Shown here: one piece after another, positions 1 to 64,000 of the stretch
Layout of the letters: the number at the start of each line of letters is the position of its first letter
How positions within the stretch are numbered: position 1 is the stretch's first letter
Assembly (NCBI GenBank): GCA_016234445.1
Contig: JACRBT010000016.1
Span: 62,001 to 126,000 of the forward strand
Direction of reading: 5' to 3'
Length of the DNA: 64,000 nt
Source: Chloroflexota bacterium
GTDB lineage: Bacteria; Chloroflexota; Dehalococcoidia; Tepidiformales; Tepidiformaceae
Position numbers and translations under genes: made by a program
Notes under the pieces: model-generated
Databases searched by the model: none
The model's input: only the letters and a program-made list of their open reading frames with translations
Told to the model about the DNA's origin: nothing

Positions 1-30
1 TTGACTCAGATTCGGGCCGCTGACTACGAT
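1..30 (+). promoter_or_regulatory. Candidate promoter of tRNA-Ala
   Basis: TTGACT at 1-6 and TACGAT at 25-30 with an 18-nt spacer form a good sigma-70-like promoter. The predicted transcript would start near 37, shortly before the tRNA at 55. Assigned by eye from hexamers and spacing only. Confidence 0.5.
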
Positions 31-45
31 GGTTAGCGGCCCGAA
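11..45. terminator. Perfect 11-bp inverted repeat
   Basis: TTCGGGCCGCT at 11-21 is the exact reverse complement of 35-45, with a 13-nt loop. It may terminate a gene left of the window. It overlaps the proposed -10 box of the tRNA promoter, so it could also act in the tRNA leader. There is no T-run after it. Confidence 0.4.
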
Positions 46-54
46 GCGTTCTGT

Positions 55-130
55 GGGGACGTAGCTCATCCGGGAGAGCGCAGCGTTCGCATCGCTGAGG
101 TAAGGGGTTCGAGTCCCCTCGTCTCCACCA
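55..130 (+). tRNA. tRNA-Ala (anticodon CGC)
   Basis: A full cloverleaf folds. Acceptor GGGGACG (55-61) pairs with CGTCTCC (120-126), D-stem is GCTC/GAGC, anticodon stem CAGCG/CGCTG (81-85/93-97) has loop TTCGCAT, and the T-arm is AGGGG-TTCGAGT-CCCCT. Anticodon CGC (88-90) reads GCG. The third acceptor pair is G-U, the identity element of alanine tRNAs. The discriminator is A and CCA (128-130) is encoded. Confidence 0.95.
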
Positions 131-142
131 ATCCCCCTTCTT

Positions 143-194
143 CCCTGCGCACGAAGCGCGCTCCGCGTAGAATCGCGGCGATGAGCACCCTGCC
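143..194 (+). repeat. 52-bp direct repeat, copy 1
   Basis: Identical over 52 nt to 1293-1344. The repeat holds the TAGAAT -10 box and the first five codons of the CoA-transferase that now starts at 1331. In this copy the ATG at 181 opens a reading frame that runs antisense into the 3' end of the inserted gene and stops near 358, so it is a displaced promoter/start remnant. Confidence 0.9.
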
Positions 195-235
195 TGCCCA
201 CACGGCTTGGCTTGCACCATGCGGCGGCCCGAGGC

Positions 236-1234
236 CTATTGCCCTCGGGAAGTGTGCGGAACAAACAGCCGCGTCATTCCGTACGGGGTCGCGTCGAGAA
301 TCTCAGGTATCGAGTCCCCGTCCTGGTCGATCCATCCAAACAGGGCGGGCTCCGTTATGAAGAGGTCGATGTTCCCCGTCCGCGCCTCCGTCTCCCGGTA
401 GGTCCACTCATGCTCCCAAGCCCAAGTGTGGGCCATCTCGTGCTGGAACGCGGTCGCGGCGAACGCGTCGGAGCGGTATTGGTCGATCGTGCCCGCGCCA
501 CCCTCGAAGTACCACCCAACGGCAACGAAGTCCCCGCCCAGATAGGCCCAGCCACCGGCCGGGCTGAGAGGGTCGAGGTCGAGCACGATGAGAACGTCAA
601 AGGCCGAAAGGTCAAGACCTTGTTGCGAAAGGTAGTCGCGCACACCAGGCCGGTCGACCGGCCTGGCCGGGAGGGCCCCGCGCGGGACAACGACCGATTC
701 ATCCGTGAACTGAACGAGCGGGCTTTGGTATCCCTGGGCTGTCGCCCATGCTGCGTGTGAGCCGTTTACGCGTGCGACGGACAGTGGCCAATAGGTTGAC
801 AGCACTTGCCCGATGTTCACCGTGCCGTAATCGATGCCCACGGTGAGGGTGCGAATCGCGCCCACTGGACGGCGGCACTTCAACCGACGCGCGGAGAACC
901 GGCCGTCACTGGTGAGCGTGATGCGGTAGACGTACTGGCCGACGTATGCAGTCGATGTCCACCCAGGCCCACAGGGCTCGTTATAGACCGATGGCGGGGT
1001 GAGGTAGGTACACTCCTGAGGGACAATCGCGGGCGCGCGGAGGGGCAACTTGAACTGGCTTTGGAATAGGCAGAGGAACGTCGAAGTCGGGCTGGGGGTT
1101 GGGCGTGGACAACCGTCCGCTTCCACCGCGGCAGGCCCGCCGTCTGCCGACGGAGACCGCGCTGGCAGGAGAGCCCAAGCTCCAACGACCATAAGCGTAC
1201 CCATGAGGAAGAAGGCGCGGGTTCTGACCGACAT
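236..1234 (-). CDS. Secreted metalloprotease-like protein, unknown family
   Basis: The 332-aa product starts with a short basic region and a hydrophobic segment ending near residue 25 (signal peptide or anchor), then a Pro/Ser/Thr-rich linker. The C-terminal third has the zinc-protease signature HEMAH followed by an HEW motif and acidic residues; a catalytic Glu within HExxH is visible. I do not recognise the family. The start ATG at 1234 has GGGAG about 9 nt upstream. The gene occupies a 1.15-kb segment between two 52-bp direct repeats, has clearly less GC-saturated third positions than its neighbours, and lies opposite to them. Both points suggest acquisition as a single-gene insertion beside a tRNA. 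Peptidase activity is inferred from the motif only. Confidence 0.65.
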   Translation of the reverse strand: MSVRTRAFFLMGTLMVVGAWALLPARSPSADGGPAAVEADGCPRPTPSPTSTFLCLFQSQFKLPLRAPAIVPQECTYLTPPSVYNEPCGPGWTSTAYVGQYVYRITLTSDGRFSARRLKCRRPVGAIRTLTVGIDYGTVNIGQVLSTYWPLSVARVNGSHAAWATAQGYQSPLVQFTDESVVVPRGALPARPVDRPGVRDYLSQQGLDLSAFDVLIVLDLDPLSPAGGWAYLGGDFVAVGWYFEGGAGTIDQYRSDAFAATAFQHEMAHTWAWEHEWTYRETEARTGNIDLFITEPALFGWIDQDGDSIPEILDATPYGMTRLFVPHTSRGQ

Positions 1235-1292
1235 ATCCTAGTCTCCCGGCGATAGGCGTGATTCAGCATTCTACGTCTCCCGAGGCTCGGGA

Positions 1293-1344
1293 CCCTGCGC
1301 ACGAAGCGCGCTCCGCGTAGAATCGCGGCGATGAGCACCCTGCC
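1293..1344 (+). repeat. 52-bp direct repeat, copy 2 (native promoter/start)
   Basis: Exact copy of 143-194. This copy is functional: TAGAAT at 1318-1323 is followed after 7 nt by the ATG of the CoA-transferase at 1331. The distance from copy 1 is 1150 nt, matching the size of the inserted segment. Confidence 0.9.
1318..1323 (+). promoter_or_regulatory. -10 box TAGAAT, probable leaderless promoter
   Basis: TAGAAT ends 7 nt before the ATG at 1331, so transcription should begin at or next to the start codon. There is no Shine-Dalgarno sequence. The same arrangement recurs at many genes of the window. Confidence 0.5.
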
Positions 1345-2566
1345 CCTCGCCGGCGTCCGCGTCTGTGACCTCACCTGGATCATCGCCGGGCCCACGGCCA
1401 CAAGGGTGCTCGCGGATTTCGGCGCCGAAGTCATCCGCGTCGAACACGGCCAGGCCGTGGACGCAATCCGGCTGGGCCGACCGATCGTCGGCGACGCCCC
1501 CACGCTCAACAACTCCGGCTTCTTCAACTACTTCAACCGCAACAAGAAGAGCATGCTCCTCAACACCCGCCACCCGATGGGGGGCGACGTGCTCCGCAAG
1601 CTGATCGCCGCGAGCGACGTCGTCGTCGAGAACTTCTCCAGCCGGGTGATGGAGTCGTGGGACCTCGACTACCCTCAGCTCCGGGAGATCCGGCCGGACA
1701 TCATCTACTGCTCGGTCTCGGGGTTCGGCCACAGCGGCCGCGACCGGGACTTCACGACCTGGGGCCCGACCGCGCAGGCGCTCAGCGGCCTGACGATCAT
1801 GTCCGGGCTGCCGGGGAAGCCGCCGGCGGGCTGGGGCTACAGCTACATGGACCACACGGCCGGCTATTCGGCCGCGATCGCGATCATGGCCGCGCTCCAT
1901 CACCGGAACCGGACGGGCGAAGGCCAGCACATCGACATGTCGCAGGTGGAGGCGGGGATCGTCCTCACCGGACCGGCGGTGCTCGACGCGACGGTGAACG
2001 GACGGCCGTGGCGCCGCGCGGGGATGCCGCCGGGGAACCGGGCCTGGGAGCCGAGGGTGGCGCCACACAACACCTACGCCTGCGCCGGCGACGACCGCTG
2101 GGTGGCCATCGCCGTGATGAACGACGCCGAGTGGCAGGCGATGGTGCGGGCGATGGACGACCCGGAGTGGGCGCTGGACCCCCGCTTCGCCACGAACGCG
2201 GGGCGGCTCGCCAACCAGGACGAACTCGACGAGCGCATCGAGACCTGGACCACGGAGTTCACCGACTACGAGGTGATGGAACTGCTCCAGGCGGCGGGGG
2301 TGCGGGCGGGTGTCTGCCAGAAGGCCAGCGACCGCTTCGAACGCGACCCCCAGCTGGCGGCCCGCGACTGGTGGCACAGGCTCCCGCACGCGGAGCTCGG
2401 CGAGAGCAACTACGACGGCGTCGTGCCGAAGCTCAGCGCCAGCCCCGGCGTGCTGCGGACGGCGTCGCCGCTGCTCGGCGTACACACCCACGACGTCCTC
2501 CGGGACGTCCTCGGGATGAACGATGACGAGATCGCCGAACACGAAGCGCTCGGGGTGCTGATGTGA
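1331..2566 (+). CDS. Family III CoA-transferase (CaiB/BaiF)
   Basis: 411 aa, full length for the CaiB/BaiF family (L-carnitine and formyl-CoA transferases). The N-terminal GVRVCDLTWIIAGP and FGAEVIRVEH blocks and the later FNRNKKSMLLN stretch are family hallmarks. These enzymes move CoA between an acyl-CoA and a carboxylic acid in the cytosol; the substrate cannot be read from sequence. The ATG at 1331 is supported by a -10 box 7 nt upstream. It overlaps the next CoA-transferase by 4 nt (GTGA), so the two are translationally coupled and may form a heteromer or act on related acids. The promoter and first codons are duplicated at 143-194. Confidence 0.88.
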   Translation: MSTLPLAGVRVCDLTWIIAGPTATRVLADFGAEVIRVEHGQAVDAIRLGRPIVGDAPTLNNSGFFNYFNRNKKSMLLNTRHPMGGDVLRKLIAASDVVVENFSSRVMESWDLDYPQLREIRPDIIYCSVSGFGHSGRDRDFTTWGPTAQALSGLTIMSGLPGKPPAGWGYSYMDHTAGYSAAIAIMAALHHRNRTGEGQHIDMSQVEAGIVLTGPAVLDATVNGRPWRRAGMPPGNRAWEPRVAPHNTYACAGDDRWVAIAVMNDAEWQAMVRAMDDPEWALDPRFATNAGRLANQDELDERIETWTTEFTDYEVMELLQAAGVRAGVCQKASDRFERDPQLAARDWWHRLPHAELGESNYDGVVPKLSASPGVLRTASPLLGVHTHDVLRDVLGMNDDEIAEHEALGVLM

Positions 2567-3777
2567 GCGGCCCCCTCGCCGGGCTCCGGGTGGTCGAACT
2601 CTGCGACGAACCGGGCCAGTACGCCGGGAAGTTGCTGGCGGACCTCGGGGCCGACGTGGTGAAGGTGGAGCCGCCCGGTGGTTCCTCGGCTCGCCAGGTG
2701 GGGCCGTTCGTGAAAGGCATCCCGGGGCCGAACCGTTCGCTCAACTTCTGGTACTACAACACCAACAAGCGCTCGGCCGTGCTCGACCTTGAGAGCGCAG
2801 ACGCGCGCGCCGCCTTCCTGGCGCTGGCCCGCGGGGCCGACATCCTGATCGAAGACCGGGAGCCGGGCTGGATGGCCGAGCGCGGCCTGGACCGCGCCGG
2901 GATCGGGAACCCGGGGCTGATCTTCTGCTCGATCACGCCATTCGGGCAGGACGGGCCGTGGTCGCGGTACCGCTCGTCGGACATGGTGGGGCTGGCACTC
3001 GGCGGCCCGATGATGATGAACGGCTATGACCACGCCGACGCGCCGGGCGCACCACCCATCCGCGGCCACGGCGACCAGGGCTACCACACGACCTGCCACT
3101 ACGCCGTCCACGGCATCCTCGCCGCGCTCCTCCACCGCGACGCCACGGGCGAGGGGCAGGCCATCGACTGCTCGATGCACGAAGCCCTGTCCTGCACGGT
3201 CGAGGTCGGGATGCCTTACTGGCTCTACGTCCAGCGGGACGTGATTCGCCAGACCGGCCGCCACGCCGCCGCCCACGCGACCGAACGCTGGCTCTACCGG
3301 GCGAAGGATGGGCACGACATCATCATCTTTGGCGTGGGCCGCGACAATGCCAGCTGGAAGCAGCTGAAGGAGTGGTTCCAGTCGGAGGGTTTCGGTGCGC
3401 ACTTCGACGAGCCGCGCTTCGACAGCCCGGCCGCCCGCCAACCGGGACGCGGTTCACCCGAGGCCGGAGAGATCATGCGCGAACTGGAGCGCTTCATCGC
3501 CGCTCACGACGCCGACTACGTCTATCGCGGCGGGCAGGAGCGCGGCCAGGCCTGGGGCACCGTCCGGGCGCCGGAAGAGACGGTGCAGGACCCTCACTTC
3601 CACGACCGGGGCTTCTTCGTCGAGGTGACAGGCGAGGACGTGGACCGGCCGGCCCTGATGCCGGGGGCGCCCTACATCTTCAGCGCGACGCCGTGGGAGT
3701 TGCGACGGCCAGCGCCGCGGCTTGGCGAACACACGGACGAGGTCCTGGCGGAACTCGCGGGACGCGGCGGCCCATAG
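2563..3777 (+). CDS. Family III CoA-transferase (CaiB/BaiF), second subunit or paralogue
   Basis: 404 aa with the same family blocks as its upstream neighbour (GLRVVELCDEPGQYAGKLLA, LGADVVKVEPP, NTNKRSAVLDLES). It starts at GTG 2563 inside the stop of the preceding gene. The two proteins are clearly paralogous but diverged, as seen for pairs handling aromatic or dicarboxylic acyl-CoAs; the substrate is unknown. After the stop there is about 140 nt without a gene before the small CDS at 3920. Confidence 0.87.
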   Translation: MSGPLAGLRVVELCDEPGQYAGKLLADLGADVVKVEPPGGSSARQVGPFVKGIPGPNRSLNFWYYNTNKRSAVLDLESADARAAFLALARGADILIEDREPGWMAERGLDRAGIGNPGLIFCSITPFGQDGPWSRYRSSDMVGLALGGPMMMNGYDHADAPGAPPIRGHGDQGYHTTCHYAVHGILAALLHRDATGEGQAIDCSMHEALSCTVEVGMPYWLYVQRDVIRQTGRHAAAHATERWLYRAKDGHDIIIFGVGRDNASWKQLKEWFQSEGFGAHFDEPRFDSPAARQPGRGSPEAGEIMRELERFIAAHDADYVYRGGQERGQAWGTVRAPEETVQDPHFHDRGFFVEVTGEDVDRPALMPGAPYIFSATPWELRRPAPRLGEHTDEVLAELAGRGGP

Positions 3778-3919
3778 GGTTGGGTGGAAGAAGTCATCGA
3801 ACTTCGTGAAGGTTTCGCACAAAGGGGTGACGCGGGGGCCCGGCGGTACTACTCTCGGGGCATCCCCTCCCGGGTCGCGGTGCGGCACGCGGATTCTCCG
3901 GGAGCGTGGAGGCGCCGAG

Positions 3920-4114
3920 ATGGTTACGAAAACACCGGCCTACCCCGGGAATGCCTCGGTCTACGAGCTGTTGCGGACACATCCCGCGGCTCGCGCCAAG
4001 CTCGCGGAGCTGGGGGTCACGACGGACCTGCTGGGCTACAAGATTGGCGACGCTGCTCGCGCCGTCGGGGTGCCCGTCGAGCGGCTCACGGAGGCTGCGG
4101 CCGCCCCAGACTAA
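3920..4114 (+). CDS. Small DUF1858/ScdA-N-like protein
   Basis: 64 aa. The sequence ELLRTHPAARAKLAELGV followed by LGYKIGDAARAVGVP resembles the N-terminal module of the Fe-S repair proteins ScdA/YtfE and the DUF1858 family (helix, conserved turn, helix). The Cys residues usually found in that module are absent. The ATG at 3920 has a purine-rich GGAGCGTGGAGG stretch upstream. The longer open frame starting at 3722 is not used, since it overlaps the preceding CDS. Family assignment is by resemblance; function unknown. Confidence 0.55.
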   Translation: MVTKTPAYPGNASVYELLRTHPAARAKLAELGVTTDLLGYKIGDAARAVGVPVERLTEAAAAPD

Positions 4115-4117
4115 CCC

Positions 4118-4741
4118 CTAGGGGATGTTGACCGTCTGGCCGGCGGCGAGATTCGTGCAGTTCGCGTTGATGGTGGGGTTGGCGGCGAGCAGCTTCGCGA
4201 GGTCGACCCCGTAGCTGGCGGCGATGGCGCCGCAGGTGTCGCCGGATTGCACCTTGTAGGTCTTCGCCCCGCCGGGGCGCGGCGTCGCCGTGGGGCCGCT
4301 GCCGTTGGTAGTCGTGGTTGCCCCGGATGCGGGCGCAGGGATCGTAAGGATGTCGCCGGCGTGGAGGTTCGTGCAGCCGGCGTCGATCGTGCGGTTGACC
4401 TTGAGGAGGTCGGCCGCGGTGATCCCGTACTTCGCTGCGATGGCGCCGCAGGTATCGCCCGAAACGACCGTGTACTTCTGGGTTCCGCCTGCTCCGCCGC
4501 CCGTGGTGACCGGGGTCGTGGTGCCGACCGCGCCGGTGGTGGAGACGGTGTCGCCGCGAATCTGGTAGACCACGGGGTTCTGGATCGGCGTGGAACTGGG
4601 GACGACGGCGGGATCGGTGACGCGCGCGCCCTTGCCGCTGCCGGGTTCGTCGCCGCCCCCGCCACCGCAGGCGGCGAGAGCGAATGCGACCATCCCGGCA
4701 AGGACAAACGCGGCGGTGCGGGCGAGGGTCATGTCCGCCAT
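4118..4741 (-). CDS. Lipoprotein with two LysM domains
   Basis: 207 aa. A signal peptide ends in the lipobox LAAC, followed by a Gly-rich spacer and a Thr/Pro-rich linker. Two LysM repeats (KYTVVSGDTCGAIAAKYGI and KTYKVQSGDTCGAIAASYGV) each end in a GxxxxIP motif, the second forming the C-terminus. LysM domains bind peptidoglycan glycan chains, so the protein is probably tethered at the membrane and grips the wall. There are two possible ATGs, at 4741 and 4732; neither has a clear Shine-Dalgarno. It converges on the small gene ending at 4114. Confidence 0.85.
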   Translation of the reverse strand: MADMTLARTAAFVLAGMVAFALAACGGGGGDEPGSGKGARVTDPAVVPSSTPIQNPVVYQIRGDTVSTTGAVGTTTPVTTGGGAGGTQKYTVVSGDTCGAIAAKYGITAADLLKVNRTIDAGCTNLHAGDILTIPAPASGATTTTNGSGPTATPRPGGAKTYKVQSGDTCGAIAASYGVDLAKLLAANPTINANCTNLAAGQTVNIP

Positions 4742-4793
4742 GCTAGGTGCGGCCGGGGCCGGGGGCAATCGCCGGGTAAACGGCCGAGAAGGC

Positions 4794-7010
4794 TCACTCG
4801 CCGCCCGCGGGCATCGCCGGCAGCCCGACCTCCGGTTCGGCGCCTTCCACCTGGATGTGGGGGAGGGCGCGGTCGAGCCAGCGCGGGAGCCACCAGTTCG
4901 CGTCGCCGAGAAGTTCCATCGTAGCGGGGACGAGGACGAGACGGACGATGGTGGCGTCGACGAAGATGGCGGTCGCGAGGCCGATGCCGAACTCCTTGAT
5001 GATCCGGTCTTCGCCAAGGACGAAGGAGAGGAAGACGGCGACCATGATCGCGGCGGCGGCGGTGATCACCCGGGCGGTGGCCGCCAGTCCATGGCTGACG
5101 GCGGTCGCGTTGTGCTTCGTGCGGACGTATTCCTCGCGGATGCGGCTGATGAGGAAGACTTCGTAGTCCATCGAGAGCCCGAAGAGGATGGCGAAGAGCA
5201 TCATCGGGATGAAGGTTTCGACCGGGCCTTCCTGGATGTTGAGCGGGCCAGCCAGCCAGCCCCACTGGAAGATCGCGACGAGCACGCCGTAGCTGGCGCC
5301 GATGCTGAGGAGGTTCATGATCGCCGCCTTCGCGGCGACCAGGACCGAGCGGAAGACGGTAAGGAGGAGGAGGAAGCTGATCCCGATGACACCGCCAAAG
5401 AGGAGTGGGAGGCGCTGGCTGATCTGGTCGCCGATGTCGACGTAGGCGGCGGTGCGGCCACTGACGTAGACGCGGAGGCCGGTCCCCTCGGTGGCAGGAG
5501 GGATAACCCGGTCGCGGAGGTGGTGGACGAGGTCGACCGTGGCGGCGTCCTGGGGAGATGTCCCCGGCAGGACCGTGAACGCGGCGGTGTCGCCGGACTG
5601 GTTGAACACGAGCGGCGTGACCTGGGCGATGTTGTTCGCGGCCCCACCGCTGGGCCCAGAGGCGAACGCGTCGCGCACCGCCCGGACCTGGTCCGGGGTC
5701 GCGGTTCCCATGTCGGCGACGACCAGGAGCGGACCGTTGAAACCGGGCCCGAAGCCCTCCGTGAGGAGGTCGTAGGCGCGGCGGGAGTGGTAGTGGGTCG
5801 GGTTGTTGCCGGCGTCGGTGAAACCGAGGCGCATGTTCAGCACGGGGAGGGCGAGGACGACCAGGAATGTCGCCGTCGCGAGGAAGTAGGGAAGCGGATG
5901 CCGCTGGATCGCCTCGCTGAAGCGGTACCAGCCGCTCTTCGGGTCGACCCCCTCGGTCGAATGGAGCAAAGGCACATGCCAGCGGTCGATCCGGTGACCG
6001 GCCAGCGAGAGGAGGGCTGGAGTGAGCGTGAGGGCGACGGCGACGGCGAGGGCGACGACGATTGCGCCGGTGGTCCCCATGAGGGCGACGAAAGGGATGC
6101 CCATCGCAAAGAGCCCGAGGAAGGCGATGGCGACGACGGTGCCGGCGAAGAGGACGGCGCGGCCGGAGGTAGTTGTCGCCATCACGATCGACTCTTCGAC
6201 AGAGTGGCCGGTGTGGAGCCCTTCGCGGAAGCGGGTCACCACGAGGAGGCTGTAGTCGATTCCCACGCCGATGCCGATCATGGCGGCGAACTGGGGGGAA
6301 AATTCGGGGAAGGAGAAGAACCGTGTCGCGACGGTGATGATTGCGAAAGCGGCGCCAAGGCCGAAGACCGCGGCGCCAATGGGCAGCCCGACGGCAATCA
6401 CCGACCCGAAGGCGATGAAGAGGATGATGATGGCGGCGCCCAGGCCGAAGAACTCAGAGCCGAAATCGGGGTGTTCCTGGAACTCGACGATGTCGCCGCC
6501 GATCTCCACCCGGAGCGTCTCGCTGTTCGCGTTGTCAGCCATCTGGACCAGGGTGGCCACGACCTCTGCGTCGAGTTCCTGGTTCTGGGTGGAAAAGCGG
6601 ACGAGCGCGCGGGCGATCGTGCCGTCCTGGGAGATGTAGCCCTGCTTCTCTTCATAGGGGGAGAGGATCTCCACGAAGTCCTTCAGCCCCCTGACCTCGG
6701 CGAAGAGGCTCTCGACCTGGGACTTCACGGCCGGATCGGCCATGCCGGAGGGAGCTTCAAAGACTACGACGGCTTCGTCGCCGGACTGGGCCGGGAAGCG
6801 GGCTTCGAGGAGGTCCAGCGCTTCCTGGGTCTCGGAGCCGGGGAGTTTGAAGTTGGTCGCGTATTCGCCGCCAAAGGCGACCGCGGACGCGATCAGCCCG
6901 GCGAGCAAGACCACCCAGGCGGCGATGACGCGGCCACGGCGGCGGTGGGCAAGGCGGGCCCAGCGCTCGAGGAGAGTGGGCCTGGCAGTGTTTCGTCGGA
7001 GGTTTGCCAA
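4794..7010 (-). CDS. MMPL-family (RND superfamily) membrane transporter
   Basis: 738 aa with the architecture of MmpL/YdfJ proteins. There is one N-terminal TM helix (VIAAWVVLLAGLIASAVAF), a first extracytoplasmic domain, five to six helices including IGIGVGIDYSLLVVTRFREG, a second soluble domain and a final six-helix bundle with GLSMDYEVFLISRIREEY. The two Asp/Tyr-rich TM motifs (GIDYS, SMDYE) are the proton-relay signature. These pumps export lipids or hydrophobic compounds. I place the start at TTG 7010: AAGGAG lies 9 nt upstream and the downstream sequence begins ANLRRN. The open frame extends to 7181 but that extension looks non-coding. The 258-nt region to the MoxR start at 7268 holds the divergent promoters. 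Confidence 0.88.
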   Translation of the reverse strand: MANLRRNTARPTLLERWARLAHRRRGRVIAAWVVLLAGLIASAVAFGGEYATNFKLPGSETQEALDLLEARFPAQSGDEAVVVFEAPSGMADPAVKSQVESLFAEVRGLKDFVEILSPYEEKQGYISQDGTIARALVRFSTQNQELDAEVVATLVQMADNANSETLRVEIGGDIVEFQEHPDFGSEFFGLGAAIIILFIAFGSVIAVGLPIGAAVFGLGAAFAIITVATRFFSFPEFSPQFAAMIGIGVGIDYSLLVVTRFREGLHTGHSVEESIVMATTTSGRAVLFAGTVVAIAFLGLFAMGIPFVALMGTTGAIVVALAVAVALTLTPALLSLAGHRIDRWHVPLLHSTEGVDPKSGWYRFSEAIQRHPLPYFLATATFLVVLALPVLNMRLGFTDAGNNPTHYHSRRAYDLLTEGFGPGFNGPLLVVADMGTATPDQVRAVRDAFASGPSGGAANNIAQVTPLVFNQSGDTAAFTVLPGTSPQDAATVDLVHHLRDRVIPPATEGTGLRVYVSGRTAAYVDIGDQISQRLPLLFGGVIGISFLLLLTVFRSVLVAAKAAIMNLLSIGASYGVLVAIFQWGWLAGPLNIQEGPVETFIPMMLFAILFGLSMDYEVFLISRIREEYVRTKHNATAVSHGLAATARVITAAAAIMVAVFLSFVLGEDRIIKEFGIGLATAIFVDATIVRLVLVPATMELLGDANWWLPRWLDRALPHIQVEGAEPEVGLPAMPAGGE

Positions 7011-7267
7011 AGCAGGGGGCTCCTTGGGGACAGGGCAGGGCGCATGGCAGTGCCCCAGCGTCAGTAGTTCCAGTCTTGCAGGGTTGGTTGCTCTGGTGAA
7101 ACATGGCCGCGAAGGCGGGGCGACGGTACACCGGCTTCGGCCCCCCGGGCTTAACCCGAGCCATATGATTCGTTGATACAATCCGCTTAACCGTGCGGGA
7201 ATCCCGACGGGTAACCTGTGCGCCGGGCGGAAGGGGGAGCCCTCACTCCGCTGGAATTGGAGCTGTT

Positions 7268-8218
7268 GTGGAAGACCCGAAGATTGTCGCCGAACGCATC
7301 GTCGCGAACGTCGAGAACGTCATTGTCGGCAAGAACCGCGAACTGCGGCTTGCGATCACGGCCCTGCTCTGTGGCGGCCACATGCTCATCGAGGACGTGC
7401 CGGGCGTCGGCAAGACGATGCTCGCCCGCGCCATCGCGGCTTCGACGGGCTGCACCTTCCGGCGAATCCAGTTCACGCCGGACCTTCTCCCCAGCGACAT
7501 CACCGGCGTCTCGATCTACAACCAGAAAGAGGCGGACTTCGAGTTCCGGCCGGGGCCGATCATCGCCCAGGTTGTCCTTGCCGACGAAGTGAACCGGGCG
7601 ACGCCGAAGACGCAGTCGGCGCTGCTCGAGGCGATGGAGGAACGGCAGGTGACCGTCGACGGCGTCACCCACAAGATGCCGCTGCCGTTCATGGTCATGG
7701 CGACCCAGAACCCGATCGAGTACGAGGGGACGTTCCCGCTGCCGGAAGCGCAGCTGGACCGCTTCATGATCCGGGTCCACCTGGGCTACCCGAGCCCAAC
7801 GGACGAAGTGCTCGTGCTCGACCAGCAGCAGACCATCCACCCGGTCGAGACCATCAAGCAGGTGACGGACGCGACCGAGATCCTCCAGGTGCAGCGGGCA
7901 GTGAAGGAGATCTACGTGGACCCGCTGATCAAGCAGTACATCGTTGCCCTGGCGAACGCGACCCGCGAACACGAGTCGGTCTACCTGGGCGCCAGCCCCC
8001 GCGGGTCGCTTGCTCTCTTCCGGACGGCGCAGGCGCGGGCCCTGCTCGAAGCCCGCGACTTCGTCACCCCGGACGACGTGAAGGACCTGGCGCTGGTGAC
8101 GCTCGGCCACCGGATCATTCTCAGCCCGGGGGCGAAGGTGAAGGGGATCACCGTATCGGACGTGGTCGCCGCCTGCCTGAGCCGCGTGCCAGTGCCTGGT
8201 TCCAGGGCGCGCGTGTAG
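7268..8218 (+). CDS. MoxR-family AAA+ ATPase
   Basis: 316 aa. Walker A is GVGKTMLA, Walker B is [10 protein letters not shown], followed by [14 protein letters not shown] and the sensor region [20 protein letters not shown], all typical of MoxR. The start GTG 7268 (VEDPKIV) has GGAG 6 nt upstream; an open frame extends to 7193 but lacks support. MoxR ATPases act as chaperone-like remodellers for partner proteins encoded beside them, here the DUF58 and transglutaminase-like genes immediately downstream. The gap to the next gene is 7 nt. Confidence 0.93.
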
Positions 8219-8225
8219 GCGCCCC

Positions 8226-9473
8226 GTGCGACGCGCGCTGCGGTTCCTCTTCAGGCCGGCCAACAGGAACGTCACGCTTGTCGTGGCCATCCTCCTGGCG
8301 TGCGCGTTCGTCGCCATGGGGACGGGGTTCTGGCTGCTCTTCCGGCTGGTCTACCTCATTGCGCTGGCGGTCCCGCTGTCGTGGTTCATCGCCTGGTACA
8401 ACACCCAGGGTCTCGTCGTGTTCGCTGACCGCCGCACCGACCGTGCCCAGGTCGGCCAGGAGGCACAGGAGGTCATCGAAGTCCGCAACCGGGGGATCTT
8501 TCCGAAGCTCTGGCTGGAAGTGGAGGACCCGAGCGAGCTGCCGGGGCACCGTTCCCGGCGAGTGGTGGTGGTGCCTCCCCGGCGAAGCCGCAACTGGATC
8601 GTCGACACGCGGCTGACGCGGCGCGGGCTCTACAACTGGGGCCCCGTACGGGTGACGTCGACCGATCCGTTCGGGCTCTTCCGGCGAGTGCGGGAGTTTG
8701 GGGGCCAGCAGCAGATCCTGGTCTACCCCCCGGTGGTGGACCTCCCTCACTTCCAGGCGCCGCCGGCGAACCTGCCGGGCGAAGGCCGTTTCCGCAAGCG
8801 CACCCACTACGTCACCCCCAATGCGAGCGGTGTCCGCGAATACGCTCCGGGCGACGCCTTCAACCGGATCCACTGGCGGAGCACCGCCCGCACCGGCGAA
8901 CTCATGGTCAAGACCTTCGAACTGGACCCGGCGAGCGACATCTTCGTGGTCCAGGACCTTGAAGCGCGGGTGAACGCCGGGCGTGGCGAAGAGAGCACCG
9001 AAGAGTACGGGGTGCGCGTGGCGGCGAGCATTGCCCGGCATTACCTCCTCAGCAACCGTTCGGTGGGGCTGATCACGTTCGGACGCGACCTGAGGGTGAT
9101 CGAACCGGAGCGCGGGCCCCAGCAGCTGACGCGTATCCTCGAGACGCTGGCGACGGTCCGGGCGGTGGGCGACGCGCCGCTGGGGAACCTCCTGCAGGAA
9201 GAGCAGCGGCGTTTCGGGCGGCACACGACCCTCGTCATTGTCACGCCGGCGATGGACGATCACTGGCTCACGGCCGTCCAATCGCTCACACAGCGCGGGG
9301 TCAGGGCCGCAGTCGTGCTCCTCGATCCGAGCACATTCGGGGGCGCAAAGTCGGCGCTGATGATGTACGGTGAACTCACGGCAAGCGACATCGTGACCTA
9401 TGTGGTAAGCCGGGGCGACGACCTCACGCTGGCGTTGAGCCCGACAGCAGGAGTGGCCGGATGGCAGGGCTAG
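8226..9473 (+). CDS. DUF58 (VWA-like) membrane-anchored protein
   Basis: 415 aa. Two N-terminal TM helices (about residues 15-55) are followed by a soluble domain with the DUF58 signature REYAPGDAFNRIHWRSTART near residue 205-225. The C-terminus has an alpha/beta, VWA-like pattern. GTG start 8226. The gene sits between MoxR and the transglutaminase-like protein, the standard three-gene arrangement. The partners probably form a membrane complex. It overlaps the next CDS by 13 nt. Confidence 0.9.
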   Translation: MRRALRFLFRPANRNVTLVVAILLACAFVAMGTGFWLLFRLVYLIALAVPLSWFIAWYNTQGLVVFADRRTDRAQVGQEAQEVIEVRNRGIFPKLWLEVEDPSELPGHRSRRVVVVPPRRSRNWIVDTRLTRRGLYNWGPVRVTSTDPFGLFRRVREFGGQQQILVYPPVVDLPHFQAPPANLPGEGRFRKRTHYVTPNASGVREYAPGDAFNRIHWRSTARTGELMVKTFELDPASDIFVVQDLEARVNAGRGEESTEEYGVRVAASIARHYLLSNRSVGLITFGRDLRVIEPERGPQQLTRILETLATVRAVGDAPLGNLLQEEQRRFGRHTTLVIVTPAMDDHWLTAVQSLTQRGVRAAVVLLDPSTFGGAKSALMMYGELTASDIVTYVVSRGDDLTLALSPTAGVAGWQG

Positions 9474-11752
9474 ACCTCCCCATGAACCGGTCGGCCGGGA
9501 GGCGGATGAGTTCCGCCGCCGTCTCGGTGCCGCGCCTGCTGATGAGCTGGGAAGACTGGCTGACGTTCGCCTTCGCGCTGATCGCGTTCCTCGCGGTGGC
9601 GGCTTCGATCCAGGGTGCGGGCTGGGTCGACAACATGCCAAAGGTGGTCCCGACGGTGGTCGCGGGCCTGCTGGTGGGGCTCTTCGCCGCCCGGCTGCGC
9701 TTCTCCCAGTGGCTGCTCCACCCGGTGGCGCTGGCGATCGGCGCCGTGGTCGTGGTCTATGCCGCCCAGCACTATGCCGACGGCCTGACGCTGGCCGACC
9801 GGCTGGCGGACTTCCGCGTGCGGATGCACGAGTGGTACCTGGTGGTGAGGGCGGGGGACATCAGCAACGACAACCTCCCCTTCGTGACCCTGGTGCATGG
9901 GATCTGTTTCCTTGCGGCCTACATGGGGGCCTGGTCGATCTTCCGGTGGCACAACCCCTGGTTCGCGCTCGTCCCGATTGGGGTGGTGTTGCTGGCGAAC
10001 GTGAGCTTCGAAAAGGGCCATCCCACGGGGACGCTGGTGGTCTTCCTCTTTGGGGGGATCCTCCTGATCGGGCGGCTCCACCTCCAGGCGAGCCAGGCCC
10101 GGTGGCGGCGCCAGGGCGTCGACTACCCGGAGTACATCAGCCTGAACGCCCTCCAGCTCACGGTGTACCTGACGCTGGCGCTGGTCATCGGGGCGTGGAT
10201 GATCCCGGTGGGTTCGGAGGCGGCGGCGGCGAAGAGCGCCTTCAACAGCCTGACCAGCCCCTTCGAGGGCCAGTCCGAGCGCTTCGTCCGCCTGTTCCAC
10301 AACATCGACACGCGGAAGGGCGGGAACTTCCACACGTTCGGCTCAACGCTCGCCATCCAGGGCGACGTCAAACTCGGGACGAAGATCCTCTTCGAGGTGA
10401 AGAGCGGCGAGGCCGGGCTCATCCGCGGGACGAGCTACGACGAGTACACGGGATCCGGCTGGAAGTCGACGAGCCGTGACTCAACGCGCGTTGATGCGGC
10501 CGCGCTGGACCAGGCGGAAGGGGCAGAGCAGTACGTGGAGCGGACCTTCTCGATCCTCGAGGTGACCGTGAGGAGCGACACCAGCACGGTGTTTTCGGTT
10601 GGCACGCCGCTGAGCACGAATCTCCCCGCGCTGGTCGATGCCCCAGACGTCGAGGCGTCCGACATCGAACGGATCCGCAGCCGCCGGAGCCTCAACAACG
10701 GCGACACCTACAACGCGGTCGGTTCGCAGAGTACGGCGACGGCGGAGCAGCTCCGGGCGGCCGGCACCAACTACCCCGACTGGGTGAAGCAGCGCTACCT
10801 CCAGCTGCCCGCGTCACTGCCCGACCGCGTCCGGGCCGAGTCGGCTCGTGTGGCTGGCAACGCGCAGACGCCGTACGACAAGACTGTCGCAATTGAGGAG
10901 TACCTGCGAACGTTTCCCTATGACCTGACGGTGCCCGCCGCGCCGCCCGGAGTCGACGCGGTTGACTACCTCCTTTTCGAATTGAAGCGAGGGTATTTCG
11001 ACTACCAGGCGACGGCGATGGCGGTGATGTTGCGGACGCTCGGCATCCCCGCCCGGGTGGCCGTCGGCTACGCGATCGACCCGGCCGAGGCCGAGGAGAC
11101 GAAGTACATCGTCCGTAAGGACGACGCCTATTCGTGGGTGGAGGTCTTCTTCCCGGGCTTTGGCTGGGTGGAGTTCAATCCCACACAGAATCGCCCCGGT
11201 TCCGGGGCCGAGGCGGAAAGCTCCGGCGGCGCCGGCGTCCTGAGCCCCCTGGACAACACCGTTGACCCGGCGCTCAGCGACATCCTCGGCGAACTCGACC
11301 CCGGGGCTCCCCCGACGGAGGTGCTGGACGCGCTGAACGCCCCGGCGGTCGACAAGAAAGGCCCACCGTGGACGCTGATTTACACGTTGGCGGGGGCGTT
11401 GGCGGCGCTCGCGGTGCTGGCGCTGGCCGGACGGGTGACGTGGAACTGGGGTCTCGGCGGGCTCGATGGCCGGCCGAGGCTCTGGGCGAAGGCTCAGCGG
11501 CTTGCCGGCTGGGCCGGGCTCGGCGCCAGGCCGGCGGAGACGCCGCGGGAATGGTCCCGCCGGGTCGGTAAGGCAGTTGACCTGGAGGACGACGCCATTC
11601 AGCTCAGCGACGCCTACGAAGAGGCCCGCTACGGCCGCCCGGACCTGCAGCGGATCGACGACGAGGCCACGGTGGGAGCCTATGAGCGGCTCCGCAACAC
11701 GCTGCTGGGCCGCGTCTTCCGGCGCGGCGAGCGGAAGCCGCGGGGTCACTGA
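9461..11752 (+). CDS. TgpA-like transglutaminase-fold membrane protein, catalytic triad lost
   Basis: 763 aa. N-terminal TM bundle (about residues 25-250), a large extracytoplasmic part with the transglutaminase core (about 500-580), a TM helix near 640 and a cytoplasmic tail like DUF4129. In the core, the usual GYCDxxA motif reads GYFDYQA (Phe513 for Cys), the His position reads DAYSW (Tyr557) and the fDPT motif reads FNPT (Asn573). RTLGIPARVAVGY and GWVEF are otherwise well conserved, so alignment of the three sites is unambiguous. The fold seems kept while hydrolase/transferase chemistry is not expected. Likely role: structural or binding partner of MoxR/DUF58. The ATG of ogt overlaps its stop codon. 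Confidence 0.88.
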   Translation: MAGLDLPMNRSAGRRMSSAAVSVPRLLMSWEDWLTFAFALIAFLAVAASIQGAGWVDNMPKVVPTVVAGLLVGLFAARLRFSQWLLHPVALAIGAVVVVYAAQHYADGLTLADRLADFRVRMHEWYLVVRAGDISNDNLPFVTLVHGICFLAAYMGAWSIFRWHNPWFALVPIGVVLLANVSFEKGHPTGTLVVFLFGGILLIGRLHLQASQARWRRQGVDYPEYISLNALQLTVYLTLALVIGAWMIPVGSEAAAAKSAFNSLTSPFEGQSERFVRLFHNIDTRKGGNFHTFGSTLAIQGDVKLGTKILFEVKSGEAGLIRGTSYDEYTGSGWKSTSRDSTRVDAAALDQAEGAEQYVERTFSILEVTVRSDTSTVFSVGTPLSTNLPALVDAPDVEASDIERIRSRRSLNNGDTYNAVGSQSTATAEQLRAAGTNYPDWVKQRYLQLPASLPDRVRAESARVAGNAQTPYDKTVAIEEYLRTFPYDLTVPAAPPGVDAVDYLLFELKRGYFDYQATAMAVMLRTLGIPARVAVGYAIDPAEAEETKYIVRKDDAYSWVEVFFPGFGWVEFNPTQNRPGSGAEAESSGGAGVLSPLDNTVDPALSDILGELDPGAPPTEVLDALNAPAVDKKGPPWTLIYTLAGALAALAVLALAGRVTWNWGLGGLDGRPRLWAKAQRLAGWAGLGARPAETPREWSRRVGKAVDLEDDAIQLSDAYEEARYGRPDLQRIDDEATVGAYERLRNTLLGRVFRRGERKPRGH

Positions 11753-12285
11753 TGGCTGTCCCCGCCGGGACCCCGGCACTCTCGCTTGTCGTGACGGAGA
11801 CAGCGCTCGGCTGGGCGGGGGTGGCACTGAGCGAGGCGGGCATCCGCCATGCGACGCTCTTCCACCACACGGAGGCTGCCGCGCGGGGCGAGCTCCAGGC
11901 CGCCGGCGGCGTTGAGCGCGACGATCCGCGGGCGGAGGCGGTGGCGGCGTTGCTACGGGGATTCGCCCTCGGGACCGCCAGCCTCACGGAGTACCCGGTG
12001 GACCTTCCGTCCTGCACTCCGCTCCAGCGGCGGACGTGGCTGGCGCTGCGGAGCATCCCCCGCGGCGAGACGCGCAGCTACGGCTGGCTGGCGAACCAGG
12101 TGGGAGAACCGGGGAAGGCGCGGATCATCGGCTCCATCAACGGGGCGAACCCGATCCCGCTCTGGCTGCCCTGCCACCGGGTGATTGGGAGCGATGGGAC
12201 GCTGGTCGGCTTCGGGGGCGGCCTGGCGATGAAGCAGGCGCTGCTCGAACTCGAAGGGGCGCTGCCGAAGCGGTTACTCGCTTGA
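11752..12285 (+). CDS. ogt: Methylated-DNA--protein-cysteine methyltransferase
   Basis: 177 aa. The acceptor-site motif is PCHRVIGSDG with the reactive Cys in PCHR, followed by LVGFGGGLAMKQALLELEG. The upstream IPRGETRSYGWLANQVG is the conserved helix-turn-helix. The protein removes alkyl groups from O6-methylguanine by suicide transfer. The start ATG 11752 overlaps the TGA of the preceding gene by one base, so it rides on the MoxR operon although its function is unrelated. It converges on ychF, with a hairpin between them. Confidence 0.94.
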   Translation: MAVPAGTPALSLVVTETALGWAGVALSEAGIRHATLFHHTEAAARGELQAAGGVERDDPRAEAVAALLRGFALGTASLTEYPVDLPSCTPLQRRTWLALRSIPRGETRSYGWLANQVGEPGKARIIGSINGANPIPLWLPCHRVIGSDGTLVGFGGGLAMKQALLELEGALPKRLLA

Positions 12286-12294
12286 GGTGGTGAG

Positions 12295-12319
12295 AATTTC
12301 ACCATCGGGTGGTGAAATT
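12295..12319. terminator. Hairpin between convergent ogt and ychF
   Basis: AATTTCACCA (12295-12304) and TGGTGAAATT (12310-12319) are perfect reverse complements around a 5-nt loop. The stem is AT-rich, unusual in this genome. It lies between two converging genes, fitting a bidirectional terminator, though no T-run follows. Confidence 0.5.
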
Positions 12320-12372
12320 GCACGGTGCCCATAGCGCGAGCACGCTCTCGCTGACCACCGACTGACCCGCGC

Positions 12373-13470
12373 TCAGACGTTGAAGAGGATGTTGAGGATG
12401 TCGCCGTCCTGGACGATGTACTGTTTTCCTTCGGTCCGGAGCAGGCCCTTCTTCCGCGCTTCGGCTTCGCTGCCGCAGGCGACGAGGTCGTCGTAGCGGA
12501 TGACTTCGGCCCGGATGAAGCCGCGGCGGAGGTCGCTGTGGATCTTGCCCGCCGCTTCGGGCGCGGTGGAGCCGGCGGGGACGGTCCAGGCGCGGCATTC
12601 GTCGTGGCCGGCGGTGAGGAAGCTGACCAGCCCGAGGAGGGCATAGCCCAGGCGGATAGCCTCGGCCATGCCGGTCTCGCTGACGCCGGCGGAGGCGCGG
12701 AACTCGGCCGCCTCTTCGTCGCTCAGTTCGTTCAGTTCCATTTCGAACTTGCCGCTGAAGACGGCGACGTCGGCGCCCGGGCGGCGATAGCGGGCGCGGT
12801 ACTGCTCTTCAAGTTCGGCCCGCCGGGGGAGGTCCTCTTCGCCGATGTTGACGACGAGGAGGAGGGGCAAGGAGCTCAGGAACTGCGAGCCTTCGAGGAG
12901 TTTCCAGTCGTCGCCGGAGAGCGGCTGTTCGCGGATCGGTGTCTCGGTTTCGAGCGCGGCCTTCATGCGGACGAGGAGGTCGCGGGTGCGCTGGAGGGCG
13001 TCGCGTTCGCCTGGCTTCATTGACCGCAGCTCGGTCTCGAGGCGCTGCAGGCGGCGGTCGATGGCGGCGAGGTCGGCGAAGGCGAGTTCGAGGTCCATGG
13101 TCGCGATGTCGCGGTGGGGGTCGACGGTCACTTCGGGGTGGGGCACGGTCTCGTCGGCAAAGCCGCGGACGACATGGATGAGGGCGTCCATCCGGCCGAG
13201 GTCGTTGATGAACTTGCCGGCCGGGCCTTCGCCCTTGCCGAACGACTCGCCGGCGGCGGGGAAGTCGACGTACTGGATGGTGGCGTAGGTGGTCTTCTTC
13301 GGGTGGTAGATCGCGGCGAGACGGTCGACGCGTTCGTCGGGCACGTTGACGACGCCGACGTTCGGCTGGGCGGAGGAGCTGTAGGCTCCGACCTGGGCCG
13401 AGCCGCGGGTGACGGCGTTGAAGACGGTGGTCTTGCCCGAGCGGGCGAGCCCGATGATTCCGAGTTGCAT
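12373..13470 (-). CDS. ychF: Redox/ribosome-associated GTPase-fold ATPase YchF
   Basis: 365 aa, the normal YchF/OLA1 length. G1 loop GLARSGKTT at the N-terminus, the G3-like region YATIQYVDFPAA (Asp where DxxG is expected) and the altered G4 site LLLVVNIGEED instead of NKxD, which explains ATP preference in the family. The C-terminal TGS domain ends in VQDGDILNILFNV. It binds ribosomes and affects stress physiology. ATG at 13470 (MQLGIIG) with a TACCCT -10-like box about 7 nt upstream. Confidence 0.92.
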   Translation of the reverse strand: MQLGIIGLARSGKTTVFNAVTRGSAQVGAYSSSAQPNVGVVNVPDERVDRLAAIYHPKKTTYATIQYVDFPAAGESFGKGEGPAGKFINDLGRMDALIHVVRGFADETVPHPEVTVDPHRDIATMDLELAFADLAAIDRRLQRLETELRSMKPGERDALQRTRDLLVRMKAALETETPIREQPLSGDDWKLLEGSQFLSSLPLLLVVNIGEEDLPRRAELEEQYRARYRRPGADVAVFSGKFEMELNELSDEEAAEFRASAGVSETGMAEAIRLGYALLGLVSFLTAGHDECRAWTVPAGSTAPEAAGKIHSDLRRGFIRAEVIRYDDLVACGSEAEARKKGLLRTEGKQYIVQDGDILNILFNV

Positions 13471-13503
13471 GGTGAAAAGGGTAGTGGCGGCCGGGGTTAG
13501 ACG

Positions 13504-13827
13504 TTAGGCAAGCCGGGCGGCGAGGGCGCGAAGGACGGCTTCGGCGCGGTCGAGGCGGCTGCGGATGCCCCAGGGGCCGTGGATGTTGAGGGTCATGTTC
13601 TCGCCCTGGCCGCGGACGCCGGGGAGACGGCCACGAGTGCCGGCGGCCTGCTGGTACTGTTCGAGTTCGGGCGAATCGGCGCCGAAGACGGCGGCGATGA
13701 CCTGGACGGTGCGGTCGTCCCACTGGTTGTAGTCGAATGGGTTGGGGCCGGAACCACGAAGGCGCCCGATGGCGTCGAGTTGGGCCTCGATGCGCTCACG
13801 TCCGCGGATGGGGTCGCTCACTGCCAT
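13504..13827 (-). CDS. Hypothetical protein, 107 aa
   Basis: I do not recognise a family. The sequence is soluble, with a helical N-terminus (RIEAQLDAIGRLRG), a DYNQWDDRTVQVIAAVFG stretch and an Arg/Ala-rich C-terminal helix. I choose ATG 13827 (MAVSDPIRG) because TAGAAT lies 7 nt upstream; the ATG at 13836 overlaps that -10 box. Coding character is supported by GC-biased third positions. Confidence 0.55.
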   Translation of the reverse strand: MAVSDPIRGRERIEAQLDAIGRLRGSGPNPFDYNQWDDRTVQVIAAVFGADSPELEQYQQAAGTRGRLPGVRGQGENMTLNIHGPWGIRSRLDRAEAVLRALAARLA

Positions 13828-13868
13828 GCCAGTCATTCTACGAGTGCGGGGGAAAGGGGAAAGCGGCC

Positions 13869-14306
13869 TCAGGCAGCCCGCCCGAGGGCGTCGCCATCCT
13901 GGCCGAGCCGGTAGGCGATGTCGCCGAGGCTGAGCAGCGCCCCCACGACTTCGGAGCCGCCGGGCGCGGGGATGGCGCGGAGGTCGTCGAAGAAGGCGGC
14001 GATGGCGGCGGGGCCTTCTTCGCGGTAGAAGGCGCCGGGGCGGACGACGCCGAGGCTGTTGCTGCAGAGGACATCGCCGGCGCGGTCGCGGCAGGCGAGG
14101 GCGAGGGCGACGTGGTCGATGCCGTAGGGCCGCCGCATCTGGCCCATGCCGTCGCGGACCCAGGAGACGATCTCGGTGGCGAGGCCATCGGCGGCCTGCC
14201 GGTCCTGGAGGTTGGGAAGTGCCCAGGCGGATTCGCGGACGCCGACGCCTTCGCGGATGAGGCGCTCGACGCGGGTCTGGGTGGTCCGTTTGCGAAAGAA
14301 GAGCAT
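13869..14306 (-). CDS. Hypothetical protein, 145 aa
   Basis: Unknown family. It begins MLFFRKRTTQTRVERLIREG and has a central stretch MRRPYGIDHVALALACRDR followed by helices; no signal peptide or membrane segment. The start ATG 14306 fits a GATAGT box about 10 nt upstream on the minus strand. The longer open frame reaching 14726 would overlap the divergent gene at 14403 and is rejected. It is divergent from 14403. Confidence 0.55.
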   Translation of the reverse strand: MLFFRKRTTQTRVERLIREGVGVRESAWALPNLQDRQAADGLATEIVSWVRDGMGQMRRPYGIDHVALALACRDRAGDVLCSNSLGVVRPGAFYREEGPAAIAAFFDDLRAIPAPGGSEVVGALLSLGDIAYRLGQDGDALGRAA

Positions 14307-14388
14307 CGTCCCCAGAACTATCGGCAGGTTGGCCTGCGGGGTGAGTGACGGTTTGGTGCGGTCGCTGGCAGGCGGCCGGGGCAGGCCG

Positions 14389-14394
14389 TACACT
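14389..14394 (+). promoter_or_regulatory. -10 box TACACT, probable leaderless promoter
   Basis: TACACT ends 8 nt before the ATG at 14403. No Shine-Dalgarno is visible. Fits the leaderless pattern seen across the window. Confidence 0.4.
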
Positions 14395-14402
14395 CGCGGG
14401 GG

Positions 14403-14849
14403 ATGGACAACGACTACAGCATCGACCTGGACGACATCGCTGGCACCATCCGCACCGGCGAAGTCATCGCCATCCGGTTCGTCTCCATCGGCCAGCGGCT
14501 GCTCCTGGACTTCCGTGCGAACGACGTCGACGGCCCGCTGGTGAAAGTGGTCAACCCGGTGAAGTCGGTGGAGGAGCGCTACCGCGACCTCGCCCGGCTG
14601 CGCCCCCGGTTCGGCCCGCCGGAGAAAATCATCGCGATCTGGTGGCCGCGGTTCGCCTCTTCGCTGCGGGCGACGGGGATCTGGGACGAAGTGATGGAAC
14701 GGGTGACCGAGGCCGGCCACGTCCATTCCGTCCGCATGGCCGAGGCCGCGCTGTCCGAGCTGGTGGCGCTCGAACGCCAGCAGCAGCGGGACGCCATCAC
14801 CGGGAAGGGCTTCCGCACGCTCTGGAGCGCCTCTCCCACCCCCCGCTGA
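14403..14849 (+). CDS. Hypothetical protein, 148 aa
   Basis: Unrecognised. The N-terminal half looks beta-rich (GEVIAIRFVSIGQRLLLDFR ... PLVKVVNPVKSVEERYRDL), reminiscent of a small barrel; the C-terminal half is helical with an RQQQRDAITGKG segment. Its stop TGA (14847-14849) overlaps the proposed CTG start of the zincin gene, so the two are probably coupled in one transcript from the -10 box at 14389. Confidence 0.6.
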   Translation: MDNDYSIDLDDIAGTIRTGEVIAIRFVSIGQRLLLDFRANDVDGPLVKVVNPVKSVEERYRDLARLRPRFGPPEKIIAIWWPRFASSLRATGIWDEVMERVTEAGHVHSVRMAEAALSELVALERQQQRDAITGKGFRTLWSASPTPR

Positions 14850-15220
14850 CGCTGGAACGCTCGCACTTCCGCAGGCTGGTGCGCGAGGCGGTGGGATCGC
14901 TGCCGCCCGGGCTGCTGCAACGCGTCCACAACGTGGACATTGTCATCGAACGGCGGCCCTCGGGGCGCGACCGGAAAGCCGCCGGGCTTGGCGCCGGGAG
15001 GACGCTGCTGGGGCTCTACCACGGCATCCCCCTGACGAAGCGCGGGGAGTACTACAACCTGGTGCTGCCCGACAAGATCAGCATCTACCAGGAGCCGATC
15101 GAGGCGATTTGCGAGACCGACGACGACGTGCGCGAACAGGTGCGGAAGACGGTCCTCCACGAACTGGCGCACTACTTCGGGATCGACGACCGGCGGCTGA
15201 ACGAACTGGGGATGGGATGA
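14846..15220 (+). CDS. Zincin-like metallopeptidase family protein (PF06262-type)
   Basis: About 124 aa. The HELAHYFGIDDRRLNELG segment near the C-terminus is the HExxH motif and flanks of the small bacterial zincin family, and FRRLVREAVGSLPPG with HNVDIVIERRP matches its N-terminal half. The start is a problem: no ATG, GTG or TTG exists in frame before the conserved FRRLV. The best candidate is CTG 14846, which overlaps the upstream stop as CTGA; the fallback is GTG 14879, which would remove part of the conserved first helix. Enzymatic activity in this family is unproven. Domain call is firm, start is not. Confidence 0.75.
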   Translation: MTLERSHFRRLVREAVGSLPPGLLQRVHNVDIVIERRPSGRDRKAAGLGAGRTLLGLYHGIPLTKRGEYYNLVLPDKISIYQEPIEAICETDDDVREQVRKTVLHELAHYFGIDDRRLNELGMG

Positions 15221-15293
15221 GGCTTGTCCGGGCCTTTCCCCCGGGGCCGTGGCCGATTGACCCCACGCCCGGCAGACGGTTAGCTAGGCAGTA

Positions 15294-16709
15294 ATGGTAG
15301 GGCGCGCCGACGAAGCCACACTGAGGACAGCCGGGCGTACGCTACCCCGCGGGGCGGCCCGGGCCGCCAGGCTCCACACCGGCCGACAGCGGCTCGCGTT
15401 CGTCACGGCCCTCTTCTTCTTTGGCGGGGCTGCGATCCTGACGAGCCTGGGCCTGCTCTCGCGGGTCACCCCGGCGCTCTTCCCCGGCCAGACGCTCCCC
15501 GGGATCCCCGTCCTCGACGAGCTCCCGCAATTTGTGAAGGCGCCGAGCCGGACCGATGACAGCGGGTTCCTGACCAGGCGGGTGAACCTCCTCATCATCG
15601 GCGTGGACAAGCGCCCCGGCTGGGTCGACGAAGGTGGCTATCTCACCGACATGATCATGGTCGCGACGATTGACCCCCAGACGAAGCAGATCAGCCTGCT
15701 GAGCTTCCCGCGGGACATGTACATCGACATCCATACCAAGAACGGCATCTACGAAAGCCGGATCAACGAGTCCTACGGGACGGGGTTCCGGGAGAACGGG
15801 GGGACGTTCTCGGCCGGCACCGCCCAACTCGCGCTCGACCTGAAGGAGAACTTTGGGATCGAGATCGACCACTGGATGCTGCTCGACTTCACGGGGGTCT
15901 ACACCCTGATCGACGCGCTCGGCGGGATCGACGTCGACATCCCCTACGAGCTCTCGGTGCCCGACTGGTGGTACAACGACGAGTCCGACACTCCCGGTTC
16001 CTATGTGAACTACCCGCCCGGGAAGAACCACCTGAACGGCTACAACGCGGTCGCCTTCGGCCGCTACCGGGAAGACAGCGACTTCTACAGGGTGAAGCGC
16101 CAGCAGCTGGTCATGCAGACGGCGCTCCAGAAGGTCTTCGCGCGCGGGCTCTTGAACAACCCGGTGGACCTCTGGAACGCTTACCACGATACGGTGAAGA
16201 CCGACCTCAGCCTGGGCGAGGCGTTGGGCTACGTCCCCCTGGTCAAGGAGACGAACGGGAGCATGCAGATGTTCTCCCTGGGGGACCCGGTGAACGACGT
16301 CCCGACGATGATCGGCTTCACGACCGACGGTGGGGCGGCGGTACAGCTGTGGAACCACGAAAACGTCCAGTACTGGCTGAGCAGGGTGTTCACGAAGGCC
16401 GCCTATGCCCAGTCGAACGTGGAGATCCTGGACGGGTATGGGGACCAAAACGCACTTCGCGCCAAGGCGCTGGGCAGGTATCTGCGGTGGGTGAAGGGTC
16501 TCCCGACCGTCTACTTCGGTGGCGAAGCGCCCGTTCAGTCCGAGACGACCGTGACCCTTCACAAGGAAGGCAAACGGGTGATGGCCGAGGACATCGCGAA
16601 ATGGATGGGCATCCCGGCAACCGCGATCCGGGTGGAAGTGTCGGACGACCCAACGGGGCCCGACGTTACCGTGGTCGTGGGCAAGGACTACAAGACGCCG
16701 GGCGGGTAG
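15294..16709 (+). CDS. LytR-CpsA-Psr (LCP) family wall-polymer ligase with LytR_C domain
   Basis: 471 aa. One N-terminal TM helix (about residues 38-60), then the LCP catalytic domain: NLLIIGVDKRP, TDMIMVATIDPQTKQISLLS, FPRDMYIDI, and the Arg-rich region AFGRYREDSDFYRVKRQQ. A C-terminal LytR_C-like domain begins near VEILDGYG. LCP proteins transfer polyprenyl-linked polymers to peptidoglycan on the outer side of the membrane. ATG 15294 follows the zincin gene by 73 nt. It converges on the acyl-CoA dehydrogenase with only 3 nt between stops. Confidence 0.92.
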   Translation: MVGRADEATLRTAGRTLPRGAARAARLHTGRQRLAFVTALFFFGGAAILTSLGLLSRVTPALFPGQTLPGIPVLDELPQFVKAPSRTDDSGFLTRRVNLLIIGVDKRPGWVDEGGYLTDMIMVATIDPQTKQISLLSFPRDMYIDIHTKNGIYESRINESYGTGFRENGGTFSAGTAQLALDLKENFGIEIDHWMLLDFTGVYTLIDALGGIDVDIPYELSVPDWWYNDESDTPGSYVNYPPGKNHLNGYNAVAFGRYREDSDFYRVKRQQLVMQTALQKVFARGLLNNPVDLWNAYHDTVKTDLSLGEALGYVPLVKETNGSMQMFSLGDPVNDVPTMIGFTTDGGAAVQLWNHENVQYWLSRVFTKAAYAQSNVEILDGYGDQNALRAKALGRYLRWVKGLPTVYFGGEAPVQSETTVTLHKEGKRVMAEDIAKWMGIPATAIRVEVSDDPTGPDVTVVVGKDYKTPGG

Positions 16710-16712
16710 GGG

Positions 16713-17906
16713 CTACTCGACAGCCTTCGGCGCCTCGGCGGGTTCGTCGAGGGCGGAGCGCGCGAGTTGCTCCAGGGCGCGGTCTTCCAGGGGCGGGTTG
16801 TGGAGGGCCGCGCGGACGTCGCGGTAGTAGCGTTCGATCGGGCGGCGCTTCGAAAGGCTCACTCCGCCGACCACGCGCATGGCCAGGTCGACCGCCTCGA
16901 TGCAGTTGTTGAGGGTATCCACCTTCGCGACGGCGACGCGGTCGAGCGGCGGCATCCCGGCGGCGTCGCGCGTTTCCCACGCCCGGGCGGCGTCGAAGAT
17001 GAGGGCGCGGCTGCGCTGCAGGAGCAGGTCGATGCGGGCGATGCGGGTGCGGACGCCGGGGTAGTCTTTGATCGTGCGGCTGTCGTTGGGGGTGCGCTCC
17101 CGGGCGAAGGCGACGGCATGGTCGCGGGCGGCACGGGCGACGCCGAGGGTGGTGGCGGCGACGCCGAGGGCGAACCAGGCGAGCCCGGCGGCGCCGCGGG
17201 CGTCGGCGGCGCCCGCCAGGCGGCGATTCAGGAGCCGCCCTGAGGGGAGCGTCACGCGGTCGAGGACGAGGTCGTGGCTGCCGGTGGCCCGCATCCCGAG
17301 GCTGTCCCAGGTTGCGTCGATGCTTACCCCGGGGTCGTCGCGGAGGACGACGAAGTTGCCGATCGAGGGCCTTCCGCCGGCGGCGTCGGGGATCGCGGCC
17401 ATGACGATGAAGTAGTGGAGCACGGGCGCCATGGTCGTGAACGTCTTGTGGCCAGCCAGGAGCCAGCCACCGCCCGCGGGCGTCGCCGTCGTCTCGGGGA
17501 TGCCGCCGCCGGCCGGGCTGCCGAGGCCCTCTTCGGTCGCGGCGGTGTTGACCAGCCAGCCGTGGCGGACCGCGCCTTCGCAGAACGCGTCCCACCAGCG
17601 GTCCGGGAAGGCGCGCGATTCGCGTTCGGCGCCGAAGCGGATGAGGTGCATGTTGACGGCGAGCGCGGTGGAGCCGTCGCCGGCCGCGAGTTCTTCCTGC
17701 ACGCGGAGGAAGGTGGAGAGCGAGGCGCCGTGGCCGCCCTTGTCGACCGGCACGGTCATCGCCAGGAATCCCGCCTGGTGGAGGTCGTCGAAGTTCTCGA
17801 AGGGGAAAGAGCCGTCGCGGTCGTGCTGAGCCGCGCGGGTAGCGAACGCCGCGGCAAGCTCGCGCGCCTTCGCCAGCCAGTCAGTCTCGGTTCGCGGTTC
17901 GGCCAT
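16713..17906 (-). CDS. Acyl-CoA dehydrogenase
   Basis: 397 aa. Flavin-dependent acyl-CoA dehydrogenase fold: N-terminal helical domain (GGHGASLSTFLRVQEELAAG), middle beta domain (GWLLAGHKTFTTMAP, WDSLGMRATGSHDLVLDRV) and C-terminal helices (DLAMRVVGGVSLSKRRPIER, YRDVRA). It oxidises acyl-CoA or a similar substrate; the usual catalytic Glu position cannot be fixed by eye. Start ATG 17906 has TACTAT ending 5 nt upstream, another leaderless-type promoter. Divergent from the HNH gene. Confidence 0.87.
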   Translation of the reverse strand: MAEPRTETDWLAKARELAAAFATRAAQHDRDGSFPFENFDDLHQAGFLAMTVPVDKGGHGASLSTFLRVQEELAAGDGSTALAVNMHLIRFGAERESRAFPDRWWDAFCEGAVRHGWLVNTAATEEGLGSPAGGGIPETTATPAGGGWLLAGHKTFTTMAPVLHYFIVMAAIPDAAGGRPSIGNFVVLRDDPGVSIDATWDSLGMRATGSHDLVLDRVTLPSGRLLNRRLAGAADARGAAGLAWFALGVAATTLGVARAARDHAVAFARERTPNDSRTIKDYPGVRTRIARIDLLLQRSRALIFDAARAWETRDAAGMPPLDRVAVAKVDTLNNCIEAVDLAMRVVGGVSLSKRRPIERYYRDVRAALHNPPLEDRALEQLARSALDEPAEAPKAVE

Positions 17907-17996
17907 GGGGCATAGTAGGGGGGATGGGGCGGGAAGGGGAAAGGGCCTGACACCGGCGGGGGCGGTTTGGTACTATTCGGCAAAGGCGGGCTGGGA

Positions 17997-18521
17997 ATGG
18001 ATGCCGCATCCGTCCTCGTGCTCAACCAGAACTATGAGCCCCTGAACGTCTGCAACGTCCGGCGGGCCCTGGTCCTGGTGCTCCGCGGGAAAGCGGAAGT
18101 CATCGAATCCGCGCGCGCCGCCTTCCACACCGCGCACAGCTCGTTCGTCCTGCCCTCCGTCATCCGGCTGGTCCATATGATCCGGCGGCCTCGCCCGAAA
18201 GTACGGCTGACCCGGAAGGAAGTGTTCGCGCGTGACGGCTGGGCGTGCGTCTATTGCGGCAAGGTGACGCGGGAACTGACGTTGGACCACGTGATGCCGC
18301 GCCATCGCGGCGGTCTCCACACGTGGGAGAACCTGGTAAGCGCCTGCAAGCCCTGCAACCACCGCAAGGCGGGACGGACTCCTTCGGAAGCGAAGATGGC
18401 CATGCACCATGAGCCGGGGGCGCCGCGGGTCTCGGTTTACTACTCGCTCTTCCAGTACCTGGGGACGCAGGAAGAGTGGCGCAAGTTCGTCCCGGGCTAC
18501 GAATCGAGCGCGGCGGGTTAG
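17997..18521 (+). CDS. HNH endonuclease family protein
   Basis: 174 aa. The C-terminal HNH domain has CVYCG, LTLDHVMPRHRGGLHTWENL and ACKPCNHRKAGRTP, i.e. the ββα-metal core with two zinc-binding CxxC pairs. The N-terminal half (VLNQNYEPLNVCNVRRALVL) is the conserved leader of a widespread bacterial HNH group found in single copy in many genomes. Probable nuclease of unknown role. ATG at 17997 is preferred over the TTG at 17967, because conservation starts at SVLVLNQNYEPL. Confidence 0.9.
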   Translation: MDAASVLVLNQNYEPLNVCNVRRALVLVLRGKAEVIESARAAFHTAHSSFVLPSVIRLVHMIRRPRPKVRLTRKEVFARDGWACVYCGKVTRELTLDHVMPRHRGGLHTWENLVSACKPCNHRKAGRTPSEAKMAMHHEPGAPRVSVYYSLFQYLGTQEEWRKFVPGYESSAAG

Positions 18522-18566
18522 GGCCCTCACCCCTGGCCCCCTGCTCCCACTTCGTGGGCGAGGGGG
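18522..18566. repeat. REP-like intergenic hairpin element, copy 1
   Basis: Directly after the HNH stop codon lies a CCCTCACCCC(T)GGCCCCC block, then an inverted repeat CTCCCAC-TTC-GTGGGCGAG. A second copy sits after the HAD gene at 47985-48030. Repeated GC-rich hairpins placed straight after stop codons behave like REP elements and can stop transcription or protect mRNA ends. Confidence 0.6.
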
Positions 18567-18586
18567 TAACGGCCGGACGAGGGATC

Positions 18587-18692
18587 GCGCGGCTTAATAG
18601 GATGGCCCCGCGCCCGCTAGCCACTCTCTGCCTCTGTGAGCGAGGGGGACGGTACGGACGGGGGGAGGCGCGGCTTGGTAGGATGGCCCCGC
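18587..18692 (+). repeat. Tandem duplicated promoter segment before enoyl-CoA hydratase
   Basis: A 25-nt block at 18587-18611 recurs at 18668-18692 with 23 identities; each contains TAGGAT (18598-18603 and 18679-18684). The sequence before each block is also related, so an 80-odd-nt unit appears to have been duplicated and then diverged. The downstream TAGGAT lies 31 nt before the ATG at 18716. Confidence 0.55.
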
Positions 18693-18715
18693 AGGCACTA
18701 ACGCGGGGGATTGCC

Positions 18716-19531
18716 ATGGATTACAGCCGCTACCAGCACATGCGCATCGAGGTCGGGGACGACGGTGTCGCGCTCGTGACGCTCGACCGGCCGGAGTTCC
18801 TCAACGCCACGAACGCGGTGCTCCATCGCCAGCTGAGCGAGATCTGGCGTGACCTCGAGCACGACCCGGCGGTGAAGAACATTGTCGTCACGGGCGCCGG
18901 GACCGCCTTTTCCGCCGGCGGCGACCTCTCCGACATCCAGGGGCGGGCGGCGCTCGGTTCGGGCGAACAGTTCGAGGCGATGGCGAACCTCCTGAAGGAG
19001 GCCCAGGACCTGGTCTACGCAATCATCAACTGCGACAAGGTGATCATTTCAGCGATCAACGGCGTCGCGGTGGGGGCCGGGCTTGCGGTCGCGCTCATGG
19101 CGGACATCTCAATCATCGCCGAGGATGCGCGCCTGACCGACGGCCACCTCCGCCTTGGCGTCGCGGCCGGGGACCACGCGGCGATGATCTGGCCGCTGCT
19201 CTGTGGGATGGCGAAGGCGAAGTACTACCTCCTCACCTCCGACTTCATCGACGGGAAGGAGGCGGAGCGGATCGGGCTGGTGAGCAAGGCCGTGCCGCGG
19301 GAGGAGGTGTTGCCGTCGGCGATGGCGCTGGCGCGGCGGCTGGCGCTGGGGCCGCAGTTCGCCCAGCGGTTCACGAAGCGCGCTCTCAACCAATGGCTGC
19401 GCCTCGGCGGGGTGACGTCGTTCGACTATTCGGCGGCGCTGGAGATCATGGGCTTCTTTTCGCCCGACCCTGGGGAAGGGGCGCGGGCGATCATGGAACG
19501 GCGCCCGCCGGAGTTCCCCTCCGCGCGCTGA
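18716..19531 (+). CDS. Enoyl-CoA hydratase/isomerase family protein
   Basis: 271 aa. Crotonase fold with [15 protein letters not shown], the oxyanion-hole segment [16 protein letters not shown] and the second oxyanion loop [20 protein letters not shown]. Full length. It hydrates or isomerises enoyl-CoA thioesters; exact substrate unknown. The open frame extends upstream to 18476 across the intergenic repeats but the conserved protein begins at ATG 18716. Confidence 0.9.
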
Positions 19532-19554
19532 GGGCGGGTTCGCCGCCGCCACGA

Positions 19555-19560
19555 TAGAAT
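19555..19560 (+). promoter_or_regulatory. -10 box TAGAAT, probable leaderless promoter
   Basis: Ends exactly 6 nt before the ATG at 19567, placing the likely transcription start on the initiation codon. Confidence 0.5.
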
Positions 19561-19566
19561 CCGGGC

Positions 19567-20037
19567 ATGAACGAACTGAGCGAACCCGAGATCCTGCGCG
19601 AGGCCTGCGAGCTCGCCGCCACCCAGCTCGGCGGGACCCTCGCCACGGTCCACTCGGAGGACGCAACCCCCTACGTCACCTTCGTCCTCTTCCACCTGCT
19701 GGACGACGGGCGGTTGCTTTTCGGCAGCGGTGGCACGCCCCAGCACAGCCGCAACATCGCGGCGACGCCGGAGGTTTCGTTCCTGATCGACAACCGGGCG
19801 GCGGTCACGGGCGACTGGAACACCTTCGACCGGGTGGTCATCGAAGGGCAGGCGGAGGTCGTTGCCAGGGATGACCCTCGCTACGAGGGATTCATCGACT
19901 CCATGGCTTCGAAGAACGAGACGGCGGCCTTTTTCACGAAGCGGGGGAACCTTTTCTGCATCCGGCCGCGGCGGTTGATCCTGATGAAGGGCCTCCAGCC
20001 GCAGCGCCACGTCGTGGACTTCGAACGCGACGAATAG
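19567..20037 (+). CDS. Pyridoxamine 5'-phosphate oxidase-fold flavoprotein
   Basis: 156 aa. Split-barrel FMN-binding pattern: GTLATVHSEDATPYVTFVLF, then LLFGSGGTPQHSRNIAATPEVSFLIDN, typical of heme-utilisation/PNPOx-like proteins where the QHSRNI-type segment contacts the cofactor. It probably binds FMN or a related cofactor; substrate unknown. Starts at ATG 19567 immediately after a -10 box. Confidence 0.82.
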   Translation: MNELSEPEILREACELAATQLGGTLATVHSEDATPYVTFVLFHLLDDGRLLFGSGGTPQHSRNIAATPEVSFLIDNRAAVTGDWNTFDRVVIEGQAEVVARDDPRYEGFIDSMASKNETAAFFTKRGNLFCIRPRRLILMKGLQPQRHVVDFERDE

Positions 20038-20071
20038 CCCCCGGTGCCGCGCCGCTGCCGGGCCGTGGCCC

Positions 20072-20077
20072 TAAGAT
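20072..20077 (+). promoter_or_regulatory. -10 box TAAGAT, probable leaderless promoter
   Basis: Ends 6 nt before the folC ATG at 20084. Confidence 0.45.
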
Positions 20078-20083
20078 GTCCGG

Positions 20084-21427
20084 ATGGATTACGGCGAAGC
20101 GATCGACTACCTGCTCTCGCTGACCGACATGGAGCGCGGCTACCAGGCATCGCCGAACCCGACGATGAGCCTTGCGTCGGTACGGTCGCTCCTCTCGCGG
20201 CTAAACGACCCTCACCTGGGCCGCCAGACCGTCCACGTGACGGGCTCGAAGGGCAAGGGCAGCACCTCCGCGATGGTCGCGAACATCCTCCAGCACAGTG
20301 GCGAGGTGACCGCGCTGTTCACGAGCCCGCATCTCCACTCCTTCACGGAACGGATCGCGATCGACGGCGACGCGATCTCGCCGGAGGAGTTCGCCGCCGG
20401 GATCGCCGCCATCCACGCGGCGGTTGAGGCCGAGCGCGAAAGTGTCCACGGAAACGTGAGCACGTTTGGGGTGCTCACCGCGCTCTTCTTCTGGCTGGTC
20501 CGAGCGCAGGCGAAGCGAGTGACCTGGCAGGTGGTGGAGGTCGGGCTCGGGGGCACATTCGACGCGACGAACGTCTTCGACGCGCCGGACGTGGTTGTGA
20601 TCACGCCGATTTCGCTCGAACACACGGCCATCCTCGGCGACACGACGGTGGCTATCGCGACCGACAAGGCCGGGATCATCAAGGCCGGCTCTACCTGTGT
20701 CCTCGCCGCCCAGCGCGACCCGGCGGTCGTCGACGTTGTCCGCGCGCGCTGCGCGGAGGTGGGCGCCGAACTCATCGATGTCGGCGCGGCTTACGAGATC
20801 GACGTGACCGAGAAGCACATCTTCGGGCAGGCGTTCACAGTCACGCGGGCGGCGGGGACGCTCGAACTGCGGTCGCCGATGCTTGGCCGCCACCAGGCGC
20901 AGAACGCCGCGACTGCCGTCGCCGTCGCCGACGCGCTCCGGGCGCGGGGCCATGCGATCAGCGACCGCGCGATCGCCGCGGGGATCGCTCGGACGCGGGT
21001 CCGGGGGCGGCTGGAGGTGATGGGCCAGCACCCGCTGATCGTCGCAGACGGCGCCCACAACCCGGAAAGCGCGGAGGCCCTGGCGAAGGCCCTGCGCGAG
21101 TACTTCGACTGGAAGCGCTGCTTCTTCGTGATGGGGACGACGCGGGACAAGGACGCCCGCGGCATGGGTTTCAAGCTGGCGAAGCTGGCAACGATGATCA
21201 TCCTCTGCGGGTTCGACAATCCCCGCGCGGCGGACCCGTTCGCGACCATCCAGGAAGTGGGGTTCCTTGGCCCGCCGGCCGTGGCCGAAAATAGCGTCGC
21301 GGAGGGAATCGACACGGCCATGGCCTACGCGAACGAGGACGACATCATCTGCGTGACCGGGTCGCTCTACGTCGTTGCAGAGGCGCGGGAGTACCTCCTG
21401 GGGGAGTCCGCGGCGCCGCAGGCCTAG
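20084..21427 (+). CDS. folC: Bifunctional dihydrofolate/folylpolyglutamate synthase
   Basis: 447 aa. Mur-ligase fold: P-loop VTGSKGKGSTSAMVANIL, LFTSPHLHSFTERI, the VEVGLGGTFDATNVF metal/folate motif and ITPISLEHTAILGDT. The C-terminal glutamate-ligase domain contains VADGAHNPESAEALAKAL. It adds glutamate to folates in an ATP-dependent reaction. The C-terminal domain ends in a less usual way (VAEAREYLLGE), but length is normal. The methylenetetrahydrofolate reductase-like gene follows after 43 nt, so the two folate genes form a small functional pair. Confidence 0.93.
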   Translation: MDYGEAIDYLLSLTDMERGYQASPNPTMSLASVRSLLSRLNDPHLGRQTVHVTGSKGKGSTSAMVANILQHSGEVTALFTSPHLHSFTERIAIDGDAISPEEFAAGIAAIHAAVEAERESVHGNVSTFGVLTALFFWLVRAQAKRVTWQVVEVGLGGTFDATNVFDAPDVVVITPISLEHTAILGDTTVAIATDKAGIIKAGSTCVLAAQRDPAVVDVVRARCAEVGAELIDVGAAYEIDVTEKHIFGQAFTVTRAAGTLELRSPMLGRHQAQNAATAVAVADALRARGHAISDRAIAAGIARTRVRGRLEVMGQHPLIVADGAHNPESAEALAKALREYFDWKRCFFVMGTTRDKDARGMGFKLAKLATMIILCGFDNPRAADPFATIQEVGFLGPPAVAENSVAEGIDTAMAYANEDDIICVTGSLYVVAEAREYLLGESAAPQA

Positions 21428-21470
21428 CGGTGGCTGGACTCCGGGAACGGGAGACGGCACCCTGAAACGC

Positions 21471-22295
21471 ATGTCTTTCTCCGAACGGCTGGCCGCGGGC
21501 CAGTTCCCCGTGGCGCTCGAAATCACGCCGCCACAGACGCCCCTGCCGAAGGTGTTGCTCCGCCGCGCGCGCCTGCTGGGGGACGCCGCTTGCGCGGTGA
21601 ACGTGATCCAGCGGCCCGGGCGCCAGTCGAGCCTCGACGCATCGTGTGACCTGGTGGCGAGCGGCATCGAGCCTGCCTGGCACCTGGTCACGCGCGGCAA
21701 GACAGCGGCAGAGGCGGCGACGGAGATCGAGCGGGCGGCGGCCTGCGGCGTGAGGCAGGTGCTTTGCATTCGCGGCGACCATGAGGCGCCCGACGGGCCG
21801 GCGGGGATGACTATCAAGGAGGCGGTGACGCTGGCCCGGGGGCACTTCGCCCCGGGAAGCATCGGCGTGACCCTCAACCAGCATGTGCCGGACATGGACG
21901 CTGCCCTTCGTAACCTGGGCGGGAAGCTGACAGCGGGCGCTTCCTACGTCCAGACGCAGCCGGTGTTCGACACCGCGGCCGCGGGGGAGTGCTTCGCACA
22001 GGTGCTGGACCGCTGGCCCGCGACGAAGGTCGTGGCGATGGCGATGCCGTTGCTGTCAGCCGAGGCTGCCGCGCGGATTGAGGCGCGCCTGGGGGTGAGC
22101 CTGCCGGAGGAGCTGCATTCCCGGGTGGCCCGCGGCGAGGAGGCGGCCTGGGAGGCGTTCACGGGGACGCTGGCGTGGCTCGCCGCAAGCGGGCTGGTCC
22201 ACGGCGTCGCGATCATGACCTTCGAGATGGACCCGCCGCCGGCGATGGGCGAACGCATCGTCCGCAGCCTCCGCGAGGCCGGCATCGGCGGCTGA
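21471..22295 (+). CDS. metF: Methylenetetrahydrofolate reductase-like protein
   Basis: 274 aa, TIM-barrel length of MetF. Family features: VALEITPPQTP at the N-terminus, AWHLVTRGKTAAEAATEIERA, VLCIRGDHEAPDG (FAD-contacting GD region), ASYVQTQPVFDTAAAGEF-like block (TQPVFD is the conserved folate site) and AMPLLSAEAAARI. It would reduce methylene-THF to methyl-THF. Some family members are divergent; the first part (NVIQRPGRQSSLDASCDL) differs from classical MetF, so I keep like in the call. ATG 21471. Confidence 0.82.
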   Translation: MSFSERLAAGQFPVALEITPPQTPLPKVLLRRARLLGDAACAVNVIQRPGRQSSLDASCDLVASGIEPAWHLVTRGKTAAEAATEIERAAACGVRQVLCIRGDHEAPDGPAGMTIKEAVTLARGHFAPGSIGVTLNQHVPDMDAALRNLGGKLTAGASYVQTQPVFDTAAAGECFAQVLDRWPATKVVAMAMPLLSAEAAARIEARLGVSLPEELHSRVARGEEAAWEAFTGTLAWLAASGLVHGVAIMTFEMDPPPAMGERIVRSLREAGIGG

Positions 22296-22316
22296 CCGCG
22301 CGCCGGCTGACGGCGC

Positions 22317-22322
22317 TACAAT
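22317..22322 (+). promoter_or_regulatory. -10 box TACAAT, probable leaderless promoter
   Basis: Ends 6 nt before ATG 22329. This supports initiation upstream of the in-frame TGA at 22371 rather than at the GTG at 22401. Confidence 0.55.
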
Positions 22323-22328
22323 CGCGCT

Positions 22329-22970
22329 ATGGCCGAACCGATGAAGGTCACCGTCATCTCCGACTACGTCTGACCGTGGTGCTGGATCGCTGCCCGTCGG
22401 GTGGCGCAGTTCGAGGAGGAGTTCGAAGTCACCGTCACGTGGTGGCCGTTCGAGCTGCACCCTGAGACGCCGGCGGCTGGCGTGAACGTCGACGAGATCC
22501 TCCGGCGGACGGGGCGCGGGCGGGCCTACAGCGAGAACCTGAAGGCGTATGCGGCCGAGGCGGGGCTGAAGCTGGCGTCGAATCGCTGGCTGGCGAACTC
22601 GCACCGCTCGCTGGAGCTGGCCGAGTTCGCGCGGGACCGGGGCAAGTTCGCGGCGGTGCACGAAGCCCTCTTCCGGGCCTACTTCGAAGACGCCCAGGAC
22701 ATCGGCTCGGCGCCGGTGCTGGAGGCGATCGCTGCAGCCGCGGGGCTCGACGTGGAGGAGTGGAAGGTCGAGACGCTTCTCGGCCGCTACGCCCAGCTCA
22801 TCGACCAGACGACACTGCTCGCGCGGCAGAAGGGGGTGACGAGCACCCCGACGATCATCTTCGACGACCGGATGGTGGTGACCGGGGCGCAGGACTACCT
22901 GGTCTACCAGGACGTGCTCCGGCGGCTGGGGGCGGCCCCGCGGGAACCGCGCCACCCGGGTATCGTCTGA
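22329..22970 (+). CDS. DsbA/FrnE-family thiol-disulfide oxidoreductase, candidate selenoprotein (TGA = Sec15)
   Basis: Read through the TGA at 22371-22373, the gene encodes 213 aa of the FrnE-type DsbA family. The N-terminus MAEPMKVTVISDYV is followed by U-P-W-C and WIAARRVAQFEEEF. All other family features are intact: WWPFELHPETP, the thioredoxin-fold helical insertion, and the cis-Pro region VTSTPTIIFDDRMVVTGAQ. The TGA falls exactly on the first Cys of the CPWC active site, where Sec replaces Cys in redox selenoproteins. A hairpin follows at 22388-22406. Initiation at ATG 22329 (or 22341) is supported by TACAAT 6 nt upstream. The alternative, a GTG start at 22401, would delete the first beta strand and active site, which is implausible for such a conserved frame. 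A recent nonsense mutation or sequencing error is the other option. No SelA/B/C/D gene lies in the window. Confidence 0.78.
22371..22406 (+). promoter_or_regulatory. UGA codon with candidate bacterial SECIS hairpin
   Basis: TGA at 22371-22373. Downstream, CGCTGCCC (22388-22395) pairs with GGGTGGCG (22399-22406) over 8 bp including two G-U pairs, with apical loop GTC. The loop begins 22 nt after the TGA and starts with G. Known bacterial SECIS elements have a stem of similar size, a G early in the loop and this kind of spacing. Not run through a SECIS search program. Confidence 0.6.
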
Positions 22971-22973
22971 GCC

Positions 22974-23720
22974 ATGCGTTTGCTCGTCGCCACCTTCAAC
23001 CTTCGCAACACGACCGACCGGTACGAGGAGCGAAAGCCCCTCCTGGCGGCGGGTTTCGCCGCGCTGGCGCCGGACATCATCGGGCTCCAGGAGGTGATGT
23101 TCGTGGACGACCGGCAGGACGACTTCCTCGCCCGGCAGGTCCCGGACCGGCTGTACACGTCGGTAGACGCGCGGAGCGAGCGTTACCCGGGCTTCGGGAA
23201 CGCGATCCTCTGTTCGGTGGGCGAAGTGCAGGCCCACGAGGAACTGCGGCTGAGCCGGAACCGGGTGGCCCACCGCGCGCTCGTCGCCCTGCCGGAAGGG
23301 AAGATGCTCTGGTTCGTGAACACGCACCTCCACCACAAGCCGGGGGAGCCGGAGGTGCGGCTGGAGCAGGCGGACGCGATCTGCGGCTGGATGGCGGAGG
23401 CGCCGGCGGCGGATGCGACGATCATTGCCGGGGACTTCAACACGCCGCCCTTCGAGCCCGCGTACGCGCGGATGACGGCGGCGGGCTACCGTTCGGCCTA
23501 CCGGGAGGCGAACGGCGAGGAGCCGGCCGTAACGTGGCCCTCCGGGATCATCGCGGAGACGATGGACACCGACGGCGACCCGAACTGCCTCGACTACCTC
23601 TGGCTCGGGGGCTCGGCGCGGGCGGTGAGCGCGCGGCTGGCGTTCAACCAGCATGCGCCCGGAGACCCGACCCTGTACCCCAGCGACCATTTCGCGGTCG
23701 TGGCCGAAGTCGAAATCTAG
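22974..23720 (+). CDS. Endonuclease/exonuclease/phosphatase (EEP) family protein
   Basis: 248 aa. Family motifs in order: LVATFNLRN, DIIGLQEVM (metal-binding Glu), VNTHLHHKP, TIIAGDFNTPP (catalytic Asp/Asn) and YPSDHFAVVAEV (SDH). No signal peptide. Metal-dependent phosphodiesterase of unknown substrate (nucleic acid, phospholipid head group or nucleotide). ATG 22974 follows the selenoprotein stop by 3 nt; a TATCGT box ends 7 nt upstream and overlaps the preceding stop region. Confidence 0.88.
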   Translation: MRLLVATFNLRNTTDRYEERKPLLAAGFAALAPDIIGLQEVMFVDDRQDDFLARQVPDRLYTSVDARSERYPGFGNAILCSVGEVQAHEELRLSRNRVAHRALVALPEGKMLWFVNTHLHHKPGEPEVRLEQADAICGWMAEAPAADATIIAGDFNTPPFEPAYARMTAAGYRSAYREANGEEPAVTWPSGIIAETMDTDGDPNCLDYLWLGGSARAVSARLAFNQHAPGDPTLYPSDHFAVVAEVEI

Positions 23721-23750
23721 CCTTCCTTAAGCCCTCGCCGGTTTCTCCCG

Positions 23751-24836
23751 ATGATCGGGGCGATGGTGAACCTCTGTGGCTGTTGCGGCGGCGCGGACCG
23801 TGCGGCCGTCGTCCTGCGCTTTCGGGGCCTCGCCTGGCGGGCAGGCTGGTTCTTCGATGGCCAGGCGCCGGCGGAACGGCCGCTCTGCGTGGCCTGCGCG
23901 AACTGGCTGCTCGGCGTGGTCAACCGGACAGCGGGCGCTGGCCGTGCACCGGCGCTGTTCGGGGCGCCATCGCGGGGGACACGGGGTGTCGCGGCGGTCG
24001 ACCGCTGCAATCTCTGCGGATCGGTGACGGGCGCGACGGCGGCCTACGCGGCGTCCGAGCCGGCGGGCCACCCGGAAGTCCCGTCTATCGGCCCGCTTGT
24101 CGCCTGCGGGCCCTGCGAGATGTGGCTGCTGGGCATCGCCGCCGATGGCCGCTCGGCCCAAGGAGCCGCGTCGCGCGCGGTCGACGGCGACTATGGCCAG
24201 TGGCCCCACCCGAACCTGAGGCATCTCACGGTAGCGGTGGAGACGGCCGCCCCGGGCATGGCGCGGACGATCGAGGAGGTCTGCCGGGAGATGGGCGTGG
24301 GGATCGTGGGCCCGCGGGAGGCGAGCGTGCGCTTCGGCGACACGCCGGTCGTGGCAGGAGACGCCGAGGCCGGCTGCGGAACCGTGCTGTTGTGCCCGTT
24401 CGTCGGCCGCCGGGCGCTGATCCCGATGCTCGGTCCCGGTGTTGCCGAGTGGCTCACGGTGCCTTCGACCCCGCAGCAGGTGTCCGCGGCGCTGGTGAAG
24501 GCGTCGCGCGAGTGGCGGGATCCACCCCAGTGGGACGCGGCGAGCGGGTTGCGGCTGGTCAGCCAGTTGCCGGACCCGGCCCTTTGCCTGGCGTTCGAGC
24601 CGGCCCCGGGCGTTGGCATCGACGAGGTCGCGTGGTTCCTCAAGCGGTTTTCCCGGGGCTACGACGACGTCGTCGCGATCCCGGGCACGGGGCAGGTCGC
24701 GGTGGTGCCGCGGGCTCGCGGGGCCGGGCTTTCCCGGGCGGGGACGCGGATTGCCGGAGCCCTCTCGGGCCGGGCTGTGCTTGCCGCCCCGGGTTGGGGC
24801 AATTCTCCAGCGCGGCGTTTCGAAGCAGCAGGGTGA
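23751..24836 (+). CDS. Unknown protein with Cys clusters and possible degenerate GGDEF-like C-terminus
   Basis: 361 aa, family not recognised. The N-terminal third has two zinc-ribbon-like Cys pairs: CGCCG with CVACANW, and CNLCG with CGPCEMWLLG. A duplicated CxAC/CGPC...W(L)LG pattern suggests two copies of one small treble-clef unit. The middle part (GRRALIPMLGPGVAEWLTVP and STPQQVSAALVKA) looks like the end of a receiver domain. The last part (YDDVVAIPGTGQVAVVPR, AGLSRAGTRIAGAL) has the rhythm of a GGDEF domain with the signature replaced by GTGQV. That reading is inference by pattern only. An alternative start is ATG 23763. Confidence 0.6.
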   Translation: MIGAMVNLCGCCGGADRAAVVLRFRGLAWRAGWFFDGQAPAERPLCVACANWLLGVVNRTAGAGRAPALFGAPSRGTRGVAAVDRCNLCGSVTGATAAYAASEPAGHPEVPSIGPLVACGPCEMWLLGIAADGRSAQGAASRAVDGDYGQWPHPNLRHLTVAVETAAPGMARTIEEVCREMGVGIVGPREASVRFGDTPVVAGDAEAGCGTVLLCPFVGRRALIPMLGPGVAEWLTVPSTPQQVSAALVKASREWRDPPQWDAASGLRLVSQLPDPALCLAFEPAPGVGIDEVAWFLKRFSRGYDDVVAIPGTGQVAVVPRARGAGLSRAGTRIAGALSGRAVLAAPGWGNSPARRFEAAG

Positions 24837-24936
24837 GCGACTAGGGAGATCACCCGAGTGCGGGGAGGTGCATTCCTGGCGCACACTTAGGTCAAGTCAG
24901 GGAGCCCGCCAAGGGCCCCCGGGGCGAGGAGCCGCC

Positions 24937-25413
24937 ATGTACACGATCCGCGTGGAAGCCAGCCTGCACCTTCTCCGGGTGGAGCTAAGTGGCAGGGTCA
25001 CAACCGAGGAAGCTCTCCGTGCCATCAACCAGTCGGCCATGCTTGCGGAGGCGGGCGGGCTGGGGATGGTGCTTTGCGACATGCGGGAGACGCGTCGCGG
25101 TCCGGGGGACCTCGCGGTCGTGGCGGCCTCGCTCGCGCTCCGGGCCCCGGAAGGGATGCGGATCGCGCTGGCCTGCGAGCCGGCCCAGGTGGCGATCGGG
25201 AAGCGCCTGGTGCGGTTCTCGGGTCTTCGCCGCAGCCTGCAGGTGTTCGACTCGGTGGCGACGGCCGAAGCGTGGCTGGGGGCGCTGGACCGGGCCGCCC
25301 GCCCGCGCATCGCCGGCACCGAACGCCGCCACGCCGAGAGCGTGCTGACCCCGGCGGGTGCGTCGGCCCGGGAGGCCAAGGCGACCGCGATCGGCAGCCG
25401 CCGGGCGGGATAG
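24937..25413 (+). CDS. SpoIIAA/STAS-like hypothetical protein
   Basis: 158 aa. The pattern YTIRVEASLHLLRVELSGR, VTTEEALRAINQSAMLAEAG, GLGMVLCDMRETRRGP, MRIALACEPAQVAIGKRLV and VFDSVATAEAWLG follows the beta-alpha order of SpoIIAA-like/STAS folds that bind nucleotides or lipids. The C-terminal 35 residues are basic and low in structure. ATG 24937 has an excellent GAGGAG 6 nt upstream. No partner anti-sigma gene nearby. Function unknown. Confidence 0.7.
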   Translation: MYTIRVEASLHLLRVELSGRVTTEEALRAINQSAMLAEAGGLGMVLCDMRETRRGPGDLAVVAASLALRAPEGMRIALACEPAQVAIGKRLVRFSGLRRSLQVFDSVATAEAWLGALDRAARPRIAGTERRHAESVLTPAGASAREAKATAIGSRRAG

Positions 25414-25445
25414 GGCTGCCCCCTTTTCCGCTGCCCCGCCGCCGT

Positions 25446-25451
25446 TATGCT
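25446..25451 (+). promoter_or_regulatory. -10 box TATGCT, probable leaderless promoter
   Basis: Ends 6 nt before ATG 25458, the MaoC-like gene. Confidence 0.45.
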
Positions 25452-25457
25452 TGCGCG

Positions 25458-25880
25458 ATGGCTACCTACGACGAACTCCAGATCGGTGACAGCGCGTCCT
25501 TCACCAAGACGCTGAGCGAGACAGACATCTACCTCTTCGCCGGGATTACCGGCGACCTGAACCCGGCCCACGTCGATGCGGTGTCGGCGGCGGGAGGGAT
25601 GTTCAAGCAACGGATCGCGCATGGGATGCTCACGGCGTCGTTCATCTCGACGGTGCTGGCGATGAAGCTGCCCGGCCCGGGGACGATCTACCTCAGCCAG
25701 AACTCGCAGTTCCGCGCCCCGGTGTTCATCGGCGACACGGTGACGGCGACGGTCGAATGCGTGGAAAAGCTCGACAAGCGGCAGTGGGCGAAGTTCAAGA
25801 CGACCGTGGTGAACCAGGACGGGAAGCTGGTGGTCGACGGCGAGGCGATGGTCATCCCCCCTTCGGCGGCTAAGGCCTAA
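25458..25880 (+). CDS. MaoC-like (R)-specific enoyl-CoA hydratase
   Basis: 140 aa, a single hot-dog domain. The hydratase-2 motif appears as FAGITGDLNPAHVDAVSAAG with the catalytic Asp and His in DxNPxH, followed by RIAHGMLTASFISTVLAMKL. It hydrates enoyl-CoA and probably supports fatty-acid turnover or PHA precursor supply along with the window's other acyl-CoA genes. Starts at ATG 25458, right after a -10 box. Confidence 0.93.
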   Translation: MATYDELQIGDSASFTKTLSETDIYLFAGITGDLNPAHVDAVSAAGGMFKQRIAHGMLTASFISTVLAMKLPGPGTIYLSQNSQFRAPVFIGDTVTATVECVEKLDKRQWAKFKTTVVNQDGKLVVDGEAMVIPPSAAKA

Positions 25881-25893
25881 GGGCGGGCCGCTC

Positions 25894-25899
25894 TACCAT
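25894..25899 (+). promoter_or_regulatory. -10 box TACCAT, probable leaderless promoter
   Basis: Ends 6 nt before the GTG start at 25906. Confidence 0.4.
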
Positions 25900-25905
25900 G
25901 ATCGT

Positions 25906-26463
25906 GTGACTGACCAGCCCGAACCGGGACCGCCAGCGGCCGTCCGCCGCCGCCTCGAAGACGCCTCCGTGAAAGGGAAGGAAGGGCGTTCCGGCTGCCT
26001 GATAACCGGCGCCGTGCTCGGGATCATCGTTGGCGCGACGTTCGCCTTCTACGGGCTGCCGCCCATCCTCCGGCACTACTACGGCGAGAAGACGGTGGCG
26101 GCCGGCGCGACTTATGAGGGCGACGGCAAGGTGATCCGCGTCGACGGCGTCGATCACACCCGGGACGAGTCCCCGGACGACCCGTGGGGGAACGTCGTTG
26201 CCGTGACCCTGACGTTGAGGGCGAACAAGACCTGGGCGATGGAGGCGGGCGACTGGCGCCTGCAGGTAGACGGTGTGCACGACTGGATAGCGGCGCGGCC
26301 TCCGCGGGACGTTCCCCCCGAGGACTTCGGGATCGACCTTGGCGTGGAGCGGCAGCTGGTCCTGCGCTTCCACCTGCCGGAGGGGGCCGAGGCGAGGCCG
26401 GTGGCGCTCCACCTGGTGGCGCCGCGGGTGAAGTTCAAGCTTGCGCCGCCGGGGACGCCGTGA
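25906..26463 (+). CDS. Single-pass membrane protein of unknown function
   Basis: 185 aa. A charged cytoplasmic N-terminus (VRRRLEDASVKGKEGRSG) precedes one TM helix (CLITGAVLGIIVGATFAFYG) and a soluble beta-rich extracytoplasmic domain (GDGKVIRVDGVDHTRDE, AVTLTLRANKTWAMEAGDW). No recognised family. GTG start 25906. The stop overlaps the GTG start of the DNA glycosylase by 4 nt, so it leads a three-gene coupled unit (25906-28021). Confidence 0.65.
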   Translation: MTDQPEPGPPAAVRRRLEDASVKGKEGRSGCLITGAVLGIIVGATFAFYGLPPILRHYYGEKTVAAGATYEGDGKVIRVDGVDHTRDESPDDPWGNVVAVTLTLRANKTWAMEAGDWRLQVDGVHDWIAARPPRDVPPEDFGIDLGVERQLVLRFHLPEGAEARPVALHLVAPRVKFKLAPPGTP

Positions 26464-27029
26464 GCAGCGCGGCATCGGCCCTCCGCACGCTTCCCCACTA
26501 CCTGGAGCCGGGATTGCTGCTGGTGTTCGTCGGCTACAACCCGGCGATCTACTCGGCGGAGGCGGGGCACTACTACGCTCGCGGCGGGAACGCGTTCTGG
26601 CGGCAGCTGAGCGCCAGCGGGCTCGTGGGCCGCAATGTCGGCCCCGAAGACGACGCCCGCCTCACTGCCGAGGCAGGGATCGGGTTCGTCGACCTCTGTT
26701 GCCGTCCGACCGTCCGGGCGAGCGAACTCAGTCGCGCCGAGATCGTGGAGGGCAGCATCCGACTGCTCGGGGAGCTGCTCGAACACCAGCCGCGGTTCGC
26801 GGTGTTCAGCGGGCGGGGGATCTACCAGCTCTTCGGGCGGCACGCGCTTGGCCTGGCGGCGGGGGACCTCGCCGCCCGCGCCTACGGTGAACAGCCCGAG
26901 CGGATCGGGGAGACGGTGCCCTTCGTGATCCCCAGTTCGAGTGGGCTGGCGAGCAAGTGGCACCGCGAGCGGCTCGCGCTGCTGCAGTCGCTCGCGCGGT
27001 TGGCCGGGCGAGCGGGGGCTGCGTCGTGA
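26460..27029 (+). CDS. mug: G/T(U)-mismatch-specific DNA glycosylase, MUG-like
   Basis: 189 aa, uracil-DNA glycosylase superfamily. LLLVFVGYNPAIYSAEAGHY corresponds to the MUG GxNP..S...GHHFA motif, GNAFWRQL to the NxFW segment, GFVDLCCRPTVRASELSRAE to the conserved RPT.rA.eL region, and PFVIPSSSGLASKWHRE to the C-terminal active-site loop. The NPG of classical MUG reads NPA here. Base-excision repair of deaminated or alkylated bases is expected. GTG 26460 overlaps the preceding stop; the next gene's GTG overlaps its own stop. Confidence 0.85.
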   Translation: MSSAASALRTLPHYLEPGLLLVFVGYNPAIYSAEAGHYYARGGNAFWRQLSASGLVGRNVGPEDDARLTAEAGIGFVDLCCRPTVRASELSRAEIVEGSIRLLGELLEHQPRFAVFSGRGIYQLFGRHALGLAAGDLAARAYGEQPERIGETVPFVIPSSSGLASKWHRERLALLQSLARLAGRAGAAS

Positions 27030-28021
27030 GAGCGGTCGTTCTGCGCAGGCCGGGACCGCCGGGTTCGGCCGTTCTCGACTACTGCGAGGTGGCGGCGGCG
27101 GCGCCGGCCGAGGGCGAACTCCAGCTGGAGGTCGCGGCGTGCGCGGTCTGCCGCACCGACCTCCAGATCGTGGAAGGCGACCTCACGGCGCGGCGACTGC
27201 CGATCATCCCGGGCCACCAGGCAGTGGGCCGAGTCGTCGCGATCGGGGCCGGGGTGGAAGGATGGGCGCTCGGCGACCGGGCGGGGGTCGCGTGGCTCGC
27301 CTCCACCTGCGAGGCGTGCCGCTACTGCAAGAACGGCCGGGGAAACCTCTGCGAGTCGGCGCAGTTCACGGGGTGGGACCGCGACGGCGGTTTCGCGGGC
27401 AGGGTGACGGTCCGGGCGGACTTCGCCCTCCGCGTCCCGGACGGCTTCGACGACCTCGCGGCCGCGCCGCTGCTTTGCGGGGGAGTGATCGGCTACCGTT
27501 CGCTGAAGGTCTCGGGAATCGAACCGGGGGGCCGGCTGGGCCTCTACGGGTTTGGGGCCTCGGCCGGCCAGGCCATCCAGGTGGCCGTCTACCGGGGCTG
27601 CCGCGTGTTCGTCTGCACGCGGTCGGAGGCGGAACAGCGGCGGGCGATTTCTCTCGGGGCGGAGTGGGCGGGCGGCTACGACTCGCTGCCGCCGGAACGC
27701 CTCGACGCCGCGATCACGTTCGCCCCCGCGGGAGACGTTGTCGTGGCGGCCTTGCGGGCGCTGGCGCCGGGAGGGACGGTGGCGATCAACGCGATTCACC
27801 TGGACCGGGTGCCGGAGTTCTCCTACGACCTGCTCTGGCGGGAGCGGGCCGTCCGCAGCGTCGCGAACTTCACCCGCGCCGACGCCCAGGAGTACCTCGA
27901 CCTGGCGGCAAGGATCCCGATCCGGACGACGGTGGAGGTGGCAGCCCTGGGGGAGGCGGGCGACGTCCTCAGGCGGCTGCGGGAGGGCGCCATCTCGGGC
28001 GCCGCGGTGCTGGTGCCGTAG
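27026..28021 (+). CDS. Zinc-dependent alcohol dehydrogenase family (MDR) protein
   Basis: 331 aa. Medium-chain dehydrogenase: catalytic zinc ligands in ACAVCRTDLQIVEGD and PIIPGHQAVG, structural zinc cluster CEACRYCKNGRGNLC, and Rossmann region GRLGLYGFGASAGQAIQ. It resembles the YjgB/AdhA-like group of zinc-binding alcohol dehydrogenases. Start GTG 27026 within a GTGA overlap with the glycosylase gene. Reaction: NAD(P)-linked oxidation of an alcohol or reduction of an aldehyde; substrate not deducible. Converges on the next gene with 4 nt between stops. Confidence 0.92.
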   Translation: MRAVVLRRPGPPGSAVLDYCEVAAAAPAEGELQLEVAACAVCRTDLQIVEGDLTARRLPIIPGHQAVGRVVAIGAGVEGWALGDRAGVAWLASTCEACRYCKNGRGNLCESAQFTGWDRDGGFAGRVTVRADFALRVPDGFDDLAAAPLLCGGVIGYRSLKVSGIEPGGRLGLYGFGASAGQAIQVAVYRGCRVFVCTRSEAEQRRAISLGAEWAGGYDSLPPERLDAAITFAPAGDVVVAALRALAPGGTVAINAIHLDRVPEFSYDLLWRERAVRSVANFTRADAQEYLDLAARIPIRTTVEVAALGEAGDVLRRLREGAISGAAVLVP

Positions 28022-28025
28022 GGCG

Positions 28026-28433
28026 TCAGTCAGCCACGGAGGTGGAGATGAGGGCTTCGTAGACGATGTCGTATTCGGCGCTGGCGACGTGGCGGACGGC
28101 CTCGGCGAGATGGTGAAGGCGCGCCTTCACGGTGGAGCCGGCGCCCGGCTTGTCACGCTCGCGCCAGAAGCCCACGAGGAGGGCGGCGAGGTCCGCTTCG
28201 AGCTTGTCGAGCGCGTGGAGGAGCCGGGGCTCGGTTTCGGCCACTTCAGCGCCGAGCCCATGGGGACCGGAAAGCAGGTCGAGGCGGTGTTCGACGGCCA
28301 GGGTGGCGGCGCGGACCGCGGCACGGGCGGCGGCAGCGTCTCCGCTGCTGGCTTCGTCCAGTTGCCGGGCGACGGCGAGCAGCGATTCCTGGATGGCGGG
28401 CCTGCCGGTCAGCGCGGGGGGATTAGAAGCCAC
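28026..28433 (-). CDS. Hypothetical helical protein, 135 aa
   Basis: All-helical by composition (AIQESLLAVARQLDEASSGD, AVRAATLAVEHRLDLLSGPH, LDKLEADLAALLVGFWRERD, RLHHLAEAVRHVASAEYDIV). No signal, TM or known motif. Its ATG (28433) lies inside the end of the preceding 69-aa gene (overlap 11 nt), indicating a two-gene transcript on the minus strand. Confidence 0.6.
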   Translation of the reverse strand: MASNPPALTGRPAIQESLLAVARQLDEASSGDAAAARAAVRAATLAVEHRLDLLSGPHGLGAEVAETEPRLLHALDKLEADLAALLVGFWRERDKPGAGSTVKARLHHLAEAVRHVASAEYDIVYEALISTSVAD

Positions 28434-28632
28434 GGTGTTCTTTCTCCAGTTCTTTGGCGTCGGGAGAGGTGTGCGGTTCTTCGGGATGGCGGGGCTGCGG
28501 TTCCTGTTCTTCCCGGCGCGATTGGCCGCCCGGGGGGGTGACGCCGCGGGGGTCGGCCTTCGCCGGGTCCAGCACTTCGGCGGCGCGGCGGAGGTAGCGG
28601 CTCAGGCGCTTGCGGATCTTCTTGATGGGCAT
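28423..28632 (-). CDS. Small basic/acidic hypothetical protein, 69 aa
   Basis: Starts MPIKKIRKRLSRYLRRAAEV, a very basic amphipathic N-terminus, followed by a Pro/Gln/Glu-rich disordered tail ending EKEHRGF. ATG 28632 is preceded by GGAGG with 6 nt spacing, supporting it as a real gene. Unknown function; coupled to 28026-28433. Confidence 0.6.
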   Translation of the reverse strand: MPIKKIRKRLSRYLRRAAEVLDPAKADPRGVTPPGGQSRREEQEPQPRHPEEPHTSPDAKELEKEHRGF

Positions 28633-28803
28633 GGAAGCCTCCTCTGGTCCCGTGGCGGCTCATTATGGTGCACCGCGCGGGGCGGCGTCAGGGTCTTCCG
28701 GCCCGGGGGTGAGCGACGTTCGGCTGATCGTTCCCTGGCGGAGGCGCTTCCCTAATCCGGCGCCGGTCACGTACGATACTTTCTAACAACCGCACACGTG
28801 GCC
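28633..28803. other. Divergent intergenic region with riboswitch promoter
   Basis: 170 nt between the start of the 69-aa gene and the SAM riboswitch. TTCCCT (28748-28753) and TACGAT (28772-28777) with an 18-nt spacer are the likely promoter of the riboswitch transcript. Nothing else recognised. Confidence 0.4.
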
Positions 28804-28917
28804 GCGCTTATCAAGAGGGGTTGAGGGATCCGGCCCTGCGAAACCCCGGCAGCCTGCCTCCATCAGGCAAGGTGCCAACTCCGGTCCCCCGGTGCGCCGG
28901 GAGAAAGATGAGAGCGC
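28804..28917 (+). promoter_or_regulatory. SAM-I (S-box) riboswitch
   Basis: The class I S-adenosylmethionine aptamer is recognisable by its ordered conserved blocks: CTTATCAAGAG at 28807, GAGGGA then GGCCCTGCGAAACCC (28840s), CGGCAGCC, a P3 hairpin, GGTGCCAACTCC at 28871-28882, and the closing AGATGAGAG at 28906. P1 forms from GCGCT (28804-28808) with AGCGC (28913-28917). SAM binding should lower expression of the downstream genes when methionine is plentiful. Right after P1 a GAGCG-CCAG-CGCTC hairpin (28912-28925) overlaps its 3' strand and could be the alternative fold. Confidence 0.93.
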
Positions 28918-28963
28918 CAGCGCTCGGAACCATGTCGGCCCACGCGGAATGAGGAGACTACTC

Positions 28964-28999
28964 ATGGCTTGCCTTTCGGGCCGAATGATCATGCCGTAG
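28964..28999 (+). CDS. Possible 11-codon leader peptide rich in Met
   Basis: AGGAG (28952-28956) is followed after 7 nt by ATG 28964 and a short frame MACLSGRMIMP ending at TAG 28997-28999. Three of eleven residues are Met and one is Cys. It lies between the SAM riboswitch and the threonine-synthase-like gene and is followed by two hairpins (29038-29058, 29065-29086). It could act as a second, translation-based sensor. Speculative; may be chance. Confidence 0.3.
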   Translation: MACLSGRMIMP

Positions 29000-29037
29000 C
29001 CCCTGCCGGGGCGCTCCCACTGCCGTCTTTTTCGCCC

Positions 29038-29086
29038 GGGGCACGTTTTCAGTGCCCCATGTCCGGCCACGCATCGCCGTGTGGCC
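29038..29086 (+). promoter_or_regulatory. Two leader hairpins before the threonine-synthase-like gene
   Basis: GGGGCAC (29038-29044) pairs with GTGCCCC (29052-29058) around a 7-nt loop. GGCCAC (29065-29070) pairs with GTGGCC (29081-29086). The second stem ends 3-4 nt before the GGGAG Shine-Dalgarno of the ATG at 29102. They may be the expression platform. No clear terminator T-run follows; TTTTT at 29028-29032 precedes the first stem. Confidence 0.45.
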
Positions 29087-29101
29087 ACCGGGAGTCATGG
29101 C

Positions 29102-30349
29102 ATGAGCTTTGCTACCAACCTGCGATGCCGCGAGTGTCATCGCGAATACCCACTCACCGCGACCCACGTCTGCGAGTTCTGTTTCGGGCCTGTCGAAGTC
29201 ACTTACGACTACGACGGCATCCGGAAGACGGTCACGCGCGAACGGATCGCGGCCGGCCCGGCGAGTCTCTGGCGCTACAAGGACTTCCTCCCCTGCGGCG
29301 CCGCGACCGCGATCGACATCGGCGCCGGCTTCACGCCGCTGATCCACGCAAAGAACCTGGGACGGGCGCTCGGCCTGCCCAACCTCTACATCAAGAACGA
29401 CACGGTGAACCCGACGTGGTCGTTCAAGGACCGGGTGGTCGCGGTGGCGAGCAGCCGGGCCCGTGAGCTCGGCTACGAAAAGCTCGCCTGCGCGAGCACC
29501 GGCAACCTCGCGAACAGCGTCAGTGCCCACGCCGCCGCCGGCGGGATGGAGGCGGTCGTCTTCATTCCCAATGACCTGGAGGCGGGGAAGGTGGTCGGTT
29601 CGAGCATCTACGGGCCGACACTGGTGAAGGTGCGGGGGAACTACGACGCCGTGAACCGGCTCTGCGCCGAACTCGCGGGAAGCTACAACTGGGGCTTCGT
29701 CAACGTGAACGTGCGCCCCTACTACTCGGAAGGATCGAAGACGCTCGGCTTCGAAGTGGCGGAGCAGCTTGGCTGGCGCGCGCCCGACCACTGCGTCGTG
29801 CCCATCGCCAGCGGCTCGCTCTTCGTGAAGATCCGCAAGGGGTTCGACGAACTGGCGAAGGCCGGGCTGATCGACGCCCCGAAGACGCGGATGAGCGGCG
29901 CCCAGGCGACCGGCTGCTCGCCGGTGGCGACGGCGTGGAGCGAGGGTTCGATGAACTTCCGGCCGCAGCGCCCGAACACGATCGCGAAGTCGCTGGCCAT
30001 CGGCAACCCTGCCGACGGGTACTACAGCCTGGTCCAGCTTCGCGACACGAACGGCGCCTGCGCGATGGTCACGGACGAAGAGATCGTCGCGGGGATGAAG
30101 CTGCTGGCGGAGACCGAGGGGATCTTTGCGGAGACGGCCGGCGGGGTCACGGTGGCCTCCGTCAAGCAACTTGCGGAACAGGGTAGAATCGACCCGGGCG
30201 AACTGACAGTCGCCTTTATCACGGGGGCCGGGTTCAAGACCCTGGAAGCAGTCACGGGCGCGTTGAAGACACCACTGGAGGTCGACGCGACGGTGGAGAG
30301 CTTCGAAGCGGCCTACACGGCCCTGCATGCAGCGGAGGCGGCAGCCTGA
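29102..30349 (+). CDS. Threonine-synthase-family PLP enzyme, probably homocysteine-forming
   Basis: 415 aa. N-terminal zinc ribbon (LRCRECHREYP, CEFCFGPVEV), PLP lysine in NPTWSFKDRVVAVASSRA, and the substrate loop ACASTGNLANSVSAHAAAGG. By homology it is threonine synthase, acting on O-phosphohomoserine. Context says otherwise: it is under a SAM-I riboswitch and followed by a NIL-domain gene and a sulfur-carrier-like gene ending in Gly-Gly. I infer replacement of phosphate by sulfide carried on the MoaD-like protein, giving homocysteine. Threonine-synthase homologues of this kind with a partner sulfur carrier have, as I recall, been described in actinomycetes. Plain threonine synthase remains possible. 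ATG 29102 has GGGAG at 9 nt; the GTG at 29081 is less likely. Confidence 0.85.
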   Translation: MSFATNLRCRECHREYPLTATHVCEFCFGPVEVTYDYDGIRKTVTRERIAAGPASLWRYKDFLPCGAATAIDIGAGFTPLIHAKNLGRALGLPNLYIKNDTVNPTWSFKDRVVAVASSRARELGYEKLACASTGNLANSVSAHAAAGGMEAVVFIPNDLEAGKVVGSSIYGPTLVKVRGNYDAVNRLCAELAGSYNWGFVNVNVRPYYSEGSKTLGFEVAEQLGWRAPDHCVVPIASGSLFVKIRKGFDELAKAGLIDAPKTRMSGAQATGCSPVATAWSEGSMNFRPQRPNTIAKSLAIGNPADGYYSLVQLRDTNGACAMVTDEEIVAGMKLLAETEGIFAETAGGVTVASVKQLAEQGRIDPGELTVAFITGAGFKTLEAVTGALKTPLEVDATVESFEAAYTALHAAEAAA

Positions 30350-30591
30350 TGGCAGTCAAACGCGTACGGTTCACCTTCCCCGAAAACCTCATCCGCGAGC
30401 CCCTGATCTACCTTCTCGGGCACGAGTTCCGGGTGATCACCAATGTCCGCATGGCCGACGTCGACGAGAAGACGGGCTGGGTTGTGCTCGAACTCGAAGG
30501 CGAGGCCGACGAGATCGCGCGGAGCCTCGCCTGGGCGCAGGAAAAGGGTGTGCGGATCGACCCGGTGACGGGCGACGTCGTCGAAGGCTAA
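30349..30591 (+). CDS. NIL-domain protein
   Basis: 80 aa. FTFPENLIREPLIYLLGHEF and NVRMADVDEKTGWVVLELEG match the NIL domain, best known from the C-terminus of methionine ABC transporter ATPases (MetN) and from ferredoxin fusions involved in homocysteine synthesis in methanogens. It is free-standing here. The ATG overlaps the preceding stop by one base (TGATG), showing tight coupling to the PLP enzyme. Probable role: methionine sensing or sulfur delivery. Confidence 0.9.
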   Translation: MAVKRVRFTFPENLIREPLIYLLGHEFRVITNVRMADVDEKTGWVVLELEGEADEIARSLAWAQEKGVRIDPVTGDVVEG

Positions 30592-30597
30592 GCACCG

Positions 30598-30621
30598 GGG
30601 CGGCGGCGATGGCCGCCGCCC
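30598..30621 (+). terminator. Strong hairpin between NIL and MoaD-like genes
   Basis: GGGCGGCGG (30598-30606) pairs with CCGCCGCCC (30613-30621), 6-nt loop. No T-run. It may be an mRNA-processing or attenuation site between two genes of one operon. Confidence 0.45.
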
Positions 30622-30661
30622 GCAAGGACCCGCGACAACACGAAAAGGACGGATTCCACCG

Positions 30662-30937
30662 ATGCCAGTTACTGTCCGCATCCCCCAGCCGCTGAGGGGG
30701 CTTACCGGCAACCTTTCCACCGTCAGTGCGGACGGGGCGACGCTACTGGCCTGCATCGACGGCCTCGAAGCGACGTATCCCGGGATGCGCGACCGGCTGA
30801 TGGACGAAACCGGGCAGCTCCGGCGGTTCGTGAACGTCTATGTGAACGGCGACGACGTGCGCTTCATGGACGGGCTGAACACGGCGCTGAAGGACCGGGA
30901 CGAGGTGAGCATTGTGCCGGCGGTGGCGGGGGGATAG
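30662..30937 (+). CDS. MoaD/ThiS-family ubiquitin-like sulfur carrier
   Basis: 91 aa beta-grasp protein: VTVRIPQPLRGLTGN, ATLLACIDGLEATYPGMRD, RRFVNVYVNGDDVRFMDGL, DEVSIVPAVAGG. It ends exactly in Gly-Gly, the site that is adenylated and thiocarboxylated. The position behind a riboswitch-controlled PLP enzyme suggests it delivers sulfide for homocysteine or cysteine, rather than molybdopterin (no other moa genes nearby). The activating E1-like (MoeB/ThiF) gene is not in this window. A purine-rich AAGGACGGA precedes the ATG. Confidence 0.92.
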   Translation: MPVTVRIPQPLRGLTGNLSTVSADGATLLACIDGLEATYPGMRDRLMDETGQLRRFVNVYVNGDDVRFMDGLNTALKDRDEVSIVPAVAGG

Positions 30938-30974
30938 TTCCGGGCGGCGGGACGGTGCGGGGCGCCGCTGAAGG

Positions 30975-31391
30975 CGCCGCTCCGTCCCCGTCGCGGTGCG
31001 GATGACTGCGCGCAGAGGAGTCGATTCGCCGTGCCACGACTGTGAAGGAGTGGTTTCCCGGCAGGCCCGCAAGGCATCGACAATGGGTGCCCAGGCCCGG
31101 GGCATGGCTTGTGGTTCCAACGACCGCTCCCTGACGGTCGCGGCACGGCCAAGCGAGCGTCGGGCCATGCCAGTGAGGAAGCGCGCGGTGCGGATGACTG
31201 CGCGCAGAGGAGTCGATTCGCCGTGCCACGACTGTGAAGGAGTGGTTTCCCGGCGCGGCCGCGATGGTCGACGATGGTGCCCAGGCCCGGAGCATCGTGT
31301 GCAGTTCGACGGGCCGCTCCCTGACGGTCGCGGCACGGCCACCAGGGGATGGGGTCACCTGCGCCGCTCCGTCCCCGTCGCGGTGCGGATG
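30975..31391. repeat. Two-unit array of a ~190-bp repeat
   Basis: Three blocks repeat in order. A 71-nt exact repeat is at 30992-31062 and 31184-31254. A 15-nt repeat (GGTGCCCAGGCCCGG) is at 31086-31100 and 31276-31290. A 28-nt repeat is at 31124-31151 and 31314-31341. The spacing is 190-192 nt. A 30-nt block at 30975-31004 recurs at 31362-31391, starting a third partial unit. The 71-nt core contains the palindrome CTGCGCGCAG. The high identity suggests recent duplication or a dispersed element or RNA. Confidence 0.85.
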
Positions 31392-31413
31392 GGTGTACCA
31401 CGCGGGAATGGAA

Positions 31414-31443
31414 ACGGCCCTCCGCTGGTGAGCGGAGGGCCGT
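31414..31443 (-). terminator. Rho-independent terminator of the tatA operon
   Basis: ACGGCCCTCCGCT (31414-31426) and AGCGGAGGGCCGT (31431-31443) form a perfect 13-bp stem with loop GGTG. On the minus strand TTTCC follows the stem, 28 nt after the tatA stop. Confidence 0.8.
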
Positions 31444-31470
31444 GATGGTTCGTGCGGGCGCGCGGGCGGA

Positions 31471-31770
31471 CTAGAAGATGGTGGGGTTCTTCTGGTCGGT
31501 GGGGGCGGCCGGGGGCTGCTGGGATGGGGGCGGCGGCGGCGTGTACTGGGCCTGGGGCTGCTGGTACTGCTGCGGCGGCGGGGGTGGCGCGGCGGTCTGC
31601 TGTTGGGCGCCCTTGGCGGCCTCGGCGTCTTCGTCCTTGACGGCCTTGCGGAATTCCTTGATCGACGAGCCAAGTTCGCGGCCGAGGCCGCTGATCTTGC
31701 CGACGCCGAAGATGAGGATGATCACGGCCCCGATGATGAGGAGCTCAGGGGCACCGAGTGAACCAAACAT
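31471..31770 (-). CDS. tatA: Twin-arginine translocase subunit TatA
   Basis: 99 aa. MFGSLGAPELLIIGAVIILIFG is the TatA/Hcf106 membrane helix; KISGLGRELGSSIKEFRKAV is the hinge and amphipathic helix with the FG/FRK positions of TatA. The tail is a Gln/Pro-rich disordered region of about 45 residues. TatA oligomers form the pore for folded proteins; TatC is not in this window. The gene ends the minus-strand cluster from 34621 and is followed by a strong terminator. Confidence 0.94.
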   Translation of the reverse strand: MFGSLGAPELLIIGAVIILIFGVGKISGLGRELGSSIKEFRKAVKDEDAEAAKGAQQQTAAPPPPPQQYQQPQAQYTPPPPPSQQPPAAPTDQKNPTIF

Positions 31771-31879
31771 AAGAACCTCTCTCGCCCCGCCGATGCGGGG
31801 ACATCACCAGTCATGGTACAGGATACGCCGCGCGGGGGAAGGTGCCAGAAAGATCGCGGTTACCGGCGGCGGGCGCCGC

Positions 31880-32191
31880 TCACGCCAGCCGCTCTACGAA
31901 TACGTCCATGATGCCGCCGCAGATCTTGTCGTCGCCGTCGAGGGGCTCGGTCAGGTCGACGGTCACCATCCGGGGCTTGCCATCTTCGAAGGCAGCCATG
32001 GCTTCCTGCCAGACCTCGGCTTCGCCGCAGCCGCCGCCGATGGTCCCGCAGAAAGTACCGTCGCGGCGGACGACCATCTTGGCGCCAGTCTTCCGGGGTG
32101 TGGAGCCGCGGGTGCGGGCGACCGTGGCGAGGACCACGGGTTCGCGGCGGGACAGCGCCTGCGTGATTTCGCGATAGATCTCGTCTTGCAT
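31880..32191 (-). CDS. XdhC/CoxI N-terminal-domain protein
   Basis: 103 aa. EPVVLATVARTRGSTPRKTG, AKMVVRRDGTFCGTIGGGCG and GDDKICGGIMDVFVE are the motifs of the XdhC_CoxI domain. Full XdhC proteins (MoCo insertion for xanthine/CO dehydrogenases) carry an extra Rossmann domain, absent here, so this is the short form. No xanthine or CO dehydrogenase genes nearby. The start is an ATG near 32191; the TTG at 32233 is also possible. Confidence 0.88.
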   Translation of the reverse strand: MQDEIYREITQALSRREPVVLATVARTRGSTPRKTGAKMVVRRDGTFCGTIGGGCGEAEVWQEAMAAFEDGKPRMVTVDLTEPLDGDDKICGGIMDVFVERLA

Positions 32192-32239
32192 AGTCAGATC
32201 GTCTCCGAGGCTGGGCAGGATCGCAAGTGGCAAGCCCGC

Positions 32240-33055
32240 CTACTGCCAGCGAGGGTAGCTGCCGAAGACTTTGAGTTCGGCGCAGAGCGGGCGGATGGCC
32301 GCCAGCGCATCGACGATGATCGGGTCGTCGACGTGGCCTTCGAAGTCCACGAGGAAGGCGTATTCGCCGAAGGTGGCGCGAGTCGGGCGGCTTTCGATCT
32401 TGGTGCAGTTGATGGACCGCCGGGCGAATTCGTTGAGGACGCTGGCGAGGGCGCCGGCGCGGTCTTCGGGGAAGGTGAAGGCGATGGAGGTGCGGTCGCG
32501 GCCGGTCGAGGGGTGCTTCCCGCGACCGAGGAGGACGAAACGGGTGAGGTTGTTGGAGGAATCCTCGATGCCGCGGGCGATGATCTCGGCGCCGGCGAGC
32601 TGGGCCGCGCGTTCGGTGGAGATGGCGGCGGAGCCCTCGTGCTTCATCGCGAGGGTCGCGGCTTCGGCGGTGGAGAGGGCGGCTTCGACCTGGGCCTTCG
32701 GGAAACACCGTTCGAGGAAGCGGCGGCACTGGCCCAGCGCCTGGGTGTGGGAATAGATGACCTGCACCTGGTCGGCGCGGGTGCCGGGCCTTGCGACCAG
32801 GTTGTGGACGATTGGCAGCACCAGTTCGCGCTGGATCTGGAGGTCGGTTTCGTGGACGAGGATGTCGAGGGTTTCGGCGACGGAGCCGTTCAGCGAGTTT
32901 TCGATGGCGACGACTCCGAACTCCGCCATCCCCGACTCGACGGCGGCGGCGACGGCGGCGTGGGACGGGAACGGGAGGAGGTCGGCGTCGGGGGCGAAGC
33001 GCATGGCGGCTTCTTCGCCGAAGGTGCCGGGCGGGCCAAGATAGGCGACCTTCAT
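32240..33055 (-). CDS. pheA: Prephenate dehydratase with ACT domain
   Basis: 271 aa. Type II periplasmic-binding fold: VAYLGPPGTFGEEAAMRF, GVVAIENSLNGSVAETLDIL, VIYSHTQALGQCRRFLE, then AAISTERAAQLAGAEIIARG and SSNNLTRFVLLG (Thr in the catalytic NxTRF motif). The C-terminal ACT domain starts at RTSIAFTFPEDRAGALASVL and contains the ESRP motif for Phe feedback. It converts prephenate to phenylpyruvate. The gap of 7 nt to the upstream trkA gene suggests one transcript. Confidence 0.95.
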   Translation of the reverse strand: MKVAYLGPPGTFGEEAAMRFAPDADLLPFPSHAAVAAAVESGMAEFGVVAIENSLNGSVAETLDILVHETDLQIQRELVLPIVHNLVARPGTRADQVQVIYSHTQALGQCRRFLERCFPKAQVEAALSTAEAATLAMKHEGSAAISTERAAQLAGAEIIARGIEDSSNNLTRFVLLGRGKHPSTGRDRTSIAFTFPEDRAGALASVLNEFARRSINCTKIESRPTRATFGEYAFLVDFEGHVDDPIIVDALAAIRPLCAELKVFGSYPRWQ

Positions 33056-33062
33056 CGTGGGC

Positions 33063-33737
33063 CTACGTGTCCAGCCCGTGGATGGCGCCGATCAGCGCTT
33101 CGCGGAGCTTGTCCATGCTTTCGCGGCGGGTGACAACGACGAGTGCGTCGCCGGCGTTGAGACGGGTTTCGCCGCTCGGGATCCGGGGGACGCCGCCGGG
33201 GTCGACGATGAGGGCGACGAGCGATTCCGGCGGGAGGAGGACGTCGCGCACGGACCGGCCGGCGACGGGCGCGGTCTCGGGGAGGCGCACTTCGACGAGT
33301 TCGAGGCCGCTGTGGAGCTGGAGCAGCGGGATCATCTCGTGGGTGGGAAGCTCCTGTTCGATCTGGCCGAGGATGGCCTGGGTGGCGGAAATGGTGGTCT
33401 CGATGCCGCGCTTCTTGAAAAGAAGCTCGTTCTTGGGGTTGTTGATCCGGGCGATCGTGCGGGGGACGCCGCGGTTGCGGGCGATCTCGCAGATCACGAG
33501 GTTGTCTTCGTCGTCGCCGGTGACGGCCGCGACGAGGTCCGCGCGGGCGACGCCGGCGAGGTCGAGGGTGGTGGCTTCGCAACTGTCGCCGCTCATGACG
33601 GCGTCGGTCAGCTCCTCGGTAATGGCGCGGGCCCGGGCGGGGTCGCGTTCGATGACGAGGACTTCGTGGTTGCTGTTGAGGAGTTCTTCGGCGAGATAGA
33701 AGCCGACTTTGCCGCCGCCTGCAACGATGATGTACAT
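33063..33737 (-). CDS. TrkA-family K+ uptake regulatory protein (RCK_N + RCK_C)
   Basis: 224 aa. TrkA-N Rossmann motif VAGGGKVGFYLAEELLN with acidic Glu after beta-2, RINNPKNELLFKKRGIE, then a TrkA-C domain (LELVEVRLPETAPVAGRSVR). It gates a Trk/Ktr potassium channel in response to nucleotides. ATG 33737 is 2 nt after the upstream stop. The channel gene (TrkH/KtrB) is not in the window. Confidence 0.9.
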   Translation of the reverse strand: MYIIVAGGGKVGFYLAEELLNSNHEVLVIERDPARARAITEELTDAVMSGDSCEATTLDLAGVARADLVAAVTGDDEDNLVICEIARNRGVPRTIARINNPKNELLFKKRGIETTISATQAILGQIEQELPTHEMIPLLQLHSGLELVEVRLPETAPVAGRSVRDVLLPPESLVALIVDPGGVPRIPSGETRLNAGDALVVVTRRESMDKLREALIGAIHGLDT

Positions 33738-33739
33738 GG

Positions 33740-34156
33740 TTACCCCTTCGCCGCCTGGTCGCCCAGGAGCATGGAGACGATGACGCTGGCGCCGAGCGCC
33801 GTTGGGCTGAAGATTTCGAGGCCAAGGCTGCTGAAGATGTCGGCCCGGACGGGGTCGTAGATCCGGCAAAGGACGCGTTCGACGCCGTAGATTTCGTGGG
33901 CGACCTGGCTGGCGAAGTAGTTGCGGTTGTCGCCCTGGGTGAGGGCCATGAAGGCATGGGCTTCCTTGATCCCGGCGCGTTCGAGGGCGGGGCCATCCAT
34001 GCCGTTGCCGACGGCCTGAGTGCCTTTGAAGCTTGCGGGCAGCCGCCGGAACGAGGAGGGGTTAAGGTCCATCACGGTGACGGTGTGACCCGCCTCGTCG
34101 AGGGTGGTTGCGACGCGGGCGCCGACGCGCCCGCAGCCCATGATCAACACGTTCAT
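33740..34156 (-). CDS. TrkA-N domain protein (short)
   Basis: 138 aa, RCK_N only: NVLIMGCGRVGARVATTLDE, HTVTVMDLNPSSFRRLPASF, AHAFMALTQGDNRNYFASQV, VERVLCRIYDPVRADIFSSLG. Paired with the longer TrkA-like protein downstream. Together they may assemble the gating ring of a potassium channel. The ATG at 34156 has GAGGTGA 5-11 nt upstream. Confidence 0.88.
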   Translation of the reverse strand: MNVLIMGCGRVGARVATTLDEAGHTVTVMDLNPSSFRRLPASFKGTQAVGNGMDGPALERAGIKEAHAFMALTQGDNRNYFASQVAHEIYGVERVLCRIYDPVRADIFSSLGLEIFSPTALGASVIVSMLLGDQAAKG

Positions 34157-34165
34157 CCGGTCACC

Positions 34166-34621
34166 TCAGCCGTGGTGGGCTGCCGGGGCTGGCTGGCCGA
34201 CCGCCTGGCGGACCACCCAGACCTGGCACGGCGCGTTCTTGAGCACGTAGTCGGCAGTCCGACCGATTTCGAACGAGCCCAGGACGCGTTTGTAACCCAC
34301 GCCGATGATAATCGCATCCACGGCCCGGTCACGCGCGTCTTCGACGATGGCCTGGCCGGCGTCGCGGGCCTGGAGGAGGCCGCCGCTGACATGGAACTCG
34401 GCGGCGGAGGCGATCTCTTCCGCGCGCCGGAGCAGCGCTTCCCCGCGCCGGGCTTCGGCGTCCATCTCGGCGTTCAGGGGCAGGGAGCGGTTCACTTCGA
34501 TGACGTGGACGACATAGACGCGGCCTTTGCGCTGCCTCGCGATGGCGCAGGCGGCGGTGACCGCGTCGAGGCTGGCGGAGGTGTTTATCACGGGGACGAG
34601 GATGGTACTGGGCGCTGGCAT
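34166..34621 (-). CDS. Universal stress protein (UspA family)
   Basis: 151 aa, single Usp domain: TILVPVINTSASLDAVTAAC, VYVVHVIEVNRSLPL, AIIIGVGYKRVLGSFEIGRT, then DYVLKNAPCQVWVVR. The ATP-binding G-x2-G-x9-G(S/T) motif appears as GVGYKRVLGSFEIGRT with altered spacing, so ATP binding is uncertain. First gene of the K+/pheA cluster. Confidence 0.85.
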   Translation of the reverse strand: MPAPSTILVPVINTSASLDAVTAACAIARQRKGRVYVVHVIEVNRSLPLNAEMDAEARRGEALLRRAEEIASAAEFHVSGGLLQARDAGQAIVEDARDRAVDAIIIGVGYKRVLGSFEIGRTADYVLKNAPCQVWVVRQAVGQPAPAAHHG

Positions 34622-34681
34622 CAGCTCGGGCGATGCTCCTCGGAGGGCGAATGGCCCCGCGTTCTCATTCTGCCACGGGTA

Positions 34682-34846
34682 CTAGTCATCCTGCGTGAAC
34701 CAGAGCCGGACGACGCCGTTGAGGACAAGGACAACGCCGATGGCGATGCCGATGTTCCACCCGGTGTCCTGGCTGAGCATGAAGAGGATGAGGACGATCC
34801 CCAGGATGATGGAGATCACGGAGAAGACGTAGTTCGCGGTGCGCAT
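34682..34846 (-). CDS. Small two-helix membrane protein, 54 aa
   Basis: ATG 34846 gives MRTANYVFSVISIILGIVLI, then LFMLSQDTGWN and a second hydrophobic helix (IGIAIGVVLVLNGVVRLWF), ending TQDD. It is a typical tiny two-TM hairpin protein of unknown function. It runs in the same direction as the UspA gene, 60 nt upstream of it. Confidence 0.65.
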   Translation of the reverse strand: MRTANYVFSVISIILGIVLILFMLSQDTGWNIGIAIGVVLVLNGVVRLWFTQDD

Positions 34847-34984
34847 AGATGGTCGGACACCGGCGTGCGGTACCTCCCCCCGACGGGATCCGATGCTACG
34901 GCAGCGCCACGGAATGGGGTAGTTACGGGGGCGCCGCGGGGCGGGTGGCGGGGGATTGCCCCGCGGCGCTTCTGGACCGGGGCC

Positions 34985-36007
34985 TCAGGCGGCTTGCCCG
35001 CCGCGGCGGCGCCCGGCGAGCCTGAGACCAGCGACGGCCGCGACCGCCGGGATGAGCAGCCAGATGGCGCCGACGACCACGACCGCGCTCGCGGCGGTCA
35101 CGCTCCGGGCGGCGTCGAGCGACCACTCCCAGGCGTCGGCGAAGGACTCACTGAAGGACTTCGGCCCGTTGTCCGGCTTCGGCTCAACCTTCCCGGGGAT
35201 GATGGGGCTGAGAGAGACGCTGATCGTGGCGAGGTCGGTGAGGTCGTCGTAGAGCTTGAGGCGTCCCTGGACCTGCTCGATCTGGGCGCGGATGCCGTCG
35301 ACGCGTTCGTTGACGGTGATGATTTCCTGGATGGTCTTCGCCTGTTCGAGGAGCCTGAGGTACTGGGCCTCGCTGCGTTCGAGGTTGCGAAGGCGGCTCT
35401 GGAGGTCGGCGTACTCCTCGGTCACTTCGTTCGAACCGGAGTCTTCGCGGTCGAGTTTCGCGCCGGGGAGGGTCCGGAGGGAGGCGAGGACATCCTGGTA
35501 GGCGCCGCTGGGGACGCGGATGGTGAGGCTGCCGTACTGGCGCTCCTGGCCGTCGTCGCCGGTCTTACGCTGGGCGAGGCTGGACTTTTCGATGAAGCCG
35601 CCCGCTGAGCGGGCGATGCGGCCGACTTCGTTGAAGGACGTCGAGACGTCGTCGGCGCTGAGCGCGAGGTTGGCGGTGAAGATGATCTTCCGTTCGAGGC
35701 TGGCGGCGTCGCCGGTAGGGAGGGGAAGGCCGCCGCCGGTCGTGGTGATGTTGCTGCCGGTGGCCGGGGGCTGAGGCCCGCCGGCGGGACTGCCAGTGGA
35801 CTGGCCCTTGGTGTCGCGGAGCGCGTAGCTGGATACCGCGGACTCCTGGGGGTTGCCGGTGGTCAGCTGGCTGAGGCTCTCACCGCCGCTGTCGTCGCCG
35901 GCGCCGCCGCCGGAGTCACCGCTGCCTTCGCTTCCGCAGGCGGCGGTGATGGCAAGGGTTGCGATGGCGGCCCCCAGGAGAAGCAGCCCGGTCGTCGGTT
36001 TTCGCAT
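34985..36007 (-). CDS. DUF4349-type lipoprotein
   Basis: 340 aa. Signal peptide with lipobox ITAAC near residue 24, a Gly/Ser-rich spacer, then the conserved core RKIIFTANLALSADDVSTSF, GSLTIRVPSGAYQDVLASLR, DVTEEYADLQSRLRNL-like region and a coiled coil (QYLRLLEQAKTIQEIITVNE). The C-terminus has one TM helix (VVVVGAIWLLIPAVAAVAG) followed by Arg residues. This is the architecture of the DUF4349 family. Function unknown. ATG 36007 has AAGGAG upstream. Its start region is duplicated at 37842, after the CorC-like gene. Confidence 0.88.
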   Translation of the reverse strand: MRKPTTGLLLLGAAIATLAITAACGSEGSGDSGGGAGDDSGGESLSQLTTGNPQESAVSSYALRDTKGQSTGSPAGGPQPPATGSNITTTGGGLPLPTGDAASLERKIIFTANLALSADDVSTSFNEVGRIARSAGGFIEKSSLAQRKTGDDGQERQYGSLTIRVPSGAYQDVLASLRTLPGAKLDREDSGSNEVTEEYADLQSRLRNLERSEAQYLRLLEQAKTIQEIITVNERVDGIRAQIEQVQGRLKLYDDLTDLATISVSLSPIIPGKVEPKPDNGPKSFSESFADAWEWSLDAARSVTAASAVVVVGAIWLLIPAVAAVAGLRLAGRRRGGQAA

Positions 36008-36116
36008 GATGCACTCCTTCCACGGAGGACACGTAGTCCTCATGGCACTCCAGACGCCGGGCGGGGCGTTTCGGTTCCATGGCCGCAAGAACGCCCCGGT
36101 CAACGGGACCGGGGCT
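35991..36116. repeat. Direct repeat flanking the CorC-like gene, copy 1
   Basis: Blocks shared with 37842-37956: a 20-nt block over the lipoprotein start codon (35991-36010 vs 37842-37861, one change), a 42-nt block (36041-36082 vs 37881-37922, 40 identities) and a terminator core (36094-36116 vs 37934-37956). Confidence 0.85.
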
Positions 36117-36450
36117 CGCGGAGCCGGGGGGCTGGAAGGGTCTCTCTCGACGCGGGTTCCCTTCAGGCTGACGGCGATCCCCGCTATCCTCGGAATGGCA
36201 ACCGCCGCAACAGCCGCGCAGGGCGGCGAGGAAGCAGGCCGCTTTTCGAGCGTACCGGGTTCCCGCTTGAACAGTGGGCCGTTCTTCCGCCCGAGGCCGA
36301 GGGCGACGCCCCGCCTTGCCCACGGCCTGGGCCGGCGGCCCGTTCTCTCCTGCTGACGACCTGATCCTCCCGGGCGCGCCCACGCCTACGACTCCGCCAC
36401 CGGCGCCAGGGGGAATCGACTGAACCAGAAATCGGAGCTCACCAACCATC
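36008..36450. other. 443-nt gene-free region upstream of CorC-like gene
   Basis: Contains repeat copy 1 up to 36116, including a degenerate copy of the terminator hairpin. From 36117 to 36450 there is long GC-rich sequence without a credible ORF. A leader regulating the divalent-cation protein is conceivable but I could not match a known riboswitch class. Confidence 0.5.
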
Positions 36451-37761
36451 ATGGGCGCTATCGGCCTTGAACTCGTCCTTATCGTTGTCCTTGTCCTGAT
36501 CAACGGTGTCCTCGCCGGCTCAGAACTCGCGGTCGTCTCGGCCAGGAAGGTTCGCCTCCAGCACCGAGCGGCGTCTGGCGATGCGGGCGCGCAGGTGGCG
36601 CTGGAGCTGGCGTCCGAGCCGAATCGCTTCCTCTCCACCGTTCAGATCGGGATTACGCTGGTGGGCATTCTCGCCGGCGCCTTCGGTGGGGCAACGGTGG
36701 CAGAGAAGCTGGCAGAACAGTTGGAAGATGCCGGGCTGAGCGACAGCGTGTCTGCGCCCGCAGGTGTTCTCCTTGTGGTCATCGGCATCACGTATCTCTC
36801 CTTGATCATCGGCGAGCTGGTGCCGAAGCGCCTCGCGCTCGCACACCCGGAGGCCATCGCAGCGATTGTTGCCCGGCCGATGAGAGTTCTGGCGATCGCC
36901 GGGACGCCGGTGGTGGCCGTCCTGAGCATCTCCACTGAAGCGGTGCTCCGGGTGCTTCGGCTGCGTGCGCCCTCGGATGTCGCCGTCACCGAAGAGGAAC
37001 TGAAGGTGCTGTTGCAGCAGGGCGTGGCCGCGGGCGTCATCGAAGCCGCCGAACATGAGATGGCGGCCGCTATCTTCCGGCTGGGAGACCGCCGTGTCGC
37101 CCACCTGATGACGCCGAGGCTCGATGCTGTGTGGTTGGATGTCGCCGACCCGGTGGAGCGTGCACTGGAACTCATGGCCGCATCGCCACATGAGCGATAT
37201 CCGGTCTGTGAGAATGGCCCGGACAACGTGCTGGGTGTTGTCGCCGGCAAAGATCTCTTCGCGCTGGTGGCCCGAGGTGAGTTACCGGATCTCCGCACTG
37301 TGCTGAGGCCGGCGCTCTATGTGCCGGAAACGCTCTCGGCCCTTGCGGTGCTCGAGCGCTTCAAACAGGCGCCGTCAACGCTCGCCGTGGTCGTCGACGA
37401 GTACGGTGGGACCAACGGCATCCTGGCGCTCACGGATGTGATGGAGGCGATCGTCGGCGCTCTCCCATCCGACGAGGTGGAGGAGCAGGCGATCGTGCGT
37501 CGCCCCGACGGCTCGTGGCTGATCGACGGAAGGCTGCCATTCGACGAGTTAGCGGCGCTCCTCCGTCTTCCGCGCTCCCCCGGCAGGAGCGACTACCAGA
37601 CGTTGGCCGGCCTGGTTCTCCACGAGATGGGGCACATCCCCTCGGTCGGTGACTCGGTCGACTGGGGCGAGTACCACTTCGAGGTGGTGGACATGGACGC
37701 GCGGCGAATCGATCGGGTCCTCGTCACACCTGGCGAGAGAAGCGGGGGGCTGCAAGGGTAG
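36451..37761 (+). CDS. CNNM/CorC (HlyC) family membrane protein with CBS domains
   Basis: 436 aa. N-terminal CNNM (DUF21) domain with about four helices (ELVLIVVLVLINGVLAGSEL, FLSTVQIGITLVGILAGAFG, LIIGELVPKRLALAHPEAIA), then a tandem CBS pair (VAHLMTPRLDAVWLDVADPV, PSTLAVVVDEYGGTNGILAL) and a C-terminal CorC_HlyC domain (LVLHEMGHIPSVGDSVDWGE). Family members mediate Mg2+/Co2+ handling. The third codon positions are less GC-rich than neighbours and the gene is bracketed by direct repeats of the adjacent lipoprotein's start region, both signs of acquisition. Confidence 0.93.
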   Translation: MGAIGLELVLIVVLVLINGVLAGSELAVVSARKVRLQHRAASGDAGAQVALELASEPNRFLSTVQIGITLVGILAGAFGGATVAEKLAEQLEDAGLSDSVSAPAGVLLVVIGITYLSLIIGELVPKRLALAHPEAIAAIVARPMRVLAIAGTPVVAVLSISTEAVLRVLRLRAPSDVAVTEEELKVLLQQGVAAGVIEAAEHEMAAAIFRLGDRRVAHLMTPRLDAVWLDVADPVERALELMAASPHERYPVCENGPDNVLGVVAGKDLFALVARGELPDLRTVLRPALYVPETLSALAVLERFKQAPSTLAVVVDEYGGTNGILALTDVMEAIVGALPSDEVEEQAIVRRPDGSWLIDGRLPFDELAALLRLPRSPGRSDYQTLAGLVLHEMGHIPSVGDSVDWGEYHFEVVDMDARRIDRVLVTPGERSGGLQG

Positions 37762-37841
37762 AGGCGCCCCGCCCCGCAAGAGCGTCAGCCACGGCCTCCG
37801 CTGGGGCCGCCCCGGCTGACGGCGGGAAGACGGGTAGCCTG

Positions 37842-37956
37842 GTCGTCGGTTTTCGCGTGATTTGGAAGACGCGCAGTTCCCATGGCGCTCCGGACGCCGG
37901 GCGGGGCGTTTCGGTTCCATGGGCACACGAAAGCCCCGGTCAACGGGACCGGGGCT
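37842..37956. repeat. Direct repeat flanking the CorC-like gene, copy 2
   Basis: See 35991-36116. Here the lipoprotein's ATG has become ACG on the minus strand, and the frame beyond it is lost, so this is a non-functional remnant. Confidence 0.85.
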
Positions 37957-37960
37957 TTCG
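37928..37960. terminator. Terminator between CorC-like gene and hsp20
   Basis: CGAAAGCCCCGGT (37928-37940) and ACCGGGGCTTTCG (37948-37960) form a perfect 13-bp stem with a 7-nt loop between two converging genes, so it can serve both. Confidence 0.75.
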
Positions 37961-37985
37961 TGGTGTGACCGCGGCCGGGGCGCGG

Positions 37986-38465
37986 TTAGTTCTGCGAAGG
38001 TGCGTCGATCACTCCCTGCGGGGTGATCTTGATGGAGCGGGCGCGGGCCTCTTCCTTCTTCGGGAAGGCCAGGCGAAGGACGCCGTGTTCGAAGGCGGCG
38101 GACGCCTTCGCCGCGTCGACGGTGGGCGGGAGCCGAAGGGCGCGCTGGAAGCTGCCGTAGCGGAGTTCGCGGCGGAGGTAGTTGCCTTCCTTGACCTCTT
38201 CCTGTTCCTCGGTCTCGCCCTTGATGGTGAGGATGTCGTCCTCGACGGAGATGTCGACGTCCTTGGGGTCGACACCGGGGATGACCGCCTTGACGACGAG
38301 TTCGTCGTTGGTGTCGAAGACGTCGATGAGGAGGGTGCTGGGGCCGAGCTCTTCGCTGCTGCGGAAGGGCAGGCGGCCGAAGCCCTGGTCGAACAGCCGG
38401 TCCATCGCGGTGCGCATGCTCGCCAGTTCGCTAAAGGGATCCCATCGGGTAAGAGCGCCAGCCAT
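37986..38465 (-). CDS. Small heat-shock protein (Hsp20/IbpA family)
   Basis: 159 aa. Alpha-crystallin domain: LLIDVFDTNDELVVKAVIPG, VDISVEDDILTIKGETE, YLRRELRYGSFQRALRLP, then the GVLRLAFPKKEE signature and an IxI-like tail. It is an ATP-independent holdase for unfolding proteins. The start ATG 38465 (MAGALTRWDPF) has a perfect AAGGAGG 6 nt upstream; the extension to 38489 is not used. Divergent from dnaJ, sharing a control region with an HspR-like inverted repeat. Confidence 0.94.
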   Translation of the reverse strand: MAGALTRWDPFSELASMRTAMDRLFDQGFGRLPFRSSEELGPSTLLIDVFDTNDELVVKAVIPGVDPKDVDISVEDDILTIKGETEEQEEVKEGNYLRRELRYGSFQRALRLPPTVDAAKASAAFEHGVLRLAFPKKEEARARSIKITPQGVIDAPSQN

Positions 38466-38499
38466 GGTTTTCCTCCTTCTGCTGGTCACAGGTGTGATG

Positions 38500-38534
38500 C
38501 TTGCAGGCTATCATGCCCTGTCGCAGTCTGCAAG
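38500..38534. promoter_or_regulatory. Inverted repeat, candidate HspR operator
   Basis: CTTGCAG (38500-38506) and CTGCAAG (38528-38534) are perfect reverse complements, 21 nt apart, spanning the likely hsp20 promoter (minus strand TTGCAG then TAGCCT with 17 nt between). The known HAIR half-site for HspR is CTTGAGT with a 7-nt gap, so the half-site is similar but the spacing is not. Moderate support from hspR two genes downstream. Confidence 0.4.
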
Positions 38535-38578
38535 AAGTCTGATAGCGAGGTTGGCAGAGTTTCTGCTCGCTTCCTTGG

Positions 38579-38607
38579 TTGCGAGGCCACCACCGGCTTG
38601 CTAGAGT
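38579..38607 (+). promoter_or_regulatory. Promoter of dnaJ-hspR-clpC operon
   Basis: TTGCGA (38579-38584) and TAGAGT (38602-38607) with a 17-nt spacer. The start codon at 38620 is 12 nt after the -10 box, so the leader would be only about 6 nt long. Confidence 0.55.
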
Positions 38608-38619
38608 GGTTGTACGCCA

Positions 38620-39621
38620 ATGGCCAAGAACTTCTACGAAACCCTCGGTGTGGCCCGGACCGCCGGCGACAAGGAGATCCGGAGCGCTTACCGCAAGCTC
38701 GCGCGGAAGCACCACCCGGACGTCAACCCGAACGACCGGGCCGCGGAAGCGCGGTTCAAGGAGATCAACACCGCTTTCGAGGTGCTTTCCGACGCCGACA
38801 AGCGGAAGAAGTACGACAAGTACGGCGAGCGCTGGGAATACGCCGACCAGATCGAGGAAGCCCAGAAGCGCCAGTCGGCGGGGTCGTGGGCCCGCCATGG
38901 ACCGAACGGCGGCGTCGACAGCGGCGGCGACTTTGGCTCGATCTTCGAAAGCATCTTCCGGCGGGAACGCGGTGGTCCCCGCGGGCAGCCGGCAAACCGC
39001 CGCGGGCAGGACATCGAGACGCCGGTGGACGTGGCCCTCGAAGAGGCGTTCCACGGCACGACGCGGACACTCAGCCTCCAGTCGGCCGAGGTCTGCCGCA
39101 CCTGCGGGGGCTCCGGCGAGGTTGCCACGGCTGTCTGCCACACCTGCCAGGGCATGGGACAGGTGGTCCGCCCGCGGCGCCTCGAAGTGAAGGTGCCGGC
39201 CGGCGTCAAGACCGGCTCGCGGGTGCGGGTCGCCGGCGAAGGGCGCCAGGGCAGCGGCGGCGGGCCGAGCGGCGACCTCTACCTCGTCGTGACGGTGCAG
39301 CCGCACCCGCGCTTCGAACGCAAGGGCGACGACCTCTACATGGACGTGAGCGTCCCTTACACCGACGCGGTCCTCGGGGGCGAAGTGGAAGTGCAGACGG
39401 TCGACAAGCGGGTGGTGCTTCGGATCCCGGAACTCACCCAGAACGGCCGCCAGGTGCGGCTGGCGGGGAAGGGGATGCCCGCGCTCGGCGGCCACGGCCA
39501 CGGCGACCTCTTCGTCCGCGTCCGCGTGCAGATGCCCGAACAGCTGACCCCGGAGGCGCGCGAGCTCTTCGAACAGCTCCGGGCGATCGAATCGAAACCC
39601 GGCGTCGGGCATTCCGCCTGA
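38620..39621 (+). CDS. dnaJ: DnaJ-family co-chaperone with reduced zinc region
   Basis: 333 aa. J domain with YRKLARKHHPDVNPNDRAAE (HPD at 32-34) and a Gly/Arg-rich linker. The zinc region has only two CxxCxGxG motifs (CRTCGGSG, CHTCQGMG) where classical DnaJ has four. Then two substrate-binding beta domains (GVKTGSRVRVAGEGRQGSGG, DLYLVVTVQPHPRFERKGDD) and the dimerisation tail. It stimulates DnaK; no dnaK or grpE in the window. First gene of a dnaJ-hspR-x-clpC operon. Confidence 0.92.
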   Translation: MAKNFYETLGVARTAGDKEIRSAYRKLARKHHPDVNPNDRAAEARFKEINTAFEVLSDADKRKKYDKYGERWEYADQIEEAQKRQSAGSWARHGPNGGVDSGGDFGSIFESIFRRERGGPRGQPANRRGQDIETPVDVALEEAFHGTTRTLSLQSAEVCRTCGGSGEVATAVCHTCQGMGQVVRPRRLEVKVPAGVKTGSRVRVAGEGRQGSGGGPSGDLYLVVTVQPHPRFERKGDDLYMDVSVPYTDAVLGGEVEVQTVDKRVVLRIPELTQNGRQVRLAGKGMPALGGHGHGDLFVRVRVQMPEQLTPEARELFEQLRAIESKPGVGHSA

Positions 39622-39655
39622 CGCGCCAGTGACAGACGAAAGGAGGTGACGGACC

Positions 39656-40024
39656 ATGGCCCGTTTGCGAAACCAGCAACCCGATGACCAGCTTCCCGAA
39701 GACGAGCCGTGCTACGTCATCTCGATTGCGGCGCGGCTGGTTGGCATGCACCAGCAGACGCTTCGCTACTACGAACGCGCCGGGCTCATCGAACCCAAGC
39801 GCACCGGCGGGAACATCCGGATGTATTCGAACGCGGACATCCAGCGGATCCGCCAGGCCCAGCGCCTGATCGACGAGCTCGGGGTCAACCTCGCCGGCGT
39901 CGACATCATCATGCGGATGGGCGAGCAGATGCGGATGCTGGCAGAAGAGCTTGCGCTGGTCCGCGGCGAACTCGATCGGCTGCGGAGCACGCGGCTGCCG
40001 GCGCCGTACAACGGGGGAACCTGA
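39656..40024 (+). CDS. hspR: MerR-family heat-shock repressor HspR
   Basis: 122 aa. MerR winged helix: YVISIAARLVGMHQQTLRYY, ERAGLIEPKRTGGNIRMYSN, DIQRIRQAQRLIDELGVNLA, with the HspR-type helix MRMGEQMRMLAEELALVRGE. HspR binds HAIR sites and represses heat-shock operons, often with DnaK as co-repressor. Very strong Shine-Dalgarno AAAGGAGGTGA 6 nt before ATG. It probably represses its own operon and hsp20. Confidence 0.94.
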   Translation: MARLRNQQPDDQLPEDEPCYVISIAARLVGMHQQTLRYYERAGLIEPKRTGGNIRMYSNADIQRIRQAQRLIDELGVNLAGVDIIMRMGEQMRMLAEELALVRGELDRLRSTRLPAPYNGGT

Positions 40025-40870
40025 ATGACGGACTGGACAGTGGTCCCCGAAGACGGGCTCTCGAATGCCCTCAGGCTGAAAGAACTGCTCGGAGGTGACA
40101 GTGCTATTGCCAACCTTCCGTCTGGCCATCCCTTTCTTGGCGGTTTTCGCGCACTCAGAAGTCACGTCTCCGGCGCAAGGCTCAGCGATGTGGATCGAGC
40201 AGAGCTAGCGGAGCTGGAACTGATTGCAACTGGCGTGTTCCGATACCAGGTAGCATGGTCAGGCCATCGTGATGAAATAATTGCGCTGCTTAAGTCACCA
40301 AGACAGTGCCCGTCATTGACTTTTGAATTACAGGTTGGCATGCGAACACTGGAGAAAGTCTCGAACGGTGTCAAGTGGCAAAGCTTCGAGCATTCTAGTC
40401 CAGACTGGAGTATCGACGACCCGACATGCTTCGTCGAATGCAAGCTGGCCCGAAGTAGCGACAAGGCTGAGAACTACTCCGACTATCTTAGTCAGGCTGC
40501 AAAACAGCATCGCCACATTCAAGCGCCGCTGGTCATAGCAGTCGGGTTCGATGAGACCCTCACCGATGAGGTGTTGAAACGTATGGACGTTCAGGCCATG
40601 AGGCACCTCGCGTGGATGACCAGGCACCGAGAGGTGTCTCGCGTTCTCGTCTACGGACGATCAGGCTACCGCAGTCACGGCAGCGGTCCGCTTGGCCTAA
40701 ACGGTTTCATCTTCGGGCAAGAGCACGTGATCGAAATCAGCAACCACTCCGCGGAGCACCCGCTACCCGAGAACTTTCGCTTCGGGAGTGGCCCAGAAAC
40801 CTTCCGGGAGACCTTCCCGGGACCCATGGAGTCCCTGACCCGGCCGATGGCACAAGGAGGCCCGCGATGA
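40025..40870 (+). CDS. PD-(D/E)XK nuclease-like protein inserted in the chaperone operon
   Basis: 281 aa, no family recognised. A motif of the PD-(D/E)XK nuclease superfamily is visible: P126-D127, ten residues, then E138-C-K140 ([15 protein letters not shown]), with a Glu in [13 protein letters not shown] upstream, matching the alpha-beta-beta core. The DNA is visibly poorer in GC and has many A/T third positions, unlike flanking hspR and clpC, so it was probably acquired. It nevertheless starts at the base after hspR's TGA and its own stop overlaps the clpC ATG (ATGA), so it is translated as part of the stress operon. The C-terminal tail may derive from the native intergenic spacer. Possible defence or repair nuclease. 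Confidence 0.68.
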
Positions 40871-43317
40871 TGCGGCAAGACAGGTTCACCGAACAGGCAC
40901 AGCAGGTGCTTTCACACTCACAGGAGATCGTCCGGCAGCAGCGACACAGCCAGTGGGGCGTGCCGCACGTGCTCGCCGCGCTCGTCGGGCTCCAGGGCGG
41001 GCTCGCCCAGCAGGTGCTCAAGAAGCTCAACGTCGACCCGGGGAAGCTGCGCGCGAGCGTCGGCGCTGTCCTCGGGGCGATGCCGAAGCTCGAGTACGAC
41101 GTCGTCCAGATCTACACGACGCCTGAGGTCGTGCGGATGCTCGAAGTCGCGAACGCCGAGGCTGACCGCCTGAAGGACGAGTACGTGGGGGTCGAGCACC
41201 TCCTCATCGCCATCGCCGACAACGAAGAGAGCGGCGCAACGAAGCTCCTCGCCGAGTTCGGGGTCACGAAGGAGGGTATCTACCGCGCCCTCCAGGATGT
41301 CCGCGGGAAGTCGCGGGTGACGAGCCCGACCGCCGAGAGCCGCTACCAGTCGCTCGAAAAGTACACGACCGACCTGACCGAGATGGCGAGGGCCGGCAAG
41401 CTGGACCCCGTCATCGGCCGCGACCTCGAAGTGCGCCGGGTGATGCAGATCCTCAACCGGCGGACGAAGAACAACCCGGTGGTCATCGGCGAGGCGGGCG
41501 TCGGCAAGACGGCGATTGTCGAGGGGCTGGCCCAGCGGATCGCGGCCGGCGAGGTGCCCGAAAACCTCCAGAACAAGCGGGTGCTTGCCCTCGACATGGG
41601 CGCGCTCGTCGCCGGCTCCAAGTTCCGGGGTGAGTTCGAGGAACGCCTGAAGTCCGTGATGGAAGAGGTGAAGCAGTCGGCCGGCGAAGTCGTCCTCTTC
41701 ATCGACGAACTGCACACGGTGATGGGCGCCGGTGGGGCCGAGGGCGCCATCGACGCCAGCAACCTGATGAAGCCGGCGCTGGCCCGGGGCGAACTCCACG
41801 CCATCGGCGCAACGACGCTCGACGAGTACCGCACCCGGATCGAGAAGGACCCGGCGCTGGAACGGCGGTTCGCGCCTGTTTACGTCGAAGAGCCTTCGGT
41901 GGAAGACACCATCGCGATCCTCCGGGGGCTGCGGCCGAAGTACGAAGCTCACCACCGGGTGGAGATTACGGACGAAGCGCTGGAGGCGGCGGCGCGGCTT
42001 TCGAGCCGCTATGTGACCGAACGGCACCTGCCGGACAAGGCAATCGACCTGATCGACGAGGCGGCCAGCAAGCACGTCATCGACGCCCAGGAGCTGCCTC
42101 CCGAGGCGCGCGACATCCGCAAGCGGCTGGACGACCTGGGGAACCAGGCGGAAGCCGCCGCCCAGAAGGAGGACTACGAGGCCACCGCGCGGATCAAGCA
42201 GGAAGTGCTGCAGCTCCAGGAGGAGTACGGGCGCATCCGCGAGGCGTGGGCGGCCGAGCACCAGGTGGACCTCCGCGTCACGGAGGAGGACATCGCGAGC
42301 CTCGTCGGGCAGATCACCGGCATTCCCGTGTCGCGGCTGGAAGAGACCGAGAGCGAGAAGCTGCTGAAGATGGAGGACCACCTCCATGGGCGGGTCATCG
42401 GCCAGGACCAGGCGATCGTCGCCCTCAGCGACGCCATCCGCCGCGCCCGGGCGGGGCTCAAGGACCCGCGCCGCCCGATCGGGTCGTTCATCTTCCTCGG
42501 GCCCACCGGCGTCGGGAAGACGGAACTGGCGAAGACGCTCGCCGAGTACCTGTTCGACGACGAGGACGCGATGATCCGGCTGGACATGTCGGAGTTCCAG
42601 GAGCGGCACACGGTGAGCCGCCTGATCGGGGCGCCTCCCGGCTACGTCGGTTACGACGAGGGCGGCGGGCTCACCGAGGCGGTCCGGCGGCGGCCGTACC
42701 GGGTCATCCTCTTCGACGAAATCGAAAAGGCGCACCCCGACGTCTTCAACACGCTCCTCCAGATCCTGGAGGACGGACGGCTGACCGACGGCCACGGCCG
42801 CACGGTCGACTTCCGGAACACGGTGATCGTGATGACCAGCAACCTGGGAACGGGCGTGCAGGAGAAGGCGACGCTTGGCTTCACCCGCCGCAGCGGCGAC
42901 GTGAACGAGCAGGAGAAGCTGAAGCAGTCGGTCGAGAAGGCGCTCCGGGAGCACTTCCGGCCGGAGTTCCTGAACCGGATCGACGAGATCATCATCTTCG
43001 AACCGCTGACGCGGGCCGAACTGACGACGATCGTCGACCTCCTTGCCGAGGAGGTGCGGAAGCGGATGTCGGACCGCCAGATCGACTTCGAGCTGACGGC
43101 CGCGGCCAAGGAAGAGATCGTCCGCGAGGGGTATGACCCCGCCTACGGGGCGCGGCCGCTGCGGCGGACGGTCCAGCGGCGGGTGGAGAACGAGCTGGCG
43201 AAGCGCATCCTCGCCGGTGAATTCCACGACGGCCAGGTGGTGGCCGTGGACTTCGCCGACGGAGCCTACCGCTTCACGGCGCGTGACGGGGCGGCGCACA
43301 CCACGCACGCGGCGTAG
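40867..43317 (+). CDS. clpC: ATP-dependent Clp ATPase ClpC
   Basis: 816 aa. N-terminal Clp repeat domain ([35 protein letters not shown]), two AAA+ modules with Walker A at about 208 (GEAGVGKT) and 545 (GPTGVGKT), and a UVR segment between them near 425 ([20 protein letters not shown]). UVR plus the overall size point to ClpC rather than ClpB, which has a long coiled-coil middle domain. An LGF tripeptide near 669 (ATLGFTRR) is at the ClpP-docking loop position, so proteolysis with ClpP is expected. ATG 40867 overlaps the preceding stop. Confidence 0.9.
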
Positions 43318-43342
43318 CGTCCGCACAGCCACGGGCAGCGTG

Positions 43343-43372
43343 TGAGGGGGCTGGCGCAGGCCAGCCCCCTCA
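43343..43372. terminator. Bidirectional terminator between clpC and DinB-like gene
   Basis: TGAGGGGGCTGGC (43343-43355) and GCCAGCCCCCTCA (43360-43372) form a perfect 13-bp stem with a 4-nt loop between converging genes. Confidence 0.75.
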
Positions 43373-43382
43373 CCGTTTGCGG

Positions 43383-43898
43383 TTAGTGGGGGTTTACGAG
43401 CCCGTCGAGGCCCTGGACGCCCTTGAGCGCCGAGATCTCGCCCTGGTGGGTGGCGGCGTGCCAGACGAGGACGTTGGCGATGAACGCCCCGACCGGCATC
43501 GGCGGCATGAACCCGGGGTTCACTTCGCGGGCAAGGTCCGCCTCGCTGGCGCCGGCCAGGAAGGTGTCCACGGAGCGGTAGACCGCGGCCGCGTACTGGC
43601 GGAAGAGGCCGAGGTCCATGCTGGGGTTCCAGTCGGGTTCGAGGCCGCCCTGGGGCATGTCGAGGCCGATCTTCTGGGCCCAGCCTTCGGCGTAGTAGAC
43701 GGGCGTGGCGCCGCGGATGAGCCCGTTGAGGAGCCCGTCTTCGCCGAAGATGGTGTGTGCGTAGATGGCGCCGATCGAATTGATCCTGGCGCCGGGGAGG
43801 CGCTTGGCGACGACGTCGGCGGCGCAGTCGCCGATGGCAACTTCGAGGAACTGGTGCATCCCGGCGATCTGCTGCCGGAGCATCTGGATGGAGTCCAT
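43383..43898 (-). CDS. DinB-like (YfiT family) four-helix protein
   Basis: 171 aa. Four-helix pattern with possible metal-binding His: INSIGAIYAHTIFGEDGLLN near the first third and LVWHAATHQGEISALKGV near the C-terminus (HxxTHQGE is the family signature). DinB/YfiT proteins are metal-dependent thiol transferases or have unknown roles. Start ATG 43898 (MDSIQMLRQQ), not the upstream frame to 43964. Confidence 0.82.
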   Translation of the reverse strand: MDSIQMLRQQIAGMHQFLEVAIGDCAADVVAKRLPGARINSIGAIYAHTIFGEDGLLNGLIRGATPVYYAEGWAQKIGLDMPQGGLEPDWNPSMDLGLFRQYAAAVYRSVDTFLAGASEADLAREVNPGFMPPMPVGAFIANVLVWHAATHQGEISALKGVQGLDGLVNPH

Positions 43899-44078
43899 GG
43901 GTGGGTGGGTGTCCTTCGGTGGGCTGGCATTGTGCCGCCGCCGCATCCTACCCGCCGGTACCATGGGGTGCCAAGCCTGATAGTTGAGCCGTCGCTAACC
44001 GGACCGTAACCGGCCGTGGCCCGAACCGCGGCGTGCGCTACGCTGGATCGCATCCCACCAACACCGGAGCCACCCACC

Positions 44079-44378
44079 ATGGCAGTCGTTTCTTACTTCC
44101 CCATCAGCCTCCCGGAACCGGCCCGCGCCGGGTTCGAACAGACCTGGCAGACGCGCGTCGGGGCGGTCGACACCTTCCCCGGCTTCATCAGCACGGAACT
44201 GCTCGCGCTCCCCGATCGGGGCGAGTACGTGGTCCTGACGCGGTTCGAAGACGAGAAGTCGTTCGAGGCGTGGATCACCTCCGACAACTTCACCGCCGGG
44301 CACCGGGGCGAAAGCTACGCCAGCTACAAGGACAACCCCTTCCTCCAGAACCACAAGCTCTACGACGTCCTGGGCTAA
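44079..44378 (+). CDS. Antibiotic biosynthesis monooxygenase (ABM) domain protein
   Basis: 99 aa dimeric alpha/beta barrel: AGFEQTWQTRVGAVDTFPGF, ISTELLALPDRGEYVVLTRF, SFEAWITSDNFTAGHRG. Related to heme-degrading and quinone monooxygenases. GGAG 10 nt before ATG 44079. Eight nt before tag. Confidence 0.87.
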   Translation: MAVVSYFPISLPEPARAGFEQTWQTRVGAVDTFPGFISTELLALPDRGEYVVLTRFEDEKSFEAWITSDNFTAGHRGESYASYKDNPFLQNHKLYDVLG

Positions 44379-44385
44379 CCGGGCG

Positions 44386-44964
44386 ATGGCCGGCGACGAG
44401 CGGCGCGAAACCTGCTGGGGCATGCTCGACCCCCTCTACGCCGCTTACCACGACGACGAATGGGGCGTGCCCTGCCACGACGACGGGAAGCTCTTCGAAA
44501 TGCTCATCCTTGAAGGCTTCCAGGCGGGTCTTTCGTGGTCGACGATCCTCCGCAAGCGCGAGAACTTCCGGGCTGCCTTCGACAACTGGGAGGCGGCGCG
44601 CGTCGCCGGCTACGGGCCGGACGAGGTCGCCCGCTTGCTCGGCGACCCGGGGATCGTGCGGAACCGGCTGAAGGTGGAGGGCGCGGTCAAGAACGCCCGC
44701 GCCTACCTTGCCGCCCGGGAGGAGTTCGGCAGCTTCGACCGCTACATCTGGGGCTTCGTTGGGGGCGGACCGTTGCGGCAGCCCCCGCGCGCCAGCTTCG
44801 CCGATGTGCCCGCGACAACGCCGGAGTCGGACGCGATGTCGAAGGCGCTGCGGCAGCGGGGGTTCACGTTCGTGGGCTCGACGATCTGTTACGCGTTCAT
44901 GCAGGCGGTGGGCATGGTGAACGACCACGTGGCCGGCTGCCCGAAGGCGGCGCCAGTCCGGTAG
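44386..44964 (+). CDS. tag: DNA-3-methyladenine glycosylase I
   Basis: 192 aa. Tag signature: YAAYHDDEWGVPCHDDGKLF (catalytic Glu in DEWG), LEGFQAGLSWSTILRKRENF, then TPESDAMSKALRQRGFTFVG and the C-terminal zinc ligands in ICYAFMQAVGMVNDHVAGC. One zinc Cys near the N-terminus (TCWGM) and the CxxH residues fit the HHH/zinc Tag fold. Removes 3-methyladenine from DNA. It joins ogt and MUG as a third base-repair gene in the window. Confidence 0.95.
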   Translation: MAGDERRETCWGMLDPLYAAYHDDEWGVPCHDDGKLFEMLILEGFQAGLSWSTILRKRENFRAAFDNWEAARVAGYGPDEVARLLGDPGIVRNRLKVEGAVKNARAYLAAREEFGSFDRYIWGFVGGGPLRQPPRASFADVPATTPESDAMSKALRQRGFTFVGSTICYAFMQAVGMVNDHVAGCPKAAPVR

Positions 44965-44999
44965 ACTTCGGGCACCCACTCGAACCACGGAGAACACTC

Positions 45000-46133
45000 A
45001 TGCCCGCTACCGCAACCAACCGCGCCGTCCAGCAGCTCATCGATCGCCAGGTGGCGGAGGGCCGCCAGATCGGCGTCCAGGTGTGCGCCTACAAGGATGG
45101 CAGGGCCGTCGTCGATGCCTGGGCCGGGACGATGGGCCCGGACGATGCCCGCCCCGTGACCCCGGACGCGCTCTTTCTCAGCTTTTCTACGACGAAGGGC
45201 GTGGCGGCGACGGCGCTCCACATCCTCGCTGACCGCGGACTGATCGACTACGACGCTCCGGTAGCGAAGTACTGGCCCGCGTTCGCCCAGAACGGCAAGG
45301 GCAGCATCACGGTCGCCCAGGCGATGAGCCACCAGTCCGGCCTGCACGCCATGCCCGACCCGGTGAAGCCCGAACACATCACCGACTGGGATGCCGGGAT
45401 TAAGCGGATGGAGGAGGGCGTTCCCGCCTGGGAACCCGGAACCGCCACGGGCTATCACGCGGTCACCTACGGCTGGATCGTCGGGGGCATCGTCCAGGGG
45501 GCGAGCGGCCGCCACATCAAGGACGTCATCCGCGAGGAGATCGCCGGGCCGCTGGGCGTGGCCGACAGCATGTTTGTGGGCATCCCGGCCGGGCTGGACG
45601 CCCGCCTGGCAACGTTGGCAATCATCCCGGCAGGCGAGGGACTTCCGATCCCCGATGACGCCGACTTCTACAAGGCGATGCCGAGGCCGATGTGGCCGCA
45701 CTTCAACGGGATGCCGTTCCGCCAGGCCTGCCTTCCGTCAGCGAACGGGCACTTCACCGCGCGCGCGCTCGCCCGGATGTACGCGGCCCTCGCGGGGGAT
45801 GGCAGCGTCGATGGTGTCCGCCTCGTCTCTCCCGGGCGTATCAAACTGATGCAGCGGGTCATGACGACGGATGTCGACCGCGTGCTCGGAGTGCCAATGG
45901 CGAAGGGCATCGGCTACTTCATGGGTGGCGAAGCGGACGGTATCCATGGACCCACGGGCCCGAGGGTCTCCGCCTTCGGTCACTCCGGGGCGGGCGGCTC
46001 GGTTGCGTTCGCGGACCCCGAAGCGGGGCTTTCGGTGGCTGTGACGCTCAACAAGATGAGCTATCCGTTGCCGGGCGAGGGCGTGACTCTCGAGATCTGT
46101 GACCTCATCCGGAGCGAACTCGGCGTCGCCTGA
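45000..46133 (+). CDS. Serine hydrolase (beta-lactamase/EstB family), paralogue 1
   Basis: 377 aa. Class C beta-lactamase-like fold: SxxK motif in LSFSTTKGVAATALHIL (STTK), a YxN-like site in ATGYHAVTYGWIVGGIVQ and a C-terminal GHSGAGGSVAFADPEAG (HxG-type). No signal peptide, so probably a cytosolic esterase or peptidase-like enzyme. ATG 45000 with GGAG 8 nt upstream. The next gene is a close paralogue (tandem duplication). Confidence 0.9.
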   Translation: MPATATNRAVQQLIDRQVAEGRQIGVQVCAYKDGRAVVDAWAGTMGPDDARPVTPDALFLSFSTTKGVAATALHILADRGLIDYDAPVAKYWPAFAQNGKGSITVAQAMSHQSGLHAMPDPVKPEHITDWDAGIKRMEEGVPAWEPGTATGYHAVTYGWIVGGIVQGASGRHIKDVIREEIAGPLGVADSMFVGIPAGLDARLATLAIIPAGEGLPIPDDADFYKAMPRPMWPHFNGMPFRQACLPSANGHFTARALARMYAALAGDGSVDGVRLVSPGRIKLMQRVMTTDVDRVLGVPMAKGIGYFMGGEADGIHGPTGPRVSAFGHSGAGGSVAFADPEAGLSVAVTLNKMSYPLPGEGVTLEICDLIRSELGVA

Positions 46134-46200
46134 CGGGCGCGACTCCCGTATCGTTGGGGACCATCCCACGCGATACCCACACTGAACGGGAGTCCCACCA

Positions 46201-47349
46201 ATGGTTGATTCGGCCCTCAACGCGAAGGTCCACGCGCTGCTCCTGGACCAGATAGCCCGCGGCACCCAGCTCGGGACGCAGGTCTGCGTCTACCGCAACG
46301 GCTCGGTGCTCGTCGACACCTGTGCCGGGGAGATGGGGCCGGCGGACCCCCGGCCGGTCCAGGCCGACACACTCTTCAGCAGCTTTTCGACGACGAAGGG
46401 CGTGGCCGCGACGGCGCTCCACATCCTCGCCGACCGCGGGGTCATCGACTATGGCGCGCCGGTGGCGAAGTACTGGCCCGCGTTCGCCCAAAACGGCAAG
46501 GGAGCGATCACGGTCGCGCAGGCGATGAGCCACCAGGCCGGGCTCCATGCCGTGCCGCGGCCGCTGACGGTGGACTTCGTCGCCGACTGGGAGGCCGGGC
46601 TTCGCTGGATCGAAGAGGGCGTGCCCGCCTGGGAACCGGGGACGGCGACCGGCTATCACGCCCTCACCTACGCCTGGGTCGTCGGCGGCATCATCCAGCA
46701 CGCCAGCGGCCGGCACATCAAGGAAGTGGTCGAAACGGAGATCGCGCGCCCGCTGAAGGTGAGCGGCGAGATGTACATCGGCATCCCGGACGGCGTGGAG
46801 CCGCGGCTCGCCACGCTCCTGACGCAGACGCCCGGGGGCCGCAGCTCACCGGCGATGCAGATCCCGGCGGACCACGACTTCTTCAAGGCGATGCCGCCGG
46901 ACAGCGAAGTGAACTACAACGACATGCGCGTCCGGAAGGCCTGCCTGCCGTCGGCGAACGGCCACTTCACGGCCCGCGCCCTCGCCCGGATGTACGGCGC
47001 GCTCGCCAACGGCGGCGAGGTCGACGGCACGCGGCTCGTCTCGCCCGGGCGCATCCCCGAGATGTACCGGCTGCAGACGGCCCAGGCGGACCGCGTCATC
47101 ATGATGCCGATCCGGAAGGGCATCGGCTTCTTCCTCGGTGGCAAGATCAACGGCGCACACGGCGCCCAGGGGCCGCGAGAGTCGGCGTTCGGCCACCCCG
47201 GCGCGGGCGGCTCGATCGCCTTCGCCGACCCGGAGGCCGGGCTCGGCGTTGCTGTTACCATCAACAAGATGCAGACGACGCTGCAGGCCGAGGGGCCGAC
47301 CTTCGAAATCTGTGAACTCGTCCGCAACGAACTGGGAGTGAACGCGTGA
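46201..47349 (+). CDS. Serine hydrolase (beta-lactamase/EstB family), paralogue 2
   Basis: 382 aa, strongly similar along its length to the preceding gene: FSSFSTTKGVAATALHIL (SxxK), ATGYHALTYAWVVGGIIQ and GHPGAGGSIAFADPEAG. Longer by a few residues with a variable loop near AIPDGVEPRLATLL. Tandem duplicate. ATG 46201 with GGGAG 8 nt upstream. The stop overlaps the HAD gene by 4 nt. Confidence 0.9.
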   Translation: MVDSALNAKVHALLLDQIARGTQLGTQVCVYRNGSVLVDTCAGEMGPADPRPVQADTLFSSFSTTKGVAATALHILADRGVIDYGAPVAKYWPAFAQNGKGAITVAQAMSHQAGLHAVPRPLTVDFVADWEAGLRWIEEGVPAWEPGTATGYHALTYAWVVGGIIQHASGRHIKEVVETEIARPLKVSGEMYIGIPDGVEPRLATLLTQTPGGRSSPAMQIPADHDFFKAMPPDSEVNYNDMRVRKACLPSANGHFTARALARMYGALANGGEVDGTRLVSPGRIPEMYRLQTAQADRVIMMPIRKGIGFFLGGKINGAHGAQGPRESAFGHPGAGGSIAFADPEAGLGVAVTINKMQTTLQAEGPTFEICELVRNELGVNA

Positions 47350-47984
47350 GCAAACCCTACCGGGCGGCGATCTTCGACATCGGCGGCGTGCTGACGGTGT
47401 CGCCGGTGACGCGGATCAAGAACTTCTGCGTGAGCCACGCGATCGCCGACGAGGTCCGCTACGCGATCTTCGCGCCCGAGGACGGGCCCTGGTCCCGCTT
47501 CGAACGCAGCGAACTGACGCCCGAAGGCTTCGCCGAGGTGTTCGACGAGCACGTGCGCCCGACGGGGAGCCCGGCCCGTGGCGAGGCCTTCCTGAAGTGG
47601 TTCTTCCAGGGCTTCGAACCGCGCCCGGAGATGCTGGCGGTGGTCGAGCACCTGCGCGGCCGGGTGAAACTCGGGAGCATCACGAACAACGTGGCGCGGG
47701 AAGAGTCGCCCCGGCGGCGGACGTCCGGCCTAGACGTCCACAGCCTGTTCGACGTCGTCGTGGAGTCGGCGATCGTTGGGGTGCGGAAGCCGGAGCCGCG
47801 GATCTACGAGATCGCCTGCGAGCAGCTGGAGATCGAACCAACGCAGGCGGTCTTCCTCGACGACCTCGGGGCGAACTTGAAGGGCGCCCGGGCGCTGGGC
47901 ATGCACACGATCAAGGTCGACGAAAGCCACCGTGCCATCGACGAGCTCGAAGAGGCGCTGGGAATCCCGCTGCCGCGGCCTTAG
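47346..47984 (+). CDS. HAD-superfamily hydrolase
   Basis: 212 aa. Motif I in AAIFDIGGVLTVSP (nucleophile Asp), motif II region KLGSITNNVA, motif III Lys in VGVRKPEPRIYEIACEQLEI and motif IV VFLDDLGANLKGARALGMHT. It is a phosphatase or epoxide-hydrolase-N-like HAD. GTG 47346 in a GTGA overlap. Followed immediately by the second REP-like element. Confidence 0.9.
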   Translation: MSKPYRAAIFDIGGVLTVSPVTRIKNFCVSHAIADEVRYAIFAPEDGPWSRFERSELTPEGFAEVFDEHVRPTGSPARGEAFLKWFFQGFEPRPEMLAVVEHLRGRVKLGSITNNVAREESPRRRTSGLDVHSLFDVVVESAIVGVRKPEPRIYEIACEQLEIEPTQAVFLDDLGANLKGARALGMHTIKVDESHRAIDELEEALGIPLPRP

Positions 47985-48030
47985 GCCCTCACCCCCCGGC
48001 CCCCTCTCCTCACGTCGTGAGGAGAGGGGG
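47985..48030. repeat. REP-like intergenic hairpin element, copy 2
   Basis: Begins right after the HAD stop with the same CCCTCACCCC..GGCCCCCT header as 18522-18566, then a 14-bp perfect stem (CCCCCTCTCCTCAC with GTGAGGAGAGGGGG, 3-nt loop). Likely terminator and member of a genome-wide family. Confidence 0.7.
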
Positions 48031-48155
48031 AGCGAGCGCCGCAGCCGGGCAAGCTTCCCGCGCCCGGTGCGCTCGCGAAGTTACTCGCCGCGCTTTGCCC
48101 TGACGGTACGGGTGGTACCCTTCCGGGGCGACGAACCTTCGTCCGTGGAGCTTTC

Positions 48156-49394
48156 GTGGAACAGTGGGAACCCGACCTCATCGCTGCCGTGCGCGACCTT
48201 GCGCGGGAGAAGTTCGCCGCGCGGGCGACGGTGCACGATCGCGAGGGGAGTTTCCCCGGGGAGAACATCAGCGAGCTGAAGGCGCTCGGGGTGCCGGGCA
48301 TGGCACTCGCGAAAAGCCTCGGTGGGCTGGGGATCAGCGCCGAGGGGCAGGTGCGGGTGATGGAGGAGGTGGCCTACGGCGACGGCTCCACGGCGGTGGC
48401 GCTGAACATGCACGTCCTCGTGAGCGACTTCCTCTCGTTCCTGCCGCCGTTTCCCAGGCGCAATGCCGTCCTCGAAGACATCGGCAAGAACGGGGCGTTG
48501 ATCTGCGGGCCCGGGTCCATCCCCACGGGCGAACTGGACAACCGGAAGGCGGGATTCCGCTTCCGCGAGGACGGCGACAACCTGGTCGTGAACGGCCAGG
48601 CGGGCTTCGCCTCGGGTTCAGATGGGGCCAAGTACACGTTCTTCGCGGGCTCGGTCGACCGCGGCGAAGGGGCCGAGCCGGAAATCGCCATCGCCCTGCC
48701 GGACCTTTCGACGCCGGGGATCAAGGTGATGCACAACTGGGACGCGATGGGCATGCGGGGGACGGCGAGCCACGACATCGTCGCCACGGACGTCGTGATC
48801 CCGAAGTCGGAGGCGCTGGTCATCCCCCAGGCGATGTTGCGGATGGTGCTGGAGGCGCAGGCGCAGGTGGTGAACGTGGCGACGCAGCAGCGGGCGCGCG
48901 GGGCGCTGGGGATCCACGCGATCTGGCTCGGGCTGGCGCAGGCGGCCTTCGACTTCACGCTCAACTACGTCCGCGAGCGCCACGGCTACCTTGCGGGGCC
49001 TTCGACGACGCTCGGCGTTGCGCCGGGGTTCCGTTCCGAGCAGGCGTGGGCGCAGTTCGGGATCGGGAACATGGCGCACTGGCTCGAAAGCGGCCGGGTG
49101 ATGCTCTACGACACGGTCCGGCGGCTGGAGACGCCTTTCGAAAGCCAGCAGGCGTACACCCGCCACGTGGTCCTCACCACCTACCACCTCCGGCGGATGG
49201 GCGAGGAGGTGGCGCAGGGGGCGATGAAGGTGTGCGGCGCCCACGCCTACGTCCGCAACCGCCCGCTGGAGCGCATCTTCCGGGACATGGTCGGTGGCAA
49301 CGTGATGGCCTGGAAGACGGACGAGCTCCTGCAGACGCTGGGGCAGGGGGCGCTGGGCATGCCGATCACGTTCGTCGGCCCCGCGGGGACGTAG
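48156..49394 (+). CDS. Acyl-CoA dehydrogenase
   Basis: 412 aa. ACAD fold: SLGGLGISAEGQVRVMEEVA, FREDGDNLVVNGQAGFASG, MHNWDAMGMRGTASHDIVAT and the C-terminal helix with MKVCGAHAYVRNRPLERIFR, DMVGGNVMAWKTDELL. Only distantly similar to the enzyme at 16713. GTG 48156 with GGAG 5 nt upstream. Its last ~40 nt (…ITFVGPAGT stop) are echoed at 53877-53921, beyond the peptide/ABC island, showing where that island was inserted. Confidence 0.87.
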   Translation: MEQWEPDLIAAVRDLAREKFAARATVHDREGSFPGENISELKALGVPGMALAKSLGGLGISAEGQVRVMEEVAYGDGSTAVALNMHVLVSDFLSFLPPFPRRNAVLEDIGKNGALICGPGSIPTGELDNRKAGFRFREDGDNLVVNGQAGFASGSDGAKYTFFAGSVDRGEGAEPEIAIALPDLSTPGIKVMHNWDAMGMRGTASHDIVATDVVIPKSEALVIPQAMLRMVLEAQAQVVNVATQQRARGALGIHAIWLGLAQAAFDFTLNYVRERHGYLAGPSTTLGVAPGFRSEQAWAQFGIGNMAHWLESGRVMLYDTVRRLETPFESQQAYTRHVVLTTYHLRRMGEEVAQGAMKVCGAHAYVRNRPLERIFRDMVGGNVMAWKTDELLQTLGQGALGMPITFVGPAGT

Positions 49395-49399
49395 GGGGG
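49360..49399. repeat. Island-flanking repeat, left copy (3' end of acyl-CoA dehydrogenase)
   Basis: The 3' end of the dehydrogenase from TGCCGATC to GACGTAGGGGG is matched at 53877-53921 with one 6-nt insertion and few substitutions. The two copies bracket the minus-strand island. Confidence 0.75.
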
Positions 49400-49404
49400 A
49401 AGTC

Positions 49405-50487
49405 CTACCGGTCTTTCAGGAGCGCGGCAACGCTCCCCCGCGCAACAAGGGCACTGGCCGCCGGCGCAAGCACCAGGCCAAGGAGCGTGCCTGAGATGGC
49501 GGAGCGGAAGGCGAGCCACGCGTGGTCCGCGGGCAGGGGGTGATGCATGGCGGCCTGGAGCGCGAACGCCCACAACAGCCCGCCGGCAGCTGCCAGCCCC
49601 AGGACCAGTGCGCTTTCGATCGCGAGCAGGCCGATGAGCTGCGACCGCGCAGTCCCGAGCGCGAGGTAGAGCCCAAGCTCGGCGCGCCGGAACCAGGCCG
49701 AAAGGACCGACACTGCCGCGATGAGCCCGCCGGCTGCCAGCCAACCGAACCGTTCCGGCCGTTGTGCGAACTCACGGCCTGGATCCCGGGTGAATTCGTC
49801 CCTGCGGAAGTAGGGCCGCACCACGGGCTCCTGCGTGCCTGTCGCGAACCAGGCAGCGAGCGTGTCAACTCCTGCCCGGTAGGCGTCCCGGTCGAACTCC
49901 ACCCAGCATTCGGCGGCTTCCCCGGCCGCTGGGGAGACGTCGAGCGCCCATCGCTGCACCTGGGGATTGCGGCGTTCGGCGCGGAGGACCGCCGCCACAA
50001 GCACTGGCTCCTCACCCGCCCGCGCCGTGTATGAGCCCGTCGCCAGCCCGAGTTCGCTGGCCATCGCGCCGCCTGCGACGATTGATCCTCCCTCGGGGGC
50101 GGGTGGCACATGGATGCCCGGTTGCCACACCTGGAGCGCCCCGGCAGTCACCGCAGCCGACTGAAAGAGCACCCCGGGAGCGCTTGCGAAGCTGACCGTG
50201 CCAGTCCCGCGGATGCTCCCCGCGGCCACCACGCCGTCCCGCTCCTGAAGTGCTTCGCAGCGGCCGGTGTCGAGGGGTTCGTTCGGCCGGGTGACAATCG
50301 CGACGTACCCGCCCGCTGCCGCGTAGTCGTCCTGGAACTCACGGAGGCCGTCCGCCTGCTGGAGCTCCAAGAACCCGAGCCCGCCCACCGCCGCCGCGGC
50401 GATAAGGAGGATGACCGCCGACCGTGCCCCATTCGCCCAGAGGTTCAGCGCGGCCTCCCGCAGCAGCGCGGCCGTCCGCCATCTCAC
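49405..50487 (-). CDS. FtsX-like ABC transporter permease
   Basis: 360 aa. An N-terminal TM helix (SAVILLIAAAAVGGLGFLEL) is followed by a large extracytoplasmic domain (about 40-240) and three C-terminal helices (LAAGGLIAAVSVLSAWF, LIGLLAIESALVLGLAAAGG, AISGTLLGLVLAPAASAL). This is the MacB/FtsX topology. Such permeases drive mechanical export or extraction with a periplasmic adaptor. It overlaps the ATPase gene by 4 nt. Last gene of the island operon. Confidence 0.85.
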   Translation of the reverse strand: MRWRTAALLREAALNLWANGARSAVILLIAAAAVGGLGFLELQQADGLREFQDDYAAAGGYVAIVTRPNEPLDTGRCEALQERDGVVAAGSIRGTGTVSFASAPGVLFQSAAVTAGALQVWQPGIHVPPAPEGGSIVAGGAMASELGLATGSYTARAGEEPVLVAAVLRAERRNPQVQRWALDVSPAAGEAAECWVEFDRDAYRAGVDTLAAWFATGTQEPVVRPYFRRDEFTRDPGREFAQRPERFGWLAAGGLIAAVSVLSAWFRRAELGLYLALGTARSQLIGLLAIESALVLGLAAAGGLLWAFALQAAMHHPLPADHAWLAFRSAISGTLLGLVLAPAASALVARGSVAALLKDR

Positions 50488-51167
50488 CGGGAGGCCCCGC
50501 CGGGCACGATCTCGCCGTCGACCAGGCGCAGGACCCGGTCGCAGTGCCCCGCTACGAGCGGGTCGTGCGTCGCAATCACCACTGACGTGCCGAGCGGCCG
50601 GTTGTTGACAAGGGCCGCGATCACGCCCTCCGTGTTCGCCCCGTCGAGCTGGCCGGTGGGCTCGTCCGCAAGGATAAAGCGGGGGCGAGCGGCGAGGACG
50701 CGGGCGATGCAGACCCGCTGAAGCTCTCCTCCCGAGAGGGTGTGGACGGGCTGGCGAGCGAGGCTACCAATGCCAACGGCCTCCAGGGCTCCTTCGGCGG
50801 CGCGCTTCGCATCCGCGGAGGCTGTCCCCCGGGCGAGCAACCCGAGGGCCGCATTGTCGAGCGCCGATCGCCTCGGCAGGACGTTCACGCTCTGGAAGAC
50901 CCAGCCGAACTCCGCGGCGCGCAGACGGGCGAGCTCGGCGCCTTTCTTCGGCAGTACCCGCCCGTCGAGGCGCACCTCTCCCCCGGTGGGTTCCACCAGC
51001 AGGCCGAGGACCGTCAGCAGGGTCGTCTTCCCGGAGCCGGAGGGCCCCATGAGCGCGATTGACTCCCCCGGCTCGACGCGCATGGAGACGCCCCGGAGCA
51101 CGGGAGGCGAGTGGCTGCCATACCGATGCCAGATTTCCCGCAACTCAAGCCCCTGCGCTACGGACAC
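50484..51167 (-). CDS. ABC transporter ATP-binding protein (LolD/MacB type)
   Basis: 227 aa. Walker A GPSGSGKTT, Q-loop FQSVNVLPRRSALDNAALGL, signature LSGGELQRVCIARVL, Walker B FILADEPTGQLD, H-loop ATHDP. All ATPase residues are present. Partners are the FtsX-like permease and the adaptor gene with which it overlaps on both sides. Confidence 0.93.
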   Translation of the reverse strand: MSVAQGLELREIWHRYGSHSPPVLRGVSMRVEPGESIALMGPSGSGKTTLLTVLGLLVEPTGGEVRLDGRVLPKKGAELARLRAAEFGWVFQSVNVLPRRSALDNAALGLLARGTASADAKRAAEGALEAVGIGSLARQPVHTLSGGELQRVCIARVLAARPRFILADEPTGQLDGANTEGVIAALVNNRPLGTSVVIATHDPLVAGHCDRVLRLVDGEIVPGGASR

Positions 51168-52243
51168 ACCGTCGACTCCAGCACCTCGGCGGGGTTCGCG
51201 AGCACTTCCTGGCCCGCGGCGACCCCGTCCGTGATGTTCGTGACACCTCCGCGCGCTCCCGCAATCGTCAGCGGCCGGGCGCGATAGCCGCCCGTGGCTT
51301 CAGGCAGCCAGGCGCAAAGTTGTCCCTGGGGGCCAACGCTCACGGCGGTGGAAGGGATTGCCGCCGCCTGGAGCGGGACGGCTCGCTGCAGGATCCCGTC
51401 GATCCGGTCTGACTTCGGCTTCATCAGCTTCTGGAGCCGGGGCAGCGCGGCCGCGTCAACCTCCAGCGTGGCCGGGTTGACCCCGAACTGCTCCGTTCCC
51501 ACCACGAGCACCCACTTCACCGCCGGGTCAAGCGCGAGCGCCTCCCCCGGGTTGGCGGGCGCCACGACAACCCGGGCGAGCTTCGGCGGTTCCTTCGCGA
51601 TGATGCTCCCGACCGGCGGCGCCGGGGCGCCCACTTCCAGCACGAAGTCACCGATGGCGAAGGGCGTCACCGGGAGCCACGCGAACCATGCCGCGTCGAA
51701 GACGCCGGTTGGAGCGCCGATCCCGAGGTCCTGCTCCAGCAATCGCACCGCCTGGGTGGTGGCAGGCGTGAATTGCGTTGCCTCGGCGGGGACAGCAGCG
51801 AGGTACCCGAGCCCGGTGAGGACACCGTTGAGGGCGGCGACGTCTGTCCCCGAGTCGCCCTGTTGGAGGCGCCGGTAGAACGGTTGTGGGGAGGCGACCC
51901 CGAGCCGCGCGACCCCCGAGATGGTGGCCAGCCGCTGACCCGAAACGACCTGGCCTCCCGGCTCGACGGCGACCTCGGTGACGGTCCCGGTCCATTGGGG
52001 GGCGCGGACCGTTTTGCCTTCCGTGGTGGTGAGCGTCGCGATGATGCGGCGGTCGTCCAGGATCGTCCGCGCGACGGCCGGCACCACCTGGGGGAGGGCG
52101 TGGCTGTCCACGGCGTCTATCGCGTCGCCGGTGCCTGCCCGCAGCCAGAGGAGGGCAGCTGCCGGCGCCGCCACTGCCGCCGCGATGGGGAGGAGGCGGA
52201 GCAGCGAACTTATCCTGGCGGTCTTGCTGTTTTCAGCGCGCAA
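51158..52243 (-). CDS. Membrane-fusion/adaptor protein with peptidoglycan-binding domain
   Basis: 361 aa. One N-terminal TM helix (IAAAVAAPAAALLWLRAG), a lipoyl/barrel-sandwich strand (GTVTEVAVEPGGQVVSGQRL) and a PG_binding_1-like segment (RLQQGDSGTDVAALNGVLTG, LGYL), then barrel domains. It fits the HlyD-like adaptors found with MacB-type exporters in Gram-positive-like cells, where the adaptor grips the wall. It overlaps the ATPase gene by 10 nt. Confidence 0.82.
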   Translation of the reverse strand: MRAENSKTARISSLLRLLPIAAAVAAPAAALLWLRAGTGDAIDAVDSHALPQVVPAVARTILDDRRIIATLTTTEGKTVRAPQWTGTVTEVAVEPGGQVVSGQRLATISGVARLGVASPQPFYRRLQQGDSGTDVAALNGVLTGLGYLAAVPAEATQFTPATTQAVRLLEQDLGIGAPTGVFDAAWFAWLPVTPFAIGDFVLEVGAPAPPVGSIIAKEPPKLARVVVAPANPGEALALDPAVKWVLVVGTEQFGVNPATLEVDAAALPRLQKLMKPKSDRIDGILQRAVPLQAAAIPSTAVSVGPQGQLCAWLPEATGGYRARPLTIAGARGGVTNITDGVAAGQEVLANPAEVLESTVCP

Positions 52244-52246
52244 CGG

Positions 52247-52897
52247 TCAGCCGCCTCCCCAGCCCGGCAGGTTGTGCTTTTGTTGGGCGGGCCGCACGCA
52301 GAGGGCGTATCGGGTCATATCGGGCTCTTGGAACTGGATCAACTCGCCCTCCCGCGGGTGCTCCGGCGCGTCGAAGCCCGCCTCCCGGAGGCAAGCCGCC
52401 AGGTCGTCCCGCGCGGACTGCATCACTTCGTCATAGTTCGGGGCACGGTAGTTCGACCACACCATCCCAATCCGGTCCGTGTACTCATTCTTGCAGCGTT
52501 GCGCCTCGGCTCTGCCCCGGTCGACGTCGCTGCCGGCGGGGTAGAACAGGGCCCAGTAGTACCGCCCCAATGCATCGGTGGACGGGCCTTCATGGAACTG
52601 CAGGCCCGCCTCGCGGAGACACGCTATCTCGGCGAGGGTCGCGCGCTCGTACTCCTCGTGGGTGACGACGCCGTCGCGGAAGATCGCTTGCTGGAAGTCG
52701 CTGGCGTTCTTGAGGATGTTTTCCCGGGTAGCCGCGTCGATCTTGACGCCGCCCTCGATCGCGCGGATGGGGGCCTCCGGCGCGCCAGCGCCGCCGCCCC
52801 CTCCACAGCCGGCAGAGACAATGACCGCCGCGAGGGCCGCGGAGAGGACCTGGAGAAAAGTCATCGGACGCCTGCCGTGGGCGGTGAAGAAATCCAT
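52247..52897 (-). CDS. Lipoprotein of the EYER-type family, paralogue 2
   Basis: 216 aa. Signal peptide with lipobox VSAGC at residue 31, Gly-rich spacer, then FQQAIFRDGVVTHEEYERAT, IACLREAGLQF, and DDLAACLREAGFDAPEHP. Cys residues occur as pairs likely forming disulfides. It shares the pattern RD/KDGVxTxxEYER..EIACLxxAG with the next upstream gene, so the two are paralogues. Function unknown; probably the extracytoplasmic partner of the exporter. The start at 52897 is uncertain; ATG 52864 is possible. Confidence 0.75.
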   Translation of the reverse strand: MDFFTAHGRRPMTFLQVLSAALAAVIVSAGCGGGGGAGAPEAPIRAIEGGVKIDAATRENILKNASDFQQAIFRDGVVTHEEYERATLAEIACLREAGLQFHEGPSTDALGRYYWALFYPAGSDVDRGRAEAQRCKNEYTDRIGMVWSNYRAPNYDEVMQSARDDLAACLREAGFDAPEHPREGELIQFQEPDMTRYALCVRPAQQKHNLPGWGGG

Positions 52898-52906
52898 GCT
52901 GGGACC

Positions 52907-53635
52907 TTAGCCCCTGAATCCCGGGAGTTCGAACTCGATTTGCACAGACTGGGTGCAGGTCGTGTACGGCTCGATCGCCGGATTGGTGGGCTTCCCGTCC
53001 GGCGGGAACGCTATCGCCAGCAGTTCCTGGGTCCCCGGATGGACCGATACGGTGAAGCCGGCGCCACGCAGACACGCGCCGATGGCATCCCGGGCCGCCT
53101 GCAGGTCAGCTTGCGTGGGCGCAACATGTTCAAACCACAGGTTCCTGATGACGCTGGTGAAGGACTCACTGCAGTGCGTCCGCCGCGCCTCTGCCTCGGA
53201 TTCGGTGAGGGCCAGGGCGCGGCTGACGTACTGGTACTCTCCTCTGCGCGTCAGGGCCGGGTCCGGTCCCGGTTTGGGGCGGCCGGGAAGGGGCACGCCA
53301 CCGACCTCGAACCCGGCGGCCTTCAGGCACGCGATCTCGTCGAAGATGCTGCGCTCGTATTCCCCAAAGGTGAGGACGCCGTCCTTGAGGATGGCACGTT
53401 GGTACTCGCTCGCGCCCGAGGACGCCGTCGCCACCTGCGACCTTGTGAGGGAGAGCGGGGCGAATGCAGCATCCGATGGATCCGTCGATCGTTGTTCGGC
53501 GCCAGATCCTCCACCACAGGCGGCGACCAGGGTCAGGGCCGTAGCGAACGCAACCCACCAAATCGTGCCCCGGGTCGTTGGCAAACCCAGCGAGTTGCCC
53601 GGGCGCTTTCCGGGCTTAGTACGCGTTGCAAACAT
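52907..53635 (-). CDS. Lipoprotein of the EYER-type family, paralogue 1
   Basis: 242 aa. Lipobox LVAAC at residue 40 after IWWVAFATALTLV; then EYQRAILKDGVLTFGEYERS, DEIACLKAAGFEVGG, and AIGACLRGAGFTVSVHPGTQ, a C-terminal region with Cys at TTCTQS. The ATG at 53635 lies within the last codons of the 40-aa peptide gene, in another frame, with no own Shine-Dalgarno, so initiation is probably coupled. A TTG at 53584 would give a more typical signal peptide. Confidence 0.72.
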   Translation of the reverse strand: MFATRTKPGKRPGNSLGLPTTRGTIWWVAFATALTLVAACGGGSGAEQRSTDPSDAAFAPLSLTRSQVATASSGASEYQRAILKDGVLTFGEYERSIFDEIACLKAAGFEVGGVPLPGRPKPGPDPALTRRGEYQYVSRALALTESEAEARRTHCSESFTSVIRNLWFEHVAPTQADLQAARDAIGACLRGAGFTVSVHPGTQELLAIAFPPDGKPTNPAIEPYTTCTQSVQIEFELPGFRG

Positions 53636-53738
53636 ACCAGTCCAGGTTGTCGCTGGTGATTTGCTGATCGTCTTCGGAGAGACTCGGCAGATGGTGCCAC
53701 GGCAGGAGTGCGTAGATTTCCTGTGGTTCGCCGGCCAT
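53616..53738 (-). CDS. 40-aa peptide gene at the head of the exporter operon
   Basis: Starts at ATG 53738 with AGGAG 8 nt upstream, the best ribosome site in the island. The product starts MAGEPQEIYALLPWHHLPSL, is acidic in the middle (SEDDQQ) and ends NLDWYVCNAY. It has no signal peptide. A short peptide with a leader-like N-half and an aromatic, Cys-containing C-terminus, directly before lipoproteins and an ABC exporter, looks like a RiPP or quorum-type precursor. No modification enzyme is present. The reading frame continues upstream to 54611 but only this part has a start signal. Confidence 0.5.
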   Translation of the reverse strand: MAGEPQEIYALLPWHHLPSLSEDDQQITSDNLDWYVCNAY

Positions 53739-53876
53739 CTTTGTCTCCTGAGTGGGTGCTCGGTGGGCACCATCCGGCGCTGGCAGGGTATGCGTCCCTG
53801 CAACGGAATACAACCCCCTCGCATGGCATGTCGCCAAGATAGTTTGAGGGCGGACTTGCGACCTTAACCGGTCCTG

Positions 53877-53921
53877 TGCCGATCGGCGACGCCTTCCTCG
53901 GACCCGCGGGGACGTAGGGGG
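53877..53921 (+). pseudogene. Remnant of an acyl-CoA dehydrogenase 3' end (island right flank)
   Basis: Reads PIGDAFLGPAGT then stop, versus PITFVGPAGT stop at the end of 48156-49394. Only about 45 nt survive. It marks the right edge of the inserted island. Confidence 0.7.
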
Positions 53922-53984
53922 AACAATTCCGGGCGGGGCATCGTTATGGGAGACGAGGGGGCGGTCGGCCCCCGGAGTCAGGCG

Positions 53985-55460
53985 ATGCACAGGCTGTTGG
54001 TCCGTGGACGATGGTTGTGGATAGTGATGGCTCTTGGCGCCGCGCTCATCCTTGGCGGCGCGGGGCTGATGTTCGAACCCGGGAAGGGCCGGGCCGAGGC
54101 GCCGCTGCCGCGGTCGACCCCGGCGGTCACCCCGACCGCGACGGCGACAGCGGAACCGGCTTCGCCCACCCCCTACAGCAAGCCGACGGAATCGCCGACG
54201 GCCGAGCCCACCCCGGTGGAGACGCCGCCCCCACCGCCGCCGCCGGTACCGCTGCTCCCGATGGGACCGGTCCCTGCCGAGCGCGTGAAGGTCCAGACCG
54301 GGGACGGCGACTGCCTCAACGTCCGCGAAGCGCCGGGCCTTCGCTTCCAGTCGGACCCGCGCTTCTGCGTGCCGGAGGGGACGATCCTCTGGCTGGCTGG
54401 CGCGAGCCAGGCCGTGGACGGCGAAACCTGGCGGTACGCTCTCGGCATCGGCTGGGTCGCGAGCCGGTTCACGGTGGCAGCGCCGGCGCCCAGGCCGGAC
54501 TTCGAAACCACGCGCAACGGTTTCACTGCCTGGCGACCCGCCAACAACTCCATCACCATCACCCGCTTCGACGCGAAGATGGCGGTGGTATCGTCCGTCG
54601 ACGTCCCGCACAAGGGATTCGGGCTTGGCAGCCGGCTGCCGATGCTTTCGCCGGGTGGCGAATACCTCGCGTTCTCGGACCAGGGCGACAACGGGCAGCC
54701 GCGCACGGTCGTCGTCCGGGTGGCCGACGGCGACACGCAGGAGTACCCCGGCGGTTGGACGGAGGGCTGGAGCCGCGACGGGCTGCTTCTCATCAGCGTC
54801 TCCAACGGTTGCCGGGACACGTGCAAGACCAACTTGAGCATCGTCGACCCGGTGCAGGGAACCCGGACAGACCTGACTGAGCCGGGCGAGTCAAACTGGG
54901 GCCCGGCGTGGGCGCCCGACGGAAAGTCCGTCGTGACCACGGAGAACAAGGGCACCGGCCTCGTCCGGATCGGCCTCGATGGGACGGTGACGCCGCTCGT
55001 GACGCTGCCGGAGGGCGTGACCGTGGGACTCATCGCCCTTTCGCCTTCCGGCAGGCAGCTGGTGAGCGGGTCGGCGGTCGGCGCCTATCGCCTGGTCGAC
55101 CTCGAATCCGGCGCGGCCCTGCTCTTCTCACGGGCGAAGCAGCGCACCGACATCGGGGGGAAGTGCGGCGGCGCGGTCGGGCAGCTCCAGGTCTGGCTCG
55201 ACGAGACGCGGTTCGTCTACCACGAAACCTACGCGGAGAAGGGCGGCAACGGCTTGACGGTGGCGTCGCTGGTGGACGGCAGCCGCCGGGTCTTCCCGTT
55301 CTTCGGCGTCAGCGACATCCGGCGGGTCGACGCGAACCGGGTGACGTTCACGAGCTGGGGAGGCGTCGAGGGCATCGGCGAGGTGACGTGGATCCTGGAT
55401 GTCCGCAACGGCGAGGCGTGGCCGCTGGTCATGGGGAGCGGTCTCGTTCCCTCGCGCTGA
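53985..55460 (+). CDS. Membrane-anchored SH3-like/beta-propeller protein
   Basis: 491 aa. N-terminal anchor (WLWIVMALGAALILGGAGL), a long Pro/Thr-rich linker (about 35-95), an SH3-type region (GDCLNVREAPGLRFQSDPRF, YALGIGWVASRF) and then TolB/WD40-like propeller blades (LSPGGEYLAFSDQGDNGQPR, WAPDGKSVVTTENKGTG). I prefer ATG 53985, which has GGAG 8 nt upstream, over 53946. Probably a surface protein binding wall material. Converges on addA, 9 nt between stops. Confidence 0.75.
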   Translation: MHRLLVRGRWLWIVMALGAALILGGAGLMFEPGKGRAEAPLPRSTPAVTPTATATAEPASPTPYSKPTESPTAEPTPVETPPPPPPPVPLLPMGPVPAERVKVQTGDGDCLNVREAPGLRFQSDPRFCVPEGTILWLAGASQAVDGETWRYALGIGWVASRFTVAAPAPRPDFETTRNGFTAWRPANNSITITRFDAKMAVVSSVDVPHKGFGLGSRLPMLSPGGEYLAFSDQGDNGQPRTVVVRVADGDTQEYPGGWTEGWSRDGLLLISVSNGCRDTCKTNLSIVDPVQGTRTDLTEPGESNWGPAWAPDGKSVVTTENKGTGLVRIGLDGTVTPLVTLPEGVTVGLIALSPSGRQLVSGSAVGAYRLVDLESGAALLFSRAKQRTDIGGKCGGAVGQLQVWLDETRFVYHETYAEKGGNGLTVASLVDGSRRVFPFFGVSDIRRVDANRVTFTSWGGVEGIGEVTWILDVRNGEAWPLVMGSGLVPSR

Positions 55461-55469
55461 GGTTGGCGG

Positions 55470-58400
55470 CTAGGCTTCGGCCGCGGCTCCTCCCAGGTCC
55501 TCGGTGTCGGCGATTTCGGCGCCGCCGTCCAGCCTTGCGCGCGCTTCGGCCAGTGCGGCGTCGACCGCGACGGGGTCGAGCACGTGGAGAGCGCCGGTAT
55601 CGAGGAACATGATCTCCAGCGCGGGCCGGGAGCCGGTGGCCTTTTCGATGGCGAGGCCGTAGACGCCAAGCTGGGGGAGGTAGGGGCGAGCGAGTTCGTC
55701 GAGCGCCTTCCTGCCGACGCGGTTGGTCTTGAAGTCGAGGACGTGCCAGCGGCCCTCGTTGCGGTAGAGGAGGTCGATGGTGCCGTGCATCGGGAGGCCG
55801 TCCCAGTCGAAGGCGACAGGCACTTCGAATTTCGCCTCCGAGGCGGGGAGCCGGAGCGTGGCGGCAAGGGGGGAGGATTCGAAGCGCGCGAGGATCTCCT
55901 CGACGCCGGCGGCAACACGCTCCAGGTCTTCGTCGGAGATGGCGGTATCGCGGAGAGCGCGCACCATGCCGGCGAGCGGGGGCAGCGGCTTGCCCGTGGC
56001 CCGGAGTTCGATGGCGCGGTGGGCGACGGTCCCGCGGATGGAGGCGAGGCCGTCGTCGTGCCGGTCCCGTGGCCCTTCGTAGTCGGCTGCGCGGAGGGCG
56101 GTCGCGGGCGTGCTTGTCCTGACCGGGATGACCTTCGGGCGGAGGAGCAGGGTGGCGGCCGCTTCGACTTCGGCGGCTTCGTCGGGGATCACCGGGGGCG
56201 GCGCCGGGGGCCACTGGACGGTGGCCGGGTCCACGGGGTCGCGGAGATCGACCGCGCCGCCGCCGTCATGGCTGGCGAGTGCCTCCGCGGCGAGGTGGCT
56301 CCAGCCCTCGGAGGCTTTGTCGGGCGGTGGTTCCTGGCCGGAGAGGTAGAGGTAGTCGGCGGCGCGCGTGGCCGCGACGTAGAAGAGGCGGCGGTGCTCC
56401 GCCCGGTCCTCCTCTTTTTCCTGGGCGGCGAGAAGGCCGTGGAAGCCGGGGGCTATGGGCTTGTCGTCGCCCAGGTCCACTTTGAGGCTGATGCCGGTGT
56501 CGCCGCGCCAGGAGATCGCCGGCGCCGAAGACCGTGCGCCGCCGTGGGCCTGGGGGACGAAAACGATCGGGAACTGGAGCCCCTTGGCGCCGTGGACGGT
56601 CATCACCTGGACGGCGTGGGGCTGGTCCACCGGGGCCTGGGCCTCGCGGGCGCCCTGGTCGCGGCGTCGCCGGAGGTAGTCCACGAATTCGTCCAGTGAC
56701 CGTCCCTGGAGCGACTGGGAAAGGGCCATGAGCTTGCGGATGTTCTGGTTCGCCTGTTCGCCGCGGGGGAGCGCCGCCCAGGCGGCTTCCACGGCCGTCA
56801 GTTCGAGGGCGCGCGCCAGGATCTCGTCGACGGGTGCGGTCGCGGCGAGCTTGCGGAGGGCGCCGAGGGCTTTGAAGGCGGCCTTGCAGCGCGCCCGGAT
56901 GGCGGGGTCGAGACCGGCGGGCGGGTTCCCGGTGGCGCCCAGGAGGTCGTAGCGGTCGGCGTTGCGGAGGGCGAGGAGGGTGGCGTCGTCGATGAGGAAG
57001 AGGGGCGAGCGGAGGACGGCGAAGAGCGCGATTTCGTCGTCCGGTTCGGCGAGCCAGGTGAGGAGGTTCTGGAGGTCGAGGACCTCCTGCTGGTCGAAGT
57101 AGCCGGACCCGGCCGCCGTGGCAAAGGGGACACCGTGGGCTTCGAGGGCGTCTTCGAACGGGACAAGGTGGGTGAAGGCGCGGAGGAGGATGGCGACGTC
57201 GCCATAACCGGCGGCACGATAGGCCTTGTCCTCGCGGTCCCAGACGGGCGTTTTCGCCTCCACGATTCGCTTGATCTCGCGGGCGACCAGCGCGGCTTCG
57301 GCCCTGATGGGGACGTCCCCGGTGGCCTTCACGAGGGGCATCAGCACCAGGTGCGGGCCCGGCGGGGCGTCGCCTCCCCGCCCCTCGAGGTCTTGCGGGC
57401 GGGCGTGAATGGCTTTCGTGGCGCCGGCGAAGACGTGCTGGAAGACGCGATTGACGGCGTCCACCAGCGGCCCGTGGGTGCGGTACGACTTCCCGAGCTC
57501 GTGCATCTCGCCGCCTGCGGCTGCGATTTCGTCCCGCAGGCGCGTGAAGAGGCGGACGTCGCTCCCCCGGAAGCCGTAGATCGCCTGCTTTTCGTCGCCG
57601 ACGAAGAAGACGCGGCCGTTCTTGGTGGCGCCGTCCGCCCGGCCCGAGAGGAGGTCGATGATTTCCGCCTGGAGGGGGTTCAGGTCCTGGGCTTCGTCGA
57701 CGAGGAGGAAGCGGATGCTCTCCTGGTATTCGTCCGCGACCGCGGGGTAGGCCGCGAGGAGGTCGCGGGCCTTCAGTTCGAGGTCGAGGTAGTCGAGGGT
57801 GTCGAGCGCCTGCTTGCGCTGGTCGTAGAGGCGGCAGGCTTCTTCGAAGAGCGCCTCCAACTGTGGCAAGACGGCAACGGCGTGGGCGTCGGCCTCGGAG
57901 AAGGCGATGGCCGCGAGTTGGTCCTTGAGTTGCTTGAGCTCGTCGAGGATGTGCCTGACCTCGCCGATGTCCCGCCAGTTGGCAGCCGAACCGTCACCGC
58001 CCCTTGTCGGGGCTGCTTCCGCGAGGAGCCGGCCCAGTTCCTCGGCGGCGCAGGTCGCCGCCGGGGCGAGGGTGTCGACGATGCCCGCGACCCGCGCGCT
58101 GAGCTTGTCGTCGCGGAGCCGGGCCTCGTGGTGGACGGCGAGGGCGTCGCGCAGGGCCACGACCTGTCGGCGGAAGGGTTCGGCGGCGGCGGCGAGTTGC
58201 GCGCGGACATGCTCTTCCCGGCCGGCCGGCGATGCGCCCATTCGCGCGAACGCCTTCCGGACCTGGTCGCGGTCCCCGACCATTCCCGGCAGCTGGCTGC
58301 GAAGGGCAAACAGGCCGATCTCCAGGAGCGCCGCGGCCTGGTCCTCGTCGCTGGCGGCAGCGGTTTCGAGCGCGTCTCCGCAGGCGGCCAGCAGCTCGAA

Positions 58401-58754
58401 CTCCGATTCGTCCTCGCCCATGATGCCGGCGCCGGGGTCGATCCCCGCTTCGATGGGGTGTTCGCGCAGGACCTGGAAGCAGAGCGAGTGGATGGTGCCG
58501 ATGATGGCCTCGTCGATCTTGGCGCGGTGGGCTTCGAGCCCGGCGAGCTCCATCACCTTCTTGCGCACGCGCTGGCGCATCTCGGCGGCGGCGGCATCGG
58601 TGAAGGTGACGGCGGCGACCTCGGAGGGCTTGCAGTCGCGGAGGAGCGAGACGTAGCGCGCAACGAGCTTCGTCGTCTTGCCGCTGCCGGCGCCGGCGGC
58701 GACGAGGATGTCCTGGCCGCGGGAGTCTGCGATCGGGTCAGTTTCCGTTGCCAT
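55470..58754 (-). CDS. addA: AddA-like helicase/nuclease (UvrD family)
   Basis: 1094 aa. SF1 helicase motifs: I VAAGAGSGKTTKLVARYVSL, Ia AAVTFTDAAAAEMRQRV, II FLLVDEAQDLNPLQAEII, III VGDEKQAIYGFRGSDVRLF, V VMTVHGAKGLQFPIVFVPQ, VI FYVAATRAADYLYLSG. The C-terminal nuclease domain has MHGTIDLLYRNEGRWHVLDF followed by KTN, the PD-(D/E)XK motif. Partner of AddB in RecBCD-type repair of double-strand breaks. ATG 58754 overlaps the end of addB by 17 nt. Confidence 0.93.
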   Translation of the reverse strand: MATETDPIADSRGQDILVAAGAGSGKTTKLVARYVSLLRDCKPSEVAAVTFTDAAAAEMRQRVRKKVMELAGLEAHRAKIDEAIIGTIHSLCFQVLREHPIEAGIDPGAGIMGEDESEFELLAACGDALETAAASDEDQAAALLEIGLFALRSQLPGMVGDRDQVRKAFARMGASPAGREEHVRAQLAAAAEPFRRQVVALRDALAVHHEARLRDDKLSARVAGIVDTLAPAATCAAEELGRLLAEAAPTRGGDGSAANWRDIGEVRHILDELKQLKDQLAAIAFSEADAHAVAVLPQLEALFEEACRLYDQRKQALDTLDYLDLELKARDLLAAYPAVADEYQESIRFLLVDEAQDLNPLQAEIIDLLSGRADGATKNGRVFFVGDEKQAIYGFRGSDVRLFTRLRDEIAAAGGEMHELGKSYRTHGPLVDAVNRVFQHVFAGATKAIHARPQDLEGRGGDAPPGPHLVLMPLVKATGDVPIRAEAALVAREIKRIVEAKTPVWDREDKAYRAAGYGDVAILLRAFTHLVPFEDALEAHGVPFATAAGSGYFDQQEVLDLQNLLTWLAEPDDEIALFAVLRSPLFLIDDATLLALRNADRYDLLGATGNPPAGLDPAIRARCKAAFKALGALRKLAATAPVDEILARALELTAVEAAWAALPRGEQANQNIRKLMALSQSLQGRSLDEFVDYLRRRRDQGAREAQAPVDQPHAVQVMTVHGAKGLQFPIVFVPQAHGGARSSAPAISWRGDTGISLKVDLGDDKPIAPGFHGLLAAQEKEEDRAEHRRLFYVAATRAADYLYLSGQEPPPDKASEGWSHLAAEALASHDGGGAVDLRDPVDPATVQWPPAPPPVIPDEAAEVEAAATLLLRPKVIPVRTSTPATALRAADYEGPRDRHDDGLASIRGTVAHRAIELRATGKPLPPLAGMVRALRDTAISDEDLERVAAGVEEILARFESSPLAATLRLPASEAKFEVPVAFDWDGLPMHGTIDLLYRNEGRWHVLDFKTNRVGRKALDELARPYLPQLGVYGLAIEKATGSRPALEIMFLDTGALHVLDPVAVDAALAEARARLDGGAEIADTEDLGGAAAEA

Positions 58755-61695
58755 CGTCCCCCTCCTCTTCCGGCGACCGGCTCTTCCGGCAGGCGGCCCC
58801 GAAGGCGCAGTAGCCGCAGGCGCGAAGGTCGGCCGGCCTGACGGGGAACTCACCCCTCGCGGCGGTGTTGCGCGCCTCGATGATGACGTCGAGCCCGCGC
58901 TCCGGCGTGGTCGCGCTCGCGGGATCGGCCGTGTCGATGGCGAACCGCTTGTGGCCCTTCGTGTAGACGTAGGCGGCGATCGCACGGCCGGCCCCCGTGA
59001 TTTCCCGCGCGGCGCAGGCATAGAGCGGCAGCTGGAGCTTGTAGCCGTCCGTCACCGCCTTCTTGTGGATGGCCTGGCCCGTCTTGTAGTCGACAACGAC
59101 AACGATGCCGTCGCCTTCGTCGATGCGGTCGAACTTGCCGTTTACTTCGAAGGGTGGGTTCGCCGGGACCGTGAAGACGAAGGGAAGCTCGACGCCGCGG
59201 ATCCGGGTGATGTCATGCTCGTCGCTGAACCGTGCTTCTTCCTGCAGCAGCGTCACCAGCTGGGGGAGCGCCTTTCGCCACTCGAGGCCCCAGAGGGCGG
59301 CCCGGCCGAAGCCGTATTTCTGGGGCGCATCCCTCCAGGCGGCTTCGCCTTCGGACTGCAGTCGCTGGAGCACGCCCGGGAGCGTGCTGCCGTTGAGCGC
59401 CTGCCCGTTCGACGCGAGGGGCGCGAGGAGATGTTCGAGGATGTCGTGGACGACGGTTCCGCGGGTGAGCGGGTCGGCATCCTCCAGTTCCTCGTCCAGT
59501 TCGCGGAGGCGGAGGACCTGCTTCCCGAAGAACTGGAACGGGCACTGGCGGAAGCTTTCGAAGCCGGTCGGGCTGAAGCGGGCGGGGAGCGAAGCCTGGG
59601 CCAGGCCGGCCGGGATGACGCCGCCGAAGGCGCCCGGCTCCTGTCCCGTTCGGCGCTGATGTTCGACGGAGGCAGCGGCGCGGACGATGCCCCAGACCTC
59701 CTCCGACCATGGTTCACGCAGGGGCGGCCGCAGGGCGGAACGTTCGCGCCAGTCGCGCGTGCAGCGGATGGCGAGTTCGCGGGCGGAGGCGGCGGTCGCG
59801 GCGTTGACGGGCGTGAGGTCGACGTGCCCGGGGGTGGTTTCGAAGTAGTAGGAGGCGGCGCGCGGCTTGCCCCGGGAGTCGACGCGCTGCCGCCAGGCGG
59901 TGAAAGTGACGTCGGCGCGGCTGCGGACGGACTGCCAGAGCTGGTCTTCGGTGGCCCGGGAGGTTTCGGGGAGCACGAGCCCTGCTTCCGCGAGCAGCCT
60001 GCGGGCGAGCGCCCCGAGGAGGGGCGTGGCGCGCCGCGGCGCCGGGAATTCGCCTTCGGAGAGTCCGGCGGCGGCGACGTGGGCGAAGCGCAGCCCGTGG
60101 AAGGTGTGCATCGGCGCGAGGAGGACGCCGCCTGGTTGGCGGAGCGTCGCGGAGGGGACGTCCATGGCGGCGGCGAGCTGGTCGACGAAGGCGGCGAAGG
60201 GCACGGGCTGGCCCCCGAGGGCCTCTTCGACGGCGACGAAGCCGAGGAGGTGGCCCCGCAACGCGTTGATGTCCTCCGCGACACCGAGGTCGCTGCGGGC
60301 TGCGGCGCGAACCAGGGCGCCGGGGCCGAAGAGGGCGGCGTCGATCCTGCGGGCGTGTTCGGCGGTCGTGGCGGGGGCAGTGGTTTCGAGGAGGGCGACA
60401 AGGTCGTCGAGTGCCCTCGTCAGCCCGGCTGAGGCGTCGAGGTCGTAGGGGCTCGGGTTGCGGGTGGTGCCGTCATGGGAGGTTTCGGGGCTGGCAAGCG
60501 AGACTGCGAGCTGGCGGAGCGATTCGAGCCCGCCCCAGAGCCCCCGCTGCCGGCCGCGCCTGGCGATGGTGCCGACAGCCCTCGGGTTGCCCAGCGCCCA
60601 GCGGTTGCGGTCGAGGAAGCCGCTGCGGAGGACGGCCACGAGATCGCGGAGTTTCCAGCGGGTACCGTCGCCGCCGGGAAGGCGGAGGAGGCGGATCACC
60701 CAGCCGCCGAAGGGCCGGGCCGACAGCGGTTCCCCGGCCGCGGGGTCGAGGGGGAGGTTGTATTCGGCGAAGATCTGGCGGGCAGTCCGGAGCACGGGCG
60801 CCGCCTGGCGGAAGGCCACCGCGAAGTCGGACGGCCGGAGCCCGGGGTTGGCGGCGAGGCGGACCTTGATGTCGCGGGCAATGGCGCGCATTTCGGATTC
60901 GCGGTCGTGGGCCGCAGTGGCTGAGGCGACGGCCGCCGGCGGATGGAAGTCTGTTGCGACTTCCACCGCGCCGGGGAGGGCGGTCCGGAGCGCTGCTTCG
61001 AAGGGGGTTGGCGGCTCGCCGGGCGAGGATTCGATGGTGAGCCATGCTTCCGGCGCACGCTGGAGGACGGCCACGACCAGCGCCAGTTCGGCGCGGCTGA
61101 AGGCGCGGAAGCCGTCGAAGAGGACGAGGCCCGGGAGCGAACCGCCATCGATGGCGTCGGCGACGCGGGCGGGAAGCGCGGCCGGGTGAGTCCAGCCGTG
61201 GGCGCTCATCTCGGCGTCGAAGCTGGCGTAGATGCCGGCGAGGGCGGCGAGGACGGGGTTCCCCGTGGCGGTCGCCGCCTCGGAGAACGCGCGCGGTTCG
61301 ATCAGCGCGTCCTGGAGTTCGCTGACCGCTTCGCTGACGAGCCGGAGGAGGCCCGGGGCATCGGCGATTCGGGCAAACGCGCCGGCGGCGCCGCTCTCGG
61401 CCTGGTCCGCGATCACGCGGCCGATGAGCGCGGCCAGCAGCCCCCGGGAAGGCACGTCGACCGTCGTGGCGGCGGCGCGGTCCCGGGCGAACTGGTTCAA
61501 GGTCAACACTTCGAGGTTGAGGGCGACGCCGCAGCGCTGGACCAGGCGCTTGCGGAACTGGTCGGCGTGGCGCGAGGTCGGGACGAGAACGAGGGTGGGG
61601 GCGAAGGGGTCGGCAGCGTAGCGCCCGGCCGCCCGGGCCAGGATGGCTTCTGTCTTGCCGCTTGCCGCGGGGCCGGTGACGAGTGTGACGGTCAT
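58738..61695 (-). CDS. addB: AddB-like helicase-nuclease subunit with Fe-S cluster
   Basis: 985 aa. Walker A GPAASGKTEAILARA, followed by an inactive-helicase-like body, and a C-terminal nuclease: NGKFDRIDEGDGIVVVVDYK. The last 30 residues contain CGYCAFGAAC, the Cys cluster that holds the AddB 4Fe-4S centre with an upstream Cys. Partner of AddA. ATG 61695 has TATGCT ending 8 nt upstream, and a perfect palindrome overlies the -35 area. Confidence 0.92.
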   Translation of the reverse strand: MTVTLVTGPAASGKTEAILARAAGRYAADPFAPTLVLVPTSRHADQFRKRLVQRCGVALNLEVLTLNQFARDRAAATTVDVPSRGLLAALIGRVIADQAESGAAGAFARIADAPGLLRLVSEAVSELQDALIEPRAFSEAATATGNPVLAALAGIYASFDAEMSAHGWTHPAALPARVADAIDGGSLPGLVLFDGFRAFSRAELALVVAVLQRAPEAWLTIESSPGEPPTPFEAALRTALPGAVEVATDFHPPAAVASATAAHDRESEMRAIARDIKVRLAANPGLRPSDFAVAFRQAAPVLRTARQIFAEYNLPLDPAAGEPLSARPFGGWVIRLLRLPGGDGTRWKLRDLVAVLRSGFLDRNRWALGNPRAVGTIARRGRQRGLWGGLESLRQLAVSLASPETSHDGTTRNPSPYDLDASAGLTRALDDLVALLETTAPATTAEHARRIDAALFGPGALVRAAARSDLGVAEDINALRGHLLGFVAVEEALGGQPVPFAAFVDQLAAAMDVPSATLRQPGGVLLAPMHTFHGLRFAHVAAAGLSEGEFPAPRRATPLLGALARRLLAEAGLVLPETSRATEDQLWQSVRSRADVTFTAWRQRVDSRGKPRAASYYFETTPGHVDLTPVNAATAASARELAIRCTRDWRERSALRPPLREPWSEEVWGIVRAAASVEHQRRTGQEPGAFGGVIPAGLAQASLPARFSPTGFESFRQCPFQFFGKQVLRLRELDEELEDADPLTRGTVVHDILEHLLAPLASNGQALNGSTLPGVLQRLQSEGEAAWRDAPQKYGFGRAALWGLEWRKALPQLVTLLQEEARFSDEHDITRIRGVELPFVFTVPANPPFEVNGKFDRIDEGDGIVVVVDYKTGQAIHKKAVTDGYKLQLPLYACAAREITGAGRAIAAYVYTKGHKRFAIDTADPASATTPERGLDVIIEARNTAARGEFPVRPADLRACGYCAFGAACRKSRSPEEEGDDGNGN

Positions 61696-61703
61696 CGCCC
61701 CGG

Positions 61704-61736
61704 AGCATACGGGAGCGGTGCGACAACTGTTGTCGC
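61704..61736 (-). promoter_or_regulatory. addBA promoter with 17-bp palindromic operator
   Basis: GCGACAAC-T-GTTGTCGC at 61720-61736 is a perfect palindrome. The -10 box TATGCT (minus strand, 61709-61704) lies 10 nt further downstream, so the palindrome occupies the -35 region of a leaderless promoter. An SOS or other repressor site is likely; it does not match the LexA boxes I know. Confidence 0.6.
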
Positions 61737-61844
61737 GTGGTGGAAGATTCCCGGCCTTTTGCCCCAGGCTAACGAACTCGCGTAGGATCAGGCGGCCGCC
61801 AAACCTGCCGGGCAGGACGGCGAGCCACCGCGCGAGGGCGATCC

Positions 61845-62885
61845 GTGCGCATCCTTGATGGCATCTACCAGCTCCTGACCCCTTTTCCCCAGTTCACGCT
61901 CGAAGACGCGAAGAAGCTTCGCCACGAACTCGAGGAGCACCCGCGGGTAACCAAGGGGCTGCCCTATGTGCTGCCCTACATGATTAAGGACGGCGGCGAA
62001 ACGGTGCTCGTGGACTGCGGCTGGAACACGGACAGCGCCTACGCCGCGCTCGAAGCGGGGATGCAGGAACACGGCAGCCACCCTTCGGAGATCTCCCGGC
62101 TCGTGATCACCCACGTCCACCCGGACCACTACGGCATGGCCGGGCGCCTGAAGCAGCATTCGAGCTGCAACGTGATGATCCACGAGAAGGACGCGGAGGT
62201 GATCACCGACCGCTACTTCGCCCCCAAGACCCTCACCGACCAGATGGGCCGCTTCATGGAGATGAACGGGGTGCCGACGATGGACACGCCGGCGATGTCG
62301 ATGGGTTCGATGGGGATGATCGGGATGGTGGCGGCGGTCCCGCCGGACACGCAGTTCCAGGGCGGCGAGATCCTCAAGGTGGGGCAATTCGAATTCGAAG
62401 TGATCTGGACGCCGGGGCATTCGCCGGGCCACATCTGCCTCTACGAACCGAACCATAAGATCCTCCTGACCGGCGACCACATCCTCCCGACGATCACGCC
62501 GAACGTCTCGATCCACGCCCAGACCCACGGCAGCCCACTCGGCGACTACATGCGTTCGCTCGAAAAGCTGGTGGACCTGGACGTGAAGTGGGTGCTCCCG
62601 GCGCACGAATTCGACACCAAGGACCTGAAGAAGCGGATCATCGAAATCGAGGAGCACCACATCGTCCGGCTCGACGAGATGGCGAAGTGCGTCGACCGCG
62701 GCGGCTCGACGGCGTGGGAAGTGGCCGGCCGGGTGAAGTGGGCGACGGGCATGCTCACGGACTTCGAACCGTTCATGCAGCGCGCGGCAGTCGGCGAGAC
62801 CATCGCCCACCTGGAGTACCTGTTCGAGGTCGGGCGGCTGGCGAAAGTGATGCGGGGCAAGGCGATGTACTGGCTGCCTGCCTGA
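61845..62885 (+). CDS. MBL-fold metallo-hydrolase
   Basis: 346 aa. Metallo-beta-lactamase fold: VLVDCGWNTDSAYAALEAGM, HVHPDHYGMAGRLK (HxHxDH), HSPGHICLYEPNHKILLTGD and a C-terminal extension of helices (LVDLDVKWVLPAHEF; ITEIEEHHIVRLDEM-like). A GTG start at 61845 has GAGGG upstream. The middle has a Met-rich insert (DTPAMSMGSMGMIGMV). Substrate unknown; glyoxalase-II-like or lactonase-like hydrolases are alternatives. It is divergent from addB. Confidence 0.86.
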   Translation: MRILDGIYQLLTPFPQFTLEDAKKLRHELEEHPRVTKGLPYVLPYMIKDGGETVLVDCGWNTDSAYAALEAGMQEHGSHPSEISRLVITHVHPDHYGMAGRLKQHSSCNVMIHEKDAEVITDRYFAPKTLTDQMGRFMEMNGVPTMDTPAMSMGSMGMIGMVAAVPPDTQFQGGEILKVGQFEFEVIWTPGHSPGHICLYEPNHKILLTGDHILPTITPNVSIHAQTHGSPLGDYMRSLEKLVDLDVKWVLPAHEFDTKDLKKRIIEIEEHHIVRLDEMAKCVDRGGSTAWEVAGRVKWATGMLTDFEPFMQRAAVGETIAHLEYLFEVGRLAKVMRGKAMYWLPA

Positions 62886-63038
62886 GGCAGCGGCGAGACG
62901 GCGGCTGGCGCACGGATCCGCGGGCAGGCGATGCGGCCACGGGGGGCCGCGACTACCGGGGCGCTCCCCGGGCTTGCTTCGCCCGTTCCCGGTTCCCCTG
63001 CGATACTGGGCGTACCACCTCCCACCCGGAGCCCCGCC

Positions 63039-64000
63039 ATGCCCCGACACCCCAACGAGGCCCTCTTCGAGGGCGAGAAGCCGTTCCCGATCATCCCCGT
63101 CTGTGAGCACTTCGCCGGCACGGAAGAGCGCATCGGCAAGGCTTTCGAGCTCCAGGCGAAGATGGGCGGCGTCTTCGACATCACGATGGACTGCGAAGAC
63201 GGCGCCCCGACCGGCGCCGAGAAGGCCCACGCCGAGATGGTCGTGCGGATGCAGCAGAGCGGCCTGAACAAGTTCAACATGGCCGGCGTCCGCATCCACG
63301 ACTACACGAACGCCCACTGGAAAGACGACGTCGACATCATCGTCCCGGGCGCCGGGGAGCGGGTCGCCTACATCACGGTCCCGAAGACGACGAAGGCCGA
63401 GCAGCTCGCGGAGATGATCGAGTACATCCGCGAGAAGGGGGCGAAGGCCGGGATCAAGCGGGAGATCCCCATCCACGCGCTGATGGAGACGCACGGCGCC
63501 CTCCGCCAGGTCTGGGAGATCGCCGCGCTCCCGAACGTCCAGGTGCTGGACTTCGGGCTCATGGACTTCGTCTCGGCGCACCACGGCGCCATCCCGTCGT
63601 CGGCGATGCGGTCGCCGGGGCAGTTCGAACACGCGCTGCTCCACCGGGCGAAGGCGGAGACGGTGGCGGCGGCCCTGGCGAACGGCGTCGTCCCGGCGCA
63701 CAACGTGACCCTGGAGCTGAAGGACACGGAGTTCATCTTCAACGACGCGAAGCGCGCCCACGACCAGTTCGGCTTCCTCCGGCAGTGGTCGATCTACCCG
63801 GCCCAGATCGAGCCGATCACGCGGGCGATGTCGCCGGCGCTGCCGGAAGTGGAAGAGGCGGAGGCGATCCTGATGAAGGCGTATGCCGCGGACTGGGGCC
63901 CGGTCCAGCACGAAGGCAGCCTCCACGACCGCGCGACCTACCGCTACTACTGGGAGCAGCTCCAGCGGGCCCGGGTGATGAACATCGAGATCCCGCCCAC
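63039..64000 (+). CDS. HpcH/HpaI-type CoA-ester lyase (malyl-CoA lyase-like), truncated by window end
   Basis: At least 320 aa with no stop before 64000. FDITMDCEDGAPTGAEKAHA has the metal-binding Asp/Glu of CitE-like lyases, IPIHALMETHGALRQVWEIA has the second Glu, and LDFGLMDFVSAHHGAIPSSA and WSIYPAQIEPITRAM are conserved in the malyl-CoA/beta-methylmalyl-CoA lyase group. Such lyases cleave or form malyl-, citramalyl- or beta-methylmalyl-CoA (e.g. 3-hydroxypropionate-type pathways in Chloroflexota). ATG 63039; the 3' end lies outside. Confidence 0.85.
   Translation, partial: MPRHPNEALFEGEKPFPIIPVCEHFAGTEERIGKAFELQAKMGGVFDITMDCEDGAPTGAEKAHAEMVVRMQQSGLNKFNMAGVRIHDYTNAHWKDDVDIIVPGAGERVAYITVPKTTKAEQLAEMIEYIREKGAKAGIKREIPIHALMETHGALRQVWEIAALPNVQVLDFGLMDFVSAHHGAIPSSAMRSPGQFEHALLHRAKAETVAAALANGVVPAHNVTLELKDTEFIFNDAKRAHDQFGFLRQWSIYPAQIEPITRAMSPALPEVEEAEAILMKAYAADWGPVQHEGSLHDRATYRYYWEQLQRARVMNIEIPP

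Follow-up and report, generated by a model that had tools for sequence, protein, structure and literature searches.

An FrnE-type gene of the DsbA family in a Chloroflexota bacterium with an active-site UGA codon almost certainly read as selenocysteine

In a stretch of 64,000 nucleotides from a Chloroflexota bacterium, hereafter the window, we find a gene whose internal UGA codon almost certainly specifies an active-site selenocysteine (Sec) in a small redox enzyme of the DsbA family. The gene lies on the forward strand at 22329–22970, opens with an ATG at 22329, closes with a TGA at 22968–22970 and, when the internal UGA is translated as Sec, encodes 213 residues (22329–22967) in one open frame that starts MAEPMKVTVISDYVUPWCWIAARR.... 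The recoded triplet is codon 15 (TGA, 22371–22373), which stands directly before CCG TGG TGC, and Sec15 thus occupies the first position of a U-P-W-C motif whose last position, Cys18 (codon at 22380–22382), is the sole Cys in the protein and is invariant in an alignment of 35 sequences. The initial annotation had described an in-frame TGA replacing the first Cys of a CPWC motif within a frame intact on both sides, and this is what we observe: GC3 is 0.93 upstream of the internal TGA and 0.92 downstream of it, coding-like on both sides, and the terminal TGA is the only further in-frame stop. Without recoding, mechanical gene calling yields only a 189-aa ORF from a GTG at 22401, which is consistent with the earlier expectation that annotation pipelines would truncate the gene. 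The presence of that ORF also bears on the alternative that the UGA is a true stop, with a working product starting downstream, for example at the same GTG, and an upstream frame that serves as a regulatory leader or persists as a relic. Such a product would, however, be devoid of the first strand and the entire UPWC site, which rank with the best-conserved parts of the protein; in relatives, no codons other than TGA and those for Cys occur there, and the Cys alleles read through; we consider termination at this codon highly improbable.

A Pfam search assigns the Sec-containing translation to the DSBA family (PF01323, E 3e-31), and its best solved relatives by sequence are Deinococcus radiodurans FrnE (PDB 5cnw/5cp1, E 6e-21) and Streptomyces SCO1869. 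An AlphaFold2 model, computed with an alignment of 35 relatives, reaches a pLDDT of 95.3, and a Foldseek search with this model returns D. radiodurans FrnE as the best PDB match (E 1.4e-14); when the two sequences are aligned, the TGA coincides exactly with the first Cys of that protein's CPWC motif. A further invariant residue in the 35-sequence alignment is Pro174 (codon at 22848–22850, within STPT), which from family knowledge we take to be the cis-Pro-loop position that faces the active site in thioredoxin folds. The N-terminus, MAEPMKVTVISDYV, runs directly into the first strand, leaving no signal peptide, and the protein is probably cytosolic. Of the features that characterize the FrnE subfamily, the DsbA-type thioredoxin fold with its helical insertion is found, as is a CXXC-type motif near the N-terminus, here with Sec in first place, whereas the C-terminal CX4C carried by many but not all members is absent, Cys18 being the only Cys. 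This absence is compatible with FrnE membership, as some FrnE proteins are without a C-terminal CX4C (PMC8945050).

To follow the recoded position through evolution, we searched 38 genomes of the order and 393 sampled from the class, and obtained many FrnE-type proteins whose frame is interrupted by one TGA and no more. The TGA stands at the same codon in five orthologues from other genomes of the family (66–75% identity) as well as in many more distant ones, and the closest relatives have TGA, never TGC or TGT, at the site. Among the 49 motif-resolved loci, 33 have TGA at the aligned position and 16 a Cys codon (TGC or TGT), so that alignment with Cys-containing FrnE homologues, a comparison already suggested in the initial annotation, places the TGA at a conserved redox Cys; one further locus (L045), read by eye, carries UHWC instead of UPWC. 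A maximum-likelihood tree needs eight Sec/Cys changes, at least five of them forced by well-supported branches. Within the order, selA is present in 22 of the 24 genomes with TGA alleles versus one of the eight with Cys alleles only (Fisher p 8e-5), and the two TGA genomes without selA, which are 81% and 72% complete, both carry tRNA-Sec and selB. The rest of the class follows the same trend more weakly (33 of 41 TGA versus 8 of 15 Cys genomes, p 0.085), partly because many of its genomes are incomplete. Taken together, the alternation of codons, the repeated switches and the association with selA form the pattern expected of Sec, unlike that of mutation or artefact.

These data also bear on whether the TGA could stem from faulty sequencing or assembly, or could mark a Cys gene in decay that recently acquired a nonsense mutation. 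Single-base changes from TGC or TGT to TGA are generally common and the source assembly is in 20 contigs, both of which could favor such an origin. Conservation of the TGA at the exact codon across the orthologues, both within the family and at greater distance, nevertheless excludes chance and sequencing error, and its recurrence in independent assemblies makes it very unlikely that resequencing would return TGC. Furthermore, the frame after the TGA is open, and its codon differences from the closest relatives are more often synonymous than non-synonymous (21 to 14 against L023). An error or a decaying gene therefore appears scarcely conceivable, and we retain Sec as the residue at position 15.

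Several observations on the wider distribution can be recorded alongside. Four genomes of family f66 (G167, G186, G235 and G252) carry a Sec-FrnE gene and selB, three of them with a clear tRNA-Sec, and gave no selA match at a threshold of E 1e-50; missing contigs likely explain this, and the absence from four of the five genomes within the family is notable. In one genome (G010:C111 and G010:C216), the window's FrnE type occurs as two copies, of which one has the TGA (71% identity) and the other no internal stop (59% identity). A search of a plasmid collection gave only distant matches, below 60% identity, and those among the matches listed are DsbA family oxidoreductases or unannotated.

The initial annotation had made its proposal dependent on Sec machinery in the genome and had predicted further selenoproteins, and both are found. 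The source genome (3.54 Mb, 97% complete, 20 contigs) encodes a tRNA-Sec (66.9 bits against a gathering score of 47, with the anticodon TCA assigned by ARAGORN) together with selA (540.8 bits, E 2e-162), selB (317.5 bits, E 1e-94, cut-off 242) and selD (360.7 bits, E 7e-108). The selD gene (L020, G000:C10:286703–287638, minus strand) itself carries an in-frame TGA at ECGGU, the place that Sec takes in many SelD proteins, and the SelD of this genome is probably a selenoprotein in its own right. On another contig, a second FrnE-type paralogue (L002:1480–2097, 35% identity) also has a TGA in its UPWC motif (...VVSDFVUPWCYVG) and belongs to a separate branch that is carried by most of the family. 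With two UPWC FrnE genes and a TGA-containing selD, the genome therefore holds at least three predicted selenoprotein genes. For formate dehydrogenase, a common bacterial selenoprotein, nothing scored above the cut-off and an internal stop was likewise absent. A scan of the window for U-x-x-C and C-x-x-U motifs brought up three other formal candidates, at 24418 (+), 53980 (−) and 50887 (−), whose frames are short or unconvincing. Near the tRNA-Sec gene, about 80 nt upstream and on the same strand, lies a tyrosine-recombinase-like ORF of 405 aa (tRNA gene and ORF at L003:1497–1594 and 1677–2894), and the tRNA gene may serve as an integration site.

It is against this genomic background that decoding of the UGA as some other amino acid, through an altered genetic code or a suppressor tRNA, has to be weighed. 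Codes in which UGA specifies Trp exist in some lineages; the FrnE-type gene itself, however, terminates with TGA, and the residue replaced is the catalytic Cys in a genome with a complete Sec system. With Trp or Gly in its place, thiol chemistry would be expected to be lost. We assign this possibility a negligible probability and keep to decoding as Sec.

A bacterial SECIS element is a hairpin that follows the UGA closely on its 3′ side, at a set spacing, and carries a small apical loop led by G. A putative hairpin of this kind is found at 22388–22406 (+), where an 8-bp stem (22388–22395 paired with 22399–22406) encloses a 3-nt GUC loop (22396–22398). The presence of a hairpin with a G-leading loop was thus correctly noted from the outset; the distance of 22 nt from the UGA given for its beginning, however, is that of the loop, whereas the stem begins after 14 nt. 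A loop spacing of 22 nt suits a bacterial SECIS. The first loop base is G in all 33 TGA alleles, whereas the equivalent base is G in 10 of the 16 Cys alleles, and the inner seven stem pairs are kept in 6/6 members of the window's clade, with C-G, U-G and U-A occurring at one of them. The local fold averages −11.1 kcal/mol in TGA alleles versus −7.2 kcal/mol in Cys alleles (Mann-Whitney p 1.4e-6, relatedness ignored). Taken by itself, the window's own 60-nt segment folds no more strongly than shuffles do (z +0.26), and synonymous recoding of this copy often folds equally well (p 0.19). The hairpin is therefore unremarkable alone and informative across relatives, its strength lying only in the group contrast between TGA and Cys alleles. 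An Rfam scan of the window returned a SAM riboswitch (RF00162, 28805–28914, +, 81.4 bits) and tRNA only, with no match to a SECIS family.

Upstream of the gene, a −10-like TACAAT (22317–22322, +) lies 6 nt before the ATG. TACAAT stands in loci L001, L023 and L024, TATACT occupies a similar distance in many loci related to the second paralogue, and motifs of this kind recur in many orthologues. The −10 box of the initial annotation is thus present and recurrent, but a strict sigma-70 scan found no full promoter. With such motifs so close to the ATG in many relatives, the FrnE-type gene is likely to have a transcript of its own, with little or no leader. The next gene (22974–23720, +), a member of the endonuclease/exonuclease/phosphatase family (PF03372, E 6e-15), begins 3 nt past the stop and is possibly co-transcribed with it, the link between the two being only positional.

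Based on these sequence features, we propose with high confidence that the product of the window gene is an FrnE-type thiol/disulfide oxidoreductase of the cytosol in which Sec15, inserted through SelB and the hairpin, would act as the nucleophile and which would be regenerated from outside. In such a scheme, SelB carrying Sec-tRNA(Sec) would be recruited by the hairpin 3′ of the UGA for insertion of Sec, the machinery and the hairpin both being recognizable in the sequence. The enzyme would then most likely act in the cytosol, where it would reduce or isomerise disulfides or other thiols in oxidised form: Sec15 would attack the substrate to form a mixed selenenylsulfide, which Cys18 would resolve to an internal Se-S bond. 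An outside reductant would be needed for that bond because the protein has neither another Cys nor a C-terminal CX4C, and thioredoxin or a low-molecular-weight thiol, for example, could serve as the partner. The reductive or isomerising role would follow that of a single Deinococcus protein, to which the identity is 27%. The literature presents FrnE as a DsbA-family oxidoreductase with a CP(W/F)C motif and a predicted cytosolic location, and the Deinococcus protein has been proposed to act in the cytosol on oxidised thiols (PMC8945050).

A literature search covering openly licensed papers found no dedicated report of Sec-FrnE in bacteria or in this lineage. Sec-containing DsbA-like (UxxC) proteins are already known, and the window gene is a well-supported further example that leaves the known picture of Sec coding unchanged. 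More tentatively, and at a level of confidence somewhat short of even, we suggest that it belongs to a class-wide group of cytosolic Sec-FrnE proteins, represented in the window's family by two paralogous branches and marked by at least five Sec/Cys switches, often accompanied by disappearance of the Sec system, and by regeneration through means other than CX4C. If so, this group would constitute a distinct selenoprotein subfamily so far unseparated within the broad 'DsbA-like' class. For the Chloroflexota lineage itself, the data point to the use of Sec in at least three genes, those for SelD and the two FrnE paralogues, all of which standard gene calling would truncate. Close relatives, among which Sec/Cys pairs are numerous, offer a natural series in which the advantage of Sec over Cys in FrnE could be studied.

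DsbA-like selenoproteins of PF01323 with a UxxC motif appear in a 2006 survey (PMC1794560), as 'DsbA 1' with 63 sequences in an ocean metagenome survey (PMC2398784), in a 2016 table (PMC5029168) and as 'DsbA-like protein form 1' in a 2026 review (PMC13188914). They resemble the window protein in family, in the UxxC motif with Sec first and in their prokaryotic origin, and differ in that the portions of these sources drawn on here single out neither the FrnE subfamily nor the Chloroflexota lineage; the likeness to this group (example NIP15863.1) is one of family and motif type. An NCBIfam search gave only a weak match, to the Rcas_1661 thioredoxin-like (seleno)lipoprotein family (NF041057), which extends over the C-terminal half; that family is one of lipoproteins, whereas the window protein has no signal peptide, and at 31.8 bits, far under the curated cut-off of 190, we rejected membership in it. 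In eukaryotes, SECIS elements are located in the 3′ UTR. Green algae (Mamiellophyceae and M. viride) are reported to possess a Sec-containing oxidoreductase that is likewise named FrnE, a likeness by description, and differ in being eukaryotic hosts (PMC6627142). D. radiodurans FrnE (DR_0659; 5cnw, 5cp1, 5xwh) matches the modelled fold over its whole length (query TM 0.85). At 27% identity, it differs from the window protein in having Cys in place of Sec and a C-terminal CX4C (239–244), which is thought to regenerate the Deinococcus enzyme and is absent here. The two proteins nonetheless share the position of the redox motif, with CPWC at the equivalent place in D. radiodurans FrnE, and a predicted cytosolic location (PMC8945050).

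Follow-up and report, generated by a model that had tools for sequence, protein, structure and literature searches.

The window, which is the whole stretch of 64,000 nucleotides analysed here, lies on contig C4 of a 3.54-Mb Chloroflexota genome (G000). It contains a DUF4349 lipoprotein gene and hsp20 on the minus strand, and the space between them is occupied by a CorC-like gene on the plus strand that is enclosed by two imperfect direct copies of the lipoprotein leader. The copies are 1719 bases apart, with one Pfam-matched gene (36451–37761) between them. The locus is composed of the following features:

34985–36007 (minus strand): DUF4349 lipoprotein gene, 340 aa (Pfam PF14257, E 4.4e-49)
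35985–36116 (minus strand): repeat copy A, with the first codons, ribosome site, promoter and an eroded hairpin
36053–36078 (minus strand): predicted ECF-type promoter of the lipoprotein gene, GGAAC-N17-CGTC (N17 motif in 16 of 16 relatives tested)
36093–36115 (minus strand): hairpin core of copy A, outer stem eroded
36117–36450 (plus strand): insert DNA 5' of the CorC-like gene, with a single match in its own genome
36451–37761 (plus strand): CorC-like CNNM-CBS-CorC_HlyC protein, 436 aa, probably acquired
37762–37835 (plus strand): insert DNA 3' of the CorC-like gene, unique in its own genome
37836–37956 (minus strand): repeat copy B, which retains promoter and hairpin, has ACG as its start codon and lacks the ribosome site
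37893–37918 (minus strand): second, identical predicted promoter GGAAC-N17-CGTC, aimed at the 3' end of the CorC-like gene
37926–37962 (minus strand): perfect hairpin of 16 bp downstream of hsp20, its probable terminator
37986–38489 (minus strand): hsp20 (Pfam PF00011, E 1.9e-21)

The lipoprotein start, the ATG at 36007, was picked by eye from the ribosome site and the lipobox, and a longer reading from a TTG is also listed. The flanks of the insert have no other match in their own genome and none in the loci compared from other genomes.

The protein encoded at 36451–37761 carries CNNM, CBS and CorC_HlyC domains in that order (Pfam), which places it in the CNNM/CorC family. It shares these domains with the PaeA/CNNM proteins, but scores below the cut-offs of both curated models: the nearest, that of the PaeA polyamine exporter, gives an E of 8.5e-96 and 321.3 bits against a cut-off of 500, and the CorC model gives 109.2 bits against 379. 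Judged from sequence models, the protein probably exports ions or polyamines, as a CNNM-type exporter of the ordinary kind. No transposase or integrase was seen among the ORFs of the insert, nor was a recombinase, with Pfam run on the CorC-like ORF only.

The first-pass annotation had described the gene as differing in codon bias. The direction of this difference is correct and its size is modest: GC3 is 0.785, compared to 0.818–0.92 in nine nearby genes conserved in relatives, and the codon score of −1.10 is the seventh lowest among 47 ORFs of at least 150 aa (mean −0.88, sd 0.15), a set that includes doubtful ORFs. The orthologs in two genomes of the same family, G008 and G024, have a GC3 of 0.787 and 0.837, respectively. 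Composition thus lends weak support to acquisition. The window also contains a 281-aa ORF with a GC3 of 0.63 (40025–40870), which lies between hspR and clpB, has a 39% homolog in the same place in locus L092, and is not conserved like the nine reference genes. It gave no Pfam, NCBIfam or PADLOC match, and its PDW..ECK stretch is taken by us as reminiscent of PD-(D/E)XK nucleases.

Two copies of the lipoprotein leader

The bracketing of the CorC-like gene by imperfect repeats of the lipoprotein start region, as first annotated, is borne out by alignment. The repeat search returned 93 nt at 88% and a 26-nt block at 92%, which a gapped alignment merges into direct repeats at 35985–36116 and 37836–37956. 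These are identical at 108 of 121 aligned bases, with 13 mismatches and a further 11 gap columns, and their alignment score of 149 compares to a maximum of 31 in 300 shuffles. A comparable repeat scan of 20 shuffled windows yielded 0 pairs. The two copies are the sole matches in their own genome (E ≤ 0.001) and therefore do not belong to a dispersed element. A 17-nt repeat (36125–36141 and 37743–37759, 16 of 17 identical), whose score is reached in 6 of 300 shuffles, was treated as chance, and a 37-nt match of copy B in locus L113 was likewise taken as such. Elsewhere in the window, a stretch without clear genes (30992–31341) holds two imperfect repeats, 79 and 66 nt long and about 190 nt apart.

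On the minus strand, both copies have the order hairpin, GGAAC-N17-CGTC, leader and lipoprotein start. The 42-nt near-identical block noticed in the first-pass annotation is present, and its reading as a predicted promoter, which had not been named there, is added here. Copy A has the ATG and the ribosome site, together with a hairpin lacking the outer stem. In copy B, the alignment displays the substitution of ATG by ACG that had been pointed out, so this copy cannot start translation, and 11 bases are lost over the ribosome site. The hairpin is found in both copies and is perfect in B only (z −4.9 and −7.5 in B; −2.3 and −2.0 in A). As to its earlier designation as a terminator, the hairpin itself stands and its terminator function behind hsp20 is probable; a consensus terminator scan of 35900–38100, in which a T run is required, found none. 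The description of the outer copy as a decaying remnant does not hold as it stands, for copy B is more than that: its hsp20 hairpin is intact and its promoter unaltered, and the eroded hairpin is that of copy A. We read each copy as whole only where its host gene needs it, with the hairpin in B and the start region in A.

No mismatch falls in the promoter and hairpin core (0 of 49), compared to 13 of 72 positions elsewhere (Fisher p 0.0008, for classes chosen afterwards). Blind permutation of the differences revealed no clustering by run length (2588 of 10000) or in windows (3714 of 10000). The promoters of the two copies are identical at 26 of 26 bases, and that of copy B may be maintained, or may simply not have changed yet. 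If copy B were kept as part of a functional pair, its promoter would produce a stress-induced antisense RNA against the CorC-like gene. The identity of the two promoters and the aim of the one in copy B at the 3' end of the gene agree with this reading from sequence, yet those same 2588 of 10000 permutations contain an identical run of at least the 30 columns observed, and we consider it very unlikely.

The predicted promoter of DUF4349 genes

The promoter motif was derived from the window and from seven relatives in which hsp20 and the lipoprotein gene are neighbours. In these seven, inspection by eye found the hairpin (with a T run in several), the motif, the ribosome site and the start once between the two genes. 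DUF4349 was found in 32 relatives, of which 16 were left out of the motif scan as partial, weak or from other families, leaving a set of 15 relatives of the same family and one of the class. The scan covered the 650 nt ahead of the DUF4349 match and 60 nt more, and allowed spacers of N15–19. Each of the 16 relatives has exactly one match, in all cases with N17, and the fourth base of the second box is C, T or A. Nine of these relatives, without hsp20 in the fetched stretch, were unused in motif discovery and constitute an independent test (9 of 9). The background amounts to 270 of 6800 random 710-nt pieces of those loci with the N17 motif, true sites included.

In the passages of the sources cited, the EcfG promoter is given as GGAAC-N16-CGTT (PMC7083833), the E. 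coli sigma E promoter as GGAAC with GTC (PMC6338062), and that of Tt-RpoE1 with CGTC at −10 (PMC3397946). The motif upstream of the DUF4349 gene shares GGAAC at −35 and CGTC/CGTT at −10 with these ECF sigma promoters, but differs from EcfG in its spacer of 17 instead of 16. By its boxes and spacing, GGAAC-N17-CGTC is predicted to be an ECF-type promoter, and from the conserved GGAAC-N17-CGT the DUF4349 lipoprotein is predicted to belong to an envelope-stress regulon.

The genome holding the locus has 35 Sigma70_r4_2 matches, some of which probably belong to other HTH proteins. Next to the best sigma match (L156) stands a motif that was considered as a clue to the cognate factor; by eye it seems to lie inside the coding end of that match, and it was dropped. 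A genome-wide scan for GGAACCN16CGTY gave 37 sites, compared to 8 for the reversed pattern. Thirty of the 37 were made into loci and nine were read by hand, three of which (L208, L209 and L212) lead into lipoprotein-like genes, with the motif 37–55 nt upstream of genes whose N termini resemble those of lipoproteins. These three may form a possible regulon of the same promoter type, and are suggestive only. In L213 and L215, the motif precedes two frames with similar N-terminal stretches and, by eye, a LuxR-type helix-turn-helix look; the L213 frame has no Pfam match.

The gap in relatives and the kinship of the CorC-like gene

In all seven relatives with this pair (7 of 7, from six genera of the same family), hsp20 adjoins the DUF4349 gene with one leader and without the CorC-like gene or the repeat, and none has a self-repeat in the gap. 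The adjacency is thus seen in seven of 16 relatives; the other nine are without hsp20 in the fetched stretch, and some of these stretches end at contig ends. The comparison spans genera, as the searches brought up no genome of the same genus and the empty site is known from other genera only, and blastn of the repeat against the loci of the relatives gave no match, so that single-copy status is judged from the succession of elements (hairpin, promoter, start). The site varies: in another five relatives, retrieved through Hsp20 (L087, L088, L091, L092 and L093), a DUF4349 gene was not detected next to hsp20. Contig retrieval by Hsp20 returned 41 loci, most of them distant, and retrieval by DUF4349 returned none, the 32 DUF4349 relatives having come from a separate search. 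Because seven same-family genomes have a single-leader gap without the gene, the CorC-like gene is most likely an insertion, and a gain at this locus rather than a loss in the relatives. This upholds the earlier suggestion that the gene between the repeats looks acquired. An arrangement shared by all relatives, named in the first-pass annotation as the outcome that would speak against it, was looked for and not encountered.

The CorC-like subfamily (E ≤ 1e-85, own genome counted in each set) occurs in 3 of 37 family genomes, some of which are incomplete, namely the present one, G008 and G024, the latter two at 56–57% identity. It is found in 6 of 393 genomes of the class and in 104 of 400 genomes drawn from the phylum. 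In the tree, the window protein joins those of G008 and G024 (100/100) inside a clade of 33 rows (100/100; the drawn root is the midpoint), of which the other 30 rows comprise 29 from other classes and one from another family of the class. The gene was apparently acquired from another Chloroflexota branch. In G008, whose own hsp20-DUF4349 gap is empty, the ortholog is on a different contig; the G024 ortholog is not beside hsp20 or DUF4349 on a 4.8-kb contig that ends 0.2 kb behind the gene.

These data also bear on an ancestral arrangement, in which the gene and its repeats would be old and lost cleanly in the relatives. Recombination between direct repeats would indeed restore an empty gap, but a clean loss would be needed in seven genomes of six genera, all seven without leftovers. 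Furthermore, the G008 ortholog lies elsewhere, the G024 ortholog is away from both neighbours as far as its contig extends, and the gene groups with other classes. We regard this reading as very unlikely. The notion that the repeats are carried along by the CorC-like gene was rejected, as brackets do not follow the gene at other loci. Among 45 CorC-like loci searched, a long two-copy bracket occurs at the window locus only; L038 has repeats of 67 nt (89.6%) and 44 nt (93%), which overlap on the right and are apparently dispersed, L135 and L155 have weak 23-nt bracketing matches, and the other 41 have none. The search set derives from 46 loci, with L145 left out for its short flank; three genes are present twice, and several flanks are below 450 nt, including those of both G024 loci (about 0.2 kb behind the gene).

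Similar brackets, the proposed insertion and known systems

A scan for direct repeats of 40–400 nt, at least 75% identical and 0.4–6 kb apart, found 10 pairs in 455 kb of the genome holding the locus (12 in an earlier scan on smaller units). Three, the present bracket among them, have just two copies in their stretch, and seven, with 3 to 6 copies, were set aside as dispersed or repetitive. The genomes G017 and G012, sampled at 400 kb each, gave two pairs apiece, of which one in G017 and the two in G012 were judged by eye to reflect coding similarity and left aside; the samples are too small to call the present genome richer in such pairs than its relatives. Two sharp-edged similar cases lie in the present genome, at window positions 143–194/1293–1344 and at C2 96816/98110, and a third in G017 (58238/58938).

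The repeat at 143–194/1293–1344 is identical at 52 of 52 positions and takes in the start of a CoA-transferase gene, with its leader and first codons. Between the copies, on the opposite strand, lies a 332-aa ORF that contains an HEMAH stretch and has one other, distant match in 400 phylum genomes (E ≤ 1e-6). The bracket is possibly a younger case of the same kind. Matching loci were found in 20 instances in relatives; 18 were scanned, none with a tRNA within the roughly 1.5 kb covered, and no empty site could be made out among them. The second case (C2 96816–98181; L252 16816–16887 and 18110–18181) is a 72-nt repeat at 90% comprising a tRNA-Asp 3' end and a hairpin, and its 1.2-kb insert has two ORFs inside or overlapping it, without a Pfam match. 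In G017 (C1 58238–59013; L264 18238–19013), HigB-like and HTH genes lie behind an icd-like gene (Pfam Iso_dh), and the pair is followed by a perfect 76/76 copy of the 3' end of the icd-like gene and then by a CopG/PIN pair.

The 3' ends of tRNA-Asp and of the icd-like gene are integrase-type targets, and these two similar places would suit a remnant or non-autonomous integrative element, inserted by a site-specific recombinase with the repeats as att sites. At the window locus, however, the sole Pfam-matched gene of the insert is the CorC-like one, no recombinase was seen among the insert ORFs, and the block covers the promoter and 5' end of a gene, which renders such an element highly improbable. 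It is also quite unlikely that the gap was first doubled in tandem and that the CorC-like gene entered later between the copies by an unrelated event. The 13 differences in 121 positions would leave time for two events, but the insert lies exactly between the copies without a third piece of the block, and the 52/52 and 76/76 pairs display similar brackets without divergence.

We consider it likely that a piece of about 1.7 kb, bearing a single CorC-like gene, was inserted between hsp20 and the lipoprotein gene and that this doubled about 120–130 bp of the target. The basis for this is observed: two copies, their order, the empty gap in seven relatives, and kinship with other Chloroflexota classes. 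The event would have doubled the hsp20 hairpin, the ECF-type promoter, the ribosome site and the first codons, and would thereby have saved both neighbours, each host gene keeping the half of the copies that it needs as the other halves decay. A single insertion would account for the locus rather than loss in the relatives. The DNA may have arrived on a circle that already carried the block and crossed over there, or through repair of a widely staggered break; no donor circle was found. The 13 of 121 differences would indicate either that the event is old or that the copies were unlike from the start.

It is poorly understood how single bacterial genes that bring no transposase or integrase get into chromosomes, and duplication of the target at gene edges would account for neighbours staying intact in such events. 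A more far-reaching reading is that, in this family, small non-transposon pieces holding one or two genes enter genomes again and again (the CorC-like exporter, a possible secreted metallopeptidase, unknown ORFs and a HigB/HigA-like pair) by one mechanism that copies 50–130 bp of gene-edge DNA and keeps the neighbours working, and that here also supplied a second envelope-stress promoter opposed to the new gene and with it instant antisense control. We put this forward tentatively and hold it to be on balance unlikely. A family with several cases of different age, from identical copies to copies diverged by 11%, would make the mechanism testable.

Among known kinds of event, insertion with long target duplication, reportedly the subject of Nobusato et al. 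2000 (Gene 259:99), is the best fit. At the window locus, none of the 7 relatives that pair hsp20 with DUF4349 has the insert at the orthologous site, the repeats correspond to a target that is single-copy in relatives by element order rather than DNA alignment, and the repeats are not dispersed, with no transposase or integrase seen in the insert. In the portions of the sources cited, the process is named from H. pylori and reported chiefly for restriction-modification genes, in comparisons of two strains of one species (PMC1643837, PMC3031569, PMC4978471, PMC3154945). The likeness lies in a gene at an orthologous site that is flanked by long direct repeats of the target, whereas the present case concerns a CorC-like gene and a comparison across genera instead of strains of one species. 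Transposed genes of Arabidopsis likewise consist of a non-transposon gene between direct repeats homologous to the target site, for which the cited passage proposes insertion of a circle (PMC2869330). They differ in belonging to a plant and in moving within one genome, whereas the CorC-like gene was probably acquired from outside the class.
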